A DNA stretch of 64,000 nucleotides. Origin: Prosthecobacter sp. (lineage in GTDB: Bacteria > Verrucomicrobiota > Verrucomicrobiia > Verrucomicrobiales > Verrucomicrobiaceae). Positions 1 through 64,000 of the stretch are shown here, piece after piece. The stretch's first letter is position 1. Every line of letters begins with the position of its first letter. A program made the translations under genes and the position numbers. The stretch is from contig JABARQ010000020.1 in assembly GCA_019186985.1 (NCBI GenBank), positions 62,001 to 126,000 of the forward strand, given 5' to 3'. The notes beneath the pieces were generated by a model. That model was not told where the DNA came from and ran no database searches. It worked only from the letters and a program-made list of their open reading frames with translations.

Positions 1-824
1 CGGCGCTGGAGGGAGACGTCCCCGGGGTTCAGGGTCAGCGCGTATTCGTAGAAGGACAGGGCGTTGGCCAGGTCGCCAAGCTCCTCATAAAGCTGGGCGA
101 TGGCCTTGACATGGTTGATGTTGCCCTGGTCCTCGTTGTACTTCGCGGAGAAGCGCGCCAGCAGCTCCTCGGTCTGCTCCTTGGTGCGGCCCTGGCGGTT
201 GAGAAGCTCCAGCTCGTTCTGCTCGTCGGCGTTCTTGATGGCGCTCTTGAAGTCGCCGCCCCAGCCCTGCCTGAGAATCGAGGAACGCGCCGCCGCATCC
301 TTTTCGCCCTTGGTGGCGATCATGTCCCGAGGGTCGATCTTGGCGATCGCCCCATAAACCTCCGCCGCCTTTTCCGGCTGGTCGTAGGTCATGTAGTGGG
401 TCGCCAGCTGATGCATCAGCTTGGTGTTCTGGGGCTGCCCCATGCGGATCGTTTCCAGAGCAAAGGACGCCAGTTCGTGGAACTGCAATTTGAGGGCCAG
501 CTCATAGAGCTGCTTGTTGGCGCTTTCACTGAAGGGATCCTTTTGAAACACGCGCTCCTCCAGGTCGGCAATGGCCTCCCAGGGATCCTTCTTTCCACCA
601 CCGCCGAAGAGCCCGCCGCCCAGGCTGAACTTCTTGCCGCTGCCTGCCACCTCGCCCTCCGCACGGCGCAGCACCTTGCGTCCGTCCAGGAATCCGGGGA
701 CTTCCTTCACGATGGGAAGGATCAGGCTCACGGCATATTCCCAATTTTTCTGCTCAATGGCGAGCATGCCTTTTTTCCAGAGGTTGTGATACTTGGGGTC
801 GAGCTGGGCTTCGGTGACGATCAT
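1..824 (-). CDS. TPR-repeat protein, 3' part missing at window edge
   Basis: An open frame reads from ATG at 824 leftwards to base 1 without a stop, so about 274 N-terminal residues are seen and the C terminus lies outside the window. The protein opens with residues MIVTEAQLDPKYHNLWKKGM and then has helical pairs typical of tetratricopeptide repeats (for example NPGDVSLQR near the edge and a YEELGDLANALSFYEYAL segment). A Gly-rich stretch near residues 70-80 separates the first helices from the rest. There is no signal peptide, so it is probably a cytoplasmic scaffold. It is followed on the same strand by nothing visible; upstream lies a small membrane-protein gene read the same way, which may share its operon. 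Function beyond protein-protein interaction is not recognisable. Confidence 0.8.
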   Translation of the reverse strand, partial: MIVTEAQLDPKYHNLWKKGMLAIEQKNWEYAVSLILPIVKEVPGFLDGRKVLRRAEGEVAGSGKKFSLGGGLFGGGGKKDPWEAIADLEERVFQKDPFSESANKQLYELALKLQFHELASFALETIRMGQPQNTKLMHQLATHYMTYDQPEKAAEVYGAIAKIDPRDMIATKGEKDAAARSSILRQGWGGDFKSAIKNADEQNELELLNRQGRTKEQTEELLARFSAKYNEDQGNINHVKAIAQLYEELGDLANALSFYEYALTLNPGDVSLQR

Positions 825-859
825 GGTTGGAGTTGGGGGGGATGAAAACTCGGGGGGGC

Positions 860-1075
860 TTACTTCTTGGCGCCGGAAGGCTGCTTGGATGACGAAGGCG
901 CAGGAGCCTTATCTTCGGAGGGCGCTGCCCCGATCAGGGTGGTCAGGGCCTTCCATTCTTCGCGCATGCCCCGGCTGAAGCCTTCCATGCTGAATCCATG
1001 CTCGAAAAGCACCATCCAGACAAAGGTGGCGGCGAGGAAGGCGAAGAACCAGAGGATTTTGGAAAGCAGGCGCAT
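860..1075 (-). CDS. small single-pass membrane protein
   Basis: A 71-residue protein starting MRLLSKILWFF. Residues 5-25 form one hydrophobic helix, and the C-terminal half is short, charged and rich in Pro, Ala, Ser and Lys. The frame continues upstream to an ATG at 1144, but the extra residues are not membrane-like and the 1075 start places the helix directly after a short positive head, so I prefer it. It lies 35 bp upstream of the TPR gene on the same strand, which suggests co-transcription from the divergent 1076-1235 promoter region. No family is recognised. Confidence 0.6.
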   Translation of the reverse strand: MRLLSKILWFFAFLAATFVWMVLFEHGFSMEGFSRGMREEWKALTTLIGAAPSEDKAPAPSSSKQPSGAKK

Positions 1076-1235
1076 GAGCCGGAAAAATACGTTACTACAA
1101 ATAAACAGCCTCCAGCGTCCAGCACGGAGTTTTTGAGTTTGCACCCGCTTCCGCCTTCTCAGGGGCGTTTGCAGGGGCTCAGAACGGCAAAAAAAGACTT
1201 CTAAGACGCCCGGAAGTCATCATATCTACGCATCC

Positions 1236-1514
1236 ATGAACGAATCGGACCTCCAGGGAATGCTCCAACGGGCCACCGCCTCACCGGCGGACAGCCTGCC
1301 CGGCTCCCTAAGGGAGGAAATCATGCGCCGGGTTCGGACGGATGACGGACGGGCCAGGCGCTGGCGATCCTTCACCCTCTGGCTTCTGGCTCTTGGCATG
1401 GTTACTGGCCTGGGCACGGCCTTGATCATCGGCTGGTCCATGGCTTCTCGTGACACGGCCCACTCCCAGCCGCCCCGGCTGGAGCTGATCCAGGGAGGGG
1501 GTGTTCTGAAATGA
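1236..1514 (+). CDS. CnrY-like membrane anti-sigma factor (putative)
   Basis: A 92-residue protein with a charged cytoplasmic N-terminal half (residues 1-44), one transmembrane helix (about 45-67) and a short outer tail. In size, topology and position it matches CnrY of Cupriavidus metallidurans, the membrane anti-sigma factor that holds the ECF factor CnrH until the periplasmic sensor CnrX binds nickel or cobalt. Sequence similarity to CnrY is too low to see by eye, so this call rests on architecture and on the two genes that follow. Its stop overlaps the next start by 4 bp (ATGA at 1511), implying translational coupling. Confidence 0.55.
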   Translation: MNESDLQGMLQRATASPADSLPGSLREEIMRRVRTDDGRARRWRSFTLWLLALGMVTGLGTALIIGWSMASRDTAHSQPPRLELIQGGGVLK

Positions 1515-1972
1515 GTCTGCGTGCCCGCTGGCTGCTGCTTTCCGTGGTTTGTTCGATGCTGCTGGCTGGCGGCACGGCCTGGTGGGCCACGGACCTCTAC
1601 CTGCATCGGCACGGGGAGGGTCATGCTCAGGAGCATCTGGCCCCGGATTTCCACGCCTGGATGCATGAGCATCTGGACATCACCCCTGAACAACACGCCG
1701 CGCTGGAATCCGTGGAGGCGGAGTTTGAGCAGTCCCGAACCCGTCTGAAGGCTGAAATCCGCGCCGCTGGCCTGGAACTGGCGGAGGTGATCCGCAAGGC
1801 GGAGGCAGGCGACCCTCGCATCAAAGACGCCCTCCAGCGTCTGAACCGCAACCAGGCTGAACTACAACATCGGACTCTTGACCATTTCTTTGCCATGAAA
1901 CGCTTCCTGCGCCCGGCGCAGGCGGCCAAGCTGCTCGACTGGACCCATGACAGCCTTACCCGCGAGCCTTGA
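1511..1972 (+). CDS. CnrX-like periplasmic heavy-metal sensor
   Basis: A 153-residue protein with an N-terminal membrane anchor (about residues 7-24) and a helical periplasmic domain of the Metal_resist/CnrX type. All five ligands I recall for Ni/Co in CnrX (H42, H46, E63, H119, M123) have counterparts with identical spacing: H48 and H52 in FHAWMHEH, E69 in SVEAEFE, H125 and M129 in DHFFAMKRF. The conserved turn LDITPEQ follows the first His pair. The start has the only clear purine-rich ribosome-binding stretch seen nearby (AGGGAGGGGG), inside the preceding gene. It overlaps the sigma-factor gene by 26 bp. The role is inferred to be metal sensing that releases the sigma factor. Confidence 0.8.
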   Translation: MSLRARWLLLSVVCSMLLAGGTAWWATDLYLHRHGEGHAQEHLAPDFHAWMHEHLDITPEQHAALESVEAEFEQSRTRLKAEIRAAGLELAEVIRKAEAGDPRIKDALQRLNRNQAELQHRTLDHFFAMKRFLRPAQAAKLLDWTHDSLTREP

Positions 1973-2552
1973 CTGCCTGATCGGCCCCACCCCTACGGAG
2001 GAAAGCCTGGAGAAGGTGAAAATCCGTGCCGCCCAGCAGGGCGACATGACGGCCTTTGAATGGATCGTCCGCCAGCATGAGGAGCGCCTTTTCACCTTCT
2101 GCTGCCGGTGGCTGCGCTGCAACCAGGATGCCCGTGAAGTCTGCCAGGACGCCTTTGTACGTGCCTGGCAGGCGCTTCCCGACTTCGAAGGCCGGTGCAG
2201 CATCTCCACCTGGCTTTATCAGATCGCCCTCAACCTCTGCCGTGACCGCGCCAAAACCCGCTCCACCAGGCAGCAAGCCTGCACGGTCGCCCTGGAGGAT
2301 GTCGAAGGTCAGCCGGCCTGTCCCCTCCCCGCCCCGGACCGCAGCGCGGAGTGGCGCGGCGAGATGCAGAAGCTGGAACGTGGCCTGGCCGCGCTTCCTG
2401 AAAAGCTTCGCGCCGCCCTCATGCTGACCAGCCAGGAGGGACTCAGCCAGGAGGAGTGCGCCTTGATCCTCAACTGCTCCGTCCGCAGCGTCGAGGGCCG
2501 CGTCTACCGGGCCCGGCAGATGCTGCTGGAATGGTGGAACCGCCAGGGTTGA
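1947..2552 (+). CDS. ECF-type RNA polymerase sigma factor (CnrH-like)
   Basis: A 201-residue sigma-70 family ECF factor. Region 2 spans roughly residues 39-105, with the core-binding and -10-reading motif DAREVCQDAFVRAWQ and the STWLYQIALNLCRD segment. Region 4 spans about 143-195, with a helix-turn-helix (LSQEECALILNCSVRSVEGRVYRAR) that reads the -35 element. It is the third gene of a tightly overlapping operon with a CnrY-sized membrane protein and a CnrX-like sensor, the same order as cnrYXH. No efflux genes (cnrCBA-like) follow: the next gene is convergent, 4 bp away. Its targets must therefore lie elsewhere. Confidence 0.9.
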   Translation: MTALPASLDCLIGPTPTEESLEKVKIRAAQQGDMTAFEWIVRQHEERLFTFCCRWLRCNQDAREVCQDAFVRAWQALPDFEGRCSISTWLYQIALNLCRDRAKTRSTRQQACTVALEDVEGQPACPLPAPDRSAEWRGEMQKLERGLAALPEKLRAALMLTSQEGLSQEECALILNCSVRSVEGRVYRARQMLLEWWNRQG

Positions 2553-2556
2553 CCCT

Positions 2557-3753
2557 TCATTTCGCCTCCAGGCAAAGCACCTTGCCCGGGGCGTTCCGCA
2601 CATAGATCCGGCCGTTGGCCAGCACGGGACAGCTCCAGCACCGACCGCTCAAAACCTGGGCGCGGCTCAGTTCCTCGAACCCGGCGCTGCTTGCCTTGGC
2701 GACAACCAGCTCACCCTTTTCCGTGAGGATGATCAGCCTGCCGTCGGCGGCCATGAGCGAACCAAAACCGATGCTCTTCTCCTCCCAGGCCACGCTGCCA
2801 TCCTCCAGCTTCACGCATTTGAGCGAGCAACGGCTGTTCTGGTCGCCGTCGATGCCGTAAAGGTGACCGTCAATCAGCACGGAGGAGTTGAACTGGTTCT
2901 TCAGCACCTTGCTCTCCCAGACCTTCTCCGGCTGGCTGGCGGTGAGCTTCAAAAGCGTGCAGCCCTTGTTGTAGCCGGTCGAGATGAACAGCTTGTCGCC
3001 GCTCAGGATCGGATCGCTGGCATTGACCCCGTAGCGGGTGGCCCAGCGGTGGGACCAGACGGGCGTGCCATCCTCCACCTTCACCGCCGTGTAGGCGTCG
3101 CCGGAGGAAACCACCGCCAGCTTCACTCCATCCCGGGTGATGGGATACGGCGTGGAATAACCGGCGCTGTCGACATCGCTCTTCCACACGATCTTGCCAC
3201 CGGCCTTCTCCACGCCAAGCCCGGCCTTGCCGACATTGAGGATGAGCAGGCCGCCCTGCACCAGCGGTGCACCGGCAAAACCCCAGTCTGGAATGTTGGC
3301 CTCCGTCTCCTTCTGCACGTTCTTTTCCCAGACCACCCTGCCGGTCGCGGCCTCCAGGCAGAACAGGTCCCCCCAGCGGCTGAGGTGATACACCTTGTCC
3401 CCGTCAATGGTCGGCGTGTTGGAAGTGCCGCCTTCATAATATTTGTCACCCAGGTCGGCGGGGTATTCATGCTTCCAGACCACCTTCCCGGAGGAGGCGT
3501 CCAGGCACCAGACGGTGTCCTTTCCATCCGCATGTCCGGTCGTCAGCAAACGTCCTTCGGACACAACAAAGGAGGAGAAGCCCAGGCCGGCTTCGGCCTC
3601 CCACAGCACCTTGGGCTCAGCCCCGACCTTCCAGTCCTTCTCCGTGGAGATGCCGTCGCGCGTGAGGCCACGCCAGACCGGCCAGTCCGCCGCATGGGCC
3701 AGGGGCAGACCAACAATCAGGGAGGAGAGGCGGAGAAGCAGGGAGGTCTTCAT
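2557..3753 (-). CDS. secreted PQQ-like (BamB-type) beta-propeller protein
   Basis: A 398-residue protein with a signal peptide (MKTSLLLRLSSLIVGLPLAHA) and repeated propeller blades. Each blade has the pattern of PQQ-dependent dehydrogenases and BamB: an Ala/Asp-Gly turn followed by G-x-x-x-W (for example LDASSGKVVWKHEYP, LEAATGRVVWEKN, KLEDGSVAWEEK). Proteins with this N terminus (ADWPVWRG) are very common in Planctomycetes and Verrucomicrobia, where they are exported and mostly of unknown function. No catalytic residues of quinoprotein dehydrogenases are evident, so a binding or scaffold role is as likely as an enzymatic one. It is convergent with the sigma-factor gene. Confidence 0.85.
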   Translation of the reverse strand: MKTSLLLRLSSLIVGLPLAHAADWPVWRGLTRDGISTEKDWKVGAEPKVLWEAEAGLGFSSFVVSEGRLLTTGHADGKDTVWCLDASSGKVVWKHEYPADLGDKYYEGGTSNTPTIDGDKVYHLSRWGDLFCLEAATGRVVWEKNVQKETEANIPDWGFAGAPLVQGGLLILNVGKAGLGVEKAGGKIVWKSDVDSAGYSTPYPITRDGVKLAVVSSGDAYTAVKVEDGTPVWSHRWATRYGVNASDPILSGDKLFISTGYNKGCTLLKLTASQPEKVWESKVLKNQFNSSVLIDGHLYGIDGDQNSRCSLKCVKLEDGSVAWEEKSIGFGSLMAADGRLIILTEKGELVVAKASSAGFEELSRAQVLSGRCWSCPVLANGRIYVRNAPGKVLCLEAK

Positions 3754-3831
3754 GCATGTTCATCATCACGCCTAGCCACCGTGAAGGCAACCAACTTTGC
3801 GGTAATGCAGCCGGCACGCCTGACAGGCCGG

Positions 3832-5463
3832 CTACCGGGCGTTCAGCCCGCCTTCAAAACGACGCCAGTAGATCACCGCCACCGGCAGCACTCCGGCGCA
3901 GTGCCGCGCGGCGTCCAGCACGGACGCCCACCCTCCTGTCTCAATGGCGGTGATGACCAGGCTGCCGGCGGTGACCAGGGCCACTCCGCACAGGAAGATC
4001 GCGGCAGGCGCCACCGTCTGACGTGGTCCGGGCATCATGGCCTCCACCATGTCCCAGAAACGCCAGGCCAGCAGGGCCAGGATGACCATCGGCATGTAGC
4101 TTTCCAGACCGCCCAGCTCCGGCGCATCATAGTCGTAGAGGGCGTGAACCACGATCAACGCGCCGAGCGTGGTCAGAAACTGCGGCGCCTGGGCAAAGCG
4201 GGTGCGCAGCATGTCATACAACGCCTGGGTGGAAAGTCCGGTCAGCGCAACATGCATGAAGTTTGCCGACAGAAACCGGCCCAGCACCACGGCGCCGCCC
4301 ATGTCCTGGTAATAATCGATGTTCTCCTCCATGGCGAAGCCCAGGCCAACAAAGGCGCCCGTCATCAGCGCCATGCCCGGCATGCGCCGCCTCAGCAGCC
4401 AGGGCATGAACATGGCCGCGAGCGCCAGCTTGCAGACCTCCTCCCGAAATCCCACCCCGACGATGAGGTGAACCAGGTCCAGAGGAAACGGCACGCCCTC
4501 CTCATCAATCCCCATGTGATCCTGCTGGAAGGCGATCAGGCTCACCGTCGGCCAGATGCTGGCGACACCGGCCAGCAGAGGTGCCAGGGGCCAGATCCAG
4601 CGCCAGCCCCGGCCCGGCAGATGAACGACCAGCAGCAAATACCACAGTCCTGCGGCGAGCCCCGTCAGACAAACCGCCGCCAGAGGCAGATGTGCAAGCC
4701 TGTGCTGCAAAAGCCCATGCCATTGCATTCCGATGTCACCCAGCACCACGCCCGCCTCATGTTTCAGCAGACCTGGCATGGCTTCCAGCCAGCCTTTTTC
4801 CCGGAACACACTCAGCTTCGAGGCATCCTCCAGATGCAGGGCCAGGCGGAAGGCCGTCTCACGCAGCTGTCCGGCTTCAGGAAAACGCTGTGCCTCCTTC
4901 ATCATGGCCGCCAGGGCCTCCTCCTCCTGGCCCAGTCGCAGCAGCATGCTGGCATGCAGTTCACAGGCATGAGCCGGGCAATCCTCCTTCGCCGCCGCAG
5001 CACTCAGCCGCGCAGAAGCTTCACGGCCTGCCGGATTATCTTCGGCCAGGCAGGCGGCGAGATAATCCTCCGCCAGGCCACGCGACACCGGATCCACCAA
5101 ATGTTTGTCCAGGAGCTCCCGGACCTCGTAGGCAAGGATCGAGCCCGATTTCACATAGGCATCCCAGGTCACCTCCGGCATGTCCAGGCTCTCCGCAAGC
5201 AGAGCCAGGCTTGGGGTCAGTTTGCGCAGCCAGTGGGTGAGCCTTCTCGGATCCGGACGGGAATCGTTCGCAAGCTGCCTCCACTCGTGGCGGATCGACT
5301 GTTCGACCGGGTCCATCACTGGCCCGCCTTCACGGCCCGGGCTCGTCTGCACGATGCCCCATGCCAGCAAAAAGGCCCCGGCGACGATGCTCAGGGCCGT
5401 CTTGCGAAGGATGTCCTTCCGTCGAGACCAGTAATGCAGCCTTGAACGCCATCCCCTGTTCAT
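3832..5463 (-). CDS. PrsW-family intramembrane protease with N-terminal extension
   Basis: A 543-residue protein. The C-terminal half carries the PrsW/CAAX-like protease motifs in membrane helices: REEVCK (E341, E342), EEN (about 379-381), H404 in the MHVALTG helix and H440 in HALYDYD. The first about 240 residues contain one transmembrane helix (near 20-40) and alpha-helical, TPR-like sequence outside the membrane. B. subtilis PrsW is far shorter and cleaves the anti-sigma factor RsiW, so the extension may select substrate. I chose ATG 5463 because it overlaps the stop of the preceding gene as ATGA; a longer frame to 5496 exists but would run inside that gene. An anti-sigma substrate is an inference. 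Confidence 0.85.
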   Translation of the reverse strand: MNRGWRSRLHYWSRRKDILRKTALSIVAGAFLLAWGIVQTSPGREGGPVMDPVEQSIRHEWRQLANDSRPDPRRLTHWLRKLTPSLALLAESLDMPEVTWDAYVKSGSILAYEVRELLDKHLVDPVSRGLAEDYLAACLAEDNPAGREASARLSAAAAKEDCPAHACELHASMLLRLGQEEEALAAMMKEAQRFPEAGQLRETAFRLALHLEDASKLSVFREKGWLEAMPGLLKHEAGVVLGDIGMQWHGLLQHRLAHLPLAAVCLTGLAAGLWYLLLVVHLPGRGWRWIWPLAPLLAGVASIWPTVSLIAFQQDHMGIDEEGVPFPLDLVHLIVGVGFREEVCKLALAAMFMPWLLRRRMPGMALMTGAFVGLGFAMEENIDYYQDMGGAVVLGRFLSANFMHVALTGLSTQALYDMLRTRFAQAPQFLTTLGALIVVHALYDYDAPELGGLESYMPMVILALLAWRFWDMVEAMMPGPRQTVAPAAIFLCGVALVTAGSLVITAIETGGWASVLDAARHCAGVLPVAVIYWRRFEGGLNAR

Positions 5464-5798
5464 GACCGGGGCGGCGGCGTTTCCTGATTTCTCCACCAGT
5501 CCTGGTCACGCTCCCAGGGCGCATGCGGATCTTCCTCCGCCTTCGCCTTCAAGGCTCCGCTGAAATCCGGATCGTCCTCCAGCTCCATGATGAGCTGAAT
5601 GTGAGGCTCAGGCCGGGTCGTCCGCCGCCAGATCAACCAGGCCCAGCAGGCGAAAAAACCAAGCATGAACAGCAGCAGCCCCAGATTGATCAGGACGAAG
5701 AGGTCCATCGCCACCACATGCCCGTGGCCAGCCCCGGCCCCTTGCCCTGCGGCAGCGGGCGGATTCAGGTGGACGGGAAAGGCCAGGATGCTCGGCAT
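5460..5798 (-). CDS. single-pass membrane protein coupled to PrsW-like protease
   Basis: A 112-residue protein with one hydrophobic helix (about residues 33-57, LFVLINLGLLLFMLGFFACW), a Gly/Ala/His-containing N-terminal segment and an acidic, Trp-containing C-terminal tail. The next gene begins within its stop codon (ATGA, 4-bp overlap), so the two are translated together. That makes it a candidate partner or substrate of the PrsW-type protease, but no family is recognised. Confidence 0.7.
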   Translation of the reverse strand: MPSILAFPVHLNPPAAAGQGAGAGHGHVVAMDLFVLINLGLLLFMLGFFACWAWLIWRRTTRPEPHIQLIMELEDDPDFSGALKAKAEEDPHAPWERDQDWWRNQETPPPRS

Positions 5799-5800
5799 GG

Positions 5801-6280
5801 TCAGGAGGCTTTGTCGGCAAACACCAGGCGCATGGGGATCATGCTGGAGAAGCTGAAGCCGTGGCTGGCGAAGAAGGTCTGCGATTCCGCGCTGATCCGG
5901 TCCGTCAGCAGGGTGATGCGCTTGAAGCTTTTTTCACGCGCAAACTGCACCGCGTAGTCGAGCAGCCGCCCGCCATACCCCTGGCGCCGATGCTGCGGAT
6001 GAACGATGACGTCCTCCATGAGCACCACCGGACCGCCCTCGGCGGTACTGATGGTGAAAAGCAGGTTCACCATGCCGATGACCGTGTGATCCGTGCGCAG
6101 CACGAAGATCCTCCCAAGCTTCGGCTGCTCCAGGATCAGGCGCAGGCCCTCCGCCTGCTTGTCCTTGTCAGGCTTGAAGTCCGCCTCCTCGCTGAAGAGG
6201 GCCACCAGCAGCTCCACGAGCTGAGGCAGGTCTTCAATCGTGGCGGGCTCAATGCGGGGCTCGGTGTCAACGGACGACAT
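5801..6280 (-). CDS. GNAT-family N-acetyltransferase
   Basis: A 159-residue protein starting MSSVDTEPRIEPATIEDLPQ. It has the GNAT fold signature: the N-terminal alpha/beta unit, then a VVLMEDVIVHPQHRRQGYGGRLL segment, which holds the beta-4 strand and the acetyl-CoA pyrophosphate loop (R/Q-x-x-G-x-G/A). The acceptor substrate cannot be read from the sequence. It ends 2 bp before the start of the small membrane-protein gene, so it probably heads or shares the operon with the PrsW-like protease. Confidence 0.9.
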   Translation of the reverse strand: MSSVDTEPRIEPATIEDLPQLVELLVALFSEEADFKPDKDKQAEGLRLILEQPKLGRIFVLRTDHTVIGMVNLLFTISTAEGGPVVLMEDVIVHPQHRRQGYGGRLLDYAVQFAREKSFKRITLLTDRISAESQTFFASHGFSFSSMIPMRLVFADKAS

Positions 6281-6327
6281 GACCTTGAGTATGGAGGCGG
6301 CCTCCGGGAAAGGCAACGGGCTTCCTG

Positions 6328-7266
6328 TCACAACAAGGCCCCCACATGTGCCGAAACAGCGCTGCCAAGGCCGTCCAGGTTGTAGCCGCCCTCCAGCACT
6401 GAAACCAGCCGCCCCCCGCAATGCATGTCAGCAAGGCCGCGCAGATGACGCGTGAGCAGCGCAAAATCCCCGTCCGTCAGCCGGAACCTCCCCAGGGGGT
6501 CATGGATCCTTGAGTCAAAACCCGCGCTGATCAGGATGAGGTCAGGCTTGAAGGCATCAAGCGCCGGCAGCAGCCGCTCCTCGAAAACCTTGCTGAACTC
6601 CTGAATGCCCGCCCCTGCCGCCATGGGCAGGTTCAACGTGGCACCGGCCCCCTTCCCCTTTCCGGTTTCCTCGGCATGACCGGTGAACGGATACCACGGG
6701 CTCTGATGTGTGCTTGCAAAGAAGACGCTGCCATCCTCATAAAAAAGATCCTGCGTGCCATTCCCATGATGCACGTCCCAGTCAACAACCGCCACCTTCG
6801 ACGCCCCATGCTTCCGCTGGGCATGGCGGGCTCCCAGGGCGATGTTGTTGAAGAGGCAGAAGCCCATGCCCTTTTCGGCCGAGGCGTGATGCCCCGGCGG
6901 GCGCACGGCGCAGAAGGCGCGTGTCAACCGCCCGGACATCACTTCGTCCACGGCATTGAGCACCCCTCCCACCGCCCGCAGCGCAATCTCATGACTCTTC
7001 CCGCAGACATCCGTGTCCCCGGTGCTGAGCGTTTCCAGACCATCCTCCTCCACCTCACGGCGGACAAGGTCGATGTAACGGGCGGGATGACAGAGCTGAA
7101 GCTCCGGCTTTTCCGCCAGCCTGGATGGGATGCCCTTGAGCTTTGACAGCAGACCGGAAGCCTCCAGGGCGTTCATGACGGCCGCATATCTGCCCGGATT
7201 CTCCGGGTGCCCGGGACCAGGATCATGTTCCTGATATGCAGGGTCGAGAAGCAGTCCCGTGTTCAT
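6328..7266 (-). CDS. histone-deacetylase-fold enzyme (AcuC/HDAC class II-like)
   Basis: A 312-residue member of the arginase/deacetylase superfamily. It shows the hallmark motifs: HPENPGR near residue 20, the catalytic His pair in PPGHHA (126-127), the Zn-binding segment DWDVHHGNGTQ (162-172, with D164 and H166 as probable metal ligands), STHQSPWYPFTG and the late SAGFDSR loop. Bacterial relatives deacetylate acetyl-lysine, polyamines or acetyl-CoA synthetase; the substrate here is unknown. ATG 7266 (MNTGLLLDPAYQEHD) is preferred over the upstream in-frame start because it places the conserved first strand correctly. Confidence 0.92.
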   Translation of the reverse strand: MNTGLLLDPAYQEHDPGPGHPENPGRYAAVMNALEASGLLSKLKGIPSRLAEKPELQLCHPARYIDLVRREVEEDGLETLSTGDTDVCGKSHEIALRAVGGVLNAVDEVMSGRLTRAFCAVRPPGHHASAEKGMGFCLFNNIALGARHAQRKHGASKVAVVDWDVHHGNGTQDLFYEDGSVFFASTHQSPWYPFTGHAEETGKGKGAGATLNLPMAAGAGIQEFSKVFEERLLPALDAFKPDLILISAGFDSRIHDPLGRFRLTDGDFALLTRHLRGLADMHCGGRLVSVLEGGYNLDGLGSAVSAHVGALL

Positions 7267-7298
7267 GCTGGATTCTACGCCGCCAGGACGGGCGAACT

Positions 7299-8309
7299 TC
7301 AGGCGGACTGCCCGGTCTGGCTGCATTCCTCAGGATCATGCCGGAGCGTCAGGTGTTCCGCCAGGATGTCCTCCAGCTCCATGAAGCTGGTGATGTGGCT
7401 GAAGCGACCGCGCAGATGCTTGCCGCCCGGCAGGCTCTTCGTGTAGTTCATCAAGCGGGTGCGCATGGACCTCATGATCTCCAGCTCACCACGGGTCGTA
7501 CGCGCCAGGGCCATCTGGCAGTGTCGCCGCATCAGGGCGAACCGCTCTTCAATGCCCGCCGCAGGTGCGTGGACACCCGTGGCCAGGTAATGCCGGATCT
7601 CCCGGAACACCCACGGGTTGGTCATTGCCGCACGGCCGATCATCACGCCCCGGACACCCGTCTGCGCCCGCCTCACCTCCACGTCCTGCCCACCGGAAAT
7701 GTCACCGTTGCCGACCACCGGAATCTTCACCGCATCCGCCACCTGCGCGATCACATCCCAGTCGGCCAGTCCGCTGTAGCCCTGGGCCTTCGTCCGGCCA
7801 TGCACGGCGATGGCCTGGATGCCACAATCCTCAAGCAGCCGCGCCACCTCGACGGCATTGATGTTCTGGGAATCCCAGCCGGTGCGCATCTTGGCCGTCA
7901 CCGGCACCGGAACCGCCCTGGCCACCTCCCGCGCCACGCTGGCCAGCAGCGGGCAGTTTCTCAGCAGCGACGAGCCGCCGTTTTTCGACACCACCTTGTT
8001 CACCGGACAGCCAAAGTTGATGTCGATGAAGTCCGGCTGTTTCCAGTCGATGATCTTCCGGGCCGCCTCCCCCATCCGCACTCCATCCGCCCCGAAAAGC
8101 TGCACCCCAAGCGGACGCTGACCATCGTCAAACTCCGTGTAATGCCGTGTCCGGTCATCCCGCTGCAGGATCCCTTCCGCCGAGACAAACTCCGTCACCA
8201 TCACATCCGCCCCAAGCTCCTTGCAAAGACTGCGAAAAACGACGTCCGTGACCCCGGCCATGGGGGCGAGGTAAAGGGGGAAACGGTCGGATTGCAGCCA
8301 CGGAAGCAT
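7299..8309 (-). CDS. dusB: tRNA-dihydrouridine synthase (DusB-like)
   Basis: A 336-residue flavoenzyme that reduces uridine to dihydrouridine in the tRNA D-loop. The TIM-barrel signature is complete: LAPMAGVTDVVFR near the N terminus, INFGCPVNKV with the catalytic Cys, KMRTGWD, AIAVHGRT (His/Arg of the FMN-phosphate and substrate site), VVGNGDI and GVMIGRAAMTNPWVF. ATG 8309 puts the FMN loop 16 residues from the start, as is usual for the family; a TTG further upstream (8342) is possible. It lies 32 bp from the deacetylase-fold gene on the same strand. Subgroup assignment to DusB is by overall look. Confidence 0.92.
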   Translation of the reverse strand: MLPWLQSDRFPLYLAPMAGVTDVVFRSLCKELGADVMVTEFVSAEGILQRDDRTRHYTEFDDGQRPLGVQLFGADGVRMGEAARKIIDWKQPDFIDINFGCPVNKVVSKNGGSSLLRNCPLLASVAREVARAVPVPVTAKMRTGWDSQNINAVEVARLLEDCGIQAIAVHGRTKAQGYSGLADWDVIAQVADAVKIPVVGNGDISGGQDVEVRRAQTGVRGVMIGRAAMTNPWVFREIRHYLATGVHAPAAGIEERFALMRRHCQMALARTTRGELEIMRSMRTRLMNYTKSLPGGKHLRGRFSHITSFMELEDILAEHLTLRHDPEECSQTGQSA

Positions 8310-8393
8310 CTGGCAACCTACACTCACGCCCTGCAGGGGCAAGGTTCCTGCTTGCCTTTCATGCAGCGACAGCGTTGCTTGACGCCCACCCCG

Positions 8394-10043
8394 ATGACAG
8401 ACGAACCGACTTCCCCCAATGCCGACGCCAGGGACAACTCCTCCGGGTCAGGCTGGCCCTACGAAGACCGTTCCTCAGCCGGTGACCCCCCTGCCGGAAA
8501 ACCTTTGACGGTTTCATCGGAGAAAAGCCCCACGATTGCCATCGACCACGCCGCGCTTGCCAACGGCCGGGAGCCAGACCTCGCGGCTTATTTTGATCAC
8601 AGCTACCTCTCCCCCGCCTCCGCCAAGGCCGCCAGCCGCACGCTGATTGACGCCTTCGATGACAAGGGCCTCTGGCTCGCCAGCCTGATCCAGCCCTGCC
8701 ACCTTGCCAGGGAACTCGCCCAGAACTGCTCCGACGTCACCCGCCTGGTCATCCTTCAGTGGGTGCGCCAGGGGGAAACCCACAAGCTGAAGCTGCTGGG
8801 GGAAACCTTGCTCTCCGTCGCAGACTCCCAGCTCAGCCAGGAAACCACCCGCATGATGATGGTGCTCGCCGGCCTTCTTGGCATCCTGCGCCCATCGACC
8901 GCCCAAAAACTGGCCGCCCGCGCCGTCCCCAGGATGCCCGACGCCGCCGATGTTGAACTCGTCAGCGACGCCAGCCGCTGGGTCGAGGCTGGCGTCATCC
9001 TCGAATCCTCCTCCACGGAGGAGCGCGTCTTCTGGAACCGCCGCCTGCGCGAACCCGATGCCGGCTGGGACTGGGACACCACCGAGGCCCGCCTCGCCCT
9101 CTCCCACCTCGCCAAAGTGCTGCCCCGCGAGGGCAGCCTTCATGAACTCTTTCAAAACGCCATTCCCGGCTGCTGGTGGGACCTTTGGAGAGAACAGGTT
9201 CTGCACCAGAGACATCTGCCCGCAATGCCCTTGCTCATGGCTCCTGGCGGCTCAGACACCACAACGCAGCCGGCCAGCGCAGGGAATGGAGGAGCCCGCC
9301 GCGGTTCCTTCAAAGGCGGGCTGGCCGCAGGCATCGCCGCTTCGGTCGTCCTGGGCGGCCTCGGCCTCATCGTGCTTGCCGATGCTGAGGAAGACCGCCG
9401 ACCACGCCTCTCTTCCTCCACCCGTGCCAGCACCTCCAGGACCGGTCCGCAGCCTCCTGAAGTCAGCAAAACCGACTCCAAGAACGAAACCGCCGCCCCG
9501 CCCATCCGCGACTCCCTGCGCTATCTGAAAGCCGTTCTTGCCGGAGGTGGCGCCGCTTCACAGTCAAAAGGCCCGGTCACAAGCGGCTCCATGGCCAAAA
9601 GATCACAAGCAATCCTGCCCATCCCTCCCAACATGTCCAAGAAGGACCTCCGGGAGCGGGAACGCGTCATTTTCGAGCATGACCACCCGGAAATCCAAAA
9701 GCTCTTCAGCCTGTTGAAGGACGGCTCCCTGCGCCAGCATGAATCGCTGCTGCAGGGCGAATCAGGCGCCGCCCCCGTCGGCAGCACGGAACACCAGCAG
9801 CTTCTTCACTGGCTCCTTCTCGATCCCCCGGAACAGGCCGACACCCGCCTCACAGCCACCAAACTGGCGATGCGTGACCTCCCGGTCGAGGAAACCGTCA
9901 GCCTCTTTGACCTCTGCTTTTATCCAGGATCCCCCAATGAAATCGAAATCCGGCAGTGCGCAGGATTGCTGCTGGACGTCTCCGAGGAACTGACCTCCGA
10001 ACAACGCGCAAAGCTCAAGGCCATCAGCGAGTCAAAGACCTAG
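8394..10043 (+). CDS. unknown single-pass membrane protein
   Basis: A 549-residue protein of no recognised family. Residues 1-50 are polar and disordered-looking. About 55-290 are helical with repeated charged and leucine segments (FliG/armadillo-like in texture). One transmembrane helix follows a Gly-rich linker (GGLAAGIAASVVLGGLGLIV, about residues 305-325), then a Ser/Pro/Thr-rich linker and a helical C-terminal domain. The frame is open further upstream, but that part is antisense to dusB; I take ATG 8394 because the plus-strand coding character starts there. The N-cytoplasmic, C-outside arrangement resembles membrane-bound regulators, but this is only an impression. Confidence 0.7.
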   Translation: MTDEPTSPNADARDNSSGSGWPYEDRSSAGDPPAGKPLTVSSEKSPTIAIDHAALANGREPDLAAYFDHSYLSPASAKAASRTLIDAFDDKGLWLASLIQPCHLARELAQNCSDVTRLVILQWVRQGETHKLKLLGETLLSVADSQLSQETTRMMMVLAGLLGILRPSTAQKLAARAVPRMPDAADVELVSDASRWVEAGVILESSSTEERVFWNRRLREPDAGWDWDTTEARLALSHLAKVLPREGSLHELFQNAIPGCWWDLWREQVLHQRHLPAMPLLMAPGGSDTTTQPASAGNGGARRGSFKGGLAAGIAASVVLGGLGLIVLADAEEDRRPRLSSSTRASTSRTGPQPPEVSKTDSKNETAAPPIRDSLRYLKAVLAGGGAASQSKGPVTSGSMAKRSQAILPIPPNMSKKDLRERERVIFEHDHPEIQKLFSLLKDGSLRQHESLLQGESGAAPVGSTEHQQLLHWLLLDPPEQADTRLTATKLAMRDLPVEETVSLFDLCFYPGSPNEIEIRQCAGLLLDVSEELTSEQRAKLKAISESKT

Positions 10044-10195
10044 TTCCGTAGCCTCATTCAAACGCCCTCAGCTCACCGCCCAGGACAGGTTTTTTCCTTT
10101 GCATGAGCCTGCCCTCCCTCCTATAAACCACGCCCCTCCCTGCGCCTGTTTGACCGGCGTGCTGACTTCTTTCCAAACCTCCACACCACAACCTC

Positions 10196-11179
<984 letters not shown>

Positions 11180-11227
11180 TTTCTCCGCCCCGCCCTTTCC
11201 CCCATCCTCCCCCCGACGCATAAGCCA

Positions 11228-12232
11228 ATGTCCCACGAAAGCACCTCCGCTCCCCTTCCCGCCTGGGAGCAGTTTCTCGACAAGAACTTCAAGAAGCTTG
11301 TCCTGCTCTTCCTCGCCATCATCGCAGCCCTTGTCGTGCTCGGCCTGGGCCGTCACTTCAGCCGTCAGGCCGAAGTCAAGGCGGGCGAGGCATTCGCAGC
11401 CGCCAAATCTGTCGAAGACCTGGATGCCGTGATCGCCGCCCACAAGGGCAGCCGTGCCGCAGGCAATGCCCTTCTTCAAAAGGCGGAGCTTCTCTGGGAC
11501 CAGAACAAAAAGACCACATCCGTGGACGCCCTGCGCGAATTCATCAACACCCACAAGGACCACCCCCTCCTGCCCCAGGCGCTGCTCGGCCTCGGCTCCA
11601 AGCTGGAATCCCTCGGTCAGCGTGGCGAAGCCAGGCCCGTCTTCGAACGTATCGTCAACGAGTTCGGCAAGACCGACCTCGCCGCCCTGGCGGAAATCCA
11701 CCTGGGTGACATCGCCTGGGCCGACGGCAAGGAAGACGAAGCCAAAAAGATCTACGAAGGCCTGCCCGCCAAATTCGCCTCCAACGGCACGGACAACCCC
11801 TTTCTGAGCCAGGGTGAATCCCGGCTGGAATGGATCGCCGCCAAGCTTCCCACCAAGGAAGTCGATGGTCCGCCCAAGCCCAAGGTTGAACCCAAGCCGG
11901 CCGCAGCAGCGCCTGGTGCCCCGGTCATCAAGCTCAACTCCGCCAACGGCAATCCTCTTTCCCCGACTGTCCAACCCGCAGGTGCCCCAGGCCCGGTCAT
12001 CAACCTGACCCCAGGTTCCGCCACCTCCGCCCCCGTCAGCGTCTCCCCTGCCGCGACTCCCATGCCCGCCGCCGCACCAGCTCCTGCTCCCGCCCCTGTA
12101 GCACCAGCTCCTGCTCCCGCCCCTGTAGCACCAGCTCCCAAGCCCGCTCCGACACCCGCCACAGCAGCTCCCGCTTCCACACCTCCAGCCCCTGCCCCAA
12201 CGCCCGCCTCCGCAGCCCCCAAGGCTCCCTGA
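11228..12232 (+). CDS. YfgM-like TPR membrane protein with Pro/Ala-rich tail
   Basis: A 334-residue protein. A short cytoplasmic head leads to one transmembrane helix (about 24-42). A periplasmic TPR-like helical domain follows (about 50-200), with motifs such as ALLQKAELLWDQNKKTTSVDALREF and AALAEIHLGDIAWADGKEDEAKKIYEGLPAKF. This matches the TPR_21/YfgM layout, a chaperone-type ancillary of the Sec translocon in E. coli. The last about 120 residues are almost only Pro, Ala, Val and Thr, encoded in part by a 27-bp tandem repeat, and probably form an extended periplasmic linker. Confidence 0.8.
   Translation: MSHESTSAPLPAWEQFLDKNFKKLVLLFLAIIAALVVLGLGRHFSRQAEVKAGEAFAAAKSVEDLDAVIAAHKGSRAAGNALLQKAELLWDQNKKTTSVDALREFINTHKDHPLLPQALLGLGSKLESLGQRGEARPVFERIVNEFGKTDLAALAEIHLGDIAWADGKEDEAKKIYEGLPAKFASNGTDNPFLSQGESRLEWIAAKLPTKEVDGPPKPKVEPKPAAAAPGAPVIKLNSANGNPLSPTVQPAGAPGPVINLTPGSATSAPVSVSPAATPMPAAAPAPAPAPVAPAPAPAPVAPAPKPAPTPATAAPASTPPAPAPTPASAAPKAP
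12074..12138 (+). repeat. 27-bp tandem repeat in coding sequence
   Basis: A unit beginning GCACCAGCTCCTGCTCCCGC and ending CCCTGTA occurs twice without change (12074-12100 and 12101-12127) and a third time in part (from 12128). It encodes the repeating Pro-Ala-Pro-Val tail of the YfgM-like protein. Identical copies point to recent slippage, so length may vary between strains. Confidence 0.9.
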
Positions 12233-12237
12233 GGCGA

Positions 12238-12256
12238 GGGCCTTCAAATCAGGCCC
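12238..12256 (+). terminator. possible terminator hairpin after YfgM-like gene
   Basis: Six bases after the stop codon, GGGCCT (12238-12243) pairs with AGGCCC (12251-12256) across a 7-nt loop. The T-rich stretch that follows (CCTTTT) comes about 10 bases later, so the fit to a Rho-independent terminator is modest. The remainder of the gap to 12426 holds no gene that I can see. Confidence 0.4.
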
Positions 12257-12426
12257 ATTCAAGTCCTTTTGGCACCTCATCCGGCAGAATGCAGGCAGGC
12301 AAAGCGTTTGCAGCGATTTTGAACTGTGCAGCTCGAATCAAGTCATGATCCGTTTCGGGCATGTTAGAAAGGCATTCCCCTCCAGCAGGCGTGCCGTCGT
12401 CAAGGATGACCTAAAGTCATGGCACC

Positions 12427-15018
12427 TCACCCAGCCTGCGGTTTTCCGGGCATGACGCGGACGATGGTGGCGAGCCGGGTGTCCAGGTAGGTCCGGGCCA
12501 CGCGCTTGATGTCCTTGTCCATGATGGCGGCGATCTTCTCCGGCAGATGCAGGTAGAAGTCATGCCCAAGACCGTTGAGCTCGTTCCAGGCATAGGCATC
12601 CGCCATGGCACCATTGCCCTGCTGTGTCCGCAGCCATTGGGATCGCCAGGCGGTCTTGGCACGGGTGATCTCCGCCTTCGTGAGACCGTTCTTCGCCAGG
12701 TCGGCGATCAGCCGCAGCATCTCCGCCTGCGCCAGGTCGACCTTTTTCGGGTCGGTGCCGACATAGAAGTAAAACGCCCCGGCCCCCAGGGCCGCGAACT
12801 GCTGCGCACCGACATAATACGCCAGCCCAAGCTCCTCACGAATCCGGTTGAACAGACGGCTGCCCATGTCGCTGCAGGCTTCATCAATCAGGGTCAGTGC
12901 ATGAACGTCCGCCTCATGCAGCCCGACGCTTCGGAAGCCGATCACCAGCACGGCCTGCTCCTTCTCCATCAGGATGTCAGGCTCGACGATGCCACGAGGT
13001 TTGGCAGTCAGGGTTTCGACTCTGCGACGCTGGCCGCGCGGCAGTCTGGCAAAGGCGGCCTCGACCTGCTTTCGAACCACTTCTGCCTTCACATCACCTA
13101 CCACGCTGATCACGCCATTGGCACCCGTGATGGATTCACGAAGCATGGAACGACAGTCGGCAGCGGTCAGGGCCTTGACCGTCGCTTCACGGCCCAGGGC
13201 CGTGCGTGCAAAGCTCTGGCCGGCGAAGATCGCCGCCCTGGCGCGACGCAGCGCCACGGTCAGCGGCTCCTCCTTCTCTTCCTGAATCTGGGCAAGCTGA
13301 CGCTTCTTGACGTTCTCCAGCTCCCGCTCCGGCAGGGTTGCGTTGAGAAGCAGGTCGCTCATCAGTTCCAAACCAGCCTGTTCATCGCCGCGCATGACAT
13401 CCGCTCCGACAAGGTAACGATGGGCGTCGGCATGGCAGAGCAGTCCGCCGCCGCGGTTTTCGAGCTCTGCGGCAATCTCCGCCGCACGGCGCTGCCGGGT
13501 TCCCTTCAAGAGCATGGCCGCCGACACCTGGGTGACACCCGCCTTCGAATCGCTCTCCGCAGGCACGCCCGCCAGAAAGGAGCTGCGCATCGACACCAGC
13601 GGCAGGCGTGGGTTTTCCTGCACCAGCAGGGTGAGGCCGTTTTTCAGGCCGAACTTCTGCACGGCATCCGAGCGAACGCCATCCGGCAGGCCGGACGATT
13701 TCTCCGGCTGATGCGGTCCAACGCTGACCTCGGAGCAGGTCGCATCCTGAAGATAATGCCGTGCTGCATCCCGGATGTCCGCAGGCTTCAGCAGGCTCAG
13801 GCGGTTCAGGTATTGCTGCGGATATTCCAGGCTTCCGGTCATCAGCCAGCCATGCCCGAGCATCGCCGCCTGGCCCTTGGTCGTGGCAAGGCTGCGAAGC
13901 TGGTAGCCCAGGGTCGCGCGCAGCGCCTTGGCCAGCTCCTCCCTGCCCGGCCCCTTCGCCTGCATCTCCCGGACCACGGCCTGCATCGCCTCGTGACAGG
14001 CCTTCACATTCCCGGGATCACACTCGACACCGGTGTTGAAGACCCCGCACTCCTGGGAGCCCCAGGCGGCGGCCCAGACGCTGTGGGCAATGCCACGACG
14101 CTCACGCAGTTCCTGATACAGACGCGAACTGCGCCCGCTGCCAAGCAGGAAGGCCAGCACGTCCAGCGCCGGCTTGTCCGCATGACCATCTCCAGGAATC
14201 TGCCAGCCCAGCGCCAGGTGGCTCAGTTCCGTGGCAAAGTCCTTGTGGGCGGTGCGCCGGCCCATCTGACGGGGCTCCAGAGGCAGCAGCACCGGCTCAT
14301 AAGGCCGCCTTTCCCACGCACCAAACAGACGCTCCACCGCCGCCAGGGTCGCCTCGGCGTCCACGGCGCCGGCGATCACCACGAAACAGTTGTCAGGCAC
14401 GTAGTGGCGTTTCACAAAGCCGGCCACATCCTCGCGGCCGACCTGGTCAAACACGGCACGATGGCCGATGATCGGATGGCGCAGCGGATGCGTCCGGAAG
14501 CAGGTGGCCTGCATCAGGTGGTGGAGCTGATCCCCGGGCTCATCATTGCCCATCGCCATCTCCCTGCGGATGACCTCCTGCTCCTTGGCTAGCTCCGCAG
14601 CATCAATGCGGGAGTGCCTCACCATGTCGGCCAGGATGTCCAGATAACCTTCTGCATGCTCGGCCAGGCCGTCGATCCAGTAAACCGTGCGGTTGAAGGT
14701 CGTGTAGGCGTTCACATGGCCGCCAAGCTGCTGGATGCCGGTGGATATCTCCTGGGCCGTCCGCCGCACCGTGCCCTTGAACAGCATGTGCTCCACGCAA
14801 TGCGCAAGGCCCGCACCCGTCCAGCCCTCCTCATGAAGGCTGCCCGCCTTCACCCAGACCTGCACACTGACAAGGGGGTGCTGATGATCCTCACGGACGA
14901 TCACCTCAAGACCGTTGGCCAGCGTGTGCAGCCGCGCCTCCATCTCAGGCACGGGAAGTTTGGAGGAGGCGGAAGTGGCCCGGGAGGAGGCCCGGCTGGG
15001 TTTCTTGGAGGCTGGCAT
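12427..15018 (-). CDS. M16-family zinc metallopeptidase (fused two-domain)
   Basis: An 863-residue protein made of two tandem M16 halves. The N-terminal half has the inverted zinc motif HCVEH (H73, E76, H77), followed by a further Glu ligand in the EQEVIRREM segment (about 146-153), so it should be active. The C-terminal half, from about residue 440, has the fold (SMRSSFLAGVPAESDSKAGVTQVSAAML) but no HxxEH and is the usual inactive partner. The R/Y-containing pair typical of the C-terminal domain (RLFNRIREELGLAYYVG) is present. There is no signal peptide; the first about 25 residues are Ser/Ala/Lys-rich. The enzyme probably degrades unfolded peptides; location uncertain. Confidence 0.93.
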   Translation of the reverse strand: MPASKKPSRASSRATSASSKLPVPEMEARLHTLANGLEVIVREDHQHPLVSVQVWVKAGSLHEEGWTGAGLAHCVEHMLFKGTVRRTAQEISTGIQQLGGHVNAYTTFNRTVYWIDGLAEHAEGYLDILADMVRHSRIDAAELAKEQEVIRREMAMGNDEPGDQLHHLMQATCFRTHPLRHPIIGHRAVFDQVGREDVAGFVKRHYVPDNCFVVIAGAVDAEATLAAVERLFGAWERRPYEPVLLPLEPRQMGRRTAHKDFATELSHLALGWQIPGDGHADKPALDVLAFLLGSGRSSRLYQELRERRGIAHSVWAAAWGSQECGVFNTGVECDPGNVKACHEAMQAVVREMQAKGPGREELAKALRATLGYQLRSLATTKGQAAMLGHGWLMTGSLEYPQQYLNRLSLLKPADIRDAARHYLQDATCSEVSVGPHQPEKSSGLPDGVRSDAVQKFGLKNGLTLLVQENPRLPLVSMRSSFLAGVPAESDSKAGVTQVSAAMLLKGTRQRRAAEIAAELENRGGGLLCHADAHRYLVGADVMRGDEQAGLELMSDLLLNATLPERELENVKKRQLAQIQEEKEEPLTVALRRARAAIFAGQSFARTALGREATVKALTAADCRSMLRESITGANGVISVVGDVKAEVVRKQVEAAFARLPRGQRRRVETLTAKPRGIVEPDILMEKEQAVLVIGFRSVGLHEADVHALTLIDEACSDMGSRLFNRIREELGLAYYVGAQQFAALGAGAFYFYVGTDPKKVDLAQAEMLRLIADLAKNGLTKAEITRAKTAWRSQWLRTQQGNGAMADAYAWNELNGLGHDFYLHLPEKIAAIMDKDIKRVARTYLDTRLATIVRVMPGKPQAG

Positions 15019-15099
15019 GAATGGAGCCGAGGCATGGCACGGGTGGCGGAAGTCATCAAGCAGTGAGACCAGGCACCCCGCGCTTCGCCACCAAGCTTC

Positions 15100-15834
15100 T
15101 TGACCATCCCAGGCAGCACCGCTTTGTCTGCAGCAGTGCGCATTTCTGAAATCTTCTTCTCCATCCAGGGCGAGGGCCTTTTGACCGGGGTTCCTTCGGT
15201 CTTTGTCCGCACTTCAGGGTGCAACCTGCGCTGTGACTGGTGCGACACCCCCTATGCCTCCTGGCAGCCCGAAGGTCCTGAGATGACTTCTGAGGAAATC
15301 CTGCTCGAAGTTCAGAAGCACCCGGCACGCCATGTCGTCATCACCGGCGGCGAGCCCATGATCGCCAGGGGCGTGCGCGAATTCATCACCACGCTGAGAG
15401 GACTAGGCAAGCATGTCACCCTCGAAACCGCCGGCACGGTCGCACCGGAAGGCTGCGTGGTGGACCTGGCGTCACTGAGCCCCAAGCTCGCCGGTTCGAC
15501 GCCGTCCGAGGCAAGGGCCGGAAGCGCCTGGGTGCGGCGTCATGAGCAAACCCGCTTTCAACCCGAGGTGCTCCGGGCCTGGATCGAAACCGCCAGCGAT
15601 TACCAGCTCAAGTATGTCATCGCCAGCGAAGCCGACCTGGAGGAGGCACGGGACCAGATGACCGCCCTTGGCGTGCCGGTGCCCGCCGACAAGGTGCTGC
15701 TCATGCCCGAAGGCACCAGCCTGGAAGCCATGCGCCGCCATTACCCGCTGCTGATTGACGCCTGCAAACGCCATGGCCACCGGCTGAGTCCGCGCCTGCA
15801 CATCGAACTTTTCGGCAACAAGCGCGGGACCTGA
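15100..15834 (+). CDS. queE: 7-carboxy-7-deazaguanine synthase
   Basis: A 244-residue radical-SAM enzyme of the queuosine/7-deazaguanine pathway. The family's CX3CX2C cluster is at C41, C45 and C48 (SGCNLRCDWCDTPY), preceded by the substrate motif FFSIQGEG and followed by VVITGGEPM, which binds the SAM amino group. The frame begins at TTG 15100; TTG 15124 and GTG 15136 (VRISEIFFSIQGEG) are alternatives, and there is no ATG upstream of the conserved region. The divergent M16 gene starts 81 bp away. queC, queD and queF are not in the window, but GluQ-RS, which modifies queuosine in tRNA-Asp, is (55239-56075). Confidence 0.93.
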   Translation: MTIPGSTALSAAVRISEIFFSIQGEGLLTGVPSVFVRTSGCNLRCDWCDTPYASWQPEGPEMTSEEILLEVQKHPARHVVITGGEPMIARGVREFITTLRGLGKHVTLETAGTVAPEGCVVDLASLSPKLAGSTPSEARAGSAWVRRHEQTRFQPEVLRAWIETASDYQLKYVIASEADLEEARDQMTALGVPVPADKVLLMPEGTSLEAMRRHYPLLIDACKRHGHRLSPRLHIELFGNKRGT

Positions 15835-15928
15835 GCCGGGCCCGCACCGGCCCGCAACTTCGGCACCTGTGTACGATCTCATGCAATGCCCGTGCCCTGG
15901 CGAACGTAGGCGACTTGCCCAACCCTCC

Positions 15929-17194
15929 ATGCAGACACCATTCCGCCCGCGCCATTCCCGTCGTTCCTTTCTCAAGCAATCCTCGTTTCTGGGAGCAGGC
16001 AGCCTGCTGGCCTTCCGGCAGGATGTGGCGGCGGCTGGATCTCGCAAACTGCTGGCCTACGTCGGCACCTACACTTCACCGCTGAAGAACATGCGCCCCA
16101 CCCAGGTGGACCTGCCACCGGGCAACGGCCGCGGCATTCATCTCTTCGAGGTCAACCGCGACACCGGCGCGATGAAGGCCCTGGGTGTTCATGAAATGGG
16201 CACCAGCCCAAGCTGCCTGGCTTTCAGCGCCGACAAGTCCCGCCTCTACTCCGGCAACGAAACCGAACGCGTCGGCCCGGACGAATCCGGCACCGTCAGC
16301 GCCTTCGCCGTGGATGCTGCCACCGGCCATCTGACGCTTTTAAATTCCGTGCCTTCCGGCGGCAAGGGTCCCGCCCACCTCACCGTGCATCCCAACGGCA
16401 GGTTCGTGCTCGTCGCCAACTACTTCGGCGGCTCCGTCGCCGTCCTGCCCATCCGGGCTGACGGCAGCCTGGGTGAGGCCACGGACGTGAAAAAGGACGC
16501 TGGAACCGTTGGGCCGACCCAGGCCACCAATGCCGCTCCTGGCAGCTTCGCCTTCAGCGGCCACGACCAGACCCATGCCCACATGATTGAAGCCGATCCG
16601 TCCGGGCGCTTCGTCCTGCATGTGGATCTCGGGCTGGATCAAATCCTGATCTGGCGCTTTGATGCCGAAAAAGGCACCCTCACACCTGCCGAAACGCCGT
16701 TTGTCAGCCTGCCGCCGGGCGACGGCCCGCGCCACTTCGCCTTCCACCCGAACGGCCGCTGGTTCTATTCCATCCAGGAGGAGGGTTCGACCGTGGCCTT
16801 GTTTGATTTCGATCCACAGACCGGCCGCCTGACGCATCGACAGACCCTGTCCAGCCTGCCGCCGGGCTACGCTGGCAGCAATTTCTGTTCGGAGATCCTG
16901 GTCTCCCCCGACGGCAGGTTTGTCTATGCCGGCAACCGTCTGCATGACAGCATCGGCATCTTCGCCATCGGCAACGACGGCAGGCTGACCTATGTCACCG
17001 AGGAATGGACGCGTGGCGACTACCCGCGCAGCTTCACCTTCGACCCGGCCGGCAAGTTTTTATACTGCTGCAACCAGAGGGCTGACCACGTCACCGTCTT
17101 TCGTCTCCAAAAAGACAGTGGAAAGCTGGAATTCACCGGCCATTACGCCCCGGTGGGCAACCCGTCCCAGATCGTGTTCCGCGAGGTGGGATGA
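15929..17194 (+). CDS. Tat-exported lactonase-family seven-bladed propeller
   Basis: A 421-residue protein with a twin-arginine signal (SRRSFLKQSSFLGAGS) and the Lactonase fold of 6-phosphogluconolactonase YbhE: YVGTYTS at the start of blade 1, repeated N-x-[RK]-F-V-hydrophobic-V-A-N-Y units (PNGRFVLVANYFGGSVAVLP), DGPRHFAFHPNG and FCSEILVSPDGRFVYAGNR. ATG 15929 places the arginine pair 9-11 residues from the start. An exported copy is unlikely to act in the pentose phosphate route; extracytoplasmic lactone or sugar substrates are more plausible, but this is inference. Confidence 0.9.
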   Translation: MQTPFRPRHSRRSFLKQSSFLGAGSLLAFRQDVAAAGSRKLLAYVGTYTSPLKNMRPTQVDLPPGNGRGIHLFEVNRDTGAMKALGVHEMGTSPSCLAFSADKSRLYSGNETERVGPDESGTVSAFAVDAATGHLTLLNSVPSGGKGPAHLTVHPNGRFVLVANYFGGSVAVLPIRADGSLGEATDVKKDAGTVGPTQATNAAPGSFAFSGHDQTHAHMIEADPSGRFVLHVDLGLDQILIWRFDAEKGTLTPAETPFVSLPPGDGPRHFAFHPNGRWFYSIQEEGSTVALFDFDPQTGRLTHRQTLSSLPPGYAGSNFCSEILVSPDGRFVYAGNRLHDSIGIFAIGNDGRLTYVTEEWTRGDYPRSFTFDPAGKFLYCCNQRADHVTVFRLQKDSGKLEFTGHYAPVGNPSQIVFREVG

Positions 17195-17302
17195 TCCTGG
17201 GATGCGACAGGAACAAAAGTTTCTCGCCTGAAGCGTTGAATGATTGACGGAGGAGGCGGCTTCCGATGATACTCACCAGGCTCCCCAACCCCCCGCGTCC
17301 AA

Positions 17303-19144
17303 GTGCTTTTCAGCCAGAAGTTTGATGTCCCTCCTGACGGACAGCCCTCCAGGCTCCACACCATCCTGCGTCCAGTGATCGCCCTCTGGCACTGGCTGGT
17401 GCCGCCCACCCAGGCCCACAGGGACCGGCAGAGCAGGACGGCACGCATCACCGCCATCAGCGTGCTCATCCTCGGCTGCCTGGGACTGATCCTGCTTGGA
17501 TTCAGCTATGCGCGTCCCCTCTACGACATCTACCAGAACTGGCAGGCGGAGCGCCTCTACCGGGAGGCCCTGGCGGAAACCAACGATCAGAACTACCAGC
17601 AGGCCTGGTGGAAGGTTCAGCGGGCCGTCCAGATCGCCCCCAACAACATCAACGCCATCCGTCTCGCCGCCGAATACCTGACAGGGCTGAAGCGCCCCGA
17701 GGCGCTGCATTTCCTGGACCAGCTCGACAAGCAGGGAGCCACCACCGACCAGGACCGCATGGTGCGCATCCGCGCCCTGATGAACCTCAACCGCCCCAAG
17801 GATGCCTCGATTCTGCTGGAGGAGATGCTCAGCAAGCAGGGCGCCGATGAAAAGCTGATGTACCTGGCTGAAAGCGTCTGGAGCAAAAGCCAGCGCAACG
17901 AGATCCTCATCAAGACCATGAAGGCCTATGCCGACAAAAACCCCGCCAACCTGGAGCACTCCCTCCGCCTGGCCGGGGTTCAGATCTCCTCTGAGCGGGC
18001 CGTGGATGTCTCCGAGGGCCTGCGTCGAGCCTGGCAGGTTGCCGAAAAGGACGACGATCTGGGACTGGCGGCGTTGATGCTCATCGACAACGTGTCGGAC
18101 CTCGCACCGGACGAGGCGCGCCGCCTGATTGCCAGGTTTCGCTCCCATCCCAAGGCCACCGGCGTGCACCTCGTCAAGGCCCTGCGCCGCCAGATCAAGC
18201 TGGAGCCCCTGCACCGCGAACAGCTGATTGCCGAGGCCATGGAAACCGCACGTCAGAGGAAGCGTGAGGACAAGGCAGCCCTGGTGCGCTGGCTGCTGGA
18301 ACCTCCGCAGAATGAATATCACAAGGTGCTCGCCCTGGTCGGCGAAGATGAGGCACTGACCTACCAGCCCCTGCTTGAGAACTACCTCAACGCGCTCACG
18401 ATGCTGCGCCGCTTTGACGACGTCGAACGACTCCTGGATGATGAACGGACCTCGAAGATCCTCAGCCAGACCGTGCTTACCTTCTTCCGGGCCCACCTGG
18501 CCTACATCACCACCAAGTCCACGGAAGAAACCCGGGCGGCCCTGATCACCGCCAAGAATGCCTCCGACCGTGAGCACCGCGCCGACCTGCTCGTTCAAAT
18601 CGCCAGATATGCCGAGGAACGCGGCCATGCGGACATCGCCGAGGAGGCCTTCCGCAGCGTGTCACGCATCGGCGACCACGAACGTGCGGGCTTCGACGGA
18701 CTGATCCGCACCACCCGCTCCAACGGCAACAGTGAAGGCCTGCTGGCTGCGAGCAGCGAAGCCATCAGGCGCTGGCCGGACGACAACAAATACATGGAGG
18801 AGTACCTGTATGCCTGCCTGCTCACCGGTCATGACATCGAGCTCTCCCTTCTCAGGGCGCAGAAGCTGCATGAAGCCCAGCCTCAGGACCAGCAGCGCCG
18901 GCTCTTTCTCGCCATGTCGGCCTGGCGCATCAAGGACATGGCCGGCACGCTCAAGCTTCTGGGCCAGATCAACCCCGAGGACCCGGGCCTCACGCCGGGC
19001 CAGCGGGCGGTGATCGCGGCCATCGCGCGTGAAACTCCCGCCAACAATGCAGCCGAGGCGGCGCGGAGCGTCCTGCGGAACATCGACCCCAAGGCACGCA
19101 TGATGCCCGAGGAAAAGATGTGCTTCATCCGGGCGGCTCAGTAG
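17303..19144 (+). CDS. large TPR-repeat membrane protein
   Basis: A 613-residue protein starting at GTG. A cytoplasmic head of about 45 residues precedes one transmembrane helix (about 47-70). The remaining 540 residues are alpha-helical repeats with TPR spacing (YREALAETNDQNYQQAWWKVQRAVQIAPNN is the clearest). Tandem helical proteins of this kind are frequent next to exopolysaccharide and exosortase loci in this phylum; the exosortase gene here is about 10 kb away, so no link can be claimed. The stop overlaps the convergent small gene by 7 bp. Confidence 0.8.
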   Translation: MLFSQKFDVPPDGQPSRLHTILRPVIALWHWLVPPTQAHRDRQSRTARITAISVLILGCLGLILLGFSYARPLYDIYQNWQAERLYREALAETNDQNYQQAWWKVQRAVQIAPNNINAIRLAAEYLTGLKRPEALHFLDQLDKQGATTDQDRMVRIRALMNLNRPKDASILLEEMLSKQGADEKLMYLAESVWSKSQRNEILIKTMKAYADKNPANLEHSLRLAGVQISSERAVDVSEGLRRAWQVAEKDDDLGLAALMLIDNVSDLAPDEARRLIARFRSHPKATGVHLVKALRRQIKLEPLHREQLIAEAMETARQRKREDKAALVRWLLEPPQNEYHKVLALVGEDEALTYQPLLENYLNALTMLRRFDDVERLLDDERTSKILSQTVLTFFRAHLAYITTKSTEETRAALITAKNASDREHRADLLVQIARYAEERGHADIAEEAFRSVSRIGDHERAGFDGLIRTTRSNGNSEGLLAASSEAIRRWPDDNKYMEEYLYACLLTGHDIELSLLRAQKLHEAQPQDQQRRLFLAMSAWRIKDMAGTLKLLGQINPEDPGLTPGQRAVIAAIARETPANNAAEAARSVLRNIDPKARMMPEEKMCFIRAAQ

Positions 19145-19389
19145 TTGAAAAGCTCCGCCGCCTTCCACTCACGCTCCTGGGCGGGGTCCCGTGCCTTCAT
19201 CGCCTTCGTCACCGCCTCGGCAACACGCCTCTTCATGTGCGCGGTGAGCCTGCGTCCCTTCCGGGCCCGCTGAACCGCCTTGTGCGTCAAAAAACCGGCG
19301 CAGGCAGCCACCAGGTCATGGTTTCCCAGCCCAGCCTCCTGCATCACGGCATCCAGCGGCTGCGTTCCCAGGTTGCGTTCGATCTCCAT
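19138..19389 (-). CDS. small conserved protein with HTH-like sequence
   Basis: An 83-residue basic protein (MEIERNLGTQPLDAVMQEAGLGNHDLVAA...). The pattern LDAVMQEAGLGNHDLVAA, then KAVQRARKGRRLTAHMKRRVAEAV, resembles a short DNA-binding helix-turn-helix and recalls small proteins I have seen annotated only as hypothetical in several phyla. The Gly-Arg-Arg-Leu-Thr segment is the most conserved-looking part. It is read against the TPR gene and overlaps its end by 7 bp. It sits about 60 bp downstream of the GreA-fusion gene on the same strand and may be its operon partner. Confidence 0.65.
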   Translation of the reverse strand: MEIERNLGTQPLDAVMQEAGLGNHDLVAACAGFLTHKAVQRARKGRRLTAHMKRRVAEAVTKAMKARDPAQEREWKAAELFNY

Positions 19390-19449
19390 GGATTGAGATA
19401 ATTCTGGCGCTCACGGTTCGAGTCAACGCCCTGGAGGTTTCGAGACGTT

Positions 19450-21291
19450 TCAGGCTCCTGCGGTGCAGGCGCGGATGGCCGCCACCTTCACCTTGCGTGT
19501 GCCATGGTCGGTCGGGATTTCCGCCTCGTCACCCACGGCCTTGCCAAGCAGGCTCTTCGCGAGCTCCGAGAGGTAGGACACGACATGCTTCTCAACGTCG
19601 CTGTCCCAGGCGCCCAGGATGGTGAGGGTTTCGGACTGTCCCGTGGTGACGTCCGTGTAGTCGACGATGGTTCCCATGCCGACGACATCCGTGCTGACAT
19701 TGGCAAAATCGGTGCCGCGGGCACGATTGATGTCACGCTCGAGTTCATCGCGCATGCGGTTGAGCACCGCCTGCTGGTCACGGGCCGCCTTGTAGCCGCC
19801 GTTTTCACGAAGGTCTCCCTCCTCCTTGGCAATCTGGATCTCCTGATGGTTGTGCGGAATCTTGACGGTGACCAGTTCGTGCAGCTCGGCCTTTTTCTTC
19901 TCCAGGCTGTCCCAGGAGACGATCAGGGTGTTGTCCTCACGTGGGCCGCCCTGGTCCTCCATGATCTTTTCCAGTTCAGGGCGCGCCTTGATGACCCGGG
20001 CCATGAGGGACCGGCGGGTGAGTTCGTCCAGAACCGTGCTGCCCAGCAGTCGCTTGATGAAAAGCTGCACCATCTCCTCGTCCTTGTCCTGAGCCCATTC
20101 GCCGATCAGGCCCTTCTCGGAGGAAAGCACGTCCACCAGGCGTCCGGTGCGCTTCGGCCCGCCGCTGACATGATCATCCTCAATCGTGTCGAGCACGGCA
20201 TGAGCCAGGTCGATGCTGAACACGGACTTGGCCAGGCCGTCACGCTCCTTGCAGGTCCAGATGAGCAGGTCCTGGGTGAGCGTGCGGTTGCGAACGGACT
20301 TCTTCAGATACTCGGCCAGCGCCTCAATCTCACCGTTGGCGTCCAGCACAGTGGCAATCTCAGCCACGGCGCGACCGCCGGTGCGGGCGATGTGGTTCAG
20401 CAGTTCCGTCACCCAGCCACGATCCGGGAAGGCTGCGGGAAAGGCGCGGTAAAGACGGCTGTAAAGGGCGGCGGGCAGGCCGGCCACGCTCTCCGCGATG
20501 AGGCCCCGGGCCTCGGAAACAAGGTCGGAGGCCTTGAAGGAGCCCATCGGCGCCTCGCCCTTGATCGTTTCAATCAGTTCATCCCGCGTCAGCAGCAGCT
20601 GCAGGCTTTCCTTGAGATGCAGCTTCCACGCCTTGCGCACCGTGTCCGAGATGTCCTGGAACACCGGCACCAGCTCATGCATGGCGTTTTCAAACAGGTC
20701 GATGTCCTTCTGAATGAGGGCCAGGACGCCGAGCTTGCCCTTGAGATCGCGCTTCGCCAGGAAGTCGCGCACCATGACGGCACCGGGCTTTTCAGCGGAA
20801 TCACGAAGCACCAGCGGATCCTGCCGCTTGGAAGGCACCACGATGTGGCGGGCTCCCTTCAGGGTGCGCTTCGCCGCCTCCCACCACTTCTTGTAATCCG
20901 CCTCGGAAACCACTCGCGGCTTCAGCAAAGCCTCCAGCTGGTCGAGCGACATCTTGCCGCCGCTGGAGTTGAGGGCCAGCTCCACCAGGGCCGTCGGGTC
21001 ATCCTTGGCCATCGCCTTCAGGCTGTCGAGGTCCGAAAGACGGCGCGCCAGCAGATGCTCGGCGGGCAGCACCTCCAGGCTTGTGATCGCAAAGCTGATC
21101 TTCAGCGCATGCCCCGGCTTGCCTTCAAAATCAATCAGCACCCGGTCCCCGATCAGGTCCCATTCCGCGATGCGGCCGACGCCCCAGCTTTTATGCAGGA
21201 CAAAGGTTCCTGGTTCGAGCTTGGAAAGCTTTTCTGCGTCTGCTGCGGACAGTTTTCCTGCCGCGACCAAATTTTGCACCTCGGAATTCAT
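19450..21291 (-). CDS. greA: transcript-cleavage factor GreA, long fused form
   Basis: A 613-residue protein whose last about 160 residues are GreA: the coiled-coil finger with tip GDLREN (D493, E496 hold the catalytic Mg in RNA polymerase's channel), GYKAARDQQAVLNRMRDELE, and a C-terminal FKBP-like domain (STDVVGMGTIVDYTD...). The acidic tip is intact, so it should rescue backtracked polymerase. The about 430-residue N-terminal part is not in E. coli GreA (about 158 residues). Its first segment (GTFVLHKSWGVGRIAEWD) looks like a CarD/Mfd-RID Tudor-like polymerase-binding motif; the rest is helical. Long GreA proteins are also known from Chlamydiae. Confidence 0.9.
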   Translation of the reverse strand: MNSEVQNLVAAGKLSAADAEKLSKLEPGTFVLHKSWGVGRIAEWDLIGDRVLIDFEGKPGHALKISFAITSLEVLPAEHLLARRLSDLDSLKAMAKDDPTALVELALNSSGGKMSLDQLEALLKPRVVSEADYKKWWEAAKRTLKGARHIVVPSKRQDPLVLRDSAEKPGAVMVRDFLAKRDLKGKLGVLALIQKDIDLFENAMHELVPVFQDISDTVRKAWKLHLKESLQLLLTRDELIETIKGEAPMGSFKASDLVSEARGLIAESVAGLPAALYSRLYRAFPAAFPDRGWVTELLNHIARTGGRAVAEIATVLDANGEIEALAEYLKKSVRNRTLTQDLLIWTCKERDGLAKSVFSIDLAHAVLDTIEDDHVSGGPKRTGRLVDVLSSEKGLIGEWAQDKDEEMVQLFIKRLLGSTVLDELTRRSLMARVIKARPELEKIMEDQGGPREDNTLIVSWDSLEKKKAELHELVTVKIPHNHQEIQIAKEEGDLRENGGYKAARDQQAVLNRMRDELERDINRARGTDFANVSTDVVGMGTIVDYTDVTTGQSETLTILGAWDSDVEKHVVSYLSELAKSLLGKAVGDEAEIPTDHGTRKVKVAAIRACTAGA

Positions 21292-21428
21292 GGGGTGGAG
21301 ACGCTAGCAGGCTGTGGAGGGCTGGCAAAAGGAAACTTCCCTTCCTGAAAATGAGCGCCTCGGCCATGGGTCGAACGAGACCGCCCCACGGGGCTTGGCA
21401 AGGCGCGTTTCCTGCTTCAAGCTCAGGC

Positions 21429-22145
21429 ATGCCTTCCCACCGGCTCCTCCTCAGCCTGCTTGGTGCCTGGCTGCTGGCGGCCTGCCATTCCATCGGGCCC
21501 CTGGGAAGAGGCGCGGCCTACGGTGACAAGCCGGGCCCCAGGGACTTCCGAACGGTGGTGGTCGACGCCGGCCATGGCGGCAGGGACTCCGGCGCCCGTG
21601 CCCGTGGCCTCACGGAAAAAACCCTCGCCCTCGACATCGCCAAACGGCTTGCCGAGCTTCTGAGACCCGATTTCCGGGTCATCCTGACCCGTTCCTACGA
21701 TCATTTCATCGAACTCGACCAGCGGGCGCAGACCGCCAGCCGCCAATCCGACGCCGTCCTGGTGAGCATCCACCTCAACTACGGCCGTCGCTGGCGGGCC
21801 GGACCCGAGACTTACTGGTGGCGGGTCGACAGCTACTCCCTGGCGCGTCGGATGCAGCGGCATCTTGCTGCGGTCTGCCCTCATGAATCCGGCAACGCCG
21901 GCCTGGTGCGACGACGCCTTCGCCTGACCCGCAACCCGGCCATCCCATGCGTTTTGGTGGAATGCGGCTATCTGACCAACCTCAAGGACGCCCGCCTCCT
22001 CGGCACCTCGGACTACCGGCAGCGGCTGGCCAGAGCCCTGGCCGGCGCCCTGCGCGAACAAAGGCTGGCCGGCGACTCAGGCATGGGACCGCTGCCGGCG
22101 CCGGTCTATGCACCTCCGAGCAAGGCGACCGACGCCCGGGGTTAG
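21429..22145 (+). CDS. N-acetylmuramoyl-L-alanine amidase, lipoprotein
   Basis: A 238-residue Amidase_3 enzyme that cleaves the amide between N-acetylmuramic acid and the stem peptide. A lipobox (LLAAC, lipid-attached Cys near residue 19) shows that it is anchored to a membrane. Motifs: VVVDAGHGGRDSGA (Zn-binding His), the Glu after it in LTEKTLALDIAKRL, VSIHLNY (second His) and CVLVECGYLTN (catalytic Glu). ATG 21429 is preferred over the upstream 21351 because it starts the signal peptide. Its stop shares bases with the convergent gene. Confidence 0.9.
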   Translation: MPSHRLLLSLLGAWLLAACHSIGPLGRGAAYGDKPGPRDFRTVVVDAGHGGRDSGARARGLTEKTLALDIAKRLAELLRPDFRVILTRSYDHFIELDQRAQTASRQSDAVLVSIHLNYGRRWRAGPETYWWRVDSYSLARRMQRHLAAVCPHESGNAGLVRRRLRLTRNPAIPCVLVECGYLTNLKDARLLGTSDYRQRLARALAGALREQRLAGDSGMGPLPAPVYAPPSKATDARG

Positions 22146-23209
22146 GCCGCTGCGGTCCGCACATTCTTTTCCAGCACCAGCACCCGGAATGATCGTCCCA
22201 TGATGGACGGATGGGTGAGCGACTGGAACTGCCTGAGCAGCGCCTTCGTCGCCCCATCCTGCCGCCGCCCCTCCAGGCTCGCCAGCCAGGGCATGGCCAG
22301 CCTGCCAAGCCAGCGCCCTTGGTGCTCATACGCCTGCAACTTCAGCCCTTCAGCCCCGGCAACCTCCATCAGCCTGCTGAAATTCACATGGGCGGTGAGG
22401 TCACATTCCCCCAGATCCTCCAGCACCCGGTCGTCCATCTGGTGCTGATGATAGCGCCGCAGAGTCCCCCCGGCCCGTTCTGGAGCCCAGAACTCCTCCT
22501 GATCCAGGCCATAGTCAGCAATGACAACCTGACCGTGAAAACGAGCGCAAGCGAGATGGCGCAGCCATTCCTCGGCCGCCAGGTTGACCTCCAGGATGTG
22601 CCCGGGCTGAAGGTTCACCGGCAGGCGTGCGATGGGCAACGCCAGCGACGCCGATGGCGGTCCTGGTGAAAGCTGCAGGCGCCCCGATGCCTCCGCCGTC
22701 ACAAACAGCTCCTGCCATTCAGAGCCATCCCAGCGGACCAGATGTACCGGCATGGCATCCGGAAGCTCATTGCAGACGAACAACGCCGGACCGGCAGGCA
22801 GATCATCCGTCACCGGCACCCAGGACACCCGGTCCCCAAAACGCTCCAGCCGCTGACGCTGCACCTCCTGATAACGCGGGTTGGGCTCCACAATCAGGTA
22901 ATCCAGGTCCGAACCCTCCAGGATGTCCTCCGCCAGCTGGCCGTCATGCGCCGCCTGTTCGATGACCTTGAAATCCTTCCCAGCCCCCATCTCAGAGCGC
23001 TTCTTCACCGCCAGGCCTGCCAGCAACCGCCCATAAAGCGGGCCGACGCTGACCGCCGTGTAAAAATCCCCCGCCCTGCCAATCCGGCGCGGACCGCGTC
23101 CGTAGTAGCCGTGCTCAGGGTCATAGAGGGCAAGCTCCATGACCGAGGCAAAGCTCAGCCGAGGAACGAGGCTCAGTCGCTGAAGCAGGATCTGGTGAAT
23201 GACGGTCAC
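22142..23209 (-). CDS. SAM-dependent methyltransferase, NDUFAF7/COG1565 family
   Basis: A 355-residue class-I methyltransferase of the family that contains mitochondrial NDUFAF7 (arginine methylation of complex I subunit NDUFS2). Characteristic parts: FASVMELALYDPEHGYYGRGPRRIGRAGDFYTA, IEQAAHDGQLAEDIL in place of the usual ExGxGxG motif, YLIVEPNPRYQEVQRQRL, VCNELPDAMPVHLV and VIADYGLDQEEFWAPERAGGTLRRYHQH. The degenerate SAM loop (AAHDGQ) is usual in part of the family. Its bacterial substrate is unknown. The last bases overlap the amidase stop in a TTAG tetramer. Confidence 0.88.
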   Translation of the reverse strand: MTVIHQILLQRLSLVPRLSFASVMELALYDPEHGYYGRGPRRIGRAGDFYTAVSVGPLYGRLLAGLAVKKRSEMGAGKDFKVIEQAAHDGQLAEDILEGSDLDYLIVEPNPRYQEVQRQRLERFGDRVSWVPVTDDLPAGPALFVCNELPDAMPVHLVRWDGSEWQELFVTAEASGRLQLSPGPPSASLALPIARLPVNLQPGHILEVNLAAEEWLRHLACARFHGQVVIADYGLDQEEFWAPERAGGTLRRYHQHQMDDRVLEDLGECDLTAHVNFSRLMEVAGAEGLKLQAYEHQGRWLGRLAMPWLASLEGRRQDGATKALLRQFQSLTHPSIMGRSFRVLVLEKNVRTAAA

Positions 23210-23293
23210 AAGGCTGAAGAAGTCAGTGGCGATGCCGGTCAGAACCGCTAGACTTAGCCTCCTTTTTCAGCCAGGCCACCATTCTTCCTGTTC

Positions 23294-25834
23294 ATGTTCG
23301 GCATCGACGACGGTACCAGCTTATCTTCATCCAACTGGCGCGGCCCCACCAGGCGCAGGCCACCTTTCTATCGCCGCGCCTGGTTCAGCGCGCTGGTGGC
23401 CCTCTTCCTCCTGATGGTCCTGGCCGTCCTCGGCGGCTATGCCATCATCGTGACGCCTCTCTGGGAAAAGGCCCAGGTCTATGACCTCAACGAGGTCAAG
23501 AAGCTGGAGGCCGCCAGCATCATCTATGACCGGAACGGCGACGAACTCTCCCGCATCTTCGTCCTCAACCGCACCCCGGTCTCCATCAAGGACATCCCTC
23601 AGCATTTCATCGACGCCCTCACGGCCCAGGAGGACAGCCGCTTCTTCCAGCACAACGGCGTCGACTACATCGGCCTGATCCGCGCCGTCTACCTCAACCT
23701 CAAGGCGGGTGAGGTCACCCAGGGCGCCAGCACCATCACCCAGCAGCTCGCCCGCCAGACCTACGGCCTCATGGAGCGCAGCTACAAGCGCAAGCTCATG
23801 GAGGCCTTCGTCGCCCAGCGGATTGAAAAACAGTATTCGAAGTCCGAGATCCTGGAGCTCTATCTCAACCGAATCTTCTTCGGCAAAAACTTCTACGGCA
23901 TCCAGGCCGCCTCCCTCGGTTATTTCGGCAAGGATGCCAAGGACCTCACGCTGGAGGAGTCCGCCACCATCGCCGGCCTCATCAAGAGCCCGAACAACAT
24001 CGAGCCCATCAAGCATCCTGAACGTGCCAAAAAGGAGCGCGACTACGTCCTCGACCGAATGGTCGCCGAGAAGCACCTGAAGCGTGAACAGGCCGCCATG
24101 GCGCAGTTGAAGCCCGTCGTCACCGCCCCCCAGAGCACCGATGCACGCCTGAGCTATGCCTTTGAGGCCGTCCGGGAGGAGGTCGCCGCCCTGCTCGGTG
24201 AAGAACGTGCCTCCGTCGGCGGCTTCAAGATCTACACCAGCATCGACCAGGAACTGCAGAAGAAGGCGGAGCAGTCCGTGAAGAACCGCCTGGCAGAAAT
24301 CGAAAAACGCCCGGGCTACGAACACCAGACCTACGAGAAGTTCCGCGCGATCTTCAAGGACTGGCGCAGCCAGGCCCTCGCCAGCAAAGGCAATGCCACA
24401 CCTCCTCCAAGGCCGAAGCCGGAATACCTCCAGGGCGCCGCCCTGGTGATCGACAACAAGGACGGCTCCGTCCTCGCCATGGTGGGCGGCCGCGATTTTG
24501 TCGACAGCCAGTACAACCGGGCCATGGACAGCCTGCGCCCCGTCGGCACCGCCTTCATCCCCTTCGTCTACGCCTACGCGTTCACCCGCCCCAACTTCTT
24601 CCCCATGAGCCAGCTCGCCGACGAACCCCTCGGCAACGACCGCGTCATGATCGGCGGTTTCACGGGCATCCTTGGCGAATACGGCATGGAGGTCTCCAAC
24701 CCCAAATGGTCGCGTCAGCAGATCAGCGCTCGTGAGGCCCTCGTGAACTCCCACAACTCCGCCACCGTCCGGCTCGGCGAGCAGGTTGCCCTCGACCGCG
24801 GCCTGCTGCGCCCCGAGTTCAAGACCTTCGTCAAAAACGCCGGCATCGCCTCCCCCCTGCGCGATGCCCCGGCCTCCTGCCTGGGTGCCAGCGAGGCCAA
24901 GCTGGATGAACTGTGCCTCGCCTATTCCTGCTTCGCCAACGGCGGCACCCGTCCGACCCGGCTGCACCTCATCCAGCGCATCACCGACGCCGATGACAAG
25001 ACCGTCTTCCAACTGGACGAGGCCAGCCTTCAGCCCGTGCGTGCCATGGATGAAATCGCCGCCTGGCAGACCCACACCAGCCTGGATGAAGCCCTTCACC
25101 GCGGCACGGGCGCCGTCTCCAGGGAATACGGCCTGGGCGAGTTCCCCGCCGCCGGCAAAACCGGAACCCATCATGAGTTCAAGGACCTGTGGTTCATGGG
25201 CTACACATCCGCCGTGACCTGCGGCGTCTGGGTCGGCTTCGACAAGCAGAAGACCGTCTTCCCCGAAGCCTTCTCCAACAAGCTCGCCCTGCCCGTCTGG
25301 ACGGACATCATCAACGCCTCCACCAAGGGCCACACCGCCCAGGATTTCAACCCGCCCGAGTCCGCCGAAAAGGTCGAGATCTGCCGGGTCAGCGGCCTGC
25401 GTGCGACCGACTTCTGCTACGAAAAGATCAAGTCGCCCGACGGCACATCCAAGTCCGTCCGCAACACCTACTTCGAATACCTGCGCCCCGGCACCAGCTT
25501 CAGCGCCAGCTGCAACCTCCACACAGGTGAAGGCCTCTCCGCTGACATCGTCGCCTTCCACCAGGGCATGAGCCAGGTCGGAGAAACCATCCTGCCCGCA
25601 GACCTCCATCGCTTTGCCCACATCGAGCCGGTTCACATTCAGGGACCGATCATCATCGGTTCCGATCCTTACAACTCCGAGCGTCCCGTTCTGCGGGCCC
25701 GCCCGGTCAATGACGATGGCTCCCCCATCCGCCGGGCGGTTCCGGTCGGACCCGAGGAAGGTGGTGATCCGTCCCCCGCAGAAAAGCCCGTGATCAAGCT
25801 CCAGCCTCCGCCACGGCTGAAGATCGAGCTCTGA
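23294..25834 (+). CDS. PBP1A-like peptidoglycan glycosyltransferase with altered transpeptidase site
   Basis: An 846-residue bifunctional-type penicillin-binding protein. Topology: a short cytoplasmic head, one transmembrane helix (about 31-52), a GT51 glycosyltransferase domain (E113 in AQEDSRFFQHNGVD is the catalytic base; GASTITQQLARQTY, KRKLMEAFVAQRIEKQYSKSEILELYLNRIFFG), then a transpeptidase domain from about 390. The SxN box (SHN, 486-488) and KTGT box (622-625) are present. The SxxK box reads TAFI (419-422, RPVGTAFIPFVYAYAF): both the nucleophilic Ser and the general-base Lys are gone. It probably polymerises glycan but cannot cross-link. The C-terminal tail is Pro/Arg-rich. Confidence 0.92.
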   Translation: MFGIDDGTSLSSSNWRGPTRRRPPFYRRAWFSALVALFLLMVLAVLGGYAIIVTPLWEKAQVYDLNEVKKLEAASIIYDRNGDELSRIFVLNRTPVSIKDIPQHFIDALTAQEDSRFFQHNGVDYIGLIRAVYLNLKAGEVTQGASTITQQLARQTYGLMERSYKRKLMEAFVAQRIEKQYSKSEILELYLNRIFFGKNFYGIQAASLGYFGKDAKDLTLEESATIAGLIKSPNNIEPIKHPERAKKERDYVLDRMVAEKHLKREQAAMAQLKPVVTAPQSTDARLSYAFEAVREEVAALLGEERASVGGFKIYTSIDQELQKKAEQSVKNRLAEIEKRPGYEHQTYEKFRAIFKDWRSQALASKGNATPPPRPKPEYLQGAALVIDNKDGSVLAMVGGRDFVDSQYNRAMDSLRPVGTAFIPFVYAYAFTRPNFFPMSQLADEPLGNDRVMIGGFTGILGEYGMEVSNPKWSRQQISAREALVNSHNSATVRLGEQVALDRGLLRPEFKTFVKNAGIASPLRDAPASCLGASEAKLDELCLAYSCFANGGTRPTRLHLIQRITDADDKTVFQLDEASLQPVRAMDEIAAWQTHTSLDEALHRGTGAVSREYGLGEFPAAGKTGTHHEFKDLWFMGYTSAVTCGVWVGFDKQKTVFPEAFSNKLALPVWTDIINASTKGHTAQDFNPPESAEKVEICRVSGLRATDFCYEKIKSPDGTSKSVRNTYFEYLRPGTSFSASCNLHTGEGLSADIVAFHQGMSQVGETILPADLHRFAHIEPVHIQGPIIIGSDPYNSERPVLRARPVNDDGSPIRRAVPVGPEEGGDPSPAEKPVIKLQPPPRLKIEL

Positions 25835-25849
25835 GCCTCGACCACCTCA

Positions 25850-26953
25850 ATGCTGAACGACCTTCTGCTCAGGGACTTCCGCTGCTTCAAGGAATGCCGC
25901 GTCGCCCTGCATGAGGAGACGACCTTGTTCATCGGCCGCAACGCCCAGGGCAAGACTTCGCTCATGGAAGCCGCCTGCGTTCTGCTGCGGCTCCAGTCCC
26001 CGCGCACCGGCAACCGGTCCGAGCTCATTCGCCTGGGTGCCGGCAATTTCCTGATCGAAGGCACCCAGGACGGCCGCCGCCTGCGCTGCGCCCAGTCCAG
26101 CAGCACCCGCCGCCTCGCCCTGGACGGCACAGTCTGTGGTCGCTCCGCCGATTACCTGGCCGGCAGCGGCCTCGTGGTGTGGATGGATCATCGGGACATG
26201 AACCTCCTTCGCGGCTCCGGTGAGCATCGCCGACGCCACCTCGACTTCGTCGCAAGCCAGCTTTTTCCCGACTACCTCAAGGCCCTGCGTGGCTATGAAC
26301 GCGCCCTGCGTGGCCGCAACCATGTGCTGAAGCGCGATGCCGTCATCGCCTGGCGCCAGGCCGACGCCTTCGCCCGTGTCATGAACGAGTTCGCCCAGGT
26401 GCTCCGTCGGCGCAGGCAGGAGCTGGCAGCCGCCATGCAGCCCCACGTCAGCGCCGTGCACCACGACCTCAGCGGCGGCGCAGAACAGGCGGAGTTGCGC
26501 TACCAGCCTGGGTTTGAAGCCGGCGACCTCACTGAGGAACTGGCGGCAAGGCGTGACGAAGAAAGCCGAACCCGCCAGACAATCGCAGGCCCGCATCGCG
26601 ACGACCTTCAGATCACCCTCAACAGCCTGGACGCCTCCACCTATGCCTCCGAAGGCCAGCAGCGCAGCGTGGCGCTGGCCATGAAGGCCGCCCAGGCCCG
26701 CGTTCTTGAGGAAGCTTCCGGCAGGGCGCCTCTGCTGCTCCTGGACGACATCTTTGGTGAACTCGACGCCCAGCGCCGCCGCGCCCTGCTGCGCCTGCTT
26801 CCCCAGGGCACCCAGAAGATCATCACCACCACCACTCTCGACTGGGCCTCAGGCGATCTTCCCTGTGGCCTCGTCTATCATGTGGAGTCGGCAGGACTGC
26901 GTGCGGACGGCCGAGAAAGCCAGGCCGCCCCCGGGTTCAGAGCCGGACTTTGA
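25850..26953 (+). CDS. recF: DNA replication/repair protein RecF
   Basis: A 367-residue SMC-like ATPase that loads RecA at gaps through RecOR. Walker A is GRNAQGKTS (29-37); the signature/Walker B region reads STYASEGQQRSVALAMKAAQ and LLLLDDIFGELD, followed by the D-loop. The first strand (LNDLLLRDFRCFKECRVAL) is typical for RecF. It starts 15 bp after the PBP gene and overlaps the convergent M42 gene by 17 bp. It is not beside dnaN or gyrB, its usual neighbours. There is no Shine-Dalgarno sequence. Confidence 0.93.
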   Translation: MLNDLLLRDFRCFKECRVALHEETTLFIGRNAQGKTSLMEAACVLLRLQSPRTGNRSELIRLGAGNFLIEGTQDGRRLRCAQSSSTRRLALDGTVCGRSADYLAGSGLVVWMDHRDMNLLRGSGEHRRRHLDFVASQLFPDYLKALRGYERALRGRNHVLKRDAVIAWRQADAFARVMNEFAQVLRRRRQELAAAMQPHVSAVHHDLSGGAEQAELRYQPGFEAGDLTEELAARRDEESRTRQTIAGPHRDDLQITLNSLDASTYASEGQQRSVALAMKAAQARVLEEASGRAPLLLLDDIFGELDAQRRRALLRLLPQGTQKIITTTTLDWASGDLPCGLVYHVESAGLRADGRESQAAPGFRAGL

Positions 26954-28016
26954 ATTCATCCTTCTCGGTGACGCCTTCCACAAAGGCCGCCAGCAGGCTG
27001 ATGACATGCTCCACGTCCCGCAGGTCCGCCATCTCCACGACGCTGTGCATGTAGCGCAAAGGCAGTGAAACCAGCGCGCTGGGGATGCCGTGCTGCTGGG
27101 TGAAGATCACGTCCGTGTCCGTGCCGGTGAAGCGTGAGGAGGATTCATGCTGCATCGGGATCTTCCGCCTTTCCGCCACCTCGATCAGGCGTCCGACAAC
27201 CTCCGGGTGATTCGCGCTGCCGTGGGTCAGGCTGGGCCCGCCGCCCAGCTTCACCTCGCCATGCTTCTTGACGTCCACGCCCGGAGTGTCCGTTGCATGG
27301 GTGACGTCCAGGACGATCGCCACGTCCGGCATAAGCCGGTGGGCCGCCATCTTGGCGCCGTTGCCGCCGATCTCCTCCTGCACGGCGTTGACCGCAATCA
27401 CCGTTGATGAAGGACGCTTCTTCGCCCGGGACAGGCGCGCCAGAACCTCGGCGATGATGAAGCCGCCGATGCGGTTGTCGATGGCCCGGCCGAACAAACG
27501 ATGATCACCAAGCTCCTCGACCGTGTCCGAGTAAACCGCCGGATGCCCGACCCGGATGCCGGCCCTGGCGACCTCCTCCGCGCTGCCCGCGCCGATGTCG
27601 ATCCACAGCTCATGAACCTTCGGTGCCTTCTCATCGTCGCGGTTTTCACGGATGTGGATGGCGATGTTGCCGATGACCCCGCGAACCGTGCCCTTGTCCC
27701 CCAGGATGTCCACCCGGCGTCCACGGGCCGTGGCGACATCGCTTCCACCGACACGGTCGACGCTGATGAAGCCGTCCTTGGAGATGTATTTCACCATGTA
27801 GCCGATTTCATCCGCATGGGCTTCAAGCATCACACGCCTGGGCTTTTTGCCCGATCCTTCCAGCGTCGCCCAGGCCGTGCCGTAGGCATCGCTCTCCACC
27901 CTGTCGGCGAACCTGCGTGCATAGGCGGCCCACTTGCGCTGGCCGCGAAATTCAAAGCCCGTCGGGCTGGGCGTGGAAAGAAGGTCGAGGAGAAAATGCT
28001 TGGAGGCCGGGGACAT
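26937..28016 (-). CDS. M42-family metallo-aminopeptidase
   Basis: A 359-residue co-catalytic zinc peptidase of the FrvX/YsdC glutamyl-aminopeptidase group. Metal ligands and catalytic residues can be placed: LEAHADEIGY (His-x-Asp), GRAIDNRIGG (bridging Asp), VQEEIGGNGA (catalytic Glu and ligand Glu), VLDVTHATDTPG (Asp) and LRYMHSVVE (last His). The start at 28016 (MSPASKHFLLDLLSTPSPTG) is preferred to the ATG at 28046, which only adds a Pro-rich stretch. Probably cytosolic and oligomeric. Confidence 0.92.
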   Translation of the reverse strand: MSPASKHFLLDLLSTPSPTGFEFRGQRKWAAYARRFADRVESDAYGTAWATLEGSGKKPRRVMLEAHADEIGYMVKYISKDGFISVDRVGGSDVATARGRRVDILGDKGTVRGVIGNIAIHIRENRDDEKAPKVHELWIDIGAGSAEEVARAGIRVGHPAVYSDTVEELGDHRLFGRAIDNRIGGFIIAEVLARLSRAKKRPSSTVIAVNAVQEEIGGNGAKMAAHRLMPDVAIVLDVTHATDTPGVDVKKHGEVKLGGGPSLTHGSANHPEVVGRLIEVAERRKIPMQHESSSRFTGTDTDVIFTQQHGIPSALVSLPLRYMHSVVEMADLRDVEHVISLLAAFVEGVTEKDEFKVRL

Positions 28017-28081
28017 GGGAGGTTGGGGGAAGGAGGCGGCCATCAAAGGCCAGGCCGTCCGGTTTTCAAGGCATTGAAGTT

Positions 28082-29317
28082 TCAGTTCTGCGGATGCGCC
28101 AGCATCCAGGCCTCGACGGCCGGGATGTCAAAGAGCCTGAACCGCTTGCCCAGCCGCCGCTCCAGGCTCGTCTGGGCCTGCTTCGCCACATCCAGCGAGG
28201 CATCCTCCTTCAAGGCCTGCAGCAGGGCCGCATTGACGGTCTTCTTCGGACTTTCACGCAGCAGGTAGGCACAGCGCAGCCGAACCTCCCACGGCTGGCT
28301 GGAATCCTTCATCAAGGCCATGAGCTGAGCGGGCTTGATCTCAGCCTCGCTCTTGACGGAACCGTCCTTGAACAGCTCCAGCAGCGGCAGCTTGTAGGCC
28401 GGGTCAATGCTGGCGCTGATCTCATAAAAGGCCTGAACACGGCGAAACTCCGCCTGCGCGGCGTGATGCAGGTTCTGCCGTTCCGGATCAAACATCGCCT
28501 CCACCACGGCCTGCAACGCGTCACGGCTTCCCGTGGCAATGGCCTTGTCTGCGTAGTCGGTGAGACGGTTCCTCTCCTTCAGCAGCAGCAGTTCACCCAG
28601 CGCCTCGGTCGGCTGAACAACACCTTCCGGAGTCATGACCGACGGAGAGCTGGCAGCTGCGGGCGCCGGGGGAGCCGGGGGCATGAGTTTCTGACGCAGC
28701 GCCTCCGCCAGCCTGCTGCTCACCTCCTGGAAGCGGGCCTGTGTATGTCCGCGTTCCTGTTTCAACTCCTCAGTGAGCGCCGCCACCATTCCGGTCAGGT
28801 CCTGGAGATTTTTTTGCTGCTTCCCCACCTCGGCCATGGCTTCTTTCAAACCTGCCTGCAGGGCTAGCTCGACAGTCTTGTCCGGAGGTGGCGGAGGCCC
28901 TGGGATCTGCTGGTAAATCCAGATCATCGCCACAAGGCCCGCCGCCACGGCCGCCGCCACCATCTTGCCTTGAACCTGCTGCTCAAGGATCTTCTTCACC
29001 TGCGGCGTCATGCGCTGCACTGGGCCCGGCCCGGCTCCGATCTCCGCCATGGCCTGGAAATTGGGTACAGCCTCCACTTGAACATCAGGCTCAACAGGCG
29101 GCGCTTCTTCAGCTTCTTCAGCTTCTTCAGCTTCAACAGCCACCTCCAGCGGCTCAACAATGCCTTCCACCTGGCACTCGGACGCCTCCAGTTCCTGGGG
29201 AGCTTCCTCGGCATTCAACTCCAGCTCCTCCACAAGGGCAGGCCTGGCTTCCATCTTCGGATCATCTGCCTCATCGGAAACCTGCGGCGGACTTTTGGGG
29301 GATTTGCGTTTTCTCAT
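28082..29317 (-). CDS. unknown Glu-rich single-pass membrane protein
   Basis: A 411-residue protein. The cytoplasmic N terminus (about 1-115) is very acidic, with a Glu-Glu-Ala repeat, followed by one transmembrane helix (about 120-140, KMVAAAVAAGLVAMIWIYQQIPG) and a Pro-rich stretch. A coiled coil comes next (about 150-215, AGLKEAMAEVGKQQKNLQDLTGMVAALTEELKQE), then a helical C-terminal domain. No family is recognised. The start at ATG 29317 (MRKRKSPKSPP) is chosen over 29365 because the added residues are hydrophobic and unlike the acidic head. A divergent exosortase gene starts about 85 bp away. Confidence 0.75.
   Translation of the reverse strand: MRKRKSPKSPPQVSDEADDPKMEARPALVEELELNAEEAPQELEASECQVEGIVEPLEVAVEAEEAEEAEEAPPVEPDVQVEAVPNFQAMAEIGAGPGPVQRMTPQVKKILEQQVQGKMVAAAVAAGLVAMIWIYQQIPGPPPPPDKTVELALQAGLKEAMAEVGKQQKNLQDLTGMVAALTEELKQERGHTQARFQEVSSRLAEALRQKLMPPAPPAPAAASSPSVMTPEGVVQPTEALGELLLLKERNRLTDYADKAIATGSRDALQAVVEAMFDPERQNLHHAAQAEFRRVQAFYEISASIDPAYKLPLLELFKDGSVKSEAEIKPAQLMALMKDSSQPWEVRLRCAYLLRESPKKTVNAALLQALKEDASLDVAKQAQTSLERRLGKRFRLFDIPAVEAWMLAHPQN
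29104..29139 (-). repeat. 9-bp tandem repeat encoding Glu-Glu-Ala
   Basis: CTTCTTCAG occurs three times in a row (29104-29130), followed by CTTCAACAG, on the plus strand. Read on the minus strand it encodes the acidic (EEA)n stretch of the membrane protein. It is a probable slippage site. Confidence 0.85.
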
Positions 29318-29401
29318 GGAGGTGAATAACCAGGCACAGGAACGCAGGAGACCGGCAAAATCCACCAGAGGATGTCTTGTCGCCTCCTCATAGGGCCTCT
29401 A

Positions 29402-31114
29402 ATGTCAGCCGCACGATCCATGAGTTCTGCCGCCATCGCCCAGTCCAGCCCTCCAGCGCCAGGGCCCTTCTTCCGCTGGGCGGCTGTCGGTGGCTCCGCC
29501 CTCCTGCTCCTGCTCCTGCTCGCTGTCTTCCCCTACCAGCACTGGGACTTTGCCGAACGCAGCAGCATCCTGGGCGGCATCATCCGCAAGGCCCGCCAGG
29601 ATTCGGAATGGTGGTTCTGCCTCGTCACGCCCTTCATCGTCACCTGGCTGGTTCACCGGATGAAGCGCCAGCTTGTTTCGCTGCCGGCGCGTGGCTCCTG
29701 GCTTGGAGCGCCGCTTCTGGTGGCGGGCATGTGGTTCTACTGGTTCGGCTACAAGGTGGACACCGCCTATCCAGGATACCTTTCCGGGCAGCTCCTGACG
29801 CTTGGCCTGATCCTGCAGCTGGGCGGCCGTGAATGGCTCCGCAGGCTGTTCTTCCCCTGGGCCTTCCTGGTTTTCACCTGGCCCATGCTGCCGCTGGAAT
29901 CCCTGCTGGCCCTGCCCCTGAGAATGCTCACCGCACGGCTCTCCGCCATCGTCCTCAACACCATCGGCGTGGCGGTCACCCGCGAAGGCACCGGCCTGCA
30001 CTCGGCCGCCGATGAACTCCGCGGCCTGTCCCAGGGCCAGCTCTTCCAGCTTGATGTCGAGGAGCCCTGCAGCGGCATACGCTCGCTCTTTTCCCTGCTC
30101 ATGCTCAGCGCCCTCTACGGCTGGCTCTCGCTGAAAACCTGGCGCGCCAGGGGCATCCTCATCGCCAGCGCCATCCCGTTGGCCATGCTCGGCAACATGG
30201 TGCGCATGATCATCCTCGCCATCGGCTGCGTCTGGTTCGGCTCCGATTTCGCCATCGGGCGCAACATCGGCGGCCACCAGGAAATGAGCTTTTATCACAG
30301 CCTGGCCGGGTTCATGGTCTTCGGCGTGGCCCTGGCCGGCATGTTTGGCCTGAGCACCTGGATGGAAAAAACCCTGGACCGCCGCCCGCCGACACCAGCT
30401 GCGGCCTCGCGGGCCGCCCCCCCGCTTTCCGCCGCCGAGGCCTGGAGACAGCTCGCTGCCGTGGTCTTCATCCTCGGCGGCGGCCTCTTTGCCTGCTCCA
30501 TCTCCGATGTCGCCTACCATGTGGGGCCCGCAGGGGTGAATCCTGAAATGCCAGGCCTTCTCGCAGGCTATGCAAGCGTCGACCAGCCCATGACCGCCAG
30601 GGAGAAGTCGATCCTCGCCGAGGACGTCCGCATCGAACGCCGCCTTTACACCCGGAGTGACCGCGCCATCCTTTCCACCATCGTCCTCAGCGGGGCTGAG
30701 AAACGCTCGCTCCACTCGCCGGACGACTGCCTTCCCGCCCAGGGATGGATGGTCGCGAACAAAAACTTCGTCACACTCGACCTCGGCAACGGATTCACTC
30801 CCACGGCCAGCCTCATGACCATGTACCGAGATGTCGAGGACTCCAGCGGCCGCCGTGTGCGCCTGAAGGCGCTGAACCTCTTCTGGTACCTTGGATCCGA
30901 CGGCACCTCCTGCGCCGGTTACGAAGAACACATCTGGCGCACCTACTTCGACGCCCTCGTCAAAAATCTCAACCACCGCTGGGCTCTGCTGACCTTCTTC
31001 GTCCCCCTGAAGACGGAGGCATCAGGTTTCGAGGATCCCTTCGCTGAAATCAAGGCCCTCGAGGACATGAAGGAGTTCATCCGCACCCTCATGCCCGTCA
31101 TCCTCGTCCGCTGA
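29402..31114 (+). CDS. exosortase with C-terminal EpsI-like domain
   Basis: A 570-residue protein. Residues 1-340 are a multi-helix membrane domain carrying the exosortase catalytic triad: C223 in [10 protein letters not shown]268 in LGNMVRMII and H299 in FYHSLAGF. The C-terminal about 200 residues form a soluble domain of the EpsI/DUF3485 type found fused to exosortases ([20 protein letters not shown]). Exosortases cleave PEP-CTERM-like tails and pass the protein to an exopolysaccharide or cell-surface pathway. No protein in this window ends in a recognisable PEP-CTERM-type tail, and the exosortase subclass cannot be assigned. The start could also be ATG 29420. Confidence 0.88.
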
Positions 31115-31192
31115 AACCACGCGGCTGCCAGAACCACACCGATTCACCGGTTGACTCCCTGGCCGCCTCTCGCCAGCCTCCGGCCCCTCCCT

Positions 31193-32014
31193 ATGCGATT
31201 CGCGATCTGCAACGAAACCTACCCCTCCGACTGGCCCTTTGAAAAAGTCTGCGAGGACGCCGCCGCTGCCGGGTATCATGCCCTCGAGCTCGCCCCCTTC
31301 ACACTCAAGGACGACCCCCGTCAGATCAGCGAGGCCGACGCCCTCCGCCTCAGTCACATCGCCTCCTCCTTCGGCCTGGAAATCCTCGGCCTGCACTGGC
31401 TTCTCACTAAGCCCGCCTGGTTTCACATCACCACCCCTGACGCCCTTCAGCGCAAGGAAACCGCCCGCTTCGGCCGTCACCTCGCCAGGGTCTGCGCCAT
31501 GACCGGCGGCCGCATCATGGTCTGGGGCAGCCCCAAGGCCCGCAACACCCTGCCCGAATGGGAGTATGAAGAAGCCTTCAAGCGCGCCGCCGACACCGTC
31601 CGCGAGGTCGCCGAGGAGTGCGGCAAATACGGCGTCGTCATCGCCATGGAACCCCTCGGACGCAAGGAGACCAACTTCCTCAACACCGCCGAGGAAACCA
31701 TCCGCCTCTGCCAGAGGGTCGATCACCCGAGCTGCAAGCTGCACCTCGACGTCAAGGCCATGAGCGACGAAACCAAGCCCATCGCGGACATCATCCGCGA
31801 CAGCAGGGACTGGTTCGTCCACTTCCATGCCAACGACCCCAATCTGCTCGGCCCCGGCATGGGCGAGGTGAGGTACGAACCCATCATCGCCGCCCTGCGC
31901 GAGGTGAAGTATGACGGCTTCCTGTCCGTGGAAGTCTTCGACTACCGTCCCGGCGCCCAGCACATCGCCCGCGAAAGCATCCGCTATCTCAAGCAGGTCA
32001 TGGGCATCGCCTGA
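31193..32014 (+). CDS. sugar phosphate isomerase/epimerase (AP endonuclease 2 fold)
   Basis: A 273-residue TIM-barrel protein of the xylose-isomerase-like family. Metal-binding residues fit the pattern: E in VVIAMEPLGRKETNF, D in KLHLDVKAMSD, H in WFVHFHANDPN and E in FLSVEVFDY. Many genomes of this phylum carry large numbers of such paralogues beside Gfo/Idh/MocA enzymes in carbohydrate degradation; one Gfo/Idh/MocA gene is about 4.6 kb away. The substrate is unknown. The start MRFAICNETYP is chosen because it begins the first barrel strand. Confidence 0.88.
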   Translation: MRFAICNETYPSDWPFEKVCEDAAAAGYHALELAPFTLKDDPRQISEADALRLSHIASSFGLEILGLHWLLTKPAWFHITTPDALQRKETARFGRHLARVCAMTGGRIMVWGSPKARNTLPEWEYEEAFKRAADTVREVAEECGKYGVVIAMEPLGRKETNFLNTAEETIRLCQRVDHPSCKLHLDVKAMSDETKPIADIIRDSRDWFVHFHANDPNLLGPGMGEVRYEPIIAALREVKYDGFLSVEVFDYRPGAQHIARESIRYLKQVMGIA

Positions 32015-32029
32015 AGCAGCCCGGCGCTT

Positions 32030-32953
32030 TCAGCCAGCCCTGACGCGGAGGCGGTCACGTCCATAAAGCAGCGCGCCCGGCAGTACTCCGGCCAGCCAGA
32101 GCAGGCGCGGAAGCCATCCGCGCAGTTCCGACCACTGCGCCCAAAGGCCACAGCCATGGTGAAAGCTGAACCGGGCAAACTGCACCGCCACCCGCAGCAG
32201 CCTCAGTGGCGCCACATTCACGTATTTCGCCTCCAGGTTCAGCACCATGCCGAACATCCGCCGATGCCCGTCCGCATTCCGGGCGGGATCCTGCCTGCCA
32301 TGCACCAGCGACGGCGCATCCATCCAGTAGATGCGCAGCGGCTCGTTCACATGCCGTGTCTTCCATCGCTGGGAAACCTGTGACCAGACATACGATTCCG
32401 GAACGAAGTTCCCCGAGCAATCCTCCGGAAACGGAAACTGCCGGAGCACATCCAGCCGCAGAAAGCCCCACTTTTCCCCGTGAACCCGATGCAGGTAGTC
32501 CAGCTCCGCCGCCGTGCAGTCGAGGGGATTGCCGGGAAATTCACAGCCCACCAGCCTGCCCTCCTGGTCCTGGCAAAGCGCCGTGACCCCTGAAAACCCG
32601 GCTCGTTCCCCCTCCGGAATGGCTTCCCAGTGCAGCTTCAGCCTCTCCAGCGCCTGTGGCATGCAGCCATCGTCGGAATCGAGCTTGATCACCATCCTGC
32701 CCTTCGCCACGGCAAGGCAGTGGTTGTGAACCCGGTGCGCCCCTCCGTGCGGTCTCGGTTCATAGCGGATCGGCAGCAGCCCCTCCTCCTGCCACCCGGC
32801 CACCAATGCCGCCGTGCCGTCCTCGGAACCGTCATCAACGATCAACCATTCAAAGTCGCGGCACGTCTGCGCCTTCAGGCTGTCGTAACAGCGCTGCAGG
32901 GTGTGCGCCCGGTTGTAGGTCGGGGTGTAGACGGTGAAAAACGGCTCGGCCAT
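32030..32953 (-). CDS. family-2 glycosyltransferase
   Basis: A 307-residue GT-A fold enzyme: FFTVYTPTYNRAHTLQRCYDSL at the start, WLIVDDGSEDGT (nucleotide-binding Asp), MVIKLDSDDGC (the DxD metal site) and a C-terminal segment with hydrophobic helices (LLRVAVQFARFSFHHG and LLWLAGVLPGALLYG). It is probably membrane-associated. The sugar and acceptor cannot be told. Starts at 32953 (MAEPFF) and 32968 are both possible. It is convergent with the sugar isomerase gene. Confidence 0.9.
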   Translation of the reverse strand: MAEPFFTVYTPTYNRAHTLQRCYDSLKAQTCRDFEWLIVDDGSEDGTAALVAGWQEEGLLPIRYEPRPHGGAHRVHNHCLAVAKGRMVIKLDSDDGCMPQALERLKLHWEAIPEGERAGFSGVTALCQDQEGRLVGCEFPGNPLDCTAAELDYLHRVHGEKWGFLRLDVLRQFPFPEDCSGNFVPESYVWSQVSQRWKTRHVNEPLRIYWMDAPSLVHGRQDPARNADGHRRMFGMVLNLEAKYVNVAPLRLLRVAVQFARFSFHHGCGLWAQWSELRGWLPRLLWLAGVLPGALLYGRDRLRVRAG

Positions 32954-33056
32954 GCTGATGGAAACCATAGCTCATCCCGGGACAAGTCACCCGACTTTCC
33001 TGCTGCATGTCAGCGCTTGCGCCCCGGCCCTGTCGGCGGCACAGACTGGCTGTTAC

Positions 33057-33854
33057 ATGCGCTTCCTCGACCAGCTCGAATCCCGTTTCGGACGCTTTGC
33101 GATCCCAGGTCTCGTCCAGTTCATCGCCGGCCTTCAGCTGATGACCTTTGTCATCTTCCTGATGCTTGGCGAAGAGGGGCGTGCCGCCTATCTGGATTTC
33201 CTGACGCTGGATGGCGCCAGGCTGCTCCAGGGGCAGGTCTGGAGGCTTTTCACCTACCTCTTCATCCCAGGCACCCTCAGTCCGCTCTGGGCCCTCATCG
33301 GCGCCATGTTCCTCATGTGGCTGGGACGCGGCCTGGAGGAGGCCTGGGGCGCATTCAGGCTCAACCTCTACTTCATCGGCGGCACCCTGGCCGTGGCCGT
33401 GGGCTCCCTGCTTTTTGGTTATACCGCCACCGGCCTCTTCCTCTTCCAAAGCCTGCTCCTCGCCTTCGCCATCATCTACCCGAACGAGGAAATCCTGCTC
33501 TTCTTCATCCTGCCCGTGAAGATCAAATGGATCGCCTGGCTGGACGTGGTCTTCAGCGTTCTCATGATCCTGGGGGCGCCTTCCACCTTCTGGCCGGTGC
33601 TGTTCGCCCATCTGAACCTCCTGGCCACCTTCGGTCCAGGCTTTGTCTCCAGTCGCCTCCAGATGGCCAGGGTGGCGGAAAGAAGGGCCCGGTTTGACAG
33701 CAGCACCGCCTCGGCAGCCGCCTTTTTCCATCAGTGCGCCCGCTGCGGCAAGACGGAGGTGGACGACCCCGGCCTCGATTTCCGGGTCAATGATGCTGGT
33801 GACGAAATTTGTTCGGCCTGCCGCAGCGGGACGGCAGCCCCTTCCGTCGGCTGA
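33057..33854 (+). CDS. rhomboid-fold membrane protein with zinc-ribbon-like tail
   Basis: A 265-residue protein. Five or six hydrophobic helices occupy residues 15-205, with a rhomboid-like layout (GQVWRLFTYLFIPGTLSPLWALIGAMFLMWLGRGLEEAWGAFRLNLYF). The rhomboid catalytic motif GxSG is not present: the corresponding helix reads VAVGSLLFGY, so protease activity is unlikely. The C terminus has two CxxC pairs (CARC and CSAC, about 27 residues apart) that could bind one zinc. An upstream in-frame ATG at 32934 exists but is antisense to the glycosyltransferase start. Confidence 0.8.
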   Translation: MRFLDQLESRFGRFAIPGLVQFIAGLQLMTFVIFLMLGEEGRAAYLDFLTLDGARLLQGQVWRLFTYLFIPGTLSPLWALIGAMFLMWLGRGLEEAWGAFRLNLYFIGGTLAVAVGSLLFGYTATGLFLFQSLLLAFAIIYPNEEILLFFILPVKIKWIAWLDVVFSVLMILGAPSTFWPVLFAHLNLLATFGPGFVSSRLQMARVAERRARFDSSTASAAAFFHQCARCGKTEVDDPGLDFRVNDAGDEICSACRSGTAAPSVG

Positions 33855-33907
33855 CCTCCTCACGATTCCTGCTGGCCTGTCGACAAGGGTCATGCCATGA
33901 CATACCC

Positions 33908-34717
33908 GTGGCCACCTCGCTCCCCCCCATCCTCAGCATCGCCGGCTCCGACTGCTCAGCCGGAGCCGGCATCCAGGCCGATTCGAAGGCCATCTCCGCC
34001 CTGGGCGGCTACGCCCTGACCGCCCTCACCAGCGTTGTTTCAGAAACTCCGGGCAAGGTCTCCATGATCCGCCTTCTCGATGCGGAATTCATCGCCGACG
34101 AAATCCGCCTGCTGCTGGAGGCCTTCCCCGTTAGCGCCGCCAAAACCGGCATGCTGGGCGCCGCCGCCCAGGTGCAGGCCGTGGTCGAGACCTGGAGCCG
34201 CTGCGGGCGCACCATCCCCCTGGTGGTGGACCCGGTCATGGTGGCCACCAGCGGTGGCAGGCTGCTCGAAGACGAAGCCGTTCAGGCGGTCAAAAACACC
34301 CTGCTTCCGCTCGCCACACTGATCACACCCAACATGGACGAAGCCCGTGTCCTCTGGGGGGCCGACGTCGACAGCCGTGAAGCCATGCAACGCTGTGCCT
34401 GTGACCTGGCGCAAACCTTTGCCACCAGCGTGCTGGTCAAGGGCGGCCACCTCAAGGATGACCGGGCCGATGACGTGCTTGTCACCCCCGAAGGAGTGAC
34501 CTGGCTCGAAGCCCCCCGGACGCCCGGCGTGCAAACCCACGGCACCGGCTGCACCTACTCGGCCGCCATCGCCACCGGCCTCGGCACCGGCCTCTCCCTC
34601 ATCGATTCCGTCCGGCAGGCCAAGCAGTTCGTCAGCCGGGCGATCTCTCAACATTTCGCCTGGACTCATGGTGCGGGCATCGTTCATGCTCTCAACCACC
34701 TGCACCAGACCCCATGA
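33908..34717 (+). CDS. thiD: hydroxymethylpyrimidine (phosphate) kinase
   Basis: A 269-residue ribokinase-fold kinase that phosphorylates HMP and HMP-P in thiamine synthesis. Motifs: [34 protein letters not shown] (substrate pocket), [45 protein letters not shown] and [12 protein letters not shown] (anion hole with catalytic Asp replaced by Cys-Thr-Tyr context usual in ThiD). No ATG precedes the conserved start; GTG 33908 gives the usual family length. It is coupled to the next gene through ATGA at 34714. No other thi genes are in the window. Confidence 0.92.
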
Positions 34718-35835
34718 GACTGACGAGACTCCTCCCCTGCCTCGCCCTGTCGTCAGTCCTGGCAGCGCCCGATCACACGCCGCAGCCCCAGGCTCCCTAC
34801 ATCTCCCAGGCAGCCGTTCAGAACGCCTTCCAGATTCTGCGCAGCGAGTACATCCGGTCCAAGGAACTCAACTTCGAGGAACTCAACCGCGCCGCCCTCA
34901 CCGGCCTGCTTCAACGTCTCGACCTGGGCGCCAGCCTGGTTCACAGGCAGGACTCCCAGGCTCCCGTCGTGGCCAGGGGTGTGCTTTCTGAAAAGCTCCC
35001 GGGCGGCATCGCCTACCTCAGGCCCCAGTCCTTCGCCCCCGAAGAAGCCGCCTCTTTTCAGGCCAAGGTGCGTGAACTGACCGATTCAGGACTCCACAGC
35101 CTCATCCTCGACCTGCGCAGTCCGGCCATGCCCGGCGACTTCGAAACCGCAGCCGCCATGCTGGAACCCTTCACGCCCAACGGTGAACTGCTGTTCAAGC
35201 TGAAGCAGGTCGGCCGCGAAGACTCCCAGCTCTTCATCAGCCACACCCAGGCCGTCTGGAACCACCCCATCCTGGTGCTTGTGGACGCAGACACCTGCAA
35301 CCTGGGTGAAACCCTGGCCGCCGTGCTCCAAAAACGCCGTCAGGCCCTGATCATCGGCAGCAAGACACGGGGAGCCACCGTCCTCTATGAAAAACGCACT
35401 CTCGACAACTTCTGGGAGATTCGCTACGCCCGCGCCGAAATGCTGCTCGATGATGAAACCTCGCTCTTCGGCCAGGGCGTCAAGCCCGACTTCCCCATCG
35501 ACCTTCCCATCGAATCAAAACGCCGGCTGTTCCCCCGGGAAAACCGCCCGCCCCTGCTGGACACGCTGATCGAACAGCCACGTCCCCGCTACAACGAGGC
35601 GGCTCTTGTGGCACGAAAGAACCCAGAGCTTGAAGAGTACATCCGCCGCAGCTCGGCCAACTCTGCCGCCGACGCTTCCGCCAGCCCCAGGCCGCCCCAG
35701 GTTCACGACATCGTCCTGCAACGTGCCGTGGACCTCTTCATCACCCGCGCCCGTTTCGAAAGCACCCGGCTCCGCTGGGACAACCCCGGTGCTGAACCCC
35801 CACCCACCATCCGCAAGGCCGCCCGCGAACCATGA
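34714..35835 (+). CDS. secreted S41-like pseudopeptidase
   Basis: A 373-residue protein with a signal peptide ([17 protein letters not shown]). The core resembles C-terminal processing peptidases of family S41: GIAYLRPQSFAPEEAASFQAKV, SLILDLRS, HPILVLVDADTCNLGETLAAVLQKRRQALIIGSKTRGAT. Aligned with E. coli Prc, the nucleophilic Ser position is N196 and the Lys 25 residues later is A221, so the catalytic dyad is lost. No PDZ domain is evident. It lies between thiD and an IF-1-like gene with 4-bp overlaps on both sides. A binding role is inferred. Confidence 0.75.
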   Translation: MRLTRLLPCLALSSVLAAPDHTPQPQAPYISQAAVQNAFQILRSEYIRSKELNFEELNRAALTGLLQRLDLGASLVHRQDSQAPVVARGVLSEKLPGGIAYLRPQSFAPEEAASFQAKVRELTDSGLHSLILDLRSPAMPGDFETAAAMLEPFTPNGELLFKLKQVGREDSQLFISHTQAVWNHPILVLVDADTCNLGETLAAVLQKRRQALIIGSKTRGATVLYEKRTLDNFWEIRYARAEMLLDDETSLFGQGVKPDFPIDLPIESKRRLFPRENRPPLLDTLIEQPRPRYNEAALVARKNPELEEYIRRSSANSAADASASPRPPQVHDIVLQRAVDLFITRARFESTRLRWDNPGAEPPPTIRKAAREP

Positions 35836-36032
35836 TCCCCGTCACCGTCATCACCGAAGTCATCATCCAGGAGAGGCACTGCCCCCGTTCCTGGCATGCG
35901 ACCCTGCCCAACGGCAGGAAGGTCATCGCCTTCCGCACCCAGCACGAGCCCACCCTCCAGCTCTCTCCAGGTGACAAGGCGCAGGCCGAACTCAGCGTCG
36001 GTGACTTTTCCCAGGCCCATCTGATCGGCTGA
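35832..36032 (+). CDS. IF-1-like S1/OB-fold mini-protein
   Basis: A 66-residue protein. Its middle and end follow the S1 fold of translation initiation factor IF-1: WHATLPNGRKVIAFRT corresponds to the F-x-V-x-L-x-NG-x-x-V-x-A-H strand pair, and LQLSPGDKAQAELSVGDFSQAHLIG to the IL-x-GD-x-V-x-VE-x-SPYDL-x-x-G-x-I strand pair. It lacks the usual basic first strand and the RKNYI loop, so it is unlikely to be the housekeeping InfA. Its start overlaps the preceding stop as ATGA. An RNA-binding role is a guess from the fold. Confidence 0.65.
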   Translation: MIPVTVITEVIIQERHCPRSWHATLPNGRKVIAFRTQHEPTLQLSPGDKAQAELSVGDFSQAHLIG

Positions 36033-36079
36033 ACCTTGACATCACACCACTCGTAACCTTCCAACACACCCTCCACACC

Positions 36080-36604
36080 ATGACCCTGAATTCCAAGCTC
36101 GCCAAGCTGCTCAACGAGCAGATCAACAACGAAATGTCCTCCAGCTACATCTACCTCGCCATGGCGGCCTGGTTTGAACAGACCCCCTACACGGGCTTTG
36201 CCACCTGGATGTTCAACCAGAGCCGCGAGGAGACCATGCACGCGCTGAAGTTCTACCAATACGTCGTCGATCGTGACGCCGCCGTGGTGCTGCAGCCGAT
36301 CGCCAAGCCCAAGGCCGACTTCAAAAACCCCATCGACGTCTTCGAACACAGCCTCAAGCAGGAGCAGAAGGTCACCCAGCAGATCAACGACCTCTTTGAA
36401 GTCGCCGAACAGGTCAAGGATCACGCCTCCAAGAACCTGCTCCTCTGGTTCCTCAATGAGCAGATGGAGGAGGAAAAATCCGTCCGCGACATGCTCGACC
36501 GCCTGAAGCTGGCCGGCAACGATCCGGCAAGCCTCCTGGTTCTTGATCGTGAAGCCGGTCAGCGCAAGGCCGCCACCGGTGGTGAGGCTGACGCCGCCGC
36601 CTGA
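36080..36604 (+). CDS. ftnA: bacterial non-haem ferritin
   Basis: A 174-residue four-helix-bundle iron store. Ferroxidase-site residues are present: E18, E51 and H54 (SREETMHAL), a Glu in the QEQKVT helix, and NEQMEEEK. It should oxidise Fe(II) and store iron as a mineral in the cytosol; the C-terminal tail is Ala/Asp-rich and unlike E. coli FtnA. It starts 48 bp after the IF-1-like gene and is followed by a strong terminator. Confidence 0.95.
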   Translation: MTLNSKLAKLLNEQINNEMSSSYIYLAMAAWFEQTPYTGFATWMFNQSREETMHALKFYQYVVDRDAAVVLQPIAKPKADFKNPIDVFEHSLKQEQKVTQQINDLFEVAEQVKDHASKNLLLWFLNEQMEEEKSVRDMLDRLKLAGNDPASLLVLDREAGQRKAATGGEADAAA

Positions 36605-36612
36605 TGAATCAA

Positions 36613-36656
36613 AAAACGGGGCTGGAGTCGCCCGACCGGCATTCCAGCCCCGTTTT
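36613..36656. terminator. bidirectional Rho-independent terminator
   Basis: A 14-bp perfect stem: AAAACGGGGCTGGA (36613-36626) pairs with TCCAGCCCCGTTTT (36643-36656) over a 16-nt loop. The A-run on one side and T-run on the other let it work for both the ferritin gene (plus) and the convergent Gfo/Idh/MocA gene (minus), whose stop lies 3 bp away. Confidence 0.92.
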
Positions 36657-36658
36657 CA

Positions 36659-38104
36659 TCAGCTGATTTCCGGCACGACGTAAGGCTCGCGATACCTGTC
36701 CTTCAGCATCGCGTTGGCGGAGTCGTTGTCGGTAAAGCGCTCCGTGGCTCCATTCATCCTGAGCACAGGCCCCAGGGTCAGCTTGTCCTTGCTGACATCG
36801 ACCTCGTTCCTGGCCAGGTGCTCCCTCATGCGCTCGAAGGTCTCGGCGGCAAAGCCGTCGGCCTTGATCTGCTCCAGGATCATCTCAGGCGACTCCTTTT
36901 GACCGAGGCGATGACTGATGTTGCCCGTGTGGCAGAGGGCGCTGGAAAGGTGCCCCTCCAGAATGTCCGCATGAAGGTCATCCACACGGCGGCTCCTGCA
37001 GGCATTGATGAAGTTCTTGAAGTGGTCCTCGCTGCCTTCAAACTTTCTGACCTCCTTGCCCGCCTTGTCATAGGCAGTGGCGCTGGAGTAGCTCGAAACC
37101 ACGACGGTGCCGCCCTCGCATTCCACGATGACGCCGACGCCGGCTCCCTTGTATTTGTCCATGTCCTTGCCGTCCTTGCTCTCAGGAAGGCCGCGCACCT
37201 CAAAGATCAGCGGCGCCTTTTCATAGCCGTGGTAGATGACCTGGGTGTTCGCCGTCTCGCCGTCGTCTTCATAGCCCAGACGTCCGCCGACGCTCCACAC
37301 GCTCGGCGCCAGCTCCATCTCCCCGAGAAACCAGCGGGCGATGTCCATCTGATGAATGCCCTGGTTGCCAAGGTCGCCGTTCCCATAGGCCCAGGTCCAG
37401 TGCCAGTCATAGTGCAGCCTCTTGCGTGTCAGCGCGCCCTTCGGCCCTGGCCCGCACCAGAGATCATACTCGATTGTGTCCGGGATCTTCTGCTCGCCCT
37501 CGGCCTTGCCGATGCTGTTGCGGCGCTTGTAGCACAGCCCGCGGGCAAGCTGGATCTTGCCCAGGTTGCCCTGCCTGACCCACTCCACCGCAGCGCCGAT
37601 GCCCTTGCGGCTTGAGCGGGCCTGCGTCCCGGTCTGCACCATCCTGCCATATTTGCGCGCCGCATTCACCATCTGCCGCCCTTCCCACACACAGTGGGAG
37701 ACGGGCTTCTCCACATACACATCCTTGCCGGCCTGCATGGCCCAGATCGATGCCAGCGAGTGCCAGTGGTTCGGCGTGGCGATGCTCACGGCGTCAATGT
37801 CCTTGTTCTCAAACAGCCGCCGCATGTCGGCATACGCGAGCACCTTCTGCCCCTCCTTGTCGAAGGCCTGAACATGCTTCCCGAGCACGCCGCTGTCCAC
37901 ATCACACAGGGCAGCCACCTTCACGCCTTCGTTCTTCAACCCCTTGTAACCGCTGATGTGGGCGCTGCCACGCCCGCCAAACCCGATGACCGCCATGTTG
38001 ATCGTGTCACCCGGACTCTTTTGGGCCCAGGAGGTTTTGGCGATGTAAAAAACGCCGGTGGAAGCGGCGGCGGACTGGGTGAGAAAACGGCGGCGGCTGG
38101 TCAT
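36659..38104 (-). CDS. Tat-exported Gfo/Idh/MocA-family oxidoreductase
   Basis: A 481-residue protein with a Tat signal (TSRRRFLTQSAAAS) and a Rossmann domain beginning INMAVIGFGGRGSAHISGY. The catalytic-site motif of the family is EKPVSHCVWEGRQMV (EKP Lys), and the C-terminal domain contains WHWTWAYGNGDLGNQGIHQMDIARWFL (catalytic His region). Exported members with these N termini are very abundant in Planctomycetes and Verrucomicrobia and act on sugars or glycosides, often with tightly bound NAD; the substrate is unknown. The start at 38104 gives the Tat motif; 38170 does not. Confidence 0.92.
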   Translation of the reverse strand: MTSRRRFLTQSAAASTGVFYIAKTSWAQKSPGDTINMAVIGFGGRGSAHISGYKGLKNEGVKVAALCDVDSGVLGKHVQAFDKEGQKVLAYADMRRLFENKDIDAVSIATPNHWHSLASIWAMQAGKDVYVEKPVSHCVWEGRQMVNAARKYGRMVQTGTQARSSRKGIGAAVEWVRQGNLGKIQLARGLCYKRRNSIGKAEGEQKIPDTIEYDLWCGPGPKGALTRKRLHYDWHWTWAYGNGDLGNQGIHQMDIARWFLGEMELAPSVWSVGGRLGYEDDGETANTQVIYHGYEKAPLIFEVRGLPESKDGKDMDKYKGAGVGVIVECEGGTVVVSSYSSATAYDKAGKEVRKFEGSEDHFKNFINACRSRRVDDLHADILEGHLSSALCHTGNISHRLGQKESPEMILEQIKADGFAAETFERMREHLARNEVDVSKDKLTLGPVLRMNGATERFTDNDSANAMLKDRYREPYVVPEIS

Positions 38105-38169
38105 GACACATCCTATTACGGCACCAGCAACCCCGGCTTTGCGAACCCAGTCACGCTGAAGGCTGTGCA

Positions 38170-39426
38170 TCAGTCCTCCGCCCGGGTCTCCAGCCGGTAA
38201 AGCGCACCATCCTGGGAAAGCACCACGGGCTCGCCATCGGCGTCGGCCACGACCAGGGTTGGATTGAACTTGTGCTCAGCCGGACCACGATGCAGCACCA
38301 GACGTCGCAGGACATGCTGCTCGGCGTCCATCTCCAGGGCCCAGACATGTCCATAGCCCCAGTCGGCAAAAAGATAGCATCCCTCAAGGCCGGCCAGCCT
38401 CCCGCCTCGGTAAATCACGCCCCCGACGATGCAGATGCCCTCCCCACGAAGCCTGGAATAGGCATGCACCGGCTCCACAAATGTCGTGCCGGAAAGCAGC
38501 GGCCTGGAATGAAAGGCCGTCTTCAATCGTCCCTCCAGATGACTCCATCCATAGTTGGCCCCCGGCTTGATCAAGTTGACCTCCTCCCACAAATCCTGCC
38601 CCACATCCGCACACCAAAGCTTGCCGGTCTTGGAATCAAAGCTCAGCCCCCAGGGATTGCGCAGCCCCAGGGCATAGATTTCCTTCCGGGTCGTCTGCTC
38701 ACCCGCAAACGGATTGTCCGGCGGAATGCCGTACGGCAGCGCCCCGTCACGCCTGTTGACGTCGATCCGCAGGATCTTGCCATGCAGCACCCAGGGATTC
38801 GCCGCCAGCGAATAAGGATCGTCACGCAGGCCGCCATCCCCCATCGCCAGATACAGCATGCCATCCGGTCCAAAGGCAAGGTGCCCGCCCCAGTGATCCG
38901 CAAGCGGCTGCTGCACCTCCAGAAGAATGCGCTCGCTCTCAGGAACCGCCTTGGGGGACGCCCCCTCCGTGGCACGCATTTCACTGATCACCGTCCGCCT
39001 CGGCTCGTTCTGCGTGTAGCTCAGGTAGAACAGCCGGTTCCTGGTAAACTCGGGGTGAAAGGCAATCCCATGCACCCCCTCTTCAAAAAGCATGATGCCC
39101 TGCATCCGTTCCCGCAGGTCCAGAAACGGCCTCCAGCTTCCCTCACCCAGGTTCACCGCACAAAACTCACCACGCTGCATCGCCACCACCTGCTCCCCCT
39201 CGCCGCCGGGCACCACCGTCAGCATGACGGGCGAATCAAACTCCCGGCCCATCGACAGTCGAACCAGCACAATCCCTGGGAAGCTTTCCTCCGGCACATC
39301 CGGCAGCGGCAGCTCCGGCGCCGCCACCCGGGTCACGTCCTCTTCAGGTGCGGCTCCGCCTACCCAGGTGGGCAGCAGGACCGATGTCAGAAAAATCAAA
39401 CCGTGCAGACGAACAAAGAGTGTCAT
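38170..39426 (-). CDS. secreted PQQ-dependent sugar dehydrogenase-like protein (GSDH)
   Basis: A 418-residue protein with a signal peptide (MTLFVRLHGLIFLTSVLLP) and the glucose/sorbosone dehydrogenase propeller: GVHGIAFHPEF, NRLFYLSYTQ, HWGGHLAFGPDGMLYLAMGDGG, YALGLRNPWGLSFD, LWCADVGQDLWEEVNLI and GANYGWSHLEG. The Arg-Asn-Pro-Trp and Asp-Val-Gly-Gln motifs are the usual PQQ and Ca surroundings. It lies 65 bp upstream of the Gfo/Idh/MocA gene on the same strand; together they suggest periplasmic sugar oxidation. Confidence 0.9.
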   Translation of the reverse strand: MTLFVRLHGLIFLTSVLLPTWVGGAAPEEDVTRVAAPELPLPDVPEESFPGIVLVRLSMGREFDSPVMLTVVPGGEGEQVVAMQRGEFCAVNLGEGSWRPFLDLRERMQGIMLFEEGVHGIAFHPEFTRNRLFYLSYTQNEPRRTVISEMRATEGASPKAVPESERILLEVQQPLADHWGGHLAFGPDGMLYLAMGDGGLRDDPYSLAANPWVLHGKILRIDVNRRDGALPYGIPPDNPFAGEQTTRKEIYALGLRNPWGLSFDSKTGKLWCADVGQDLWEEVNLIKPGANYGWSHLEGRLKTAFHSRPLLSGTTFVEPVHAYSRLRGEGICIVGGVIYRGGRLAGLEGCYLFADWGYGHVWALEMDAEQHVLRRLVLHRGPAEHKFNPTLVVADADGEPVVLSQDGALYRLETRAED

Positions 39427-39569
39427 GGAAAGATAGGTTCGCGTCACAATCCGCAAACTTCATGCCACTCGGCAACCTCAAACTTTATTGTTCCGAATGT
39501 GGATTAATGGCTCGAAAAGCCTTGGCTTCATCCACGACTGGCACCGCTTCTGCTGGTACAAACAGCCTG

Positions 39570-40862
39570 ATGCAGACCGTTCAGATCGCCAGCCTTGGCC
39601 AGGGCTCCTTTGCCTCGCCCATTCATCAAATCGGTGCCGTCGAGGCCCCTTTCAAATCAGACAGCGAAGACCGCATCCTCTATGCCAACTCGCTGAAGGG
39701 CCTGCACTCCCCCGATGAAGCCATGACCTTCGAGGAGGCCGGTCCGCGGGAGAACCTGTTCTTCGACCCCGCTAAAACCACGGTCGGCATCGTCACCTGC
39801 GGCGGCCTCTGCCCCGGTCTCAACGACATCATCCGCGGCATCGTCAACCAATGCCACCGCCAGTACGGCATCACCCGCGTCTACGGTTTTCGTTATGGCT
39901 ACGAGGGCCTGGTTCAGCGCTACGGACACACCCCCTTGATCCTCCGGCCCGAATCCGTCTCCCAGATTCACACCTTCGGCGGCACCATCCTGGGCAGTTC
40001 CCGGGGCCAGCAGCCCGTCGCTGAAATGGTGGACACGCTTGAGGACATGAACATCGACATCCTCTTCGTCATCGGTGGCGACGGCACCCTGCGCGGTGCC
40101 TCGGCCCTGGTGGAGGAAATCTCCAGGCGTGGCCTGAAGAAGGCCGTCGTCGGCATTCCCAAGACGATCGACAACGACATCATGTACCTCGACAAATGCT
40201 TCGGTTTTGAAACCGCCTTCGCCGAGGCGGTGAACGCCGTCAAATGCGCCTACACCGAGGCATGCGGAGCCGTCAACGGCGTAGGGTTGCTCAAGCTCAT
40301 GGGCAGGGACAGCGGCTTCATCGCCTGCTTCGCCGCCCTGGCCGGAAGCAACGTCGACTATGTGCTCATCCCCGAGGTTCCCTTCACCCTGGAAGGCACC
40401 GGCGGCCTGCTCGAATCCCTGCGCTACCGCCTAGCCAAGCGCGGTCAGGCCGTGATCGTGGTCGCCGAAGGAGCCGGCCAGGACCTTCTGCAAACCGACG
40501 GTGGCACCGATGCCAGCGGCAACAAACGCTACGGAGACATCGGCCTCTTCCTCAAGGACCAGATCAACGCCTTCTTCAAGTCCCGGCGCATGGAGGTGAA
40601 CCTGAAATACATCGATCCCAGCTACATCGTCCGCAGCGTGCCCGCCAACGCCCAGGATAACGTGTATTGCTCACGCCTTGCCCAGGCCGCCGTGCACGCC
40701 GCGATGGCGGGCAAGACGGACATGCTCGTGGGCCGCTGGCACGGCGCCTTCATTCATCTGCCGCTTCAGATGGTGACCTGCGGCAGGCGCAAGGTCGATC
40801 CCAACAGCGAACTCTGGCATGCCGTGCTGGAAAGCACCGGACAACCCGCCCGCTGGGGTTGA
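39570..40862 (+). CDS. pfkA: 6-phosphofructokinase (long, TP0108-like type)
   Basis: A 430-residue PfkA-superfamily enzyme that phosphorylates fructose 6-phosphate. Motifs: VGIVTCGGLCPGLNDIIRG, GFRYGYEGLV, FVIGGDGTLRGA (the Gly after Asp is the residue that favours ATP over pyrophosphate), GIPKTIDNDI with the catalytic Asp, and LMGRDSGFIA. The Lys in PKTIDND is usual for the long types. The frame is open to 39348, but third-position GC drops before 39570, and the region upstream overlaps the divergent gene, so I use ATG 39570; ATG 39507 is an alternative (451 residues). Confidence 0.9.
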   Translation: MQTVQIASLGQGSFASPIHQIGAVEAPFKSDSEDRILYANSLKGLHSPDEAMTFEEAGPRENLFFDPAKTTVGIVTCGGLCPGLNDIIRGIVNQCHRQYGITRVYGFRYGYEGLVQRYGHTPLILRPESVSQIHTFGGTILGSSRGQQPVAEMVDTLEDMNIDILFVIGGDGTLRGASALVEEISRRGLKKAVVGIPKTIDNDIMYLDKCFGFETAFAEAVNAVKCAYTEACGAVNGVGLLKLMGRDSGFIACFAALAGSNVDYVLIPEVPFTLEGTGGLLESLRYRLAKRGQAVIVVAEGAGQDLLQTDGGTDASGNKRYGDIGLFLKDQINAFFKSRRMEVNLKYIDPSYIVRSVPANAQDNVYCSRLAQAAVHAAMAGKTDMLVGRWHGAFIHLPLQMVTCGRRKVDPNSELWHAVLESTGQPARWG

Positions 40863-40870
40863 ACACCGGG

Positions 40871-41251
40871 TCAGGGCTTCACCACCGGCTTGCCGGCATC
40901 GACCCAGCCTCCGTAGCCGCCGTCGAGGTGGTAGACCTCCTTGAATCCAAGCTTTTCAAACAGGGGCAGCGACCGGGTGCTGCGCCCCCCGGCCTGGCAG
41001 TGCACCAGCACAGGCTTCGATTTGTCGAGCTTCCCCAGCCGTGCCTCAAAGTCAGGCTCCAGGACGTCAAGGTTCTGCGCCTCCTTGAGGTGCCCTTCGC
41101 TGAATTCCTCACGGGTGCGTACATCGACAATGACCACCTTGCCCTCGGCAATCAGCTTGGCCGCGCCGTCAGCATCCACATGCTTGGTCTTGTCGGCGGC
41201 CATGGCTGCGGAGGTGATCAGGAGCAGGAGGGATGTCAGGATGGTTTTCAT
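40871..41251 (-). CDS. secreted single-domain rhodanese
   Basis: A 126-residue protein with a signal peptide (MKTILTSLLLLITSAAMA) and one rhodanese domain: VVIVDVRTREEFSEGHL and the active-site loop VHCQAGGRS, where Cys carries the persulfide, then LDGGYGGWVDAG. It would act outside the cytoplasm in sulfur or cyanide handling. It is convergent with pfkA, 9 bp away. Confidence 0.92.
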   Translation of the reverse strand: MKTILTSLLLLITSAAMAADKTKHVDADGAAKLIAEGKVVIVDVRTREEFSEGHLKEAQNLDVLEPDFEARLGKLDKSKPVLVHCQAGGRSTRSLPLFEKLGFKEVYHLDGGYGGWVDAGKPVVKP

Positions 41252-41279
41252 GATTGAAGCGTGGGGAGGATACGAAAGC

Positions 41280-41834
41280 TCAGGGAGAGGTTTTCACATC
41301 AACCGCCATGCGCGCCAGACGGTTGAACAAACGCCGCCTGGCCAGCAGCGGCCACCAGCGGTAAAGGTAGATTTCAAGCGGCCGCCACATGGCGACCCAG
41401 CCAATGATGGTGAGCCCCTCGCGCACGACGGCCTGGCCGGGAAACTCGCCCCGGCTCAACGTGATCGCGGTGGTCTGGCAGACGGCCATGAAGATCAGGC
41501 CCACGATCAGGCTGAACCGCCCCTCCTTCATGAGCTGCCGGAACTCCCTCCAGAGCATGTCGGCCCTATAGGCAAAGTAATGCCGCACAGATTCCTGAAC
41601 CAGCGGCTGCGGATCCGAACCATCAGCCGGAGCCCTGGTGAGGTACACCACCAGGTGCAGGTCATCATCTCGCGGATGCTCCAGGGCCCAGCTCACGATG
41701 AATTCCTCGGCATCATGATCCAGGTCGCGTTCATGGAACGGCGACGGGTCCATCGAGTTGAACAACTGGGCCAGCTCCGTGAGCTTGACCTCGATGAGCG
41801 CAGGCATGGTGGCGGCGGCTGTCGTTGGCGGCAT
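41280..41834 (-). CDS. unknown membrane protein with two helices
   Basis: A 184-residue protein. The N-terminal half is soluble and mixed alpha/beta (SMDPSPFHERDLDHDAEEFIVSWALEHPRDDDLHLVVYLT). Two hydrophobic helices follow (about 108-128, FSLIVGLIFMAVCQTTAI, and 138-158, VVREGLTIIGWVAMWRPLEIYLYRWWPL), and the tail is basic. The pattern of short cytosolic domain plus helix pair is found in unannotated proteins of several phyla. Start at 41834 or 41807. No function can be given. Confidence 0.7.
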   Translation of the reverse strand: MPPTTAAATMPALIEVKLTELAQLFNSMDPSPFHERDLDHDAEEFIVSWALEHPRDDDLHLVVYLTRAPADGSDPQPLVQESVRHYFAYRADMLWREFRQLMKEGRFSLIVGLIFMAVCQTTAITLSRGEFPGQAVVREGLTIIGWVAMWRPLEIYLYRWWPLLARRRLFNRLARMAVDVKTSP

Positions 41835-41893
41835 CAAAAGGGGCAGGCAGAATCTAGCTTCTGACCTGCCCCCGACTTCCTGAATGCAAGGTG

Positions 41894-42619
41894 TCAGGCC
41901 TTGGCGGCCGCGTAGCCCCTGGCCACTTCGTCCCAGTTCACCACGTTCCACCAGGCGGTGATGTAATCGGGACGCTTGTTCTGATACTTGAGGTAATAGG
42001 CGTGCTCCCAGACGTCCAGCCCCAGGATCGGCGTGCCTAGGTCACCGGCTTCGACAATGCCCGCCATCAGCGGATTGTCCTGGTTAGGCGTCGAGGTCAC
42101 CTTCAGCTTGCCGTCCGCAGTGACGATCAGCCAGGCCCAGCCGGAGCCAAAGCGCTTGGTGCCGGCCTCGGCAAAGAGCTTCTTGAAGTCTTCAATGCTG
42201 CCGAAAGTGCCCTGGATGGCCTCGCCAAGCTTTCCTTCAGGCCCCTTAGGACCGCTGCCCGCAGGCGCCATCCATTTCCAGAACCAGGTGTGGTTGACAT
42301 GACCGCCGCCATTGTTGCGGATCGCCATCTTCTGGTCCGCAGGCACCTTGGAAAGGTCGCTGATGAGGTCGATGACATTGCCTGCACCGAGGTTGGAGGC
42401 CTTGAGGGCGTCCCCCAGCTTGGTGATGTAGGCAACATGATGCTTGCCATGGTGAATGCCCATCGTCATGGCGTCAATGTGCGGCTCCAGGGCTTCTGGT
42501 GCATAGGGCAGCGGGGCCTGCTCCATGCCGATGGCGGCAAGGGCAGCGTGGCCCGTGGAGGTGACAAGGGAGGCGGCGGCGGCCGTGGTGGCGGTGGTAA
42601 GGAAAGTGCGGCGGTTCAT
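41894..42619 (-). CDS. Tat-exported Fe/Mn superoxide dismutase
   Basis: A 241-residue protein with a Tat signal ([17 protein letters not shown]) and a complete Fe/Mn-[31 protein letters not shown] (first metal His and gateway His), [15 protein letters not shown] (second His), FGSGWAWLI, and the [19 protein letters not shown] metal-binding Asp/His box. The Gly-Gly-Gly-His context resembles Mn or cambialistic enzymes; the metal is not certain. It would detoxify superoxide in the periplasm. The longer frame to 42751 is unlikely since it would hide the Tat motif. Confidence 0.93.
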
Positions 42620-42749
42620 AACAGGACCCGAGAAATACGAAGCAGGCGCGCCAATGTCACGGTTTTTGCAGCAGGATTTCACGCTTCGACACCGCATTTC
42701 ATCCTGGATTGTTGCCGATCCTGTTTCAAGAAAGGCACACTGCCCCTGC

Positions 42750-43337
42750 ATGTCCCTGTTTATCCCGCCCGACTACTTCCGCGAGCTGCGCCATGATGAA
42801 ATCTTCCCCAGTCCCAGCCGTCCGCTGGAAGTGGAGCTTGGCTGCGGTGACGGCACCTTTTTGCAGCAGATGGCCCGGCAGCACCCCGAGCGGGATTTTC
42901 TGGGCCTCGAGCGGATGCTGGGACGGGTGGAGAAAACCCTGCGCAAGATCGCCCAGGCAGGCCTGCCGAATGCGAAAGTCCTCCGCCTGGAAAGCGGCTA
43001 CAGCACCGGCTGGCTGCTGCCCACGGCTTCCATCTCCCGCCTGCACCTCCTCTGCCCGGATCCCTGGCCCAAGAAAAAACATGCTGCACGCCGTCTCGTG
43101 AACCAGGAGGAGTTCCTCAACGGCCTGGCACGGGTGCTGAAGCCCGGTGGTGAATTCCTGCTCAAGACCGACGACGCCGTCTACTTCGAGGACGCCCTGG
43201 CCAGCCTGGGAAACCGCCCGGAGTTCGAACGTCTGGACTGGTCGGCAGACGCCTTCTTTTATCCGCTCACGGACTTTGAATCCCACTGGCTCGCCATGGG
43301 GCGCGACATCCACCGGGCACGCTGGCGCCGGCTTTAA
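42750..43337 (+). CDS. trmB: tRNA (guanine-N7-)-methyltransferase
   Basis: A 195-residue Rossmann methyltransferase that makes m7G46 in the tRNA variable loop. Motifs: [17 protein letters not shown] (SAM), [33 protein letters not shown] (the family's D-P-W-x-K-K-x-H signature) and [11 protein letters not shown]. It is on the short side for TrmB. Its last four bases (TTAA) also contain the stop of convergent gcvH. Confidence 0.95.
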
Positions 43338-43711
43338 CCGATCGTTGCCGAATAGGCAGCCGCATCCTTGAGCGCAGCCAGCTCTCCGGCATCCGAAGCC
43401 TTGATCTTGAAGATCCAGCCTGCGCCGTAAGGGTCCGTGTTGATCAGTCCAGGATTGGCGGTCAGTTCATCGTTCACCTCCACAATCTCACCGCTGACCG
43501 GAGTGTAGATGTCACTCGCCGCCTTCACGGACTCGACCACGCACACCTGCTGCCCAGCCTTCACGGCCCCCAGCTTGGGAAGCTCGACAAACACAACGTC
43601 CGTCAGCTCCGCCTGGGCGTGATCGGTGATGCCCACCGGCGACACCGCCTGGCTGGGATCGACCCATTCATGACTGTCCCGGTAGCGAAGCTGATCTGGC
43701 ACGAGGCTCAT
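43334..43711 (-). CDS. gcvH: glycine cleavage system H protein
   Basis: A 125-residue lipoyl carrier that shuttles the aminomethyl group between the P, T and L proteins. The lipoylation site is the Lys in VESVKAASDIYTP; the start (RYRDSHEWV) and end are standard. gcvP and gcvT are not nearby. It lies 26 bp downstream of leuD on the same strand. Confidence 0.97.
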   Translation of the reverse strand: MSLVPDQLRYRDSHEWVDPSQAVSPVGITDHAQAELTDVVFVELPKLGAVKAGQQVCVVESVKAASDIYTPVSGEIVEVNDELTANPGLINTDPYGAGWIFKIKASDAGELAALKDAAAYSATIG

Positions 43712-43737
43712 GGCGGTGAAAAGAAAATTGTTCAGGT

Positions 43738-44343
43738 TCAGGCGGCCGAGGCAAAACCAAGGGCGGTCATGCGGGCGTGGATGGCGTCCTTCGCCTCCAG
43801 CAGCTCACCAATCGGATCCCACTTGCCGGAAACCAGGGCGTCATGAGCCGTGTCAGGCAGGGTCACCGAAAAGCCGTCGCTGCCAAACAGCACCTTGCGA
43901 CCGGCCACATCGACCGTCACGCTCAGCGTTGGATCAGCCTCCACGGCCGCCGCCAGGCGGGCGATGTCCTCGGCGCTGGCGCAGACGCAGGGAATGCCAA
44001 GCGTGGTGCAGTTGCCGAAAAAGATCTCCGCAAAGCTCTGGGCGATGACGGCCCGGAAACCAAAGCGGTAAAGCGCCTGCGGGGCATGCTCACGCGAGCT
44101 GCCACAGCCAAAATTGGAGCCGGAAAGCAGAATCGAGGCGCCTTTGAAACGAGGCTCGTCCAGCGGGTGCCCGGTCGGCTTGCCATCCTTGTCAAAACGC
44201 ACGTCATAGAAGGCAAATTCGCCAAGGCCGTCAAAGGTGACGCACTTCATGAAGCGCGCCGGAATGATGCGGTCAGTGTCGATGTCAGAACCTGGAACGT
44301 GAACGGCAGTGCCGGAAACTTGGGTGATCTTTGCGAGTGCCAT
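43738..44343 (-). CDS. leuD: 3-isopropylmalate dehydratase small subunit
   Basis: A 201-residue swivel domain of the leucine-pathway isomerase. Motifs: SDIDTDRIIPARFMK, LLSGSNFGCGSSREHAPQAL, AVIAQSFAEIFFGNC. It pairs with LeuC to convert 2- into 3-isopropylmalate; leuC is not in the window. The length fits LeuD rather than aconitase-type small subunits, though the homologous citramalate branch cannot be ruled out. Confidence 0.92.
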   Translation of the reverse strand: MALAKITQVSGTAVHVPGSDIDTDRIIPARFMKCVTFDGLGEFAFYDVRFDKDGKPTGHPLDEPRFKGASILLSGSNFGCGSSREHAPQALYRFGFRAVIAQSFAEIFFGNCTTLGIPCVCASAEDIARLAAAVEADPTLSVTVDVAGRKVLFGSDGFSVTLPDTAHDALVSGKWDPIGELLEAKDAIHARMTALGFASAA

Positions 44344-44503
44344 GAGAAAGGGCCTTCATGCTTAGCGGGGAATGTGAATTGATCAAACGGTGAGTCATCC
44401 CGCCTGAAAATGCCTTCCGAGCGGGCAAAATCGCCATTTCTTTTAAATCGAATGAACCCCAGGCCTCGAATCCCGGTCAAACAGGTAACAACCCTGCAAG
44501 ACC

Positions 44504-46357
44504 ATGAGCACCCACACCTTCGCTGAAAAGCCGGTGACGCTGATCGATACTTCGAAAATGTCAGCCGGTCAGAAAGCCGCCCTGGAAATGGCCGAGGCGG
44601 CAAGGGACGAGCGCCAGAACTCCGGCCTCGCCGCCAGCCTCTTCTTTGGTGAACCCGACTTCTCCCGCCACATCCCCTTCTCTCCCCAAAGCGAGGAGGA
44701 CAGGGACCAGGGCGACGCCTTCCTGAACCGGCTCCGGGCGGTCCTCGACGCCCATGCCGATCCGGATGCCATCGACAGGACCGGTGAGATTCCCGACACC
44801 CTGCTTCAGGAACTGGCCGCCATCGGGGCCTTTGGAATCAAGATTCCCATGAAATATGGCGGGCTCGGTCTCTCCCAGACGAACTACTCCAGGGCCGCCA
44901 TGCTGCTTGGAGGCGAGTGTGGCAACCTTGCCGCCCTGCTCTCCGCCCACCAGTCCATCGGAGTGCCCCAGCCGCTGATCCTTTTCGGCACCGAAGAACA
45001 AAAGGCCCGCTATCTGCCCCGCTGCGCCAGGGGCGAAATCAGCGCCTTTGCCCTTACCGAAACCGATGTCGGCAGCGACCCGGCCAAGATGACCACCCTG
45101 GCGGTGCCGGATGGCGATGATCATTTCATCCTCAACGGCGAAAAGGTCTGGTGCACCAACAGCCTGAAGGCCGGCCTGATCGTCGTCATGGCCAAAACCC
45201 CCACCCCGGAGCGCCCGCACGCCACCACGGCCTTCATTGTTGAATCCGCCTGGCCTGGGGTGGAAATCATCTGCCGCTGCCGTTTCATGGGCCTGAGGGC
45301 GCTCTACAACGGCGTCGTACGCTTTGAAAATGTCCGGGTTCCCCGGGCCAATATCCTCGGAGGTGAAGGCAAGGGGCTAAAAGTGGCCCTGACCACTCTG
45401 AACACGGGCCGCATCACCCTTCCCGCCGCCTGTGTCGGCCTGGCCAGGCGCTGCGTTGGCATCTCCCGCCGCTGGGCCGCACGCCGTGTGCAGTGGGGCC
45501 AGCCCATCGGCAGGCACGCCGCCATCGCCGACAAGCTGGCCCGGATGAAGGCCGACGCCTTTGCCATGGAGGCCGTAGTGCGCTACGTCTCATCCCTGGT
45601 CGACAAGGACAAGCACGCTGATGTGCGCCTCGAAGCGGCCATCGCCAAGCTCTGGGGCAGCGAGCGCGCCTGGGAGATCGTCAACGACACCATGCAGATC
45701 CGCGGCGGACGCGGCTACGAAACCGCTGATTCCCTCAGGGCTCGCGGCGAAGAGCCCGAGCCAGTGGAACGCCTCATGCGCGACTGCCGCATCAACACAA
45801 TCTTCGAGGGCAGCAGCGAGATCATGCGCCTGTTCATCGCCCGTGAAGCCCTCGATCCGCATCTGAAAATCGGCGCGGAGGTCGTCAACAGCACCTTGCC
45901 CTGGAAAAAACGCGCCAGCGCCGCCCTCAAGGCCGGATGGGTCTATTCCCGCTGGTATCCTCGTAAATGGCTGCCCGGCGGCGCCGGTGAGGCCGCTGAC
46001 AAACTGCACCCAGCCCTTCGCGACGACCTCATTGCCGTCTCCCGGGAGTCACGCAGGCTGGCCCGAACTCTTTTCCACCAGATGATCCTGAACGGACCCG
46101 CGCTCGAACGACGCCAGGTTCTGCTGGGTCAACTCGTCGACATCGGGGCCGAACTCTTCGTCTGGTCTTGTGCGCTCGGTTTCGCCGAATCGAAAATCAC
46201 CGACGCCACCATGACCTCCTCGGAGGTGGACAAGCTCGTCCGCATGATGCGTTACTTCGGCAAACTGACCCGCGAACGCATCGCCAACCGCCATGCCGCC
46301 CTGAAAAACGGCCTGGACCGCGATTCCTACGTCGTCGGCAGGGACATGCTGGCCTAA
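44504..46357 (+). CDS. acyl-CoA dehydrogenase (long, VLCAD/ACAD9-like)
   Basis: A 617-residue flavoprotein, with the ACAD core (residues about 80-450) plus a C-terminal helical extension like that of very-long-chain acyl-CoA dehydrogenases. Motifs: FALTETDVGSDPAKM (FAD and substrate), NGEKVWCTNS, QWGQPIGRHAAIADKLARM, MQIRGGRGYE and INTIFEGSSEIMRLFIAREALDPH. It catalyses the first step of beta-oxidation with an ETF partner. The upstream 160 bp to leuD contain AT-rich sequence suited to a promoter. It shares bases of its stop with the convergent gene. Confidence 0.93.
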   Translation: MSTHTFAEKPVTLIDTSKMSAGQKAALEMAEAARDERQNSGLAASLFFGEPDFSRHIPFSPQSEEDRDQGDAFLNRLRAVLDAHADPDAIDRTGEIPDTLLQELAAIGAFGIKIPMKYGGLGLSQTNYSRAAMLLGGECGNLAALLSAHQSIGVPQPLILFGTEEQKARYLPRCARGEISAFALTETDVGSDPAKMTTLAVPDGDDHFILNGEKVWCTNSLKAGLIVVMAKTPTPERPHATTAFIVESAWPGVEIICRCRFMGLRALYNGVVRFENVRVPRANILGGEGKGLKVALTTLNTGRITLPAACVGLARRCVGISRRWAARRVQWGQPIGRHAAIADKLARMKADAFAMEAVVRYVSSLVDKDKHADVRLEAAIAKLWGSERAWEIVNDTMQIRGGRGYETADSLRARGEEPEPVERLMRDCRINTIFEGSSEIMRLFIAREALDPHLKIGAEVVNSTLPWKKRASAALKAGWVYSRWYPRKWLPGGAGEAADKLHPALRDDLIAVSRESRRLARTLFHQMILNGPALERRQVLLGQLVDIGAELFVWSCALGFAESKITDATMTSSEVDKLVRMMRYFGKLTRERIANRHAALKNGLDRDSYVVGRDMLA

Positions 46358-46743
46358 ACGTCCACCACCTTGCCTGACTTCCCGTCAGCCGTTTTCGCCG
46401 CCTTCCACTCCTTGTAGCGCTCCAGCTCACGCTCGATCAGCTTCAGGCAGAAGGCGACCACGGTGGCGTCATCCAGGTAGCCCACGCCGATGATCACGTC
46501 AGGGATCACATCCGCCGGATTCAGCACATACAACAGGGCCAGCGCCCCGGCGCTGATGGCCCAGTAGGGCACCTCGCGATAGCGCCCGGCCCAGTAATCC
46601 TTCACCAGCTCCAGGATCAGCCTCGCCTGCTCCACCCAGCGCTTCAGCTTCGGCAGCTTGTCCTCGATGTCCTGGGCGCGCTGGCTGACCTTTGCGATGT
46701 CGGTGTCGTGCTGGGTGTCTGGCGATGAGGGCGGCGGAGGCAT
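46354..46743 (-). CDS. YkvA-family (DUF1232) membrane protein
   Basis: A 129-residue protein with the DUF1232 signature: YWAISAGALALLYVLNPADVIPDVIIGVGYLDDATVVAFCLKLI, i.e. a hydrophobic helix followed by NP-x-D-x-IPD and a DD motif. The N-terminal part is an amphipathic helix. Function is unknown in all phyla. It is coupled to aroA in position: aroA ends 35 bp upstream of its start on the same strand. Confidence 0.88.
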   Translation of the reverse strand: MPPPPSSPDTQHDTDIAKVSQRAQDIEDKLPKLKRWVEQARLILELVKDYWAGRYREVPYWAISAGALALLYVLNPADVIPDVIIGVGYLDDATVVAFCLKLIERELERYKEWKAAKTADGKSGKVVDV

Positions 46744-46778
46744 GGTGCAAAAAACGCAAAACCAGGGCCGGACTTCGC

Positions 46779-48140
46779 TCACTTCCCAACGGGACGCGGC
46801 ACGCGGGTCAGCACCGGAATGGGTGCCTCGCCGGTTTCATTTCTGAAAAACATCGCCAGGTCATGCTCAAAGCCCGGGTAGCTGGTGTTGATGCATTCGC
46901 TGCCCTCGATCACGGTTTCACCCTCGGCAAACAGGCCCGCGATGGCGAAGGCCATGGCAATGCGGTGGTCGTGATAGGTGGTGATCTCGGCCCCATGCAG
47001 CCTTGCTCCACCGACAATCTCCATGCCGTCTTCGAACTCGGTCACGGTCACCCCCATGCGCCGCAGGTTTTCCGCAACAGCGGCAATTCGGTCCGTCTCC
47101 TTCACCCGAAGTTCCCGGGCATCCTTGATGAGCGTGTTGCCCCGGGCCAGGGCTCCCGCCACGGCCAGGATCGGCAGCTCGTCGATGACATTCGGAATCT
47201 CAGCCCCGCCAATCACCGTGGCGTTCAATTCACCGCCGGTGATGGTGACGTTGCCACGGGGCTCCCCGCGGCTGTCGGTTTCAAAGCTGGTGATCTGGGC
47301 CCCCATGCGCAGCAGGACGTTGATGACGCCGGTGCGGGTGGGGTTGAGACCGACATTCTTCAAGGTGATCTGCTGGCCCGGACTGGCGGCTGCCGCCACC
47401 ATCCAGAAGGCGGCGCTCGAGATGTCACCCGGCACCACGATGTCCGTGGCTCGCGGCGTCTGACCGCCATAAACCGAAATTGCATTGCCCTCGCGCAGCC
47501 ACTTCACGCCGAAATGGCTCATGATCCGCTCGGTGTGATTGCGGGTGGCGACCGGCTCGATCACCGTGGTTTTTCCCGGAGCAAACATGCCAGCCAGAAG
47601 CACAGCGCTCTTCACCTGGGCGCTTGCCATCGGCAGGGTGTAGGTGACCGGCTGAAGCGGGCCTCCGGTGATCTTCAAGGGCGCGCAGATCTTTTCCCCC
47701 TGCCCTTCCACCCTGGCTCCCATGAGCGCGAGCGGATCCGCCACACGCTTCATCGGCCGTTTCGAAAGCGAGGCGTCACCAAACATCTCCGTCGTGAAAT
47801 CCTGGCCGGCCAGGATGCCGGAGAGCAGACGGATCGTGGTGCCCGAGTTGCCGCAGTCAATCGGGCCTGCGGGGGCCTTGAGCCTTGGACCATGCCCGGT
47901 CACCGCCATCTTCACCAGCCCGACTCCTTCCAGCTCCTCCAGCGGCTCCACCTCAGCCCCCATCGCCTCCATGGCTTTCAGCGTGCAAAGGCAGTCCTCG
48001 CTGGGCAGAAAGCCCTCAATCACCGTCCGCCCGTCCGCCATGCCGGCAAACATCGCCGCGCGATGACTGATGCTCTTGTCTCCAGGGACGGAGATTTCAG
48101 CGGGAAAGGACTTCAGTTTGCGAACTTTGAGCGTGGCCAT
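46779..48140 (-). CDS. aroA: 3-phosphoshikimate 1-carboxyvinyltransferase (EPSP synthase)
   Basis: A 453-residue enzyme of the shikimate pathway joining PEP to shikimate 3-phosphate. Motifs: VPGDKSISHRAAMFAG, IDCGNSGTTIRLLSGILAG (PEP site), RPMKRVADPL, GDISSAAFWMVAAA, DELPILAVAGALARG and RELRVKETDRI with the active-site Glu/Arg, then DHRIAMAFAIAG. Nothing is missing. Confidence 0.96.
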   Translation of the reverse strand: MATLKVRKLKSFPAEISVPGDKSISHRAAMFAGMADGRTVIEGFLPSEDCLCTLKAMEAMGAEVEPLEELEGVGLVKMAVTGHGPRLKAPAGPIDCGNSGTTIRLLSGILAGQDFTTEMFGDASLSKRPMKRVADPLALMGARVEGQGEKICAPLKITGGPLQPVTYTLPMASAQVKSAVLLAGMFAPGKTTVIEPVATRNHTERIMSHFGVKWLREGNAISVYGGQTPRATDIVVPGDISSAAFWMVAAAASPGQQITLKNVGLNPTRTGVINVLLRMGAQITSFETDSRGEPRGNVTITGGELNATVIGGAEIPNVIDELPILAVAGALARGNTLIKDARELRVKETDRIAAVAENLRRMGVTVTEFEDGMEIVGGARLHGAEITTYHDHRIAMAFAIAGLFAEGETVIEGSECINTSYPGFEHDLAMFFRNETGEAPIPVLTRVPRPVGK

Positions 48141-48442
48141 GGTGGATGTGAACCCGCCCCTTCGCCTGGAATGCCGCCAAATTCAAGAAAAGCCATCCAG
48201 GAGCCTCGCCCTGCTCACTTCCGGCGCATGCCAGCCCCCGGAAAAATCCGTCTGGAGCGACCCTTCCCAGGGCTTGCGAACCCAGGCGAGAAAGGGGTTT
48301 TTCGACAGGAATCACAAGATGGACAGATCTGATAAAATCCTGTTTGCCCTGCGAATCATGTCAATCCTGTCACTGAGGCCATGAGATGCAATCATTGGCC
48401 AATTGGATGCGTAAGCCCTGGGCGCCTTCCAACACTCCACGC
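48141..48442. other. 302-bp intergenic stretch upstream of aroA
   Basis: No gene with plausible coding character is seen here. It contains the promoter side of aroA (near 48141-48200) and, at 48305-48372, a copy of a degenerate intergenic repeat described separately. A 104-codon plus-strand frame (48070-48384) overlaps aroA and looks like a shadow. Confidence 0.6.
48305..48372. repeat. degenerate ACAGGAT/ATCCTGT intergenic repeat
   Basis: ACAGGA (48305-48310) is followed by ATCCTGT at 48337-48343 and again at 48364-48370, 27 bp apart, with a TCAGATCTGTCC-type spacer (minus strand: GACAGGATTGACATGATTCG). Runs of ACAGGATT units between genes are common in several phyla and are of unknown function. 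Only one array is seen in this window. Confidence 0.5.
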
Positions 48443-49243
48443 TCAGGCCATGATCAGCCAGAAGGCGGCAAACAAGGTCAGCACGAACAGGGTCCATTCA
48501 AACGGCTTTTGCGGAATGCGCTTCAGCACCTGCCAGCCCACCAGGATCCCCAGCACGACAAACGGCAGCATCACCAGGTTGGTCGCCAGCGACCGCCCAT
48601 GAATGATCCCCAGGTCCGCCGAAAACGGCACCTTGAACAGGTTGATGAAGAGAAAAAACCGCGAAAACACGCCCAGGTGATCCTTCTTCTCCATGTGCTG
48701 GGACAGCAGATACACGGTCATCACCGGTCCGGCGGCATTGGCCAGCATGGTGACCAGCCCGGCACACAGCCCCATGCTCCACGAAAAGGCCTTGTGCTCG
48801 GTCAGGGCCAGAAAGTCCTGCCGTCGCGCATTCAGCAGCAGATGAAATCCCAGCAGGCCCACAATCAGCCAGCCGATGACCGTGCGCGCCGCACTGTTGT
48901 CGATGTGCCCGAGCAAAAACCAGCCGATCACGACTCCCGTGACAGCCGGCGGCACCATCGGCCAGATCCTGCGCCAGGAGCCTCCATGGCGGTTGATGTA
49001 ATAACCCATGACATCCGCCACGATGAGCAGCGGCAGCACAAGGCCCACCGATGGCTTGGCACCGAAGGCCTGGGCCATCAGCACCACGTTCAGCGTCGAT
49101 GTCCCCGACAGGCCCGCCTTTGACAAGCCGATGCAGACGGCGGCAATCGCAGCCAGCAGGAAGATCTGCGGATCCGCCGTGAAAAGCGTGTGCTGCTGCA
49201 GCCAGTCGGTCACGAAGCTCAAGACGTGAACCTCAGGGGACAA
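48443..49243 (-). CDS. TauE/SafE-family membrane exporter
   Basis: A 266-residue protein with about eight hydrophobic segments in the two-repeat layout of TauE/SafE (sulfite or sulfonate exporter) proteins; the signature AAVCIGLSKAGLSGTSTLNVVLMA matches the G-x-G-G-G-x-hydrophobic start of repeat 1, and MLANAAGPVMTVYLLS that of repeat 2. The substrate is unknown. There is no ATG before the first helix: TTG 49243 overlaps the L,D-transpeptidase stop by 11 bp, and GTG 49213 is an alternative. Confidence 0.85.
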   Translation of the reverse strand: MSPEVHVLSFVTDWLQQHTLFTADPQIFLLAAIAAVCIGLSKAGLSGTSTLNVVLMAQAFGAKPSVGLVLPLLIVADVMGYYINRHGGSWRRIWPMVPPAVTGVVIGWFLLGHIDNSAARTVIGWLIVGLLGFHLLLNARRQDFLALTEHKAFSWSMGLCAGLVTMLANAAGPVMTVYLLSQHMEKKDHLGVFSRFFLFINLFKVPFSADLGIIHGRSLATNLVMLPFVVLGILVGWQVLKRIPQKPFEWTLFVLTLFAAFWLIMA

Positions 49244-49847
49244 TCGTCACCGGCGTTCCCGCCGGGGCGATGGAGTAAATCTTGGACACCATGTCGTAAG
49301 GCATCCGGATGCAGCCATGAGAGGCCGGGGAGCCTGGGTGCGGGATCGCGCCGGCATGCATGCCGACCCCGTTGCCCGTCAGCCTCATCCAATAAGGCAT
49401 CCTGGCACCGATGAAGCGCCCGCCAGGCGGAACCCGGTGCACGCCAGCGGTGGCGTTGCTGTTCACCACGTCCCCCTTGGCATCGACAATGACACCATAC
49501 CTGTTCGACCTCTTGTCCACGATCTTTTCCGAAATGCGGAAGGTGCCCGTCGGAGTCGCGTAACCGCTCCGCCCAGTCGCAACATAGGTCCAGCCGACAT
49601 TCTCGCTGTTGCGGAACACATAGGCCTTCTGCTGGCTCAGGTCGATGGTGACCCGCACCGGCCCGGGCTGACCGCTGCCATGCCAGACATAAAGCGGACT
49701 GCTGGAGGAATCCGCTGGCTGGATTAGCAAAGGCTTGCGGATGACCTCCTGGCGCACAAAAGCCGTCGGCAGCCACTCTGTCGGCAGCTGACAGGCGCTC
49801 AGCAAGATCAAACCCGAGGCAGAGAGAACCAAACGTGCGTGTTTCAT
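49233..49847 (-). CDS. L,D-transpeptidase, lipoprotein (YkuD family)
   Basis: A 204-residue lipoprotein (lipobox LLSAC) with a YkuD catalytic domain: VTIDLSQQKAYVFRNSENV, TPTGTFRISEK, and the active site HPGSPASHGCIRM, with C179 as nucleophile. Such enzymes make 3-3 cross-links in peptidoglycan or attach proteins to it. ATG 49847 begins the signal peptide; the longer frame to 49910 does not. It is upstream of, and overlaps, the TauE-like gene. Confidence 0.9.
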   Translation of the reverse strand: MKHARLVLSASGLILLSACQLPTEWLPTAFVRQEVIRKPLLIQPADSSSSPLYVWHGSGQPGPVRVTIDLSQQKAYVFRNSENVGWTYVATGRSGYATPTGTFRISEKIVDKRSNRYGVIVDAKGDVVNSNATAGVHRVPPGGRFIGARMPYWMRLTGNGVGMHAGAIPHPGSPASHGCIRMPYDMVSKIYSIAPAGTPVTIVP

Positions 49848-49857
49848 GACAGCTGTG

Positions 49858-49886
49858 TTTTTAACAAACAGCCCTCGAATTGCCAA
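49858..49886 (-). promoter_or_regulatory. possible sigma-70-type promoter for the L,D-transpeptidase gene
   Basis: On the minus strand TTGGCA (49886-49881) and TAAAAA (49863-49858) are 17 bp apart in AT-rich DNA. The -10 box matches the consensus at only four of six positions and would leave a leader of only a few bases before ATG 49847. Confidence 0.3.
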
Positions 49887-50068
49887 AGGCGGATCTGGGT
49901 ATTTTGCCATATTGAATTAAACAGAACGTCGAAAAATTATGATGAATCCAGCCAACCCAAAAAAGACACTCGGGTCGCCGCCGTCCTCCGCCCTCGCTCA
50001 TCGGCCCATGAAGTCGATTTCGCCCGCTTGACTCCTGGTCAGAAAACCTGAATGCACGGCTTTTCCGA

Positions 50069-51157
50069 ATGACCTCCAAGCCCGATTCAACCACCTCCAT
50101 CAGCCCGCCCCTTCACCCCTGGCTGGCACGCATCCCCAAGGTCTTCGAAGGCATCGCTCCTGAACTCATCCGCAGGCTTGGCAGCCCGTCATTCACCCGG
50201 CTTGGGGCCGATTTTTACTCGATCAAAACAGCCCGCCCTGAGCTGCTTCATGAAAGTGACGCCGCCAGATTCCTGCGCTGGAAGCTGCCGCTTGACCACT
50301 CCTGGCCCTGCAACCCTCAAAAAATGGAGGGCTTCATCGAGAAGGCAGCCCAGACACTGGTTAAAAAATTCAAGGACCGCCGTCCCCAGGGCATTTTCGT
50401 CGGCCTCCTCAACCCAACCTCCCCCGACCGCTATTATCGAAGCCTGGCTTCCAATTTGCGTGGCCGTCTGCTTCAGGTGTTCCCCGGGTTGACTGCCGCC
50501 AGCGTCGAAGACCAGAACCCGGGTTTCGAATCCTTGTTCTGCCTGGTTGGCAAGGAAGGACTTTTCTGCGGCATGCAAAGCCCTCGCCTGTCCAACGGCT
50601 TCTACCCAGGAGGCAGCAAGTACATCGACCAGGACTCTCCGGACACCATCAGCCGCGCCGGAGCCAAGATCGCGGAAGCCCTGCACTACCTGCAAATGTA
50701 CCGCCCCCCGCTGCCGGCCGGAAGCCATTGGCTGGAGCTCGGTGCCTGCCCGGGCGGCATGACCTCCGAACTGCTCGCCCGCAATCAATGTGTCACGGCC
50801 ATCGACAAGGCCCCTCTGGACAAGCGTCTGGACGGCCGCAAGGGCCTGCGCTTTGTCCATATGAACGCGACGGAGTTTCAACCCGCACCGCGCGACAGGT
50901 TCGATGCGCTTCTTTCGGACATGAACGGACCGCCGGAGGAGTCGATCACTGAAATCAGCCGTCTGTCCCACTGGTTGAGAAAAGGCGGCCTGGTCGTTTT
51001 CACCCTGAAGCTGCCCAAGGTGGAGGATATCGACACGCCCTGCGCCATCCTCCGCCGCACGATCAAGTCCGCGGCCTCAGCAGGCCTGCGCCTGCTTGCC
51101 CAGACGCACCTGACCTACAACCGTCACGAGTTCACCCTTTTCCTGGAAAAGTCCTGA
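50069..51157 (+). CDS. RlmM-like 23S rRNA 2'-O-methyltransferase
   Basis: A 362-residue protein. The C-terminal half has a FtsJ/RrmJ-type SAM fold: GSHWLELGACPGGMTSELLARN, VTAIDKAPLDKRL, FDALLSDMNGPPEESITEISRLSHWLRKGGLVVFTLKLPK. The K-D-K-E-type tetrad of rRNA 2'-O-methyltransferases can be placed on K of IDKAP, D of SDMNG and K of LKLPK. The N-terminal half (THUMP-like) matches RlmM, which modifies C2498 of 23S rRNA in E. coli. The exact target is not proven. ATG 50069 has no Shine-Dalgarno sequence; the 220-bp gap before it is AT-rich. Confidence 0.85.
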   Translation: MTSKPDSTTSISPPLHPWLARIPKVFEGIAPELIRRLGSPSFTRLGADFYSIKTARPELLHESDAARFLRWKLPLDHSWPCNPQKMEGFIEKAAQTLVKKFKDRRPQGIFVGLLNPTSPDRYYRSLASNLRGRLLQVFPGLTAASVEDQNPGFESLFCLVGKEGLFCGMQSPRLSNGFYPGGSKYIDQDSPDTISRAGAKIAEALHYLQMYRPPLPAGSHWLELGACPGGMTSELLARNQCVTAIDKAPLDKRLDGRKGLRFVHMNATEFQPAPRDRFDALLSDMNGPPEESITEISRLSHWLRKGGLVVFTLKLPKVEDIDTPCAILRRTIKSAASAGLRLLAQTHLTYNRHEFTLFLEKS

Positions 51158-51159
51158 GA

Positions 51160-52074
51160 CTAGGCCCCGGCCAGCGCCGTGCCTCGGTTCAGCAGGTCCA
51201 GGAAACGCTGCTCAAACGGCTCCTCGGCGCCACATTGCATGAAGTCGATCTGATGCGCCGCACACTCACGGGAAAGCTCGTCACAGAAGGCGTCAAAGGC
51301 GTCCGTGTAGCGCTGCACATCGCGGCGAGTCAGCCAGAAACGACGGCGTTCCCCCGTCTCCACCTCATCCAGCTCCACCTCGCCCTCAAGAACCGGCGAC
51401 CGCTCCTCGGGATGCAGGATCTGTAGAAAATGGCATTCCCCAGGCCAGACTGCGGCGCGCTTCACGGACTCGGCCGCCGTGCTGACGTCACGTCCGAAAA
51501 AGTCCGAGATGACAAAGATCACCCCGTATCGCTGCCGGTTCGGATGAAAGTCCGCAAAACTCCGCTGCAAGTCGGTCAGGCCACCGAATTTGAGCCTCGT
51601 CACGGTCTGGATGATCTTTTCAATGCTGCCCTGGCCGCGTACCGGCGGAAGCTCCTGTCGAACAGTGTCGCTCAGGGAATACAGACTGACCCTCTGCTGT
51701 GCTGCCAGGCCCAGGTAGGCCAGGGCCACGGCAAACCGCAGCGCCTGCCTGCGCTTGCCCCCATAGGGCTGGGACATCGAGCCGCTGGTGTCGATCAGCA
51801 GGTGCAGGTTCAGCTCCTGCGTCTCCTCGTAAAGCCTGACAAAAAGCTTGTCCAGACGCGCATAGAGCCTCCAGTCGATCGCCCGGTAATCCTCCCTCGG
51901 GGTGTAGTGACGGTAGTCCTTGAACTCCCTCGAAAACCCCGTGGCCGGCGATGATTGCGTGCCCCGTCGGCTCAGCGCACGCCGCTTGCGCAGCCTCACC
52001 GCCAGCGACCTCAGCCGATCGAGAAAGGCGGAGTCAAAGAGGTCTTCGCGGACAATGGAGGCGTCTTCAGGCAC
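51160..52074 (-). CDS. DUF58 domain protein
   Basis: A 304-residue protein with the DUF58 core: DYRHYTPREDYRAIDWRLYARLDKLFVRLYEE, followed by a von Willebrand A-like domain with the DTSGSM metal-site motif (LLIDTSGSMSQPYGG). In many genomes it forms an operon with a MoxR AAA ATPase and membrane vWA proteins that act in cofactor or complex assembly; here those partners are absent from the window. It ends 2 bp from the convergent RlmM-like gene. Confidence 0.92.
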   Translation of the reverse strand: MPEDASIVREDLFDSAFLDRLRSLAVRLRKRRALSRRGTQSSPATGFSREFKDYRHYTPREDYRAIDWRLYARLDKLFVRLYEETQELNLHLLIDTSGSMSQPYGGKRRQALRFAVALAYLGLAAQQRVSLYSLSDTVRQELPPVRGQGSIEKIIQTVTRLKFGGLTDLQRSFADFHPNRQRYGVIFVISDFFGRDVSTAAESVKRAAVWPGECHFLQILHPEERSPVLEGEVELDEVETGERRRFWLTRRDVQRYTDAFDAFCDELSRECAAHQIDFMQCGAEEPFEQRFLDLLNRGTALAGA

Positions 52075-52156
52075 GGCACTCCCTTAAATGGTGGCACGCC
52101 TTTTGGGAAGGGCGGAATCATGCCCGCCACCCCCTCTTCCTTCAATCACCTGAAAA

Positions 52157-52606
52157 TCAGGCAACCACCGCGTCACGCGAACGGAAGCTCGACAGGAAGC
52201 TGGCGGCGTCCGGTGCAGCAGACTCGCTCATCGCATCCGCAATCTGGCTCTGCAGTTCACCACGGATGCGGCTCACGAGATCCAGTCCCTTGGAAGTCAC
52301 TCGCACCATGACCTTGCGACGGTCATCAATCGCATGTGTGCGCTCCATGTAACCCAGCTTTTCCAGACGGTCGACCAGGCCGGTGGCCGCCGCCGTCGAA
52401 TGGGACATCTTGCGCGCAATGTCCGTCATGGTCAGCTCCTTGGCCGAAGCCAGATAGCTGAGCAGGAAAAATTGCGCGAAGGAGATGTTATCACGGTTCA
52501 GTTCCCGCGACAGGTTCAGCAAAAACTCCCTCTGGCTGAAAAGGATGAAGTCAGCCAGTTTAGCATGATCTTTGCTTTGAGGCGAAGCTGGAGTCGGAGA
52601 GGGCAT
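52157..52606 (-). CDS. MarR-family transcriptional regulator
   Basis: A 149-residue winged-helix repressor. The recognition part reads LTMTDIARKMSHSTAAATGLVDRLEKLGYMERTHAIDDRRKVMVRVTSKG, with the D-x-R-x wing (DDRRKV). Its ligand and target are unknown; the divergent and downstream neighbours give no clue. A candidate promoter lies 40-70 bp upstream in the AT-rich gap. Confidence 0.92.
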   Translation of the reverse strand: MPSPTPASPQSKDHAKLADFILFSQREFLLNLSRELNRDNISFAQFFLLSYLASAKELTMTDIARKMSHSTAAATGLVDRLEKLGYMERTHAIDDRRKVMVRVTSKGLDLVSRIRGELQSQIADAMSESAAPDAASFLSSFRSRDAVVA

Positions 52607-52834
52607 ACCAGGAGAGTTATGGTTATCGAGACTTTTTACGGTGTGACGAAAGATAAGGCTCTGTATGGTTAAATCAACCTAAAAACTATAAAATCCGTAA
52701 ATAGACAGTAAAAGCGCTCAGTTTTTCTCAGAAGCGAGAAATTAATGATTCCGTATTATCAATGATGAGGGTCTTTTGGCAAGCTTTTTTCAAACCAAGC
52801 CCCCACTTTTTTAAAACTCCAAGCCCCTCCAAGA
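52607..52834. other. AT-rich 228-bp intergenic region
   Basis: The gap between the MarR start (minus) and the 3' end of the next minus-strand gene is clearly richer in A and T than the coding DNA. Apart from the candidate MarR promoter, I see no gene and no strong hairpin with a T-run. Confidence 0.6.
52650..52677 (-). promoter_or_regulatory. candidate promoter of the MarR-type regulator
   Basis: On the minus strand TTGATT (52677-52672) and TATCTT (52655-52650) are 16 bp apart, about 50 bp before ATG 52606. Both boxes match the consensus at four of six positions. No obvious MarR-type inverted repeat overlaps it. Confidence 0.35.
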
Positions 52835-55177
52835 TCAATCCAGCATCAGAATCTCGAAGAGATTGTGCCTTCGATCAGTCCACAATGGAATGGATTCAGG
52901 CTCCTGATTTTCAGGCCGATCAGCAGGAATAGTTTTTAAAAAATCATCAGTCCTGGCAAGCAGCAGGTAATCCGTCGAATCGTGGTCACCATCTTCCTCC
53001 GTGATCACTCGGGTGGTTTTCCAGCCCATGTCAGCCGCCAGGCCTTCCACCACGGGTGCCAGAGCGAGGTAGCTGTTCGTGACATGCACCACGATCACCC
53101 CTCCGGGTTTCATGTGACGACGATAGATGGCAAAGGCCTCCCGGGTCAGCAGGTGTACTGGGATGGCATCCCCGCTGAAGGCATCCAGCAGCAGCACATC
53201 GAAGCCTTGATCCGGCTCACGCTCCAGCATCAGCCTCGCATCCCCCAGGACCGTGGTCACCTTCGCATCACGCCTCTCGGCATCCGCCAGATAGGTGAAG
53301 TGCTTCCGGGCCAGCCGTGGAATCTCGGGGTTGATCTCATAAAAGCGCCACTGCTGGCCGGCCTTCGCATAACAAGCCGTCGTACCAGCGCCCATCCCCA
53401 CGATGGCCACCCGCGCATCCGCCCTGCCCTTGAGATTGTCCAGCGCCTTGCCGATGCCGGTCTGATGACCGTAATAAGTGACGGGCTCCTCCCGGTAGGC
53501 TGCCCCCATGTTCTGCATGCCGTGAATGATGCCGCCATGGGTCAGAGTCCGGTAGGTGTTTTCCAGGCCGTCATCCCAGTCCTCGTCCACATTCACCGCT
53601 CCATAAAAATTGCGCACCCGCTCCAGCCTCTCATCCACCGCCAGCGTCTGACGTTGGAGCCGGTGAAATCCCAGGATGCCGAAGATCAGTGAAACCAGGA
53701 TGACCAGGGCATGAACGACACGCTGCGGACGACGGTAGATCAGATAGGCCAGCAGCAGGACCACGATCCCGGCCGCCGCCCCCACAGACATGGCCCTCCC
53801 ACTCTCCAGGGCCTCCAGAGATCGGCGGGTCGTGTCCGGCAACAGGGTGACCCAGCCGCCTGCCTCCTTCACGGTTCCTGCCAGGATTTCAGCCAGCGAG
53901 GAAAGCCAGGTCGCCTTGTCAGCCTCATGGGCAACATATCCTCCTGCAAGCCAGGACAATCCCAGTCCTGCAAGGATCAGCGCGGCCAGGGTGATCCCCA
54001 GCCGTTTCACGCCTGTCCGCCAGACCCAGGCGACCCAGGCCAGCCAGGCGATCACATAGCAGGCGATCAAACCCAGCGGCCACTCCAGGTAGGTCACAAA
54101 CACTCGCGGCGCCACCAGGCTGACCAGCAGGCCTCCAAGCGCCCCGCCCAGGGACATCAGAAGATAAAACTCCGTCAGGTGCCCGGCCTTCGGCTTCAGC
54201 CTGGCCAGCTCCCCGTGGCAGACCATGCAGGCGAGAAAAACCGCCGCAAAGCTCCAGCCCAGCGCAAACAAATAGTTCGGCATCGGCTCGGCCGTCAGCG
54301 TCAGCTTCTTGCCCAGAGCCGTCACAAACAGCACGGCCATCGTCGGCAGCGCCCAGGCCCAGCTCGCATACCAGCGCTCATGCTCAAAGCAGATGATGAA
54401 GCTCAGCAGATACAGGCTCAGCGGCACCACCCACATGAACGGGACCACGGCCACATCCTGCGACACATGATTCGTCGTCGCCAGCAGCAGCGCACTCGCG
54501 GCGGCGGGCAGGATCACCCACAGCAGACGCCTGCCCCAGGAGGGCGCCGCCACGGGCTCAGCCGCTGACGGCGGCTCCTCGGTCGCCGGAGCCTCGGCCA
54601 GATTTCGCGTCCGCTTCACCAGCCAGAGCGACATCATGGCAAACACCACGAAGCCGGCCGACCAGATCCAGGTCTGCGTCGTCACATCCCAGACGGGCTC
54701 GATCAGGAAGGGGTAGCTCAGCAGCGCGGCGAGCGATCCCAGGTTGGAAAGGGCGTACAACCGCCACGGGCTCCTTCCCGGCATGGCCCGCGTGAACCAC
54801 ACCTGGGTCAGCGGACTGGTGCTGGAAAGCACGAAGTAAGGCAGGCCCACCGTGCCCAGCAGAAGCAGCAGAATGCGACCCGCTGGAGGCTCACCCCCTG
54901 TTGGCTTCCAGAAATCCCCCGGCACAATCGGCAGAAAGGCCAGAGCCCCCAGGATCAGCGCCGAATGAACCAGCCACTGAGCCCGCGGACGAAGCCGCGA
55001 CAGGCCGTGCGCATAGGCATAACCACCGAACAGAACAACCTGAAAGAAAAGCATGCAGGTCGTCCACACGCCGGGACTGCCGCCAAACCACGGCAGGATG
55101 AACTTGCTGATCACCGGCTGGACTTGAAACAACAGGAAGGCGCTGAGCAGGCTCAGCAGGGAGAAAAGCAGGTACAT
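52835..55177 (-). CDS. fused membrane/spermidine-synthase-like protein
   Basis: A 780-residue protein. The N-terminal about 520 residues form many membrane helices (two blocks separated by a Glu/Pro-rich linker near 200). The C-terminal about 230 residues have a class-I SAM fold of the spermidine synthase type: HGMQNMGAAYREEPVTYYGHQTGIGKAL, VAIVGMGAGTTACYAKAGQQWRFYEINPE, VLLLDAFSGDAIPVHLLTREAF. Such fused proteins are widely annotated as spermidine synthase but an aminopropyl acceptor has rarely been shown, so polyamine synthesis should not be assumed. Confidence 0.87.
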   Translation of the reverse strand: MYLLFSLLSLLSAFLLFQVQPVISKFILPWFGGSPGVWTTCMLFFQVVLFGGYAYAHGLSRLRPRAQWLVHSALILGALAFLPIVPGDFWKPTGGEPPAGRILLLLLGTVGLPYFVLSSTSPLTQVWFTRAMPGRSPWRLYALSNLGSLAALLSYPFLIEPVWDVTTQTWIWSAGFVVFAMMSLWLVKRTRNLAEAPATEEPPSAAEPVAAPSWGRRLLWVILPAAASALLLATTNHVSQDVAVVPFMWVVPLSLYLLSFIICFEHERWYASWAWALPTMAVLFVTALGKKLTLTAEPMPNYLFALGWSFAAVFLACMVCHGELARLKPKAGHLTEFYLLMSLGGALGGLLVSLVAPRVFVTYLEWPLGLIACYVIAWLAWVAWVWRTGVKRLGITLAALILAGLGLSWLAGGYVAHEADKATWLSSLAEILAGTVKEAGGWVTLLPDTTRRSLEALESGRAMSVGAAAGIVVLLLAYLIYRRPQRVVHALVILVSLIFGILGFHRLQRQTLAVDERLERVRNFYGAVNVDEDWDDGLENTYRTLTHGGIIHGMQNMGAAYREEPVTYYGHQTGIGKALDNLKGRADARVAIVGMGAGTTACYAKAGQQWRFYEINPEIPRLARKHFTYLADAERRDAKVTTVLGDARLMLEREPDQGFDVLLLDAFSGDAIPVHLLTREAFAIYRRHMKPGGVIVVHVTNSYLALAPVVEGLAADMGWKTTRVITEEDGDHDSTDYLLLARTDDFLKTIPADRPENQEPESIPLWTDRRHNLFEILMLD

Positions 55178-55238
55178 GAATGAGGACGAGGCAACACAGG
55201 CTAGCCGCAGGCCTTCCAGGCTGGCGATCTAATTTTGC

Positions 55239-56075
55239 TCAAATCCCGAGTTCACGCCTCACTCGCTCCGGTGTCCAGCCCTGCTGCCTCAGCGTCCGCA
55301 ACGACCGTGCGTCATCCCGTTTGGCCAGACGCCTCCCGTTTTCATCCAGGATCAGGCGATGATGCTCCCACTCCGGCACCGGCAGGCCCAGCAGCTCGAT
55401 CAGCAGCCGGTGCAGATGCGTCGCCGGCAGAAGGTCCTCACCCCGGGTCACCAGGGTCACTCCCTGCCGCGCATCGTCCAGAACCACGGCCAGATGATAG
55501 CTCGCCGGAGTGTCCTTTCTCGCCAGCACCACATCGCCAAAAATCGTCGGATCCGCCACCTGCCGGCCATGCGCACGGTCTGTCCACATTAACGGCCCTT
55601 CCACCCGTGTCAGCGCCCTGCCCACATCCAGCCGCAGGGCATAGGAAATTCCGGACGCCATCCTCTCCGCTCGCTCCTCCTGGCTCAGCGAGCGACAGGT
55701 CCCGGGATACAGCGGCCCGTCCGGCCCATGAGGGGCGTTCCCAGCCTGGGCGATCTCCAACTGAATCTCCTTCCTCGTGCAGAAACACGGATATAGCAGC
55801 CCCAGCGAGTCCAGCCTGTCCAGCCCGGCCCGGTAAACCGTCCCATGCTCCGACTGCCGGATCAATGGCTCCTCCCAGCTCAATCCCAGCCAGGCCAGGT
55901 CTTCAAAGATGCCCGCCTCATATTCAGGACGGGCTCGGGTCAAATCCAGATCCTCCAGCCTGATCAGAAACCGTCCGGCCCTGCCCCTCTCCGCCGCAAA
56001 CAGCGCCGCGTAAGCATGCCCCAGATGCAGCCAGCCGGTCGGACTCGGGGCAAATCGTGTGGTGAAGCGATTCAT
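55239..56075 (-). CDS. gluQRS: glutamyl-Q tRNA(Asp) synthetase
   Basis: A 278-residue shortened GluRS paralogue. It has the class-I boxes HLGH (17-20) in SPTGWLHLGHAYAAL and KRDDA in place of KMSKS (GRRLAKRDDARSL), and the Cys-rich zinc insert (CFCTRKEIQ...YPGTC), but no anticodon-binding domain. It attaches glutamate to the queuosine base of tRNA-Asp. Together with queE at 15100 this suggests a working queuosine pathway. Confidence 0.92.
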   Translation of the reverse strand: MNRFTTRFAPSPTGWLHLGHAYAALFAAERGRAGRFLIRLEDLDLTRARPEYEAGIFEDLAWLGLSWEEPLIRQSEHGTVYRAGLDRLDSLGLLYPCFCTRKEIQLEIAQAGNAPHGPDGPLYPGTCRSLSQEERAERMASGISYALRLDVGRALTRVEGPLMWTDRAHGRQVADPTIFGDVVLARKDTPASYHLAVVLDDARQGVTLVTRGEDLLPATHLHRLLIELLGLPVPEWEHHRLILDENGRRLAKRDDARSLRTLRQQGWTPERVRRELGI

Positions 56076-56216
56076 CGTTTGTCAGGAAGTCTATGCGCAG
56101 GCCCCGGCCCTCCGACAAGCCTTCTGATCATCGGCGGCCTGCCTGCAATCGCTGGTATGCCCGCCGGACCAGCACCTTAGGCTGGCGACGGCCAGACAAA
56201 AAATCACACTGCGCCC

Positions 56217-57737
56217 ATGCATCGGATCACCGGCACGCTCCTCCTGCAGCTTCTCGCGCTGAACTTCTCCGCCCAGGCCCAGGAACAGGTTCTGTTTGCC
56301 TTCGACGACCACAACATCGCCTGGCAGCACAACCTCAAGCTGACCCTCGAAACCGCCGTGAAGCACCCCGGCAACCCCGTGCTGCGCAACGGTCCTCCCG
56401 GCTCGCCCGACCACGGCCACGCCATCCTCTACGGCACCGTCCTGAAGCAGGGCGACACCTTCCGCATGTGGTACCTCGGCATGCATGAGCCCGAGATCAA
56501 GTCCGGCCAGGCGCCCGGCTGGTGGCGGCCCATGTGCTACGCCGAAAGCAGGGACGGCGTCACCTGGACCAAGCCAGACCTCGGCCTCGTCGAGTTCAAC
56601 GGCAACAGGCATAACAACATCTGCCTCATCGAGGGCGAGCCCTTCTCCATGACCCGGGTGAACGACTTCCTCTCAGTGCTCCATGATCCGGAGGACACCG
56701 ACCCCTCACGCCGCTACAAGTGCGCCTACATCGCCCACATGCCCTTCGACGAGGTCAGGGGCGGGCGCAGCAGGATCGGCCCGGACGAACGCCGCTGGGG
56801 TGCCTTCGTCACCGCCACCAGCCCCGACGGCCTGCGCTGGAAATGCGTCGGCGACCGCCCCGTCAACGCAGGCGGGGAACGCTTTGAAGTCAGCGGCCTC
56901 TACCGCTTTGGCGACTTCTATTACGGCACAGGCCAGCTTCTCAGCCCCTGGTCCTGGCGGCCCGACGGCAGCCCGGTCGGACGCGACATGCTCGCCTACC
57001 GTTCGCCGGATTTCATCCATTGGTCGAAGGCCAAGGCCTTCTCCTTCGCCCGCCCAGGCCAGCTCGCCAATCCTCCCGTGAAGGGCCAGCAGATGCACAT
57101 GGGCGCCGGCATCTGGAACCGCGGCAACGTGCTCGTCGGTCTCCACGGCATGTGGCAGGACGCCGAACAAACCCCGCCGAAGGGCAAAAGCTGGAACTTC
57201 GGCGTGCGTGTCGATCTCGGCCTGCTTATCAGCAACGACGGCGTGCATTTCCGCGAACCCGTCCCCGGCCACACCGTCATTCCACGCGGCAAGGCGGGCG
57301 AGTGGGACGACATCGCCATCCTCCAGGGCCACGCTTTTGTGAACGAGGGCGACCGAACCATGATCTGGTACTCACACTGGGACACCGGCGGCAACCTGGA
57401 GCACATGGACATCGGTCTCGCCACGCTGCGACGCGACGGCTTCGGCCACCTCTCGCGCCATGTTTCCGATGAGGAGGGCCACTTCATCACCAGTCCGTTC
57501 ATGGCAAAAAAGATCGCTCTCAACGTTGAGGGAGCCTCGTCCGAATCACCACTCACCCTGCAGCTTCTCGATCCGCTCGACCGCCCGATTGAAGGCATGG
57601 AAGCCCGGCTCACCTCCAGTGGTGTCAAGATCGAGGCCATCTGGCCGAAACCTCTGCCAGCCGGCCAAAAACTGGCCCTGCGCGTGAACTACCCGGCAGG
57701 CAGTCCCGCCAAGGTTTATGCCGTGTATTTGTACTGA
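56217..57737 (+). CDS. secreted five-bladed-propeller glycoside-hydrolase-like protein
   Basis: A 506-residue protein with a signal peptide (MHRITGTLLLQLLALNFSAQA) and a propeller of the GH43/GH32-related kind: FRMWYLGMHEP, YAESRDGVTWTKPDLGLVEFNG, SVLHDPEDTDPSRRYKCAYIAH and TMIWYSHWDTGGNL. These motifs resemble proteins in Planctomycetes and Verrucomicrobia annotated as glycosyl hydrolases or sialidase-like. Catalytic residues cannot be assigned with confidence. The next gene (an esterase) starts 42 bp downstream, which suggests joint use on a polysaccharide. Confidence 0.8.
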   Translation: MHRITGTLLLQLLALNFSAQAQEQVLFAFDDHNIAWQHNLKLTLETAVKHPGNPVLRNGPPGSPDHGHAILYGTVLKQGDTFRMWYLGMHEPEIKSGQAPGWWRPMCYAESRDGVTWTKPDLGLVEFNGNRHNNICLIEGEPFSMTRVNDFLSVLHDPEDTDPSRRYKCAYIAHMPFDEVRGGRSRIGPDERRWGAFVTATSPDGLRWKCVGDRPVNAGGERFEVSGLYRFGDFYYGTGQLLSPWSWRPDGSPVGRDMLAYRSPDFIHWSKAKAFSFARPGQLANPPVKGQQMHMGAGIWNRGNVLVGLHGMWQDAEQTPPKGKSWNFGVRVDLGLLISNDGVHFREPVPGHTVIPRGKAGEWDDIAILQGHAFVNEGDRTMIWYSHWDTGGNLEHMDIGLATLRRDGFGHLSRHVSDEEGHFITSPFMAKKIALNVEGASSESPLTLQLLDPLDRPIEGMEARLTSSGVKIEAIWPKPLPAGQKLALRVNYPAGSPAKVYAVYLY

Positions 57738-57779
57738 CGAGGCCAGTCTGGCAAGCTCACCGTCACCCGGGGCGTAAGG

Positions 57780-58904
57780 GTGGTCATGCCCCATCACGCA
57801 CTTCGATTTCACGCGGCCGCACTCACCGCCATCGCCCTGTCCGCAGCGCTCCCCGTGACCGCCGTCGGCCCGATGCCTGATTCGCTGCGCGCCTTCACCC
57901 AGCCACCGCCGGAACTCGCCCAGGAAACCGGCGGCTACCGTTCCCCGCTGCTCTTCAAGGACGGCTCCAAGGTGCAGACCGCCAACGACTGGGCACGACG
58001 CCGCGCCGAAATCCTGCGCGACTGGACAGCCATCATGGGCGAATGGCCGCCCGTTCTCGACAAGCCAGCACTGGAGATCCTCGAAACCAAGCCGCGCGAA
58101 AACTTCATCCAGCAGAAGATCCGACTCCAGATCGCCCCCGATCAGAAAAGCGACGGCTGGCTGCTGATCCCCGAGGGTCCCGGCCCCTTCCCCGCCGTTT
58201 TCGTCCCCTACTACGACCCTGAAACCAGCGCCGGGCTCGGAGCCAAGCCCTTGCGTGACTTCGCCTACCAGCTCACCAAGCGCGGGTTTGTCAGCCTCAG
58301 CATCGGTTCACCTGGCGGTGACGCCCGCAAGCCCGTCCTTAGCGCCCAGGCCAAATGCCAGCCCCTCAGCTACCTGGCCTACATCGCCGCCAACGCCTGG
58401 CAGGCGCTCGCCAGCCTGCCTCAGGTCGATTCCAAACGCATCGGCATCGTCGGCCATTCCTACGGCGGCAAGTGGTCGATGTTTGGTGCCTGCCTCTGGG
58501 ACAAGTATGCCTGCGGCGTGTGGTCCGACCCCGGCATCGTCTTTGACGAAACCCGCCAGAGCATCAACTACCAGGAACCCTGGTATCTCGGCCTAGACCC
58601 GACCCTGACACGCAGACCCGGTCTCATCACTACTGAAAGCCCACGCACAGGCGCCTACAAAACCTTGATCGCCCAAGGCCATGACCTCGTCGAATTCCAG
58701 GCCCTCATGGCGCCACGTCCTTTTCTCGTGTCTGGAGGTGCCGAAGATCCCCCCAAACGCTGGGCCGCCCTCAATCATCTTCGCACCGTCAACCATCTCC
58801 TCGGCCACGAAGACCGTGTGGCCATGACCAACCGTGAAAAGCACGATCCAAACCCCGAATCGAACGACGTCATCTACCGCTTTTTCGAGCACTGGCTGAA
58901 GTGA
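57780..58904 (+). CDS. secreted alpha/beta-hydrolase, acetyl-xylan-esterase-like
   Basis: A 374-residue protein with a signal peptide (start ATG or the ATG two codons later) and an alpha/beta-hydrolase domain. The nucleophile elbow is GHSYGG with S227, preceded by FPAVFVPYYDPETSAGLGAKPLRDFAYQLTKRGFVSLSIGSPGG. A late Asp (about 320, GGAEDPPKRW) and H (near 345) complete the likely triad. The layout resembles dienelactone-hydrolase/acetyl-xylan-esterase proteins of the same neighbourhoods. It probably forms a two-gene operon with the propeller protein and de-esterifies sugars. Confidence 0.85.
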   Translation: MVMPHHALRFHAAALTAIALSAALPVTAVGPMPDSLRAFTQPPPELAQETGGYRSPLLFKDGSKVQTANDWARRRAEILRDWTAIMGEWPPVLDKPALEILETKPRENFIQQKIRLQIAPDQKSDGWLLIPEGPGPFPAVFVPYYDPETSAGLGAKPLRDFAYQLTKRGFVSLSIGSPGGDARKPVLSAQAKCQPLSYLAYIAANAWQALASLPQVDSKRIGIVGHSYGGKWSMFGACLWDKYACGVWSDPGIVFDETRQSINYQEPWYLGLDPTLTRRPGLITTESPRTGAYKTLIAQGHDLVEFQALMAPRPFLVSGGAEDPPKRWAALNHLRTVNHLLGHEDRVAMTNREKHDPNPESNDVIYRFFEHWLK

Positions 58905-59007
58905 TCCCAGCAAAGCTTCACCACCTCTGAAAAGAAGATGCGGGAAAATGTAAAAAAGCCGTTGCTTATTCACCCCATCTTGCCAGACTCGCGGCCCTCC
59001 CAAACGA

Positions 59008-59083
59008 GGCTCGGTAGCTCAGTCGGTAGAGCAGGGGATTGAAAATCCCCGTGTCGGCGGTTCGATTCCGTCCCGAGCCACCA
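59008..59083 (+). tRNA. tRNA-Phe (GAA), with encoded CCA
   Basis: A full cloverleaf: acceptor GGCTCGG pairs with CCGAGCC, a D-arm with GCTC...GAGC, an anticodon arm GGGGA-TTGAAAA-TCCCC with anticodon GAA at 59041-59043, and T-arm GGCGG-TTCGATT-CCGTC (one end mismatch of G-T type). The CCA end (59081-59083) is encoded. A gene-poor, lower-GC region follows directly, the usual pattern for a tRNA used as an integration site. Confidence 0.96.
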
Positions 59084-59436
59084 CCGCTTATAAAGCGTTG
59101 GTTTTCAAAGGATTACAAAGACTCAAGGGGTGCTTTTGCCATCCAGTCCTAAAAATAGTTCAAAAGATTTCTCGAACTTTGCATCGTTCACATGCTTTGC
59201 GTTGTTGGCATCTTTTCCTGCTAATCGCCCCTCCCTAACGAGCATCAAAGATTTGAGAAATGGGGCGGCAACCAACGCCCCATTCACTTTGCGACACGCT
59301 TTTGCGTGTTCTTCATGGGTAGTTCCTGATTGATCCTGATCGCATCCCATGCCTCAAATTGGATGGAGCGCACCGCCTGAGTTTGGGATTCAGAGGTTCA
59401 AACCGGGGCGATGCCCATCAATCCGGAAAACCCACC
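59084..59436. other. 353-bp stretch between tRNA-Phe and the first island gene
   Basis: I see no convincing gene. A 75-codon minus-strand frame (59123-59350) and a 67-codon plus-strand frame (59130-59333) lie opposite each other; neither has a recognisable motif or start region. The stretch at 59360-59416 looks like the anticodon and T arms of a broken tRNA-Pro but cannot fold into one. Confidence 0.5.
59085..59105 (+). terminator. weak hairpin after tRNA-Phe
   Basis: CGCTT (59085-59089) pairs with AAGCG (59093-59097) over a 3-nt loop, followed by TTGGTTTT. It is a plausible but weak terminator for the tRNA transcript. Confidence 0.4.
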
Positions 59437-60531
59437 ATGAAAACCAGCCCCAGCAAAAAGAAGCCAGCCGCAATTCTAAAGCATCAAGACTTTGAGATGG
59501 CCTACGACCTCAAAAAAGAGCGTCGGAAGTGTCGGGCGAAGGGCGGCCAAAGCAAAATGGGCGTGGCGTGGATCGAACACGGCCGACTGAAGGCTGTTCC
59601 AAGCTCCCACTTTCAGAAGCAGCCAGCACCTCCATCAAAGTCGGTTGAAATGTACGAGCGATGGCTTGACGAAATCGGCTTGAATTCCGGCCGCGAGGCC
59701 CGTTCGAAAGAACCCAGGCGTATGCCTGCCTCTTCGGCAAAATATCGGCTTTGCCTTATCGTCTCCCGGGGAAGCAGCTGGGATATCTGGAACTATCAGG
59801 AGGTTCAGAAGAGCTTCGCGGCGAAAAGGAAACGGAAAGCGGACCGGTTGGCATACACCCTCCCTGAGGAGTTTACCATTTATTCCACCGATCTGGCACC
59901 CGACGTCTGGCAGGCTTCGCAGGATAAAACGGTCACGGAACGATGCCTGGAATGCGCCCGGGCTTTGCTGGGGGAAGCCGCCAGTCTCTACGAAATGGGC
60001 TGTGTTTATCTCGAAGGTTTTGAAGAGGCCTACGACCTTTGGAAAGGAGAGCCTCCCCATGAATTGACGACAAACCAGAGCCTGGCACTCGCCGCCTCAG
60101 ACCATCTCAAAAATAGCCTCGAGGAGATAAAGCGGATGCTCTATACCTTCACCACATTTGAGATGCGAAAAAAGGTTCCCGATGCCGCAGTCGCATTGAG
60201 GCAAGGATGGATCGTCGGCAGCTGGCTGGCCAAGGCAAGGGCCATCCTCACGAATGCGGAATCCTTGAAAATGGCCAGCAACCAGGGCATTTTTTCGAAG
60301 TCACGTTCCAATTTTTGGGATGACCTCGTCAGGGCTACAGAAAACCGAGGCAAAAGCGCCAAGGAGCTTTTTGAAGGACTCAGGAACAAGCCCGACCTGG
60401 ATTACCCAGACACAAAGCTCTCCATTGACGAGATGGGCAGGCTGGTTCGAGGCAACGGCAGCCGGATTCAATTCACGAGCTTCATGGCCTCCCTCTCCAG
60501 AGCCCGCCAGCGCCGGCTGAAAAAAAATTAA
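59437..60531 (+). CDS. unknown accessory-region protein
   Basis: A 364-residue, strongly basic and charged protein with no recognised family. The first 50 residues are Lys-rich (MKTSPSKKKPAAILK). A helical middle follows (VTERCLECARALLGEAASLYEMGCVYLEGFEEAYDLWKG; two Cys four apart). The end is basic (MASLSRARQRRLKKN). Basic ends suggest nucleic-acid contact, but that is a guess. Codon use is visibly less GC-biased than in the core genes. The frame is open upstream to 59359, but the first residues there read through the tRNA-like debris, so ATG 59437 is used. Confidence 0.65.
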   Translation: MKTSPSKKKPAAILKHQDFEMAYDLKKERRKCRAKGGQSKMGVAWIEHGRLKAVPSSHFQKQPAPPSKSVEMYERWLDEIGLNSGREARSKEPRRMPASSAKYRLCLIVSRGSSWDIWNYQEVQKSFAAKRKRKADRLAYTLPEEFTIYSTDLAPDVWQASQDKTVTERCLECARALLGEAASLYEMGCVYLEGFEEAYDLWKGEPPHELTTNQSLALAASDHLKNSLEEIKRMLYTFTTFEMRKKVPDAAVALRQGWIVGSWLAKARAILTNAESLKMASNQGIFSKSRSNFWDDLVRATENRGKSAKELFEGLRNKPDLDYPDTKLSIDEMGRLVRGNGSRIQFTSFMASLSRARQRRLKKN

Positions 60532-60598
60532 CGCATACGCGCTTGGTTAATTTTCGTGAGGTGACGATGACACGCAGGTGCGTTTCTTCACGGTCGCC

Positions 60599-60793
60599 AT
60601 GAATAACCATGCTGACACCCACACACAGTCTCCCTTTCTAACGCCGGCCGAACTGGCCGCACGCTGGCAGGTAAGCACCTTGACCCTCCGAAGATGGCGG
60701 AAGGAAGGAAGACTCAAAACCATCAATATCGGGCGGGCAGTTCGATTCGAACTGACGGAGGTGCAACGCGTCGAGAGGGATGCACAGGCTTGA
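60599..60793 (+). CDS. small excisionase/MerR-like helix-turn-helix protein
   Basis: A 64-residue protein. Its core TPAELAARWQVSTLTLRRWR (then KEGRLKTINIGRAVRFELTEV) is the HTH_17 form of winged helix found in excisionases and control proteins of mobile elements. The start is ATG 60599 (MNNHAD); an earlier ATG at 60578 is possible. It follows the unknown gene by 67 bp and precedes another HTH gene by 27 bp, which looks like an integrative-element control cluster. No integrase is visible. Confidence 0.75.
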   Translation: MNNHADTHTQSPFLTPAELAARWQVSTLTLRRWRKEGRLKTINIGRAVRFELTEVQRVERDAQA

Positions 60794-60820
60794 AACCTCC
60801 AACATTCGACCTTCAAGCTC

Positions 60821-61180
60821 ATGTTGCACCATCTCCCAAAAAAGCCGGGGCGCCCGTCGAAGCGAAATCCAGAATTCGAAGCGAGGCTTTTCAAGCTCCT
60901 GGAAAATGGCTGGTCTCGCAGAAGAGCAGCCATTCGCTGCAAAGTGTCCCCGAAAACAATCCAGCGTTGGATTCGCCAAAGCACCGCTTTCCGTCGCCAG
61001 GTTCTAAATGCTGAGGCGATCGGACTGCCGAAAGCCGCATTTCAAACATGGATCAGTCATCCCTTTCGGGGGCAGCGCCCACCGCGTAAACGGGGAAAAC
61101 GAGGCAGGCCATATCCACTTCCATCTTACTGTATTCCAACGAATTACCGCTACATTCATCCGTCCAGGTGGACCCGGTAA
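60821..61180 (+). CDS. helix-turn-helix protein, terminase-small-subunit-like
   Basis: A 119-residue basic protein. It has a GRPSK start and a homeodomain-like HTH (FEARLFKLLENGWSRRRAAI and CKVSPKTIQRWIRQSTAF), features shared with phage terminase small subunits and transposon-linked proteins, followed by an Arg/Lys/Pro-rich tail (GQRPPRKRGKRGRPYPLP). A role in DNA recognition is inferred; the exact family is open. Confidence 0.65.
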   Translation: MLHHLPKKPGRPSKRNPEFEARLFKLLENGWSRRRAAIRCKVSPKTIQRWIRQSTAFRRQVLNAEAIGLPKAAFQTWISHPFRGQRPPRKRGKRGRPYPLPSYCIPTNYRYIHPSRWTR

Positions 61181-61422
61181 TAAATGACTGGGGGTTTTGT
61201 ACCCATGCCCCCGCGCACCTGCGCGCGCGCGGAAAAAAAACACGGTTTTGCCCCCCTAAAAGGGTCAATTTCTTCCAATGAATTTAGTGCTTATAGCCTG
61301 ATGTCGTAAACGAAACTGATCAAACCGATGACCGGTAAAAGAACCGGTTCTTTTACCGGTTCTTTTACCCGTCATCGGCAGGGTCAATCAGGCAATCATT
61401 TCGGCCTCATTCACGCATTCAA
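61181..61422. other. 242-bp control region with palindromes
   Basis: No gene. It holds a GGGGG...CCCCC pairing near 61191-61216, an alternating CG tract near 61216-61236, an A-run near 61240, and the palindrome array at 61325-61378. Its place before a replication-like gene makes it a candidate origin or operator region. Confidence 0.5.
61325..61378. repeat. nested palindrome array
   Basis: GGTAAAAGAACC (61334-61345) is followed at once by its inverse GGTTCTTTTACC (61346-61357), a perfect 24-bp palindrome, and then by a second direct copy of GGTTCTTTTACC (61358-61369). The whole is framed by the inverted pair CCGATGAC (61325-61332) and GTCATCGG (61371-61378). It lies 45 bp before the start of the next gene. 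Confidence 0.9.
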
Positions 61423-62538
61423 GTGACTGCCCATTACTTCCAGTTTCCCATCTCAGCCTTGTGCTATGGAATGAACAGGGACAACCGCTGGATCCATGTC
61501 GCAGCATACGCCAGCTTGCATTATGGCCGTGTCCTTGCGGACAAAACCCCAGACGAAGAGTTGAAGAACTGCTTGTCGGATTTTTCTGCCTGCAACCCAG
61601 GAGCTGAGGTGGAAGCAGGCAACCCCGATCATCAGAGCCTTGTTCTCGGTCTGTCTCGTCTTTTACCCAAGGTTGCTTACACCATCGAGCAGCTGCTCAG
61701 TTTCGCCCAGGAAGTCAAAAGACACTGCGATCGGCACCCAAACCCTCAGGTGAGAGTCCGGCAGGACATCTGGAAGAACACCTTTGACGCCGAAACTTCA
61801 AAGCATCAATTGTCTTTCAAGGAGTTCGCCGTGCTGTGCGCCATCTACGCGGCCATCGGGAAAAAAAGCTATGCCAAGATCTCCCACGACTACATCCGCT
61901 GCCTGGCTTCGGGTCATGTCAATTTTAGCGAATTCATCTCCAGGGATTCAGAGCCATGCACAGACTCACTCCACCTGTCCAAACGCCAGGTCCGCAAAAT
62001 CATTGACGATCTCGAGGCGAACAGATTCTTCAGCAAGTTCACCTACAATCGAGGTGAGTGTTTTTACTCCAACCGATTGATGCGGGCTGCGCTTTCCGGC
62101 ATGATTTGCGCGAGAAAGACCAGGAAACTGGAAACTTTGGCGGCTAATCGGAGCCTGGACCAGGCAGACTCCCATGCCATCAAAAGGAGAGTTCAAGAAG
62201 CATCGGCTCCATTTCGACACATGAAGGATTTCTCTCGGAGCGACACCTTTCCGGGAGGAAACACCTTCCAACCGAGAAAAATGCCCGTTCACCCACCGAC
62301 ACCGGCCACCCCGAAATACCCCGACAAGCAGCGCCAGGGACAGGCCGGATTGAAGCAGGGTGAAATGTTCATTCCAAAAGCATCAGCTGCATTTCCAAAG
62401 CAAAAGCCGTCGCAGGAATTCAAATGGGACGACACCATTCCTAAAGGCAGCGGCTACTTCATGAATCTGCTAAAAGCAGACTCTCTTCCCGCACCACCAG
62501 GCTCCCCCCCTCTACAAAACACGCAGAAAGCGGCCTGA
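61423..62538 (+). CDS. replication-initiator-like protein (putative), accessory
   Basis: A 371-residue protein starting at GTG (ATG 61471 is an alternative). Residues about 125-235 look like a winged helix (LSFKEFAVLCAIYAAIGKKS, then LSKRQVRKIIDDLEANRFFSKFTYNRGECFYSNRLMRAAL), as in plasmid and phage replication initiators; the N terminus (YFQFPISALCYGMNRDNRW) precedes it. The last 120 residues are Pro/Lys-rich and low in complexity. It is preceded by a palindrome array that could be its binding site. The function is inferred, and the family was not recognised. Confidence 0.6.
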   Translation: MTAHYFQFPISALCYGMNRDNRWIHVAAYASLHYGRVLADKTPDEELKNCLSDFSACNPGAEVEAGNPDHQSLVLGLSRLLPKVAYTIEQLLSFAQEVKRHCDRHPNPQVRVRQDIWKNTFDAETSKHQLSFKEFAVLCAIYAAIGKKSYAKISHDYIRCLASGHVNFSEFISRDSEPCTDSLHLSKRQVRKIIDDLEANRFFSKFTYNRGECFYSNRLMRAALSGMICARKTRKLETLAANRSLDQADSHAIKRRVQEASAPFRHMKDFSRSDTFPGGNTFQPRKMPVHPPTPATPKYPDKQRQGQAGLKQGEMFIPKASAAFPKQKPSQEFKWDDTIPKGSGYFMNLLKADSLPAPPGSPPLQNTQKAA

Positions 62539-62699
62539 ATGCAGAGTTCGTTTCGGGTGGGCGTGAAAATGTGATGGGTGGCAGGTCCTCCCAGGGCTTC
62601 GCCATTGTCCCCATCGCAAGCCCAATGCATCCAGCGCATTGGATAGTATAATGCTGCGCGCCGGCAACGGCCGTGACGAAAAAACTCGGCCACAAAGGC

Positions 62700-62819
62700 T
62701 GCCATGGACGGCTAGCACTACGCCTCAGGGCAGACGCCCTTGACTTCCGGCTAGCACTTCCCCTTGCCGGGTGTGCGGTGGACTTGAACCACCCAGTGAG
62801 TGCGCCCTTGCGGGCGCAC
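62700..62819 (-). mobile_element. possible 5' fragment of a group II intron
   Basis: Read on the minus strand from 62819: GTGCGCCC-GCAA-GGGCGCAC, a perfect 8-bp hairpin with a GNRA tetraloop that starts with the GUGCG typical of group II intron 5' ends, then GGTGG-TTCAAGT-CCACC (62793-62777), then AGTGCTAGCCGGAAGTC and a GGGC-hairpin. The preceding exon-side sequence is a terminator with T-run, the usual target of class C introns. No reverse transcriptase and no domain V were found downstream, so it would be a truncated remnant. Confidence 0.4.
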
Positions 62820-62822
62820 CAC

Positions 62823-62857
62823 AAAAAATGCCTGGCTTCCCTCTCGGTCAACCAGGC
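62823..62857 (-). terminator. Rho-independent terminator (minus strand)
   Basis: On the minus strand GCCTGG (from 62857) pairs with CCAGGC (ending at 62830), extended by a G-T and an A-T pair, followed by A and six T (62828-62823). No minus-strand gene that it would serve is recognisable upstream, so it may be a leftover. Confidence 0.6.
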
Positions 62858-63499
62858 CTACGACGCAGATGAGAACAGGGCTGGAGTTCCCTGGCTCTAC
62901 ACACGCCTGCCAACTGTTTGCCGAGGCAGACGCGGGTGCCGCGAAGGTTTCAAGCTTAAACCCTACCGATCTCCTTGCAAGGGTCTTGCAGGCCCGTTTC
63001 CAGCCCTCGTGAGCTGGCTCCGCCTCATCCAGTGATTGTAGCGCTAAATAGTGCCCATGTCAGGCATCGTCAGCTGCATTACTGCTGCAACCCTTTAAAA
63101 CATGGCTCGCACGGTGCCGCTGCCGTAACGATTTTCTCCAATCGTTCCACGCCTTCCTCGACAAGCCAATGCTCGTTGCTGCATTGACCAGTTGCAGTGC
63201 CCCCTCGAACCAGTTGCAAGATGGATGGCCAGTGTCGTTGTAACCGCGGATGCTGCGCATCACTTCCGCAGCGGGTTCGGACCGCTGCTTTTCCAGGGAG
63301 GGGAGACAGCGGGGATAGGCGCTGCGCCTTTTTTAGAACTCTTTTTTTGAGGGTCTTTTTCCAGAGGTCTTTCTATAAACGTTGCCCTGACCTTGCCCCA
63401 GGGTGTCGCCCACCTTTCCGCAACCTTGCCCGTTTCTGCAGCACCTCCGGCACGCGCCAAACCTTTTGCTTTTCACGCCGCGTCCGCCTCTGTGTCCTC

Positions 63500-64000
63500 G
63501 TGTGCGGTCGCCTCAACCAGTTTGCCAAGCTCCCTGCCCTCTCCATCGCCGGCAGGAGCCTTGGCCTGGCCCGGCGCAAATCCAGGGCCCGTGAAGACCG
63601 TAAATCCGCCGTCCAGGTGCTTCACAATATCTGCCCCACGGATTATGCCGACGCCTTCCATCTCGACGCCCGGGATGAACTCGTGCTCGAACCCATGCGC
63701 TTCGGCCTGCTGCCCGCCTGGGCCAGGGGCTGCAAAGCCGAGGTCGCCAAAAAGTTCCTGCACACCTTCAACGCCCGCTGTGAAAGCGTCTTCGACCTCG
63801 CGTCCTTCCGCCTGCCCATCCTGCATCGCCGCTGCCTGATCCCGGTGCGTGGCTGGCACGAATGGCCCTCGCGCAGCTCCCCCTTCTTCATCCATCGCCG
63901 CGACGAGGCTCCCCTGCTCCTCGCCGGCCTCTGGGAGGTCTGGGAAAGCTGCCTGCCCGAAGATGCCGCCGATGGCCCTGTGGTGACCTCGATGAGTGTC
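63500..64000 (+). CDS. SRAP (HMCES/YedK) DNA-protein crosslink protein, cut by window edge
   Basis: The frame opens with GTG TGC GGT CGC (MCGRLNQF), the invariant SRAP start with catalytic Cys2 after Met removal, and runs in phase to 64000. About 167 residues are seen: NICPTDYADAF, EPMRFGLLPAWA, FNARCESVFDLASFRLPILHRRCLIPVRGWHEWP (the Asn and Glu that line the abasic-site pocket) and LLLAGLWEVWES. It forms a thiazolidine crosslink with abasic sites in single-stranded DNA. The C terminus, including the catalytic His, lies beyond the window. It directly borders the presumed island. Confidence 0.93.
   Translation, partial: MCGRLNQFAKLPALSIAGRSLGLARRKSRAREDRKSAVQVLHNICPTDYADAFHLDARDELVLEPMRFGLLPAWARGCKAEVAKKFLHTFNARCESVFDLASFRLPILHRRCLIPVRGWHEWPSRSSPFFIHRRDEAPLLLAGLWEVWESCLPEDAADGPVVTSMSV

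Follow-up and report, generated by a model that had tools for sequence, protein, structure and literature searches.

CnrYXH is the textbook periplasmic sensor of nickel and cobalt and is known for turning on efflux. Three genes resembling it lie near the start of the window, the 64,000-nucleotide stretch of DNA analysed here (G000:C16:62001-126000, G000 being the window's own genome), and they raise the question of what such a switch controls where no efflux gene follows it. The genome is Prosthecobacter-like, of the Verrucomicrobiaceae, with Prosthecobacter, Brevifollis, and Verrucomicrobiaceae genomes as its closest named relatives. The first-pass annotation was therefore right to place a metal-sensing operon of this kind outside the Proteobacteria. 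It was also right that efflux genes are missing after H, where the next gene in the window is a convergent PQQ/BamB-type propeller. The three overlapping plus-strand genes have the order and approximate product sizes that the annotation gave them, 92, 153, and 201 aa, compared with 95, 148, and 191 aa for CnrY, CnrX, and CnrH on pMOL28 of C. metallidurans. The features discussed below, in window coordinates, are as follows:

1236-1514, plus strand: Y, 92 aa, putative single-TM anti-sigma factor (ORF list)
1511-1972, plus strand: X, 153 aa, CnrX-type membrane-anchored periplasmic metal sensor (ORF, PF13801, predicted fold)
1947-2552, plus strand: H, 201 aa, ECF sigma factor with regions 2 and 4 (ORF, Pfam)
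1076-1235, plus strand: region upstream of Y, without TTTTGTGGG-N16-CGTC (PWM)

X matches the Metal_resist family (PF13801, E 3.1e-13), and a phmmer search of the PDB returned CnrX (1.4e-11) and NccX (7.7e-11) with all other entries far behind. NccX of C. metallidurans 31A, the second best match, has all ligands aligned with those of X; it belongs to an efflux system. The proposal that X keeps the five CnrX ligands at the same spacing was borne out by a gap-free alignment, in which H48, H52, E69, H125, and M129 of X correspond to H42, H46, E63, H119, and M123 of CnrX (positions counted on the deposited sequence, L092). These five residues are invariant across 31 aligned relatives and stand at the exact spacing in all extracted sensors (40 distinct sequences). 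They are also present in 18 of 20 more distant Verrucomicrobiota sensors, where L251, with its X missed by the pattern, and L252, matched in part only, were scored as not shown. A 14-row alignment that includes CnrX and two alphaproteobacterial homologues has eight invariant columns: H48, H52, E69, A107, H125, M129, L133, and P135. An AF2 model of the X monomer (pLDDT 85.1, pTM 0.62) gave only CnrX and NccX at ranks 1-15 in Foldseek, with a best E of 8.8e-4 and a TM score by target of 0.71. A single N-terminal membrane anchor is predicted, with hydropathy of 1.70 at residue 8 versus 1.72 at residue 10 in CnrX. Sequence, ligands, and the predicted fold, which in CnrX is a periplasmic helical bundle, all mark X as a genuine sensor of the CnrX type.

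The ligands had also been read as a Ni/Co site, which goes further than they allow, because CnrX-like sensors in copper clusters keep the same five. Two of the 14 alignment rows come from copper-resistance regions with cueR and a P-type ATPase, one of them also with a multicopper oxidase. CnrYXH-like trios with all five ligands are located at L091:6699-8004 and L093:6729-8007, in copper-resistance clusters of Caulobacter and Polymorphobacter plasmids.

The other two proteins resemble their Cnr counterparts less closely. Y has a predicted cytosolic N-terminus, a transmembrane segment at about residues 48-66, and a short periplasmic tail; its hydropathy peaks at residue 48, compared with residue 46 in CnrY, and the gene is kept upstream of X in relatives. 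Y had no match in Pfam or the PDB. A profile of Y relatives gave no alignment to CnrY with hhalign, and phmmer found no similarity, CnrY being short and used as a single sequence; by these tests, the two sequences show no detectable relation. We infer that Y is the anti-sigma factor. H matches Sigma70_r2 (3.7e-16) and Sigma70_r4_2 (6.2e-13). Its PDB matches were SigH of P. aeruginosa (1.4e-27), RpoE (2.5e-23), and CnrH (4cxf, 1.1e-20), so that AlgU/SigH and RpoE score above CnrH. The description of the operon as CnrYXH-like thus holds in full for X, extends to size and topology for Y, and is weaker for H, an ECF sigma factor with better matches than CnrH. A search of 56 genomes recovered X at E<=1e-21 in 31, G000 counted, and the operon recurs, so it is not a chance arrangement. 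With matches to the sensor alignment at E<=1e-6 in 44 of 387 Verrucomicrobiota genomes, the Y-X-H system is not exceptional within the phylum.

A candidate target appears beside H in relatives of the window. In 14 of 32 sensor loci examined, H is closely followed on its own strand by a gene for a TonB-dependent receptor (TBDR); in two more, this gene lies 5.5-5.9 kb downstream of H. Dab-type genes follow H in G001/L065, G002/L072, G012/L064, G013/L069, and G029/L068, with a TBDR roughly 8-12 kb downstream on the same contig. Adjacency of H and TBDR is also seen in other families (G043, G049, and G050; L234, L235, L236, and L238). The G000 orthologue is on another contig than the operon, at C23:81092-83194; its stretch 81176-83194 is 54% identical to the L052 receptor. 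A TBDR was present in 29 of 31 genomes with X versus 6 of 25 without it (Fisher 1e-7, relatedness not corrected). The receptors have Plug and/or barrel domains in Pfam and no STN signalling domain.

Several receptor loci have further features. At L188:5026-5910, in another family, the TBDR gene overlaps a gene for a ZnuA-type metal-binding protein (PF01297, 8.7e-41), which suggests a periplasmic partner of the receptor. L237 (G355:C4) carries a complete X-H followed by a short, apparently broken N-terminal remnant of a TBDR behind GTGGG-N16-CGTT; a second copy in this genome, L236, has X-H-TBDR intact.

The H-TBDR intergenic stretches of relatives contain TTTTGTGGG-N16-CGTC, an arrangement that is a typical ECF promoter layout. 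Among 30 receptor loci examined, the motif was present at 24 of the 25 from genomes with X, the single miss being G050 of another family, and at none of the five from genus genomes that lack X. G008 is not represented among the 30 loci but has an exact site at its receptor, bringing the genus total to 25 of 25 genomes with sensor and TBDR. The chance of the motif under dinucleotide shuffling was 0.044 per segment. Kinship among the receptors does not explain the pattern, because the X-less ones are 69-74% identical to the G000 receptor and many motif-bearing ones only 51-55%. The X-less genus genomes amount to fewer than five independent events, since they are few, at least partly related, and in some cases share neighbouring genes.

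In G000, the exact motif occurs twice, at C23:81088-81116 before the receptor and at C7:160535. We rejected the latter as a target, as it lies within a 407-codon open frame whose product resembles an ABC permease by eye. With up to one mismatch there are five sites versus 16 for a reversed control; there is no enrichment, and it is position alone, not abundance, that supports the G000 site. The expectation that the sigma factor controls something elsewhere was supported, in the form of a candidate promoter located on a different contig. Beyond the genus, five of nine TBDR loci or remnants have a related site, in many cases with CGTT at -10; these score 10-14 by PWM, against a background maximum of 5.2 and 21.5-36 for TBDR sites in the genus. 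Additional exact matches in other genomes, among those examined, were mostly within open frames or before no shared gene, with the exception of L153 and L154, described below.

The same motif is not a feature of the operon's own upstream region. Across 38 Y-upstream regions, the best PWM score was 11.9 and the window's was -5.4, all below the genus TBDR minimum of 21.5, and alignment and PWM revealed no promoter motif common to them. Positions 1076-1235 lack TTTTGTGGG-N16-CGTC, so there is no sign of H driving its own operon through it, and we rejected autoregulation by this route. What the sequences establish is the operon, the five ligands and predicted fold of X, and the promoter motif with its tie to the sensor; that H, and not another ECF sigma factor, reads the TBDR motif is what we infer from them.

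A pattern search of 32 genomes revealed a possible second target. Sites L153 and L154 precede the same gene; its product, roughly 240 aa long, is exported, and the sequence behind the predicted signal opens with HPLPDVPVR. The site is present at 16 of 20 close orthologues, with near variants by eye at the other four, and at none of 10 distant orthologues searched with the same pattern. Ni/Co permeases of the HupE/UreJ type carry a related domain at their N-terminus. In G043, the HPLPDVPVR domain and a HupE_UreJ_2 permease (PF13795, 1.9e-45) form one protein, and ATGGG-N16-CGTT is found upstream (PWM 21.9). HupE/UreJ proteins are assumed nickel or cobalt transporters in PMC7689651. G031 has the second-target promoter and X was not found in that genome, which is 78% complete; this counts against the tie to X. 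G000 has no close orthologue of the protein. It does have an HPLPDVPVR/HupE N-terminal domain at G000:C24:22565-23095 (L182), which in a 566-codon frame is continuous with a C-terminus that by eye looks like a PhoD-type phosphodiesterase; the promoter motif is absent there.

Evidence on the metal comes from the receptor. Of 52 matching records, we retrieved 17 proteobacterial plasmid loci that carry a receptor of this family, L096 and L260 being near copies among them. Genes for NikR, HoxN/NixA, or [NiFe]-hydrogenase were within the fetched stretch at nine of these (at L265 by tblastn), a cobalamin riboswitch was directly upstream of the receptor at four, and corrin-synthesis genes were nearby at one. 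The remaining three had no Ni/Co-linked element within the fetched stretch, misses being less certain in five of the 17 records because these have no gene table. A genome-context rule given in PMC7689651 assigns nickel transporters by proximity to NikR or hydrogenase and cobalt transporters by a B12 riboswitch. Since 13 of the 17 loci fit that rule, the receptor family would handle nickel and/or cobalt, and by this context the TBDR family is probably a Ni/Co importer. The receptor context is a line of evidence independent of the sensor, and it agrees with a sensor of CnrX type; the metal bound by X is most likely Ni(II) or Co(II). No cobalamin riboswitch was found at the receptors of G000, L052, or the five X-less genomes, so this form of control was rejected for them. 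Urease was likewise dismissed as a nickel consumer in G000, where none was found, and no Ni or Co enzyme emerged as the user of the imported metal, which counts against the uptake reading.

Set beside CnrYXH (pMOL28, cnrYXHCBAT), the window's operon shares gene order, overlaps, protein sizes, sensor fold, the five ligands, an ECF sigma factor, and the topology of Y. The two differ in what follows: cnrC begins 72 bp after cnrH, whereas relatives of the window have a TBDR in that place, and the target is RND efflux in one case and apparently a TonB-dependent receptor in the other. The promoter TTTTGTGGG-N16-CGTC also sets the Y-X-H system apart. Moreover, cnrY has a CnrH-dependent promoter according to PMC9045368, unlike the Y-X-H operon, which is without the target motif. 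The NikR- and cobalamin-riboswitch-linked TonB receptors of Proteobacteria belong to the same receptor family (about 36-46% identity) and are tied to a cytoplasmic nickel sensor or a riboswitch, whereas here the tie is to a periplasmic sensor and an ECF sigma factor.

Both wirings appear to occur within the phylum. Among 20 Verrucomicrobiota sensor-sigma loci, four have a receptor beside H, one has a receptor remnant, and in eight the fetched stretch includes an RND gene resembling cnrA; the PF00873 protein of L242, for example, is 42% identical to CnrA. A tree of H, in which the phylum rows begin at the tblastn match and have cut N-termini, places the RND-linked and other distant rows on one side (99/99). 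The receptor-linked rows are on the opposite side, together with the long-branched proteobacterial ones; CnrH sits on a long branch. The RND-linked rows thus make up no single clade, and where CnrH belongs is uncertain. Two more Metal_resist genes of G000, at C11:27392-27700 (L088) and C27:43755-44096 (L090), are each near an ECF sigma gene. The C11 gene has RND genes on both sides (C11:9661-19905 and 37962-41273), which raises the possibility that G000 has an efflux-type pair alongside its uptake-type one.

These observations bear on whether the window's operon is a classic CnrYXH resistance regulator, in which metal-bound X frees H to activate an RND pump encoded elsewhere. The five kept ligands, the 17 PF00873 matches in G000, and the CnrA-like genes at phylum loci are in its favour. 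The first-pass annotation suggested looking for the sigma factor's motif near RND efflux genes; the target that emerged is a TBDR instead, with none of the five G000 motif sites (<=1 mismatch) at an RND gene. With the motif tied to a TBDR in 25 of 25 genus genomes and the H tree separating TBDR-linked from RND-linked rows, we regard a resistance regulator as quite unlikely. It is about equally improbable that another ECF sigma factor reads the receptor motif and that Y-X-H is merely a chromosomal neighbour. That would suit the location of operon and receptor on different G000 contigs and the missing motif upstream of Y, but motif and X are absent together from the five X-less genus genomes, despite their closely related receptors, and H-TBDR adjacency recurs across families.

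A sensor for copper or zinc, with a receptor importing that metal or a chelate of it, is unlikely as well. Copper-cluster homologues share the ligands, there are crystal structures of CnrX with Cu and with Zn (PDB entry titles), and in G043 a gene for a ZnuA-type binding protein comes next after the receptor gene. Against this are the NikR, HoxN, hydrogenase, or cobalamin riboswitch links at 13 of 17 plasmid receptor loci, and Zn-bound CnrX is described as non-functional in PMC7689651. Surface signalling of the FecI/FecR type, in which the receptor itself would sense its substrate and signal through Y to H, is very improbable. FecI/FecR/FecA and Y-X-H are alike in that an ECF sigma factor drives, or here would drive, a TonB receptor gene, and one cluster brings together such a sigma factor, a TonB-dependent receptor, and a candidate anti-sigma factor in the membrane. 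We rejected this scheme because the receptors are without STN, Y is without a FecR-type Pfam match, and a separate metal-binding sensor, X, stands between Y and H.

In our judgement, Y-X-H is likely to be a trans-envelope switch of the CnrYXH kind whose output has moved from efflux to uptake. Anchored in the inner membrane, X would use three His, one Glu, and one Met to bind a transition metal on the periplasmic side, and X and Y together would hold H at the membrane. Once free, H would bind RNA polymerase and initiate at promoters of the form TTTTGTGGG-N16-CGTC, chiefly that of the Ni/Co-linked TBDR, in G000 the receptor on C23 with its site at 81088-81116. In many relatives the HupE/UreJ-N-terminal-like exported protein would be a second target. 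The signal would pass from periplasmic metal to X, Y, H, and finally the TBDR promoter.

The sign of the switch is a closer call. CnrX binds Co(II) or Ni(II) and recruits M123, whereupon the CnrXY complex releases CnrH, according to PMC7689651 and PMC4598750. By analogy, we lean slightly toward the CnrX sign, in which metal-bound X would release the sigma factor and uptake would be substrate-induced, because the signal-transmitting Met of CnrX is kept as M129, a weak argument. Metal-induced uptake of a toxic metal is unusual, and the logic of uptake argues for the opposite sign. An empty sensor that releases the sigma factor would amount to normal homeostasis, a reading of nearly equal likelihood. 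The broader proposal, that a CnrX-type sensor serves as a lineage-wide uptake regulator that releases its sigma factor when empty and so sets the level of an outer-membrane Ni/Co importer, is one we hold tentatively, as possible rather than probable. If true, a periplasmic sensor would do from outside the cytoplasm what NikR or a cobalamin riboswitch does inside it. Sensor, output, and perhaps sign would have been exchanged in evolution, with related pairs in the phylum keeping the efflux wiring.

The CnrX-type sensor is the known part of this system; its proposed control of import together with an ECF sigma factor, and the apparent switch of output away from efflux, seem to be new. In the open-licence literature, we found no description of a CnrX-type sensor and ECF sigma factor controlling uptake, or of CnrX in Verrucomicrobia. 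The loci are a natural collection in which to study how a module that senses metal shifts from detoxification into uptake, and whether the sign changes with it. They further supply a defined ECF promoter, along with what is likely an outer-membrane receptor for nickel or cobalt, in a phylum whose metal regulation is little known.

Other genes recur around the operon. In many Prosthecobacter-type genomes, inorganic-carbon modules, consisting of DabA with two NADH-dehydrogenase-like subunits or of a SulP-carbonic anhydrase fusion, are found with a histidine kinase beside YXH or between YXH and the TBDR, often convergent with H; examples, all on the minus strand, are L064:9045-14753, L053:9052-11373, and L063:9083-12694. 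Three minus-strand genes after H in some relatives (975, 449, and 462 aa) were considered as RND efflux and rejected, as Pfam identifies DabA and two NADH:quinone-oxidoreductase/Mrp-type subunits; the SulP-carbonic anhydrase fusion at other loci is likewise unrelated to efflux. Because no strong motif site was found at these genes in the scanned loci, we consider them insertions or neighbours and not targets. Within the window, the sole Rfam match is a tRNA gene at 59008-59080 (plus strand). A PrsW-type intramembrane metalloprotease is encoded close to Y-X-H, at 3832-5496 on the minus strand; in Bacillus, PrsW cleaves an anti-sigma factor.

Follow-up and report, generated by a model that had tools for sequence, protein, structure and literature searches.

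A 35.5-kb integrative element in the tRNA-Phe gene of Prosthecobacter with a satellite-like gene layout

Analysis of the window (the whole stretch of 64,000 nucleotides examined, corresponding to C16:62001-126000 in a Prosthecobacter genome of 55 contigs and 5.9 Mb, coded G000) indicates that the DNA from position 59054 onward very probably forms the left end of an integrative element of 35,503 bp that resides in tRNA-Phe and works in the manner proposed below. It is a member of a family of plasmid- or satellite-like elements in Verrucomicrobiota about which little is known. We rate it as a tRNA-targeting, satellite-like integrative element with the int-x-xis-rep layout of PICMIs, in which a winged-helix protein replaces the primase; its reading as a satellite or replicating element is plausible.

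The initial annotation of the window had described a change in composition directly behind tRNA-Phe, and this is evident both in GC content per kb, which drops from 0.628 +/- 0.023 over positions 1-59000 to 0.52-0.56 over 59001-63000, and in GC3, which is approximately 0.8 in neighbouring genes and 0.53-0.64 behind the tRNA. Another GC dip, to 0.515, occurs at window positions 52001-53000 within 0.63 sequence. The position of the tRNA, the four open reading frames that follow it and a palindrome array were all real on recheck, and tRNA was the sole match in an Rfam scan of the window region. Position 63499, at which the annotated region had ended, is not a border, as the next cargo gene starts at 63500.

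Borders, integrase and insertion site

The features that define the ends of the element are as follows (positions are those of the window unless prefixed with the contig).

59008..59083, plus strand: tRNA-Phe (GAA), the target gene, intact after insertion (ARAGORN; Rfam tRNA)
59054..59083 (C16:121054), plus strand: attL core TCGGCGGTTCGATTCCGTCCCGAGCCACCA, 30 bp, identical to the tRNA-Phe 3' end (exact match)
59080..59106, plus strand: terminator-like hairpin ACCACCGCTT-ATA-AAGCGTTGGT-TTTC, supplied by the left end of the element (sequence)
C16:155217-156413, minus strand: tyrosine recombinase, 398 aa (PF00589, 1.8e-10; PHROG integrase, 3.4e-43)

When the whole genome was searched with the flagged region, the sole other copy of the core was recovered on the same contig, outside the window at C16:156557-156586, where it forms a perfect 30-bp repeat 35,503 bp downstream of the first. 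The further repeat of the tRNA 3' end that the initial annotation had proposed to look for is therefore present, and no third copy, even a degenerate one, occurs within 9 mismatches across the 35.5-kb stretch. The integrase, the only one in this stretch, lies 143 bp inward of the second copy of att (attR) and retains the complete catalytic set R-K-HxxR-H-Y (R in TGQR, K, HSLRH, H and Y). Direct repeats of a tRNA 3' end at both borders, with an intact integrase beside one of them, are the marks of tyrosine-integrase genomic islands that target tRNA genes, and together they bear out the suggestion of an integrative element whose attL lies at tRNA-Phe. The earlier remark that neither an integrase nor a second att copy is visible is true inside the window, but both are present beyond its end; the element is neither minimal nor dependent on a borrowed integrase, as it spans 35.5 kb and carries an intact one of its own. 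A minimal element ending near 63.5 kb was rejected, since neither att nor integrase is found there. The interval between the integrase and attR contains a pair of direct repeats, GTAACACA[GG/AA]TAGTTGCACAC, of a kind that may serve as integrase arm sites.

Similarity between the two att regions extends over 139 bp at 83%, because each core copy is trailed by a version of the tRNA terminator-like hairpin and its flank, the version behind attR being altered. The same pattern of core plus diverged hairpin occurs at an island in another species of the genus (G029), where the closest integrase in the genus (58-59% identical) also lies beside the same att core. Thus, insertion of the element seems to leave the tRNA and its terminator both restored. 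The contig stops 265 bp past the attR core and the chromosome beyond is unassembled, so that no empty-site counterpart of G000's own locus was seen. Contig C10 was rejected as a continuation past attR: it starts with succinate dehydrogenase, and the flank genes c16-c8 lie 10 kb in, with no link shown. The last gene on C16 was likewise rejected as a native flank gene, as it is without homology to the flank genes of relatives.

In four relatives (G001, G012, G027 and G023) tRNA-Phe is directly followed by native genes, and in G029 and G004 the site is occupied by other islands; these empty sites are those of other species, the exact flank in G000 being unassembled. The att copy of G029 lies beside its integrase, and a contig overlap of 127 bp links it to a second contig in which c13-c14-c15 appear after approximately 2 kb; these are the genes directly behind tRNA-Phe in the empty sites of G001 and G012. 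G004 has an att copy accompanied by a decayed integrase, and the genes after it, c12-c16-c8, are those directly behind tRNA-Phe in the empty site of G027. The filled sites in G029 and G004, set against the empty sites in relatives, therefore identify tRNA-Phe as an insertion hotspot of the genus. The two further islands (G029 contigs C72/C86/C82; G004 contigs C14/C101) differ in content. A synteny comparison, looking for the same genes at this site in all relatives or for the lack of any empty site, left the insertion standing: none of 383 other genomes of the class contains the first gene of the island, the rep-like protein occurs in only 2 of 55 other relatives, and ordinary chromosomal genes lie behind tRNA-Phe in several species of the genus.

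The left-end module and a candidate origin

Behind attL, the window contains the following features.

59437..60531, plus strand: ORF1, 364 aa, pI 9.7, orphan beside attL (open reading frame; no Pfam/PHROG match)
60599..60793, plus strand: xis, 64-aa HTH_17 protein of AlpA/excisionase type (PF12728, 36.7 bits, cut-off 27)
60821..61180, plus strand: homeodomain-type HTH_23 protein, 119 aa (HTH_23 domain match)
61325..61378, no strand: palindrome containing nested 12-bp repeats ACCGGTTCTTTT, upstream of rep; may be an operator or part of an origin (sequence)
61423..62538, plus strand: rep-like gene, 371-aa winged-helix protein, proposed replication initiator (eight-member family; structure model)
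63369..63431, no strand: candidate origin, CTTTCTATAAACGTTGCC motif and two imperfect 20-bp repeats ACGTTGCCCTGACCTTGCCC / ACCTTTCCGCAACCTTGCCC (repeats)

ORF1 is indeed the unknown basic protein that had been described, with no homologue among the 383 class genomes and no sequence similarity to its positional counterpart in G012 (Prosthecobacter sp. Tobar12.5m-G46, JAIPJY010000017.1); a single-sequence structure model was uninformative (pLDDT 39). Its position corresponds to that of the variable gene that related elements carry between int and xis; each of them has a different orphan of 273-364 aa between int and xis/rep (L089:10361-11182; L072:14538-15632; L090:8040-9122; in the window, 59437-60531, between attL and xis). 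The neighbouring gene, called excisionase-like from the start, matches both Pfam HTH_17 and PHROG excisionase (4.9e-9 in each case), and its product is 37% identical to that of the xis-position gene in the element of G363. The next protein does contain a helix-turn-helix, of the HTH_23 type, but its supposed likeness to a terminase small subunit comes down to a PHROG match of 4.8e-6 over that motif; assignment as a terminase small subunit was rejected, as the likeness is limited to the helix-turn-helix and is equally good to those of resolvase type. The HTH_23 protein is 52-53% identical to the product of the gene ahead of rep in G012, making it rep's partner there too, and it is not general to the rep family.

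As for the replication-type protein with its palindrome array, the reading frame and the palindrome are both real, but the protein is without a family match: no Pfam, PHROG or PDB family lies above cut-off, no replication domain is recognised, and a profile search against PDB sequences gave nothing significant. Homologues were found in G012 (46%), G363, G219, G268, G200, G187 and G028, with a weak further match in G564; the protein occurs in 6 of 384 genomes in a class-wide sample and in 5 of 387 in a phylum-wide one, or approximately 1-2% of the Verrucomicrobiota sampled. An AlphaFold model built on eight sequences (pLDDT 75) predicts a winged helix at residues ~128-220 and an N-terminal helical part, and a winged helix so modelled is equally typical of regulators and of initiators.

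The palindrome has 24-bp arms that are 96% complementary, and the 242-nt gap in which it lies folds at z = -4.4. It was not found in G012 and is not general to the rep family, and it may be an operator. Downstream of rep, the CTTTCTATAAACGTTGCC motif occurs once in the window with 0 mismatches; an inverted pair of CTTTCTRTAAAYGTTG lies downstream of rep in G012, and the same motif is found in the window at 63369. Outside the G000 and G012 elements, this motif was absent from the other fetched loci, including a second copy of the SOS operon described below (C17). In G363, approximately five iteron-like units of 16 bp directly follow rep. This recurrence of repeats just downstream of rep makes an origin plausible, and their placement suggests either an origin or a site to which the winged-helix protein binds. 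Intergenic repeat blocks of ~75-120 bp, 70-91% identical, are seen at window 62722-62947; these are also scattered elsewhere in G000 (contigs C15 and C9), occur in four further species of the genus, and are without an Rfam match.

Cargo and the polymerase fusion

The remainder of the element extends past the window, and its recognised cargo is listed here.

63500..64000, continuing to C16:126303 (C16:125500-126303), plus strand: SRAP, first gene of the SOS operon (PF02586, 4.4e-45)
C16:126326-126778: S24/UmuD-like
C16:126784-131037 (L008:6285-10538), directly right of the window: PolY::DnaE fusion, 1417 aa
C16:131034-131786: GIY-YIG
C16:134261-137272: HsdR
C16:137256-140783: HamB (Hachiman)
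C16:140784-141554: HamA (Hachiman)
C16:141551-142774: HsdS
C16:144568-146046: HsdM
C16:147093-148664: second HsdM
C16:149309-149764: RES toxin
C16:149764-150294: Xre/ParS antitoxin
Further cargo: DUF932; metallophosphatase; LysR

Domain matches thus define an SOS mutagenesis operon (SRAP - S24/UmuD-like - PolY::DnaE - GIY-YIG), followed by defence and toxin-antitoxin genes comprising type I restriction-modification, Hachiman (HamA/HamB) and an Xre-RES pair. The fusion joins in one chain a Y-family polymerase, with DADAFF and SIDE present, and a C-family DnaE, with PHP and PDIDIDF present. A second copy of the fusion gene is located at C17:124465-128655, and strong matches to the fusion occur in 16 others among 141 class genomes sampled, most as a single frame of 1371-1577 aa. 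In the passages searched, a 2026 survey of bacterial polymerases (PMC12926913) makes no mention of the fusion. GC3 in the SOS operon is host-like (0.81-0.84), and the island is therefore composite. Among the 26 island proteins scanned, no match was obtained to a relaxase, coupling protein, T4SS, primase, terminase or capsid.

Related elements, proposed mode of action and alternatives

Three related elements could be delimited, all in tRNA-Arg(ACG) and all with rep linked to an integrase gene beside a truncated tRNA copy: those of G268 (9,955 bp, 46-bp repeat), G363 (12,571 bp, 40-bp repeat) and G219 (14.5 kb, 48-bp repeat). The G012 element, whose borders were not delimited, lies at a tRNA-Tyr-like fragment and reads int - 364-aa ORF - xis - small ORF - HTH_23 - rep - helicases. 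G363 has the order int - ORF - xis - rep, in which int/ORF and xis/rep overlap by ATGA, and in G219 and G268 int lies just ahead as well; for the homologues in G028, G187 and G200, no integrase is tied to rep within the stretch read. The 10-kb G268 element (L091:6359-16359, on contig C56 of that genome) contains int, xis, the rep-like gene and, adjoining the last, an HK97-type capsid gene (PHROG 1.9e-37; Pfam 3.3e-21); neither a large terminase nor a portal was recognised in the proteins scanned, and the element is a possible capsid-bearing satellite in Verrucomicrobiota. Searches of plasmids, phages and viral contigs with the rep-like protein, the integrase and the G268 capsid, which reach close relatives only, gave no match.

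The PICMIs of Vibrionaceae contain int, an overlapping variable gene, alpA, a primase and a defence hotspot (PMC10803314). They are recognised by int together with AlpA (PF12728 or PF05930) and by a primase (DUF3987/PF13148 or DUF5906/PF19263), with fis insertion serving as an optional marker in one version of the published model; their variable gene, iolg, overlaps int by 4 nt (ATGA) and is essential for excision (PMC10803314). Our element shares int, a PF12728-type AlpA/xis, a variable gene between the two (with the ATGA overlap in G363), a replication gene behind xis and defence genes thereafter. It differs in its size of 35.5 kb, in lacking a known helper, in its insertion at tRNA-Phe rather than fis, in the winged-helix protein that stands where the primase would be, and in the position of att between int and the ORF1-xis-rep operon. 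As neither primase family was matched among the 26 island proteins, the island was not filed as a PICMI.

By analogy with PICMI-type elements, we infer a cycle of integration, excision, probably replication, and transfer with a helper. The integrase would catalyse recombination between a circular form and the 3' end of tRNA-Phe, so that the tRNA and the terminator-like hairpin are both restored, and the HTH_17 protein would direct excision. Within the circular form, int would lie back to back with the ORF1-xis-rep operon around attP, which would account for their location at opposite ends of the integrated form: because att is on the other side of int, integration parts int from ORF1-xis-HTH-rep, and for this reason the window is without an integrase. 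The winged-helix protein would bind the repeats downstream of its own gene and start replication of the circle, and the toxin-antitoxin pair and defence cargo would help to hold the element in the host. Since no relaxase, conjugation or capsid gene was found, the element presumably moves with a helper, which might be a phage particle or a conjugative element.

The rep-like protein could instead regulate the int/xis operon in an island that simply integrates and excises without replication of its own, an alternative that we consider less likely than an initiator. The part of its fold modelled with confidence is the winged helix, and the structures that match this best are regulators (Fur/Zur, MarR and CRP types, Z 6-8), and no primase, helicase or HUH domain was found in the left-end module. 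Against this, a long conserved N-terminal part (including YxFPISALxYGMNRDNRW) extends beyond the winged helix, the gene follows xis as in satellites, iteron-like repeats directly follow it in G363 and motifs are shared by G000 and G012, and a weak viral match is to a named replication initiator (E 0.033). The element might also be a phage satellite, which a helper phage would induce and which, after excision and replication, would be packaged into the particles of that helper. The PICMI-like order with defence cargo, the int overlap in G363 and the capsid gene of G268 speak for such a lifestyle, which we regard as tentative, as no packaging, capsid or primase gene was found in the G000 element, its length exceeds that of the delimited relatives, and viral contigs and phage genomes yielded no relative in searches of limited reach. 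The cfPICIs (named in PMC11389934) resemble G268, with its int, xis, rep and HK97 capsid in a 10-kb tRNA element; in contrast, no capsid or packaging gene was found in the G000 island, and G268 is without a recognised large terminase or portal.

Carriage by a conjugative helper, as an IME with only an oriT or as an ICE remnant, fits the integrase, toxin-antitoxin pair and defence genes, and such elements may be without a relaxase (PMC11389934). With these hitchers the island shares its own integration and an inferred need for a helper, but it differs in that no relaxase family, coupling protein or T4SS conjugation gene was matched in the island proteins that were scanned, and we judge this reading unlikely. 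Serial accretion of islands at the tRNA, with the module at 59-63.5 kb a separate dead element, seems comparably improbable: composite base composition, repeated use of the site in the genus and the existence of related tRNA-Phe islands without this rep module are in its favour, but the 35.5 kb contains a single integrase and two att copies, and the module genes are intact. The preferred reading, an integrative element with a satellite-like module, shares with tyrosine-integrase genomic and defence islands the duplicated tRNA 3' end, the terminal int and the restriction-modification, Hachiman and toxin-antitoxin cargo, and differs from them in its additional xis-HTH-rep module with a candidate origin and in the PolY::DnaE operon.

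A literature search returned nothing on Prosthecobacter islands, and Verrucomicrobia appear with phage satellites only in passing mentions. We tentatively raise the possibility of a new Verrucomicrobiota-wide family of phage satellites or integrative plasmids, organised as int - variable gene - xis - winged-helix initiator with an iteron-like origin. If true, the phylum could thereby gain its first described satellite family, the winged-helix protein could represent a new class of initiator, and the cargo would range from a capsid of the element's own (G268) to defence islands and a mutasome. With borders, integration sites, a candidate initiator and a candidate origin in hand, the excision, replication and helper dependence of the family are directly testable. 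The island also joins a complete SOS mutagenesis operon, with its two-polymerase fusion, to anti-phage systems, and in this way may connect induced mutation with mobile elements and defence.
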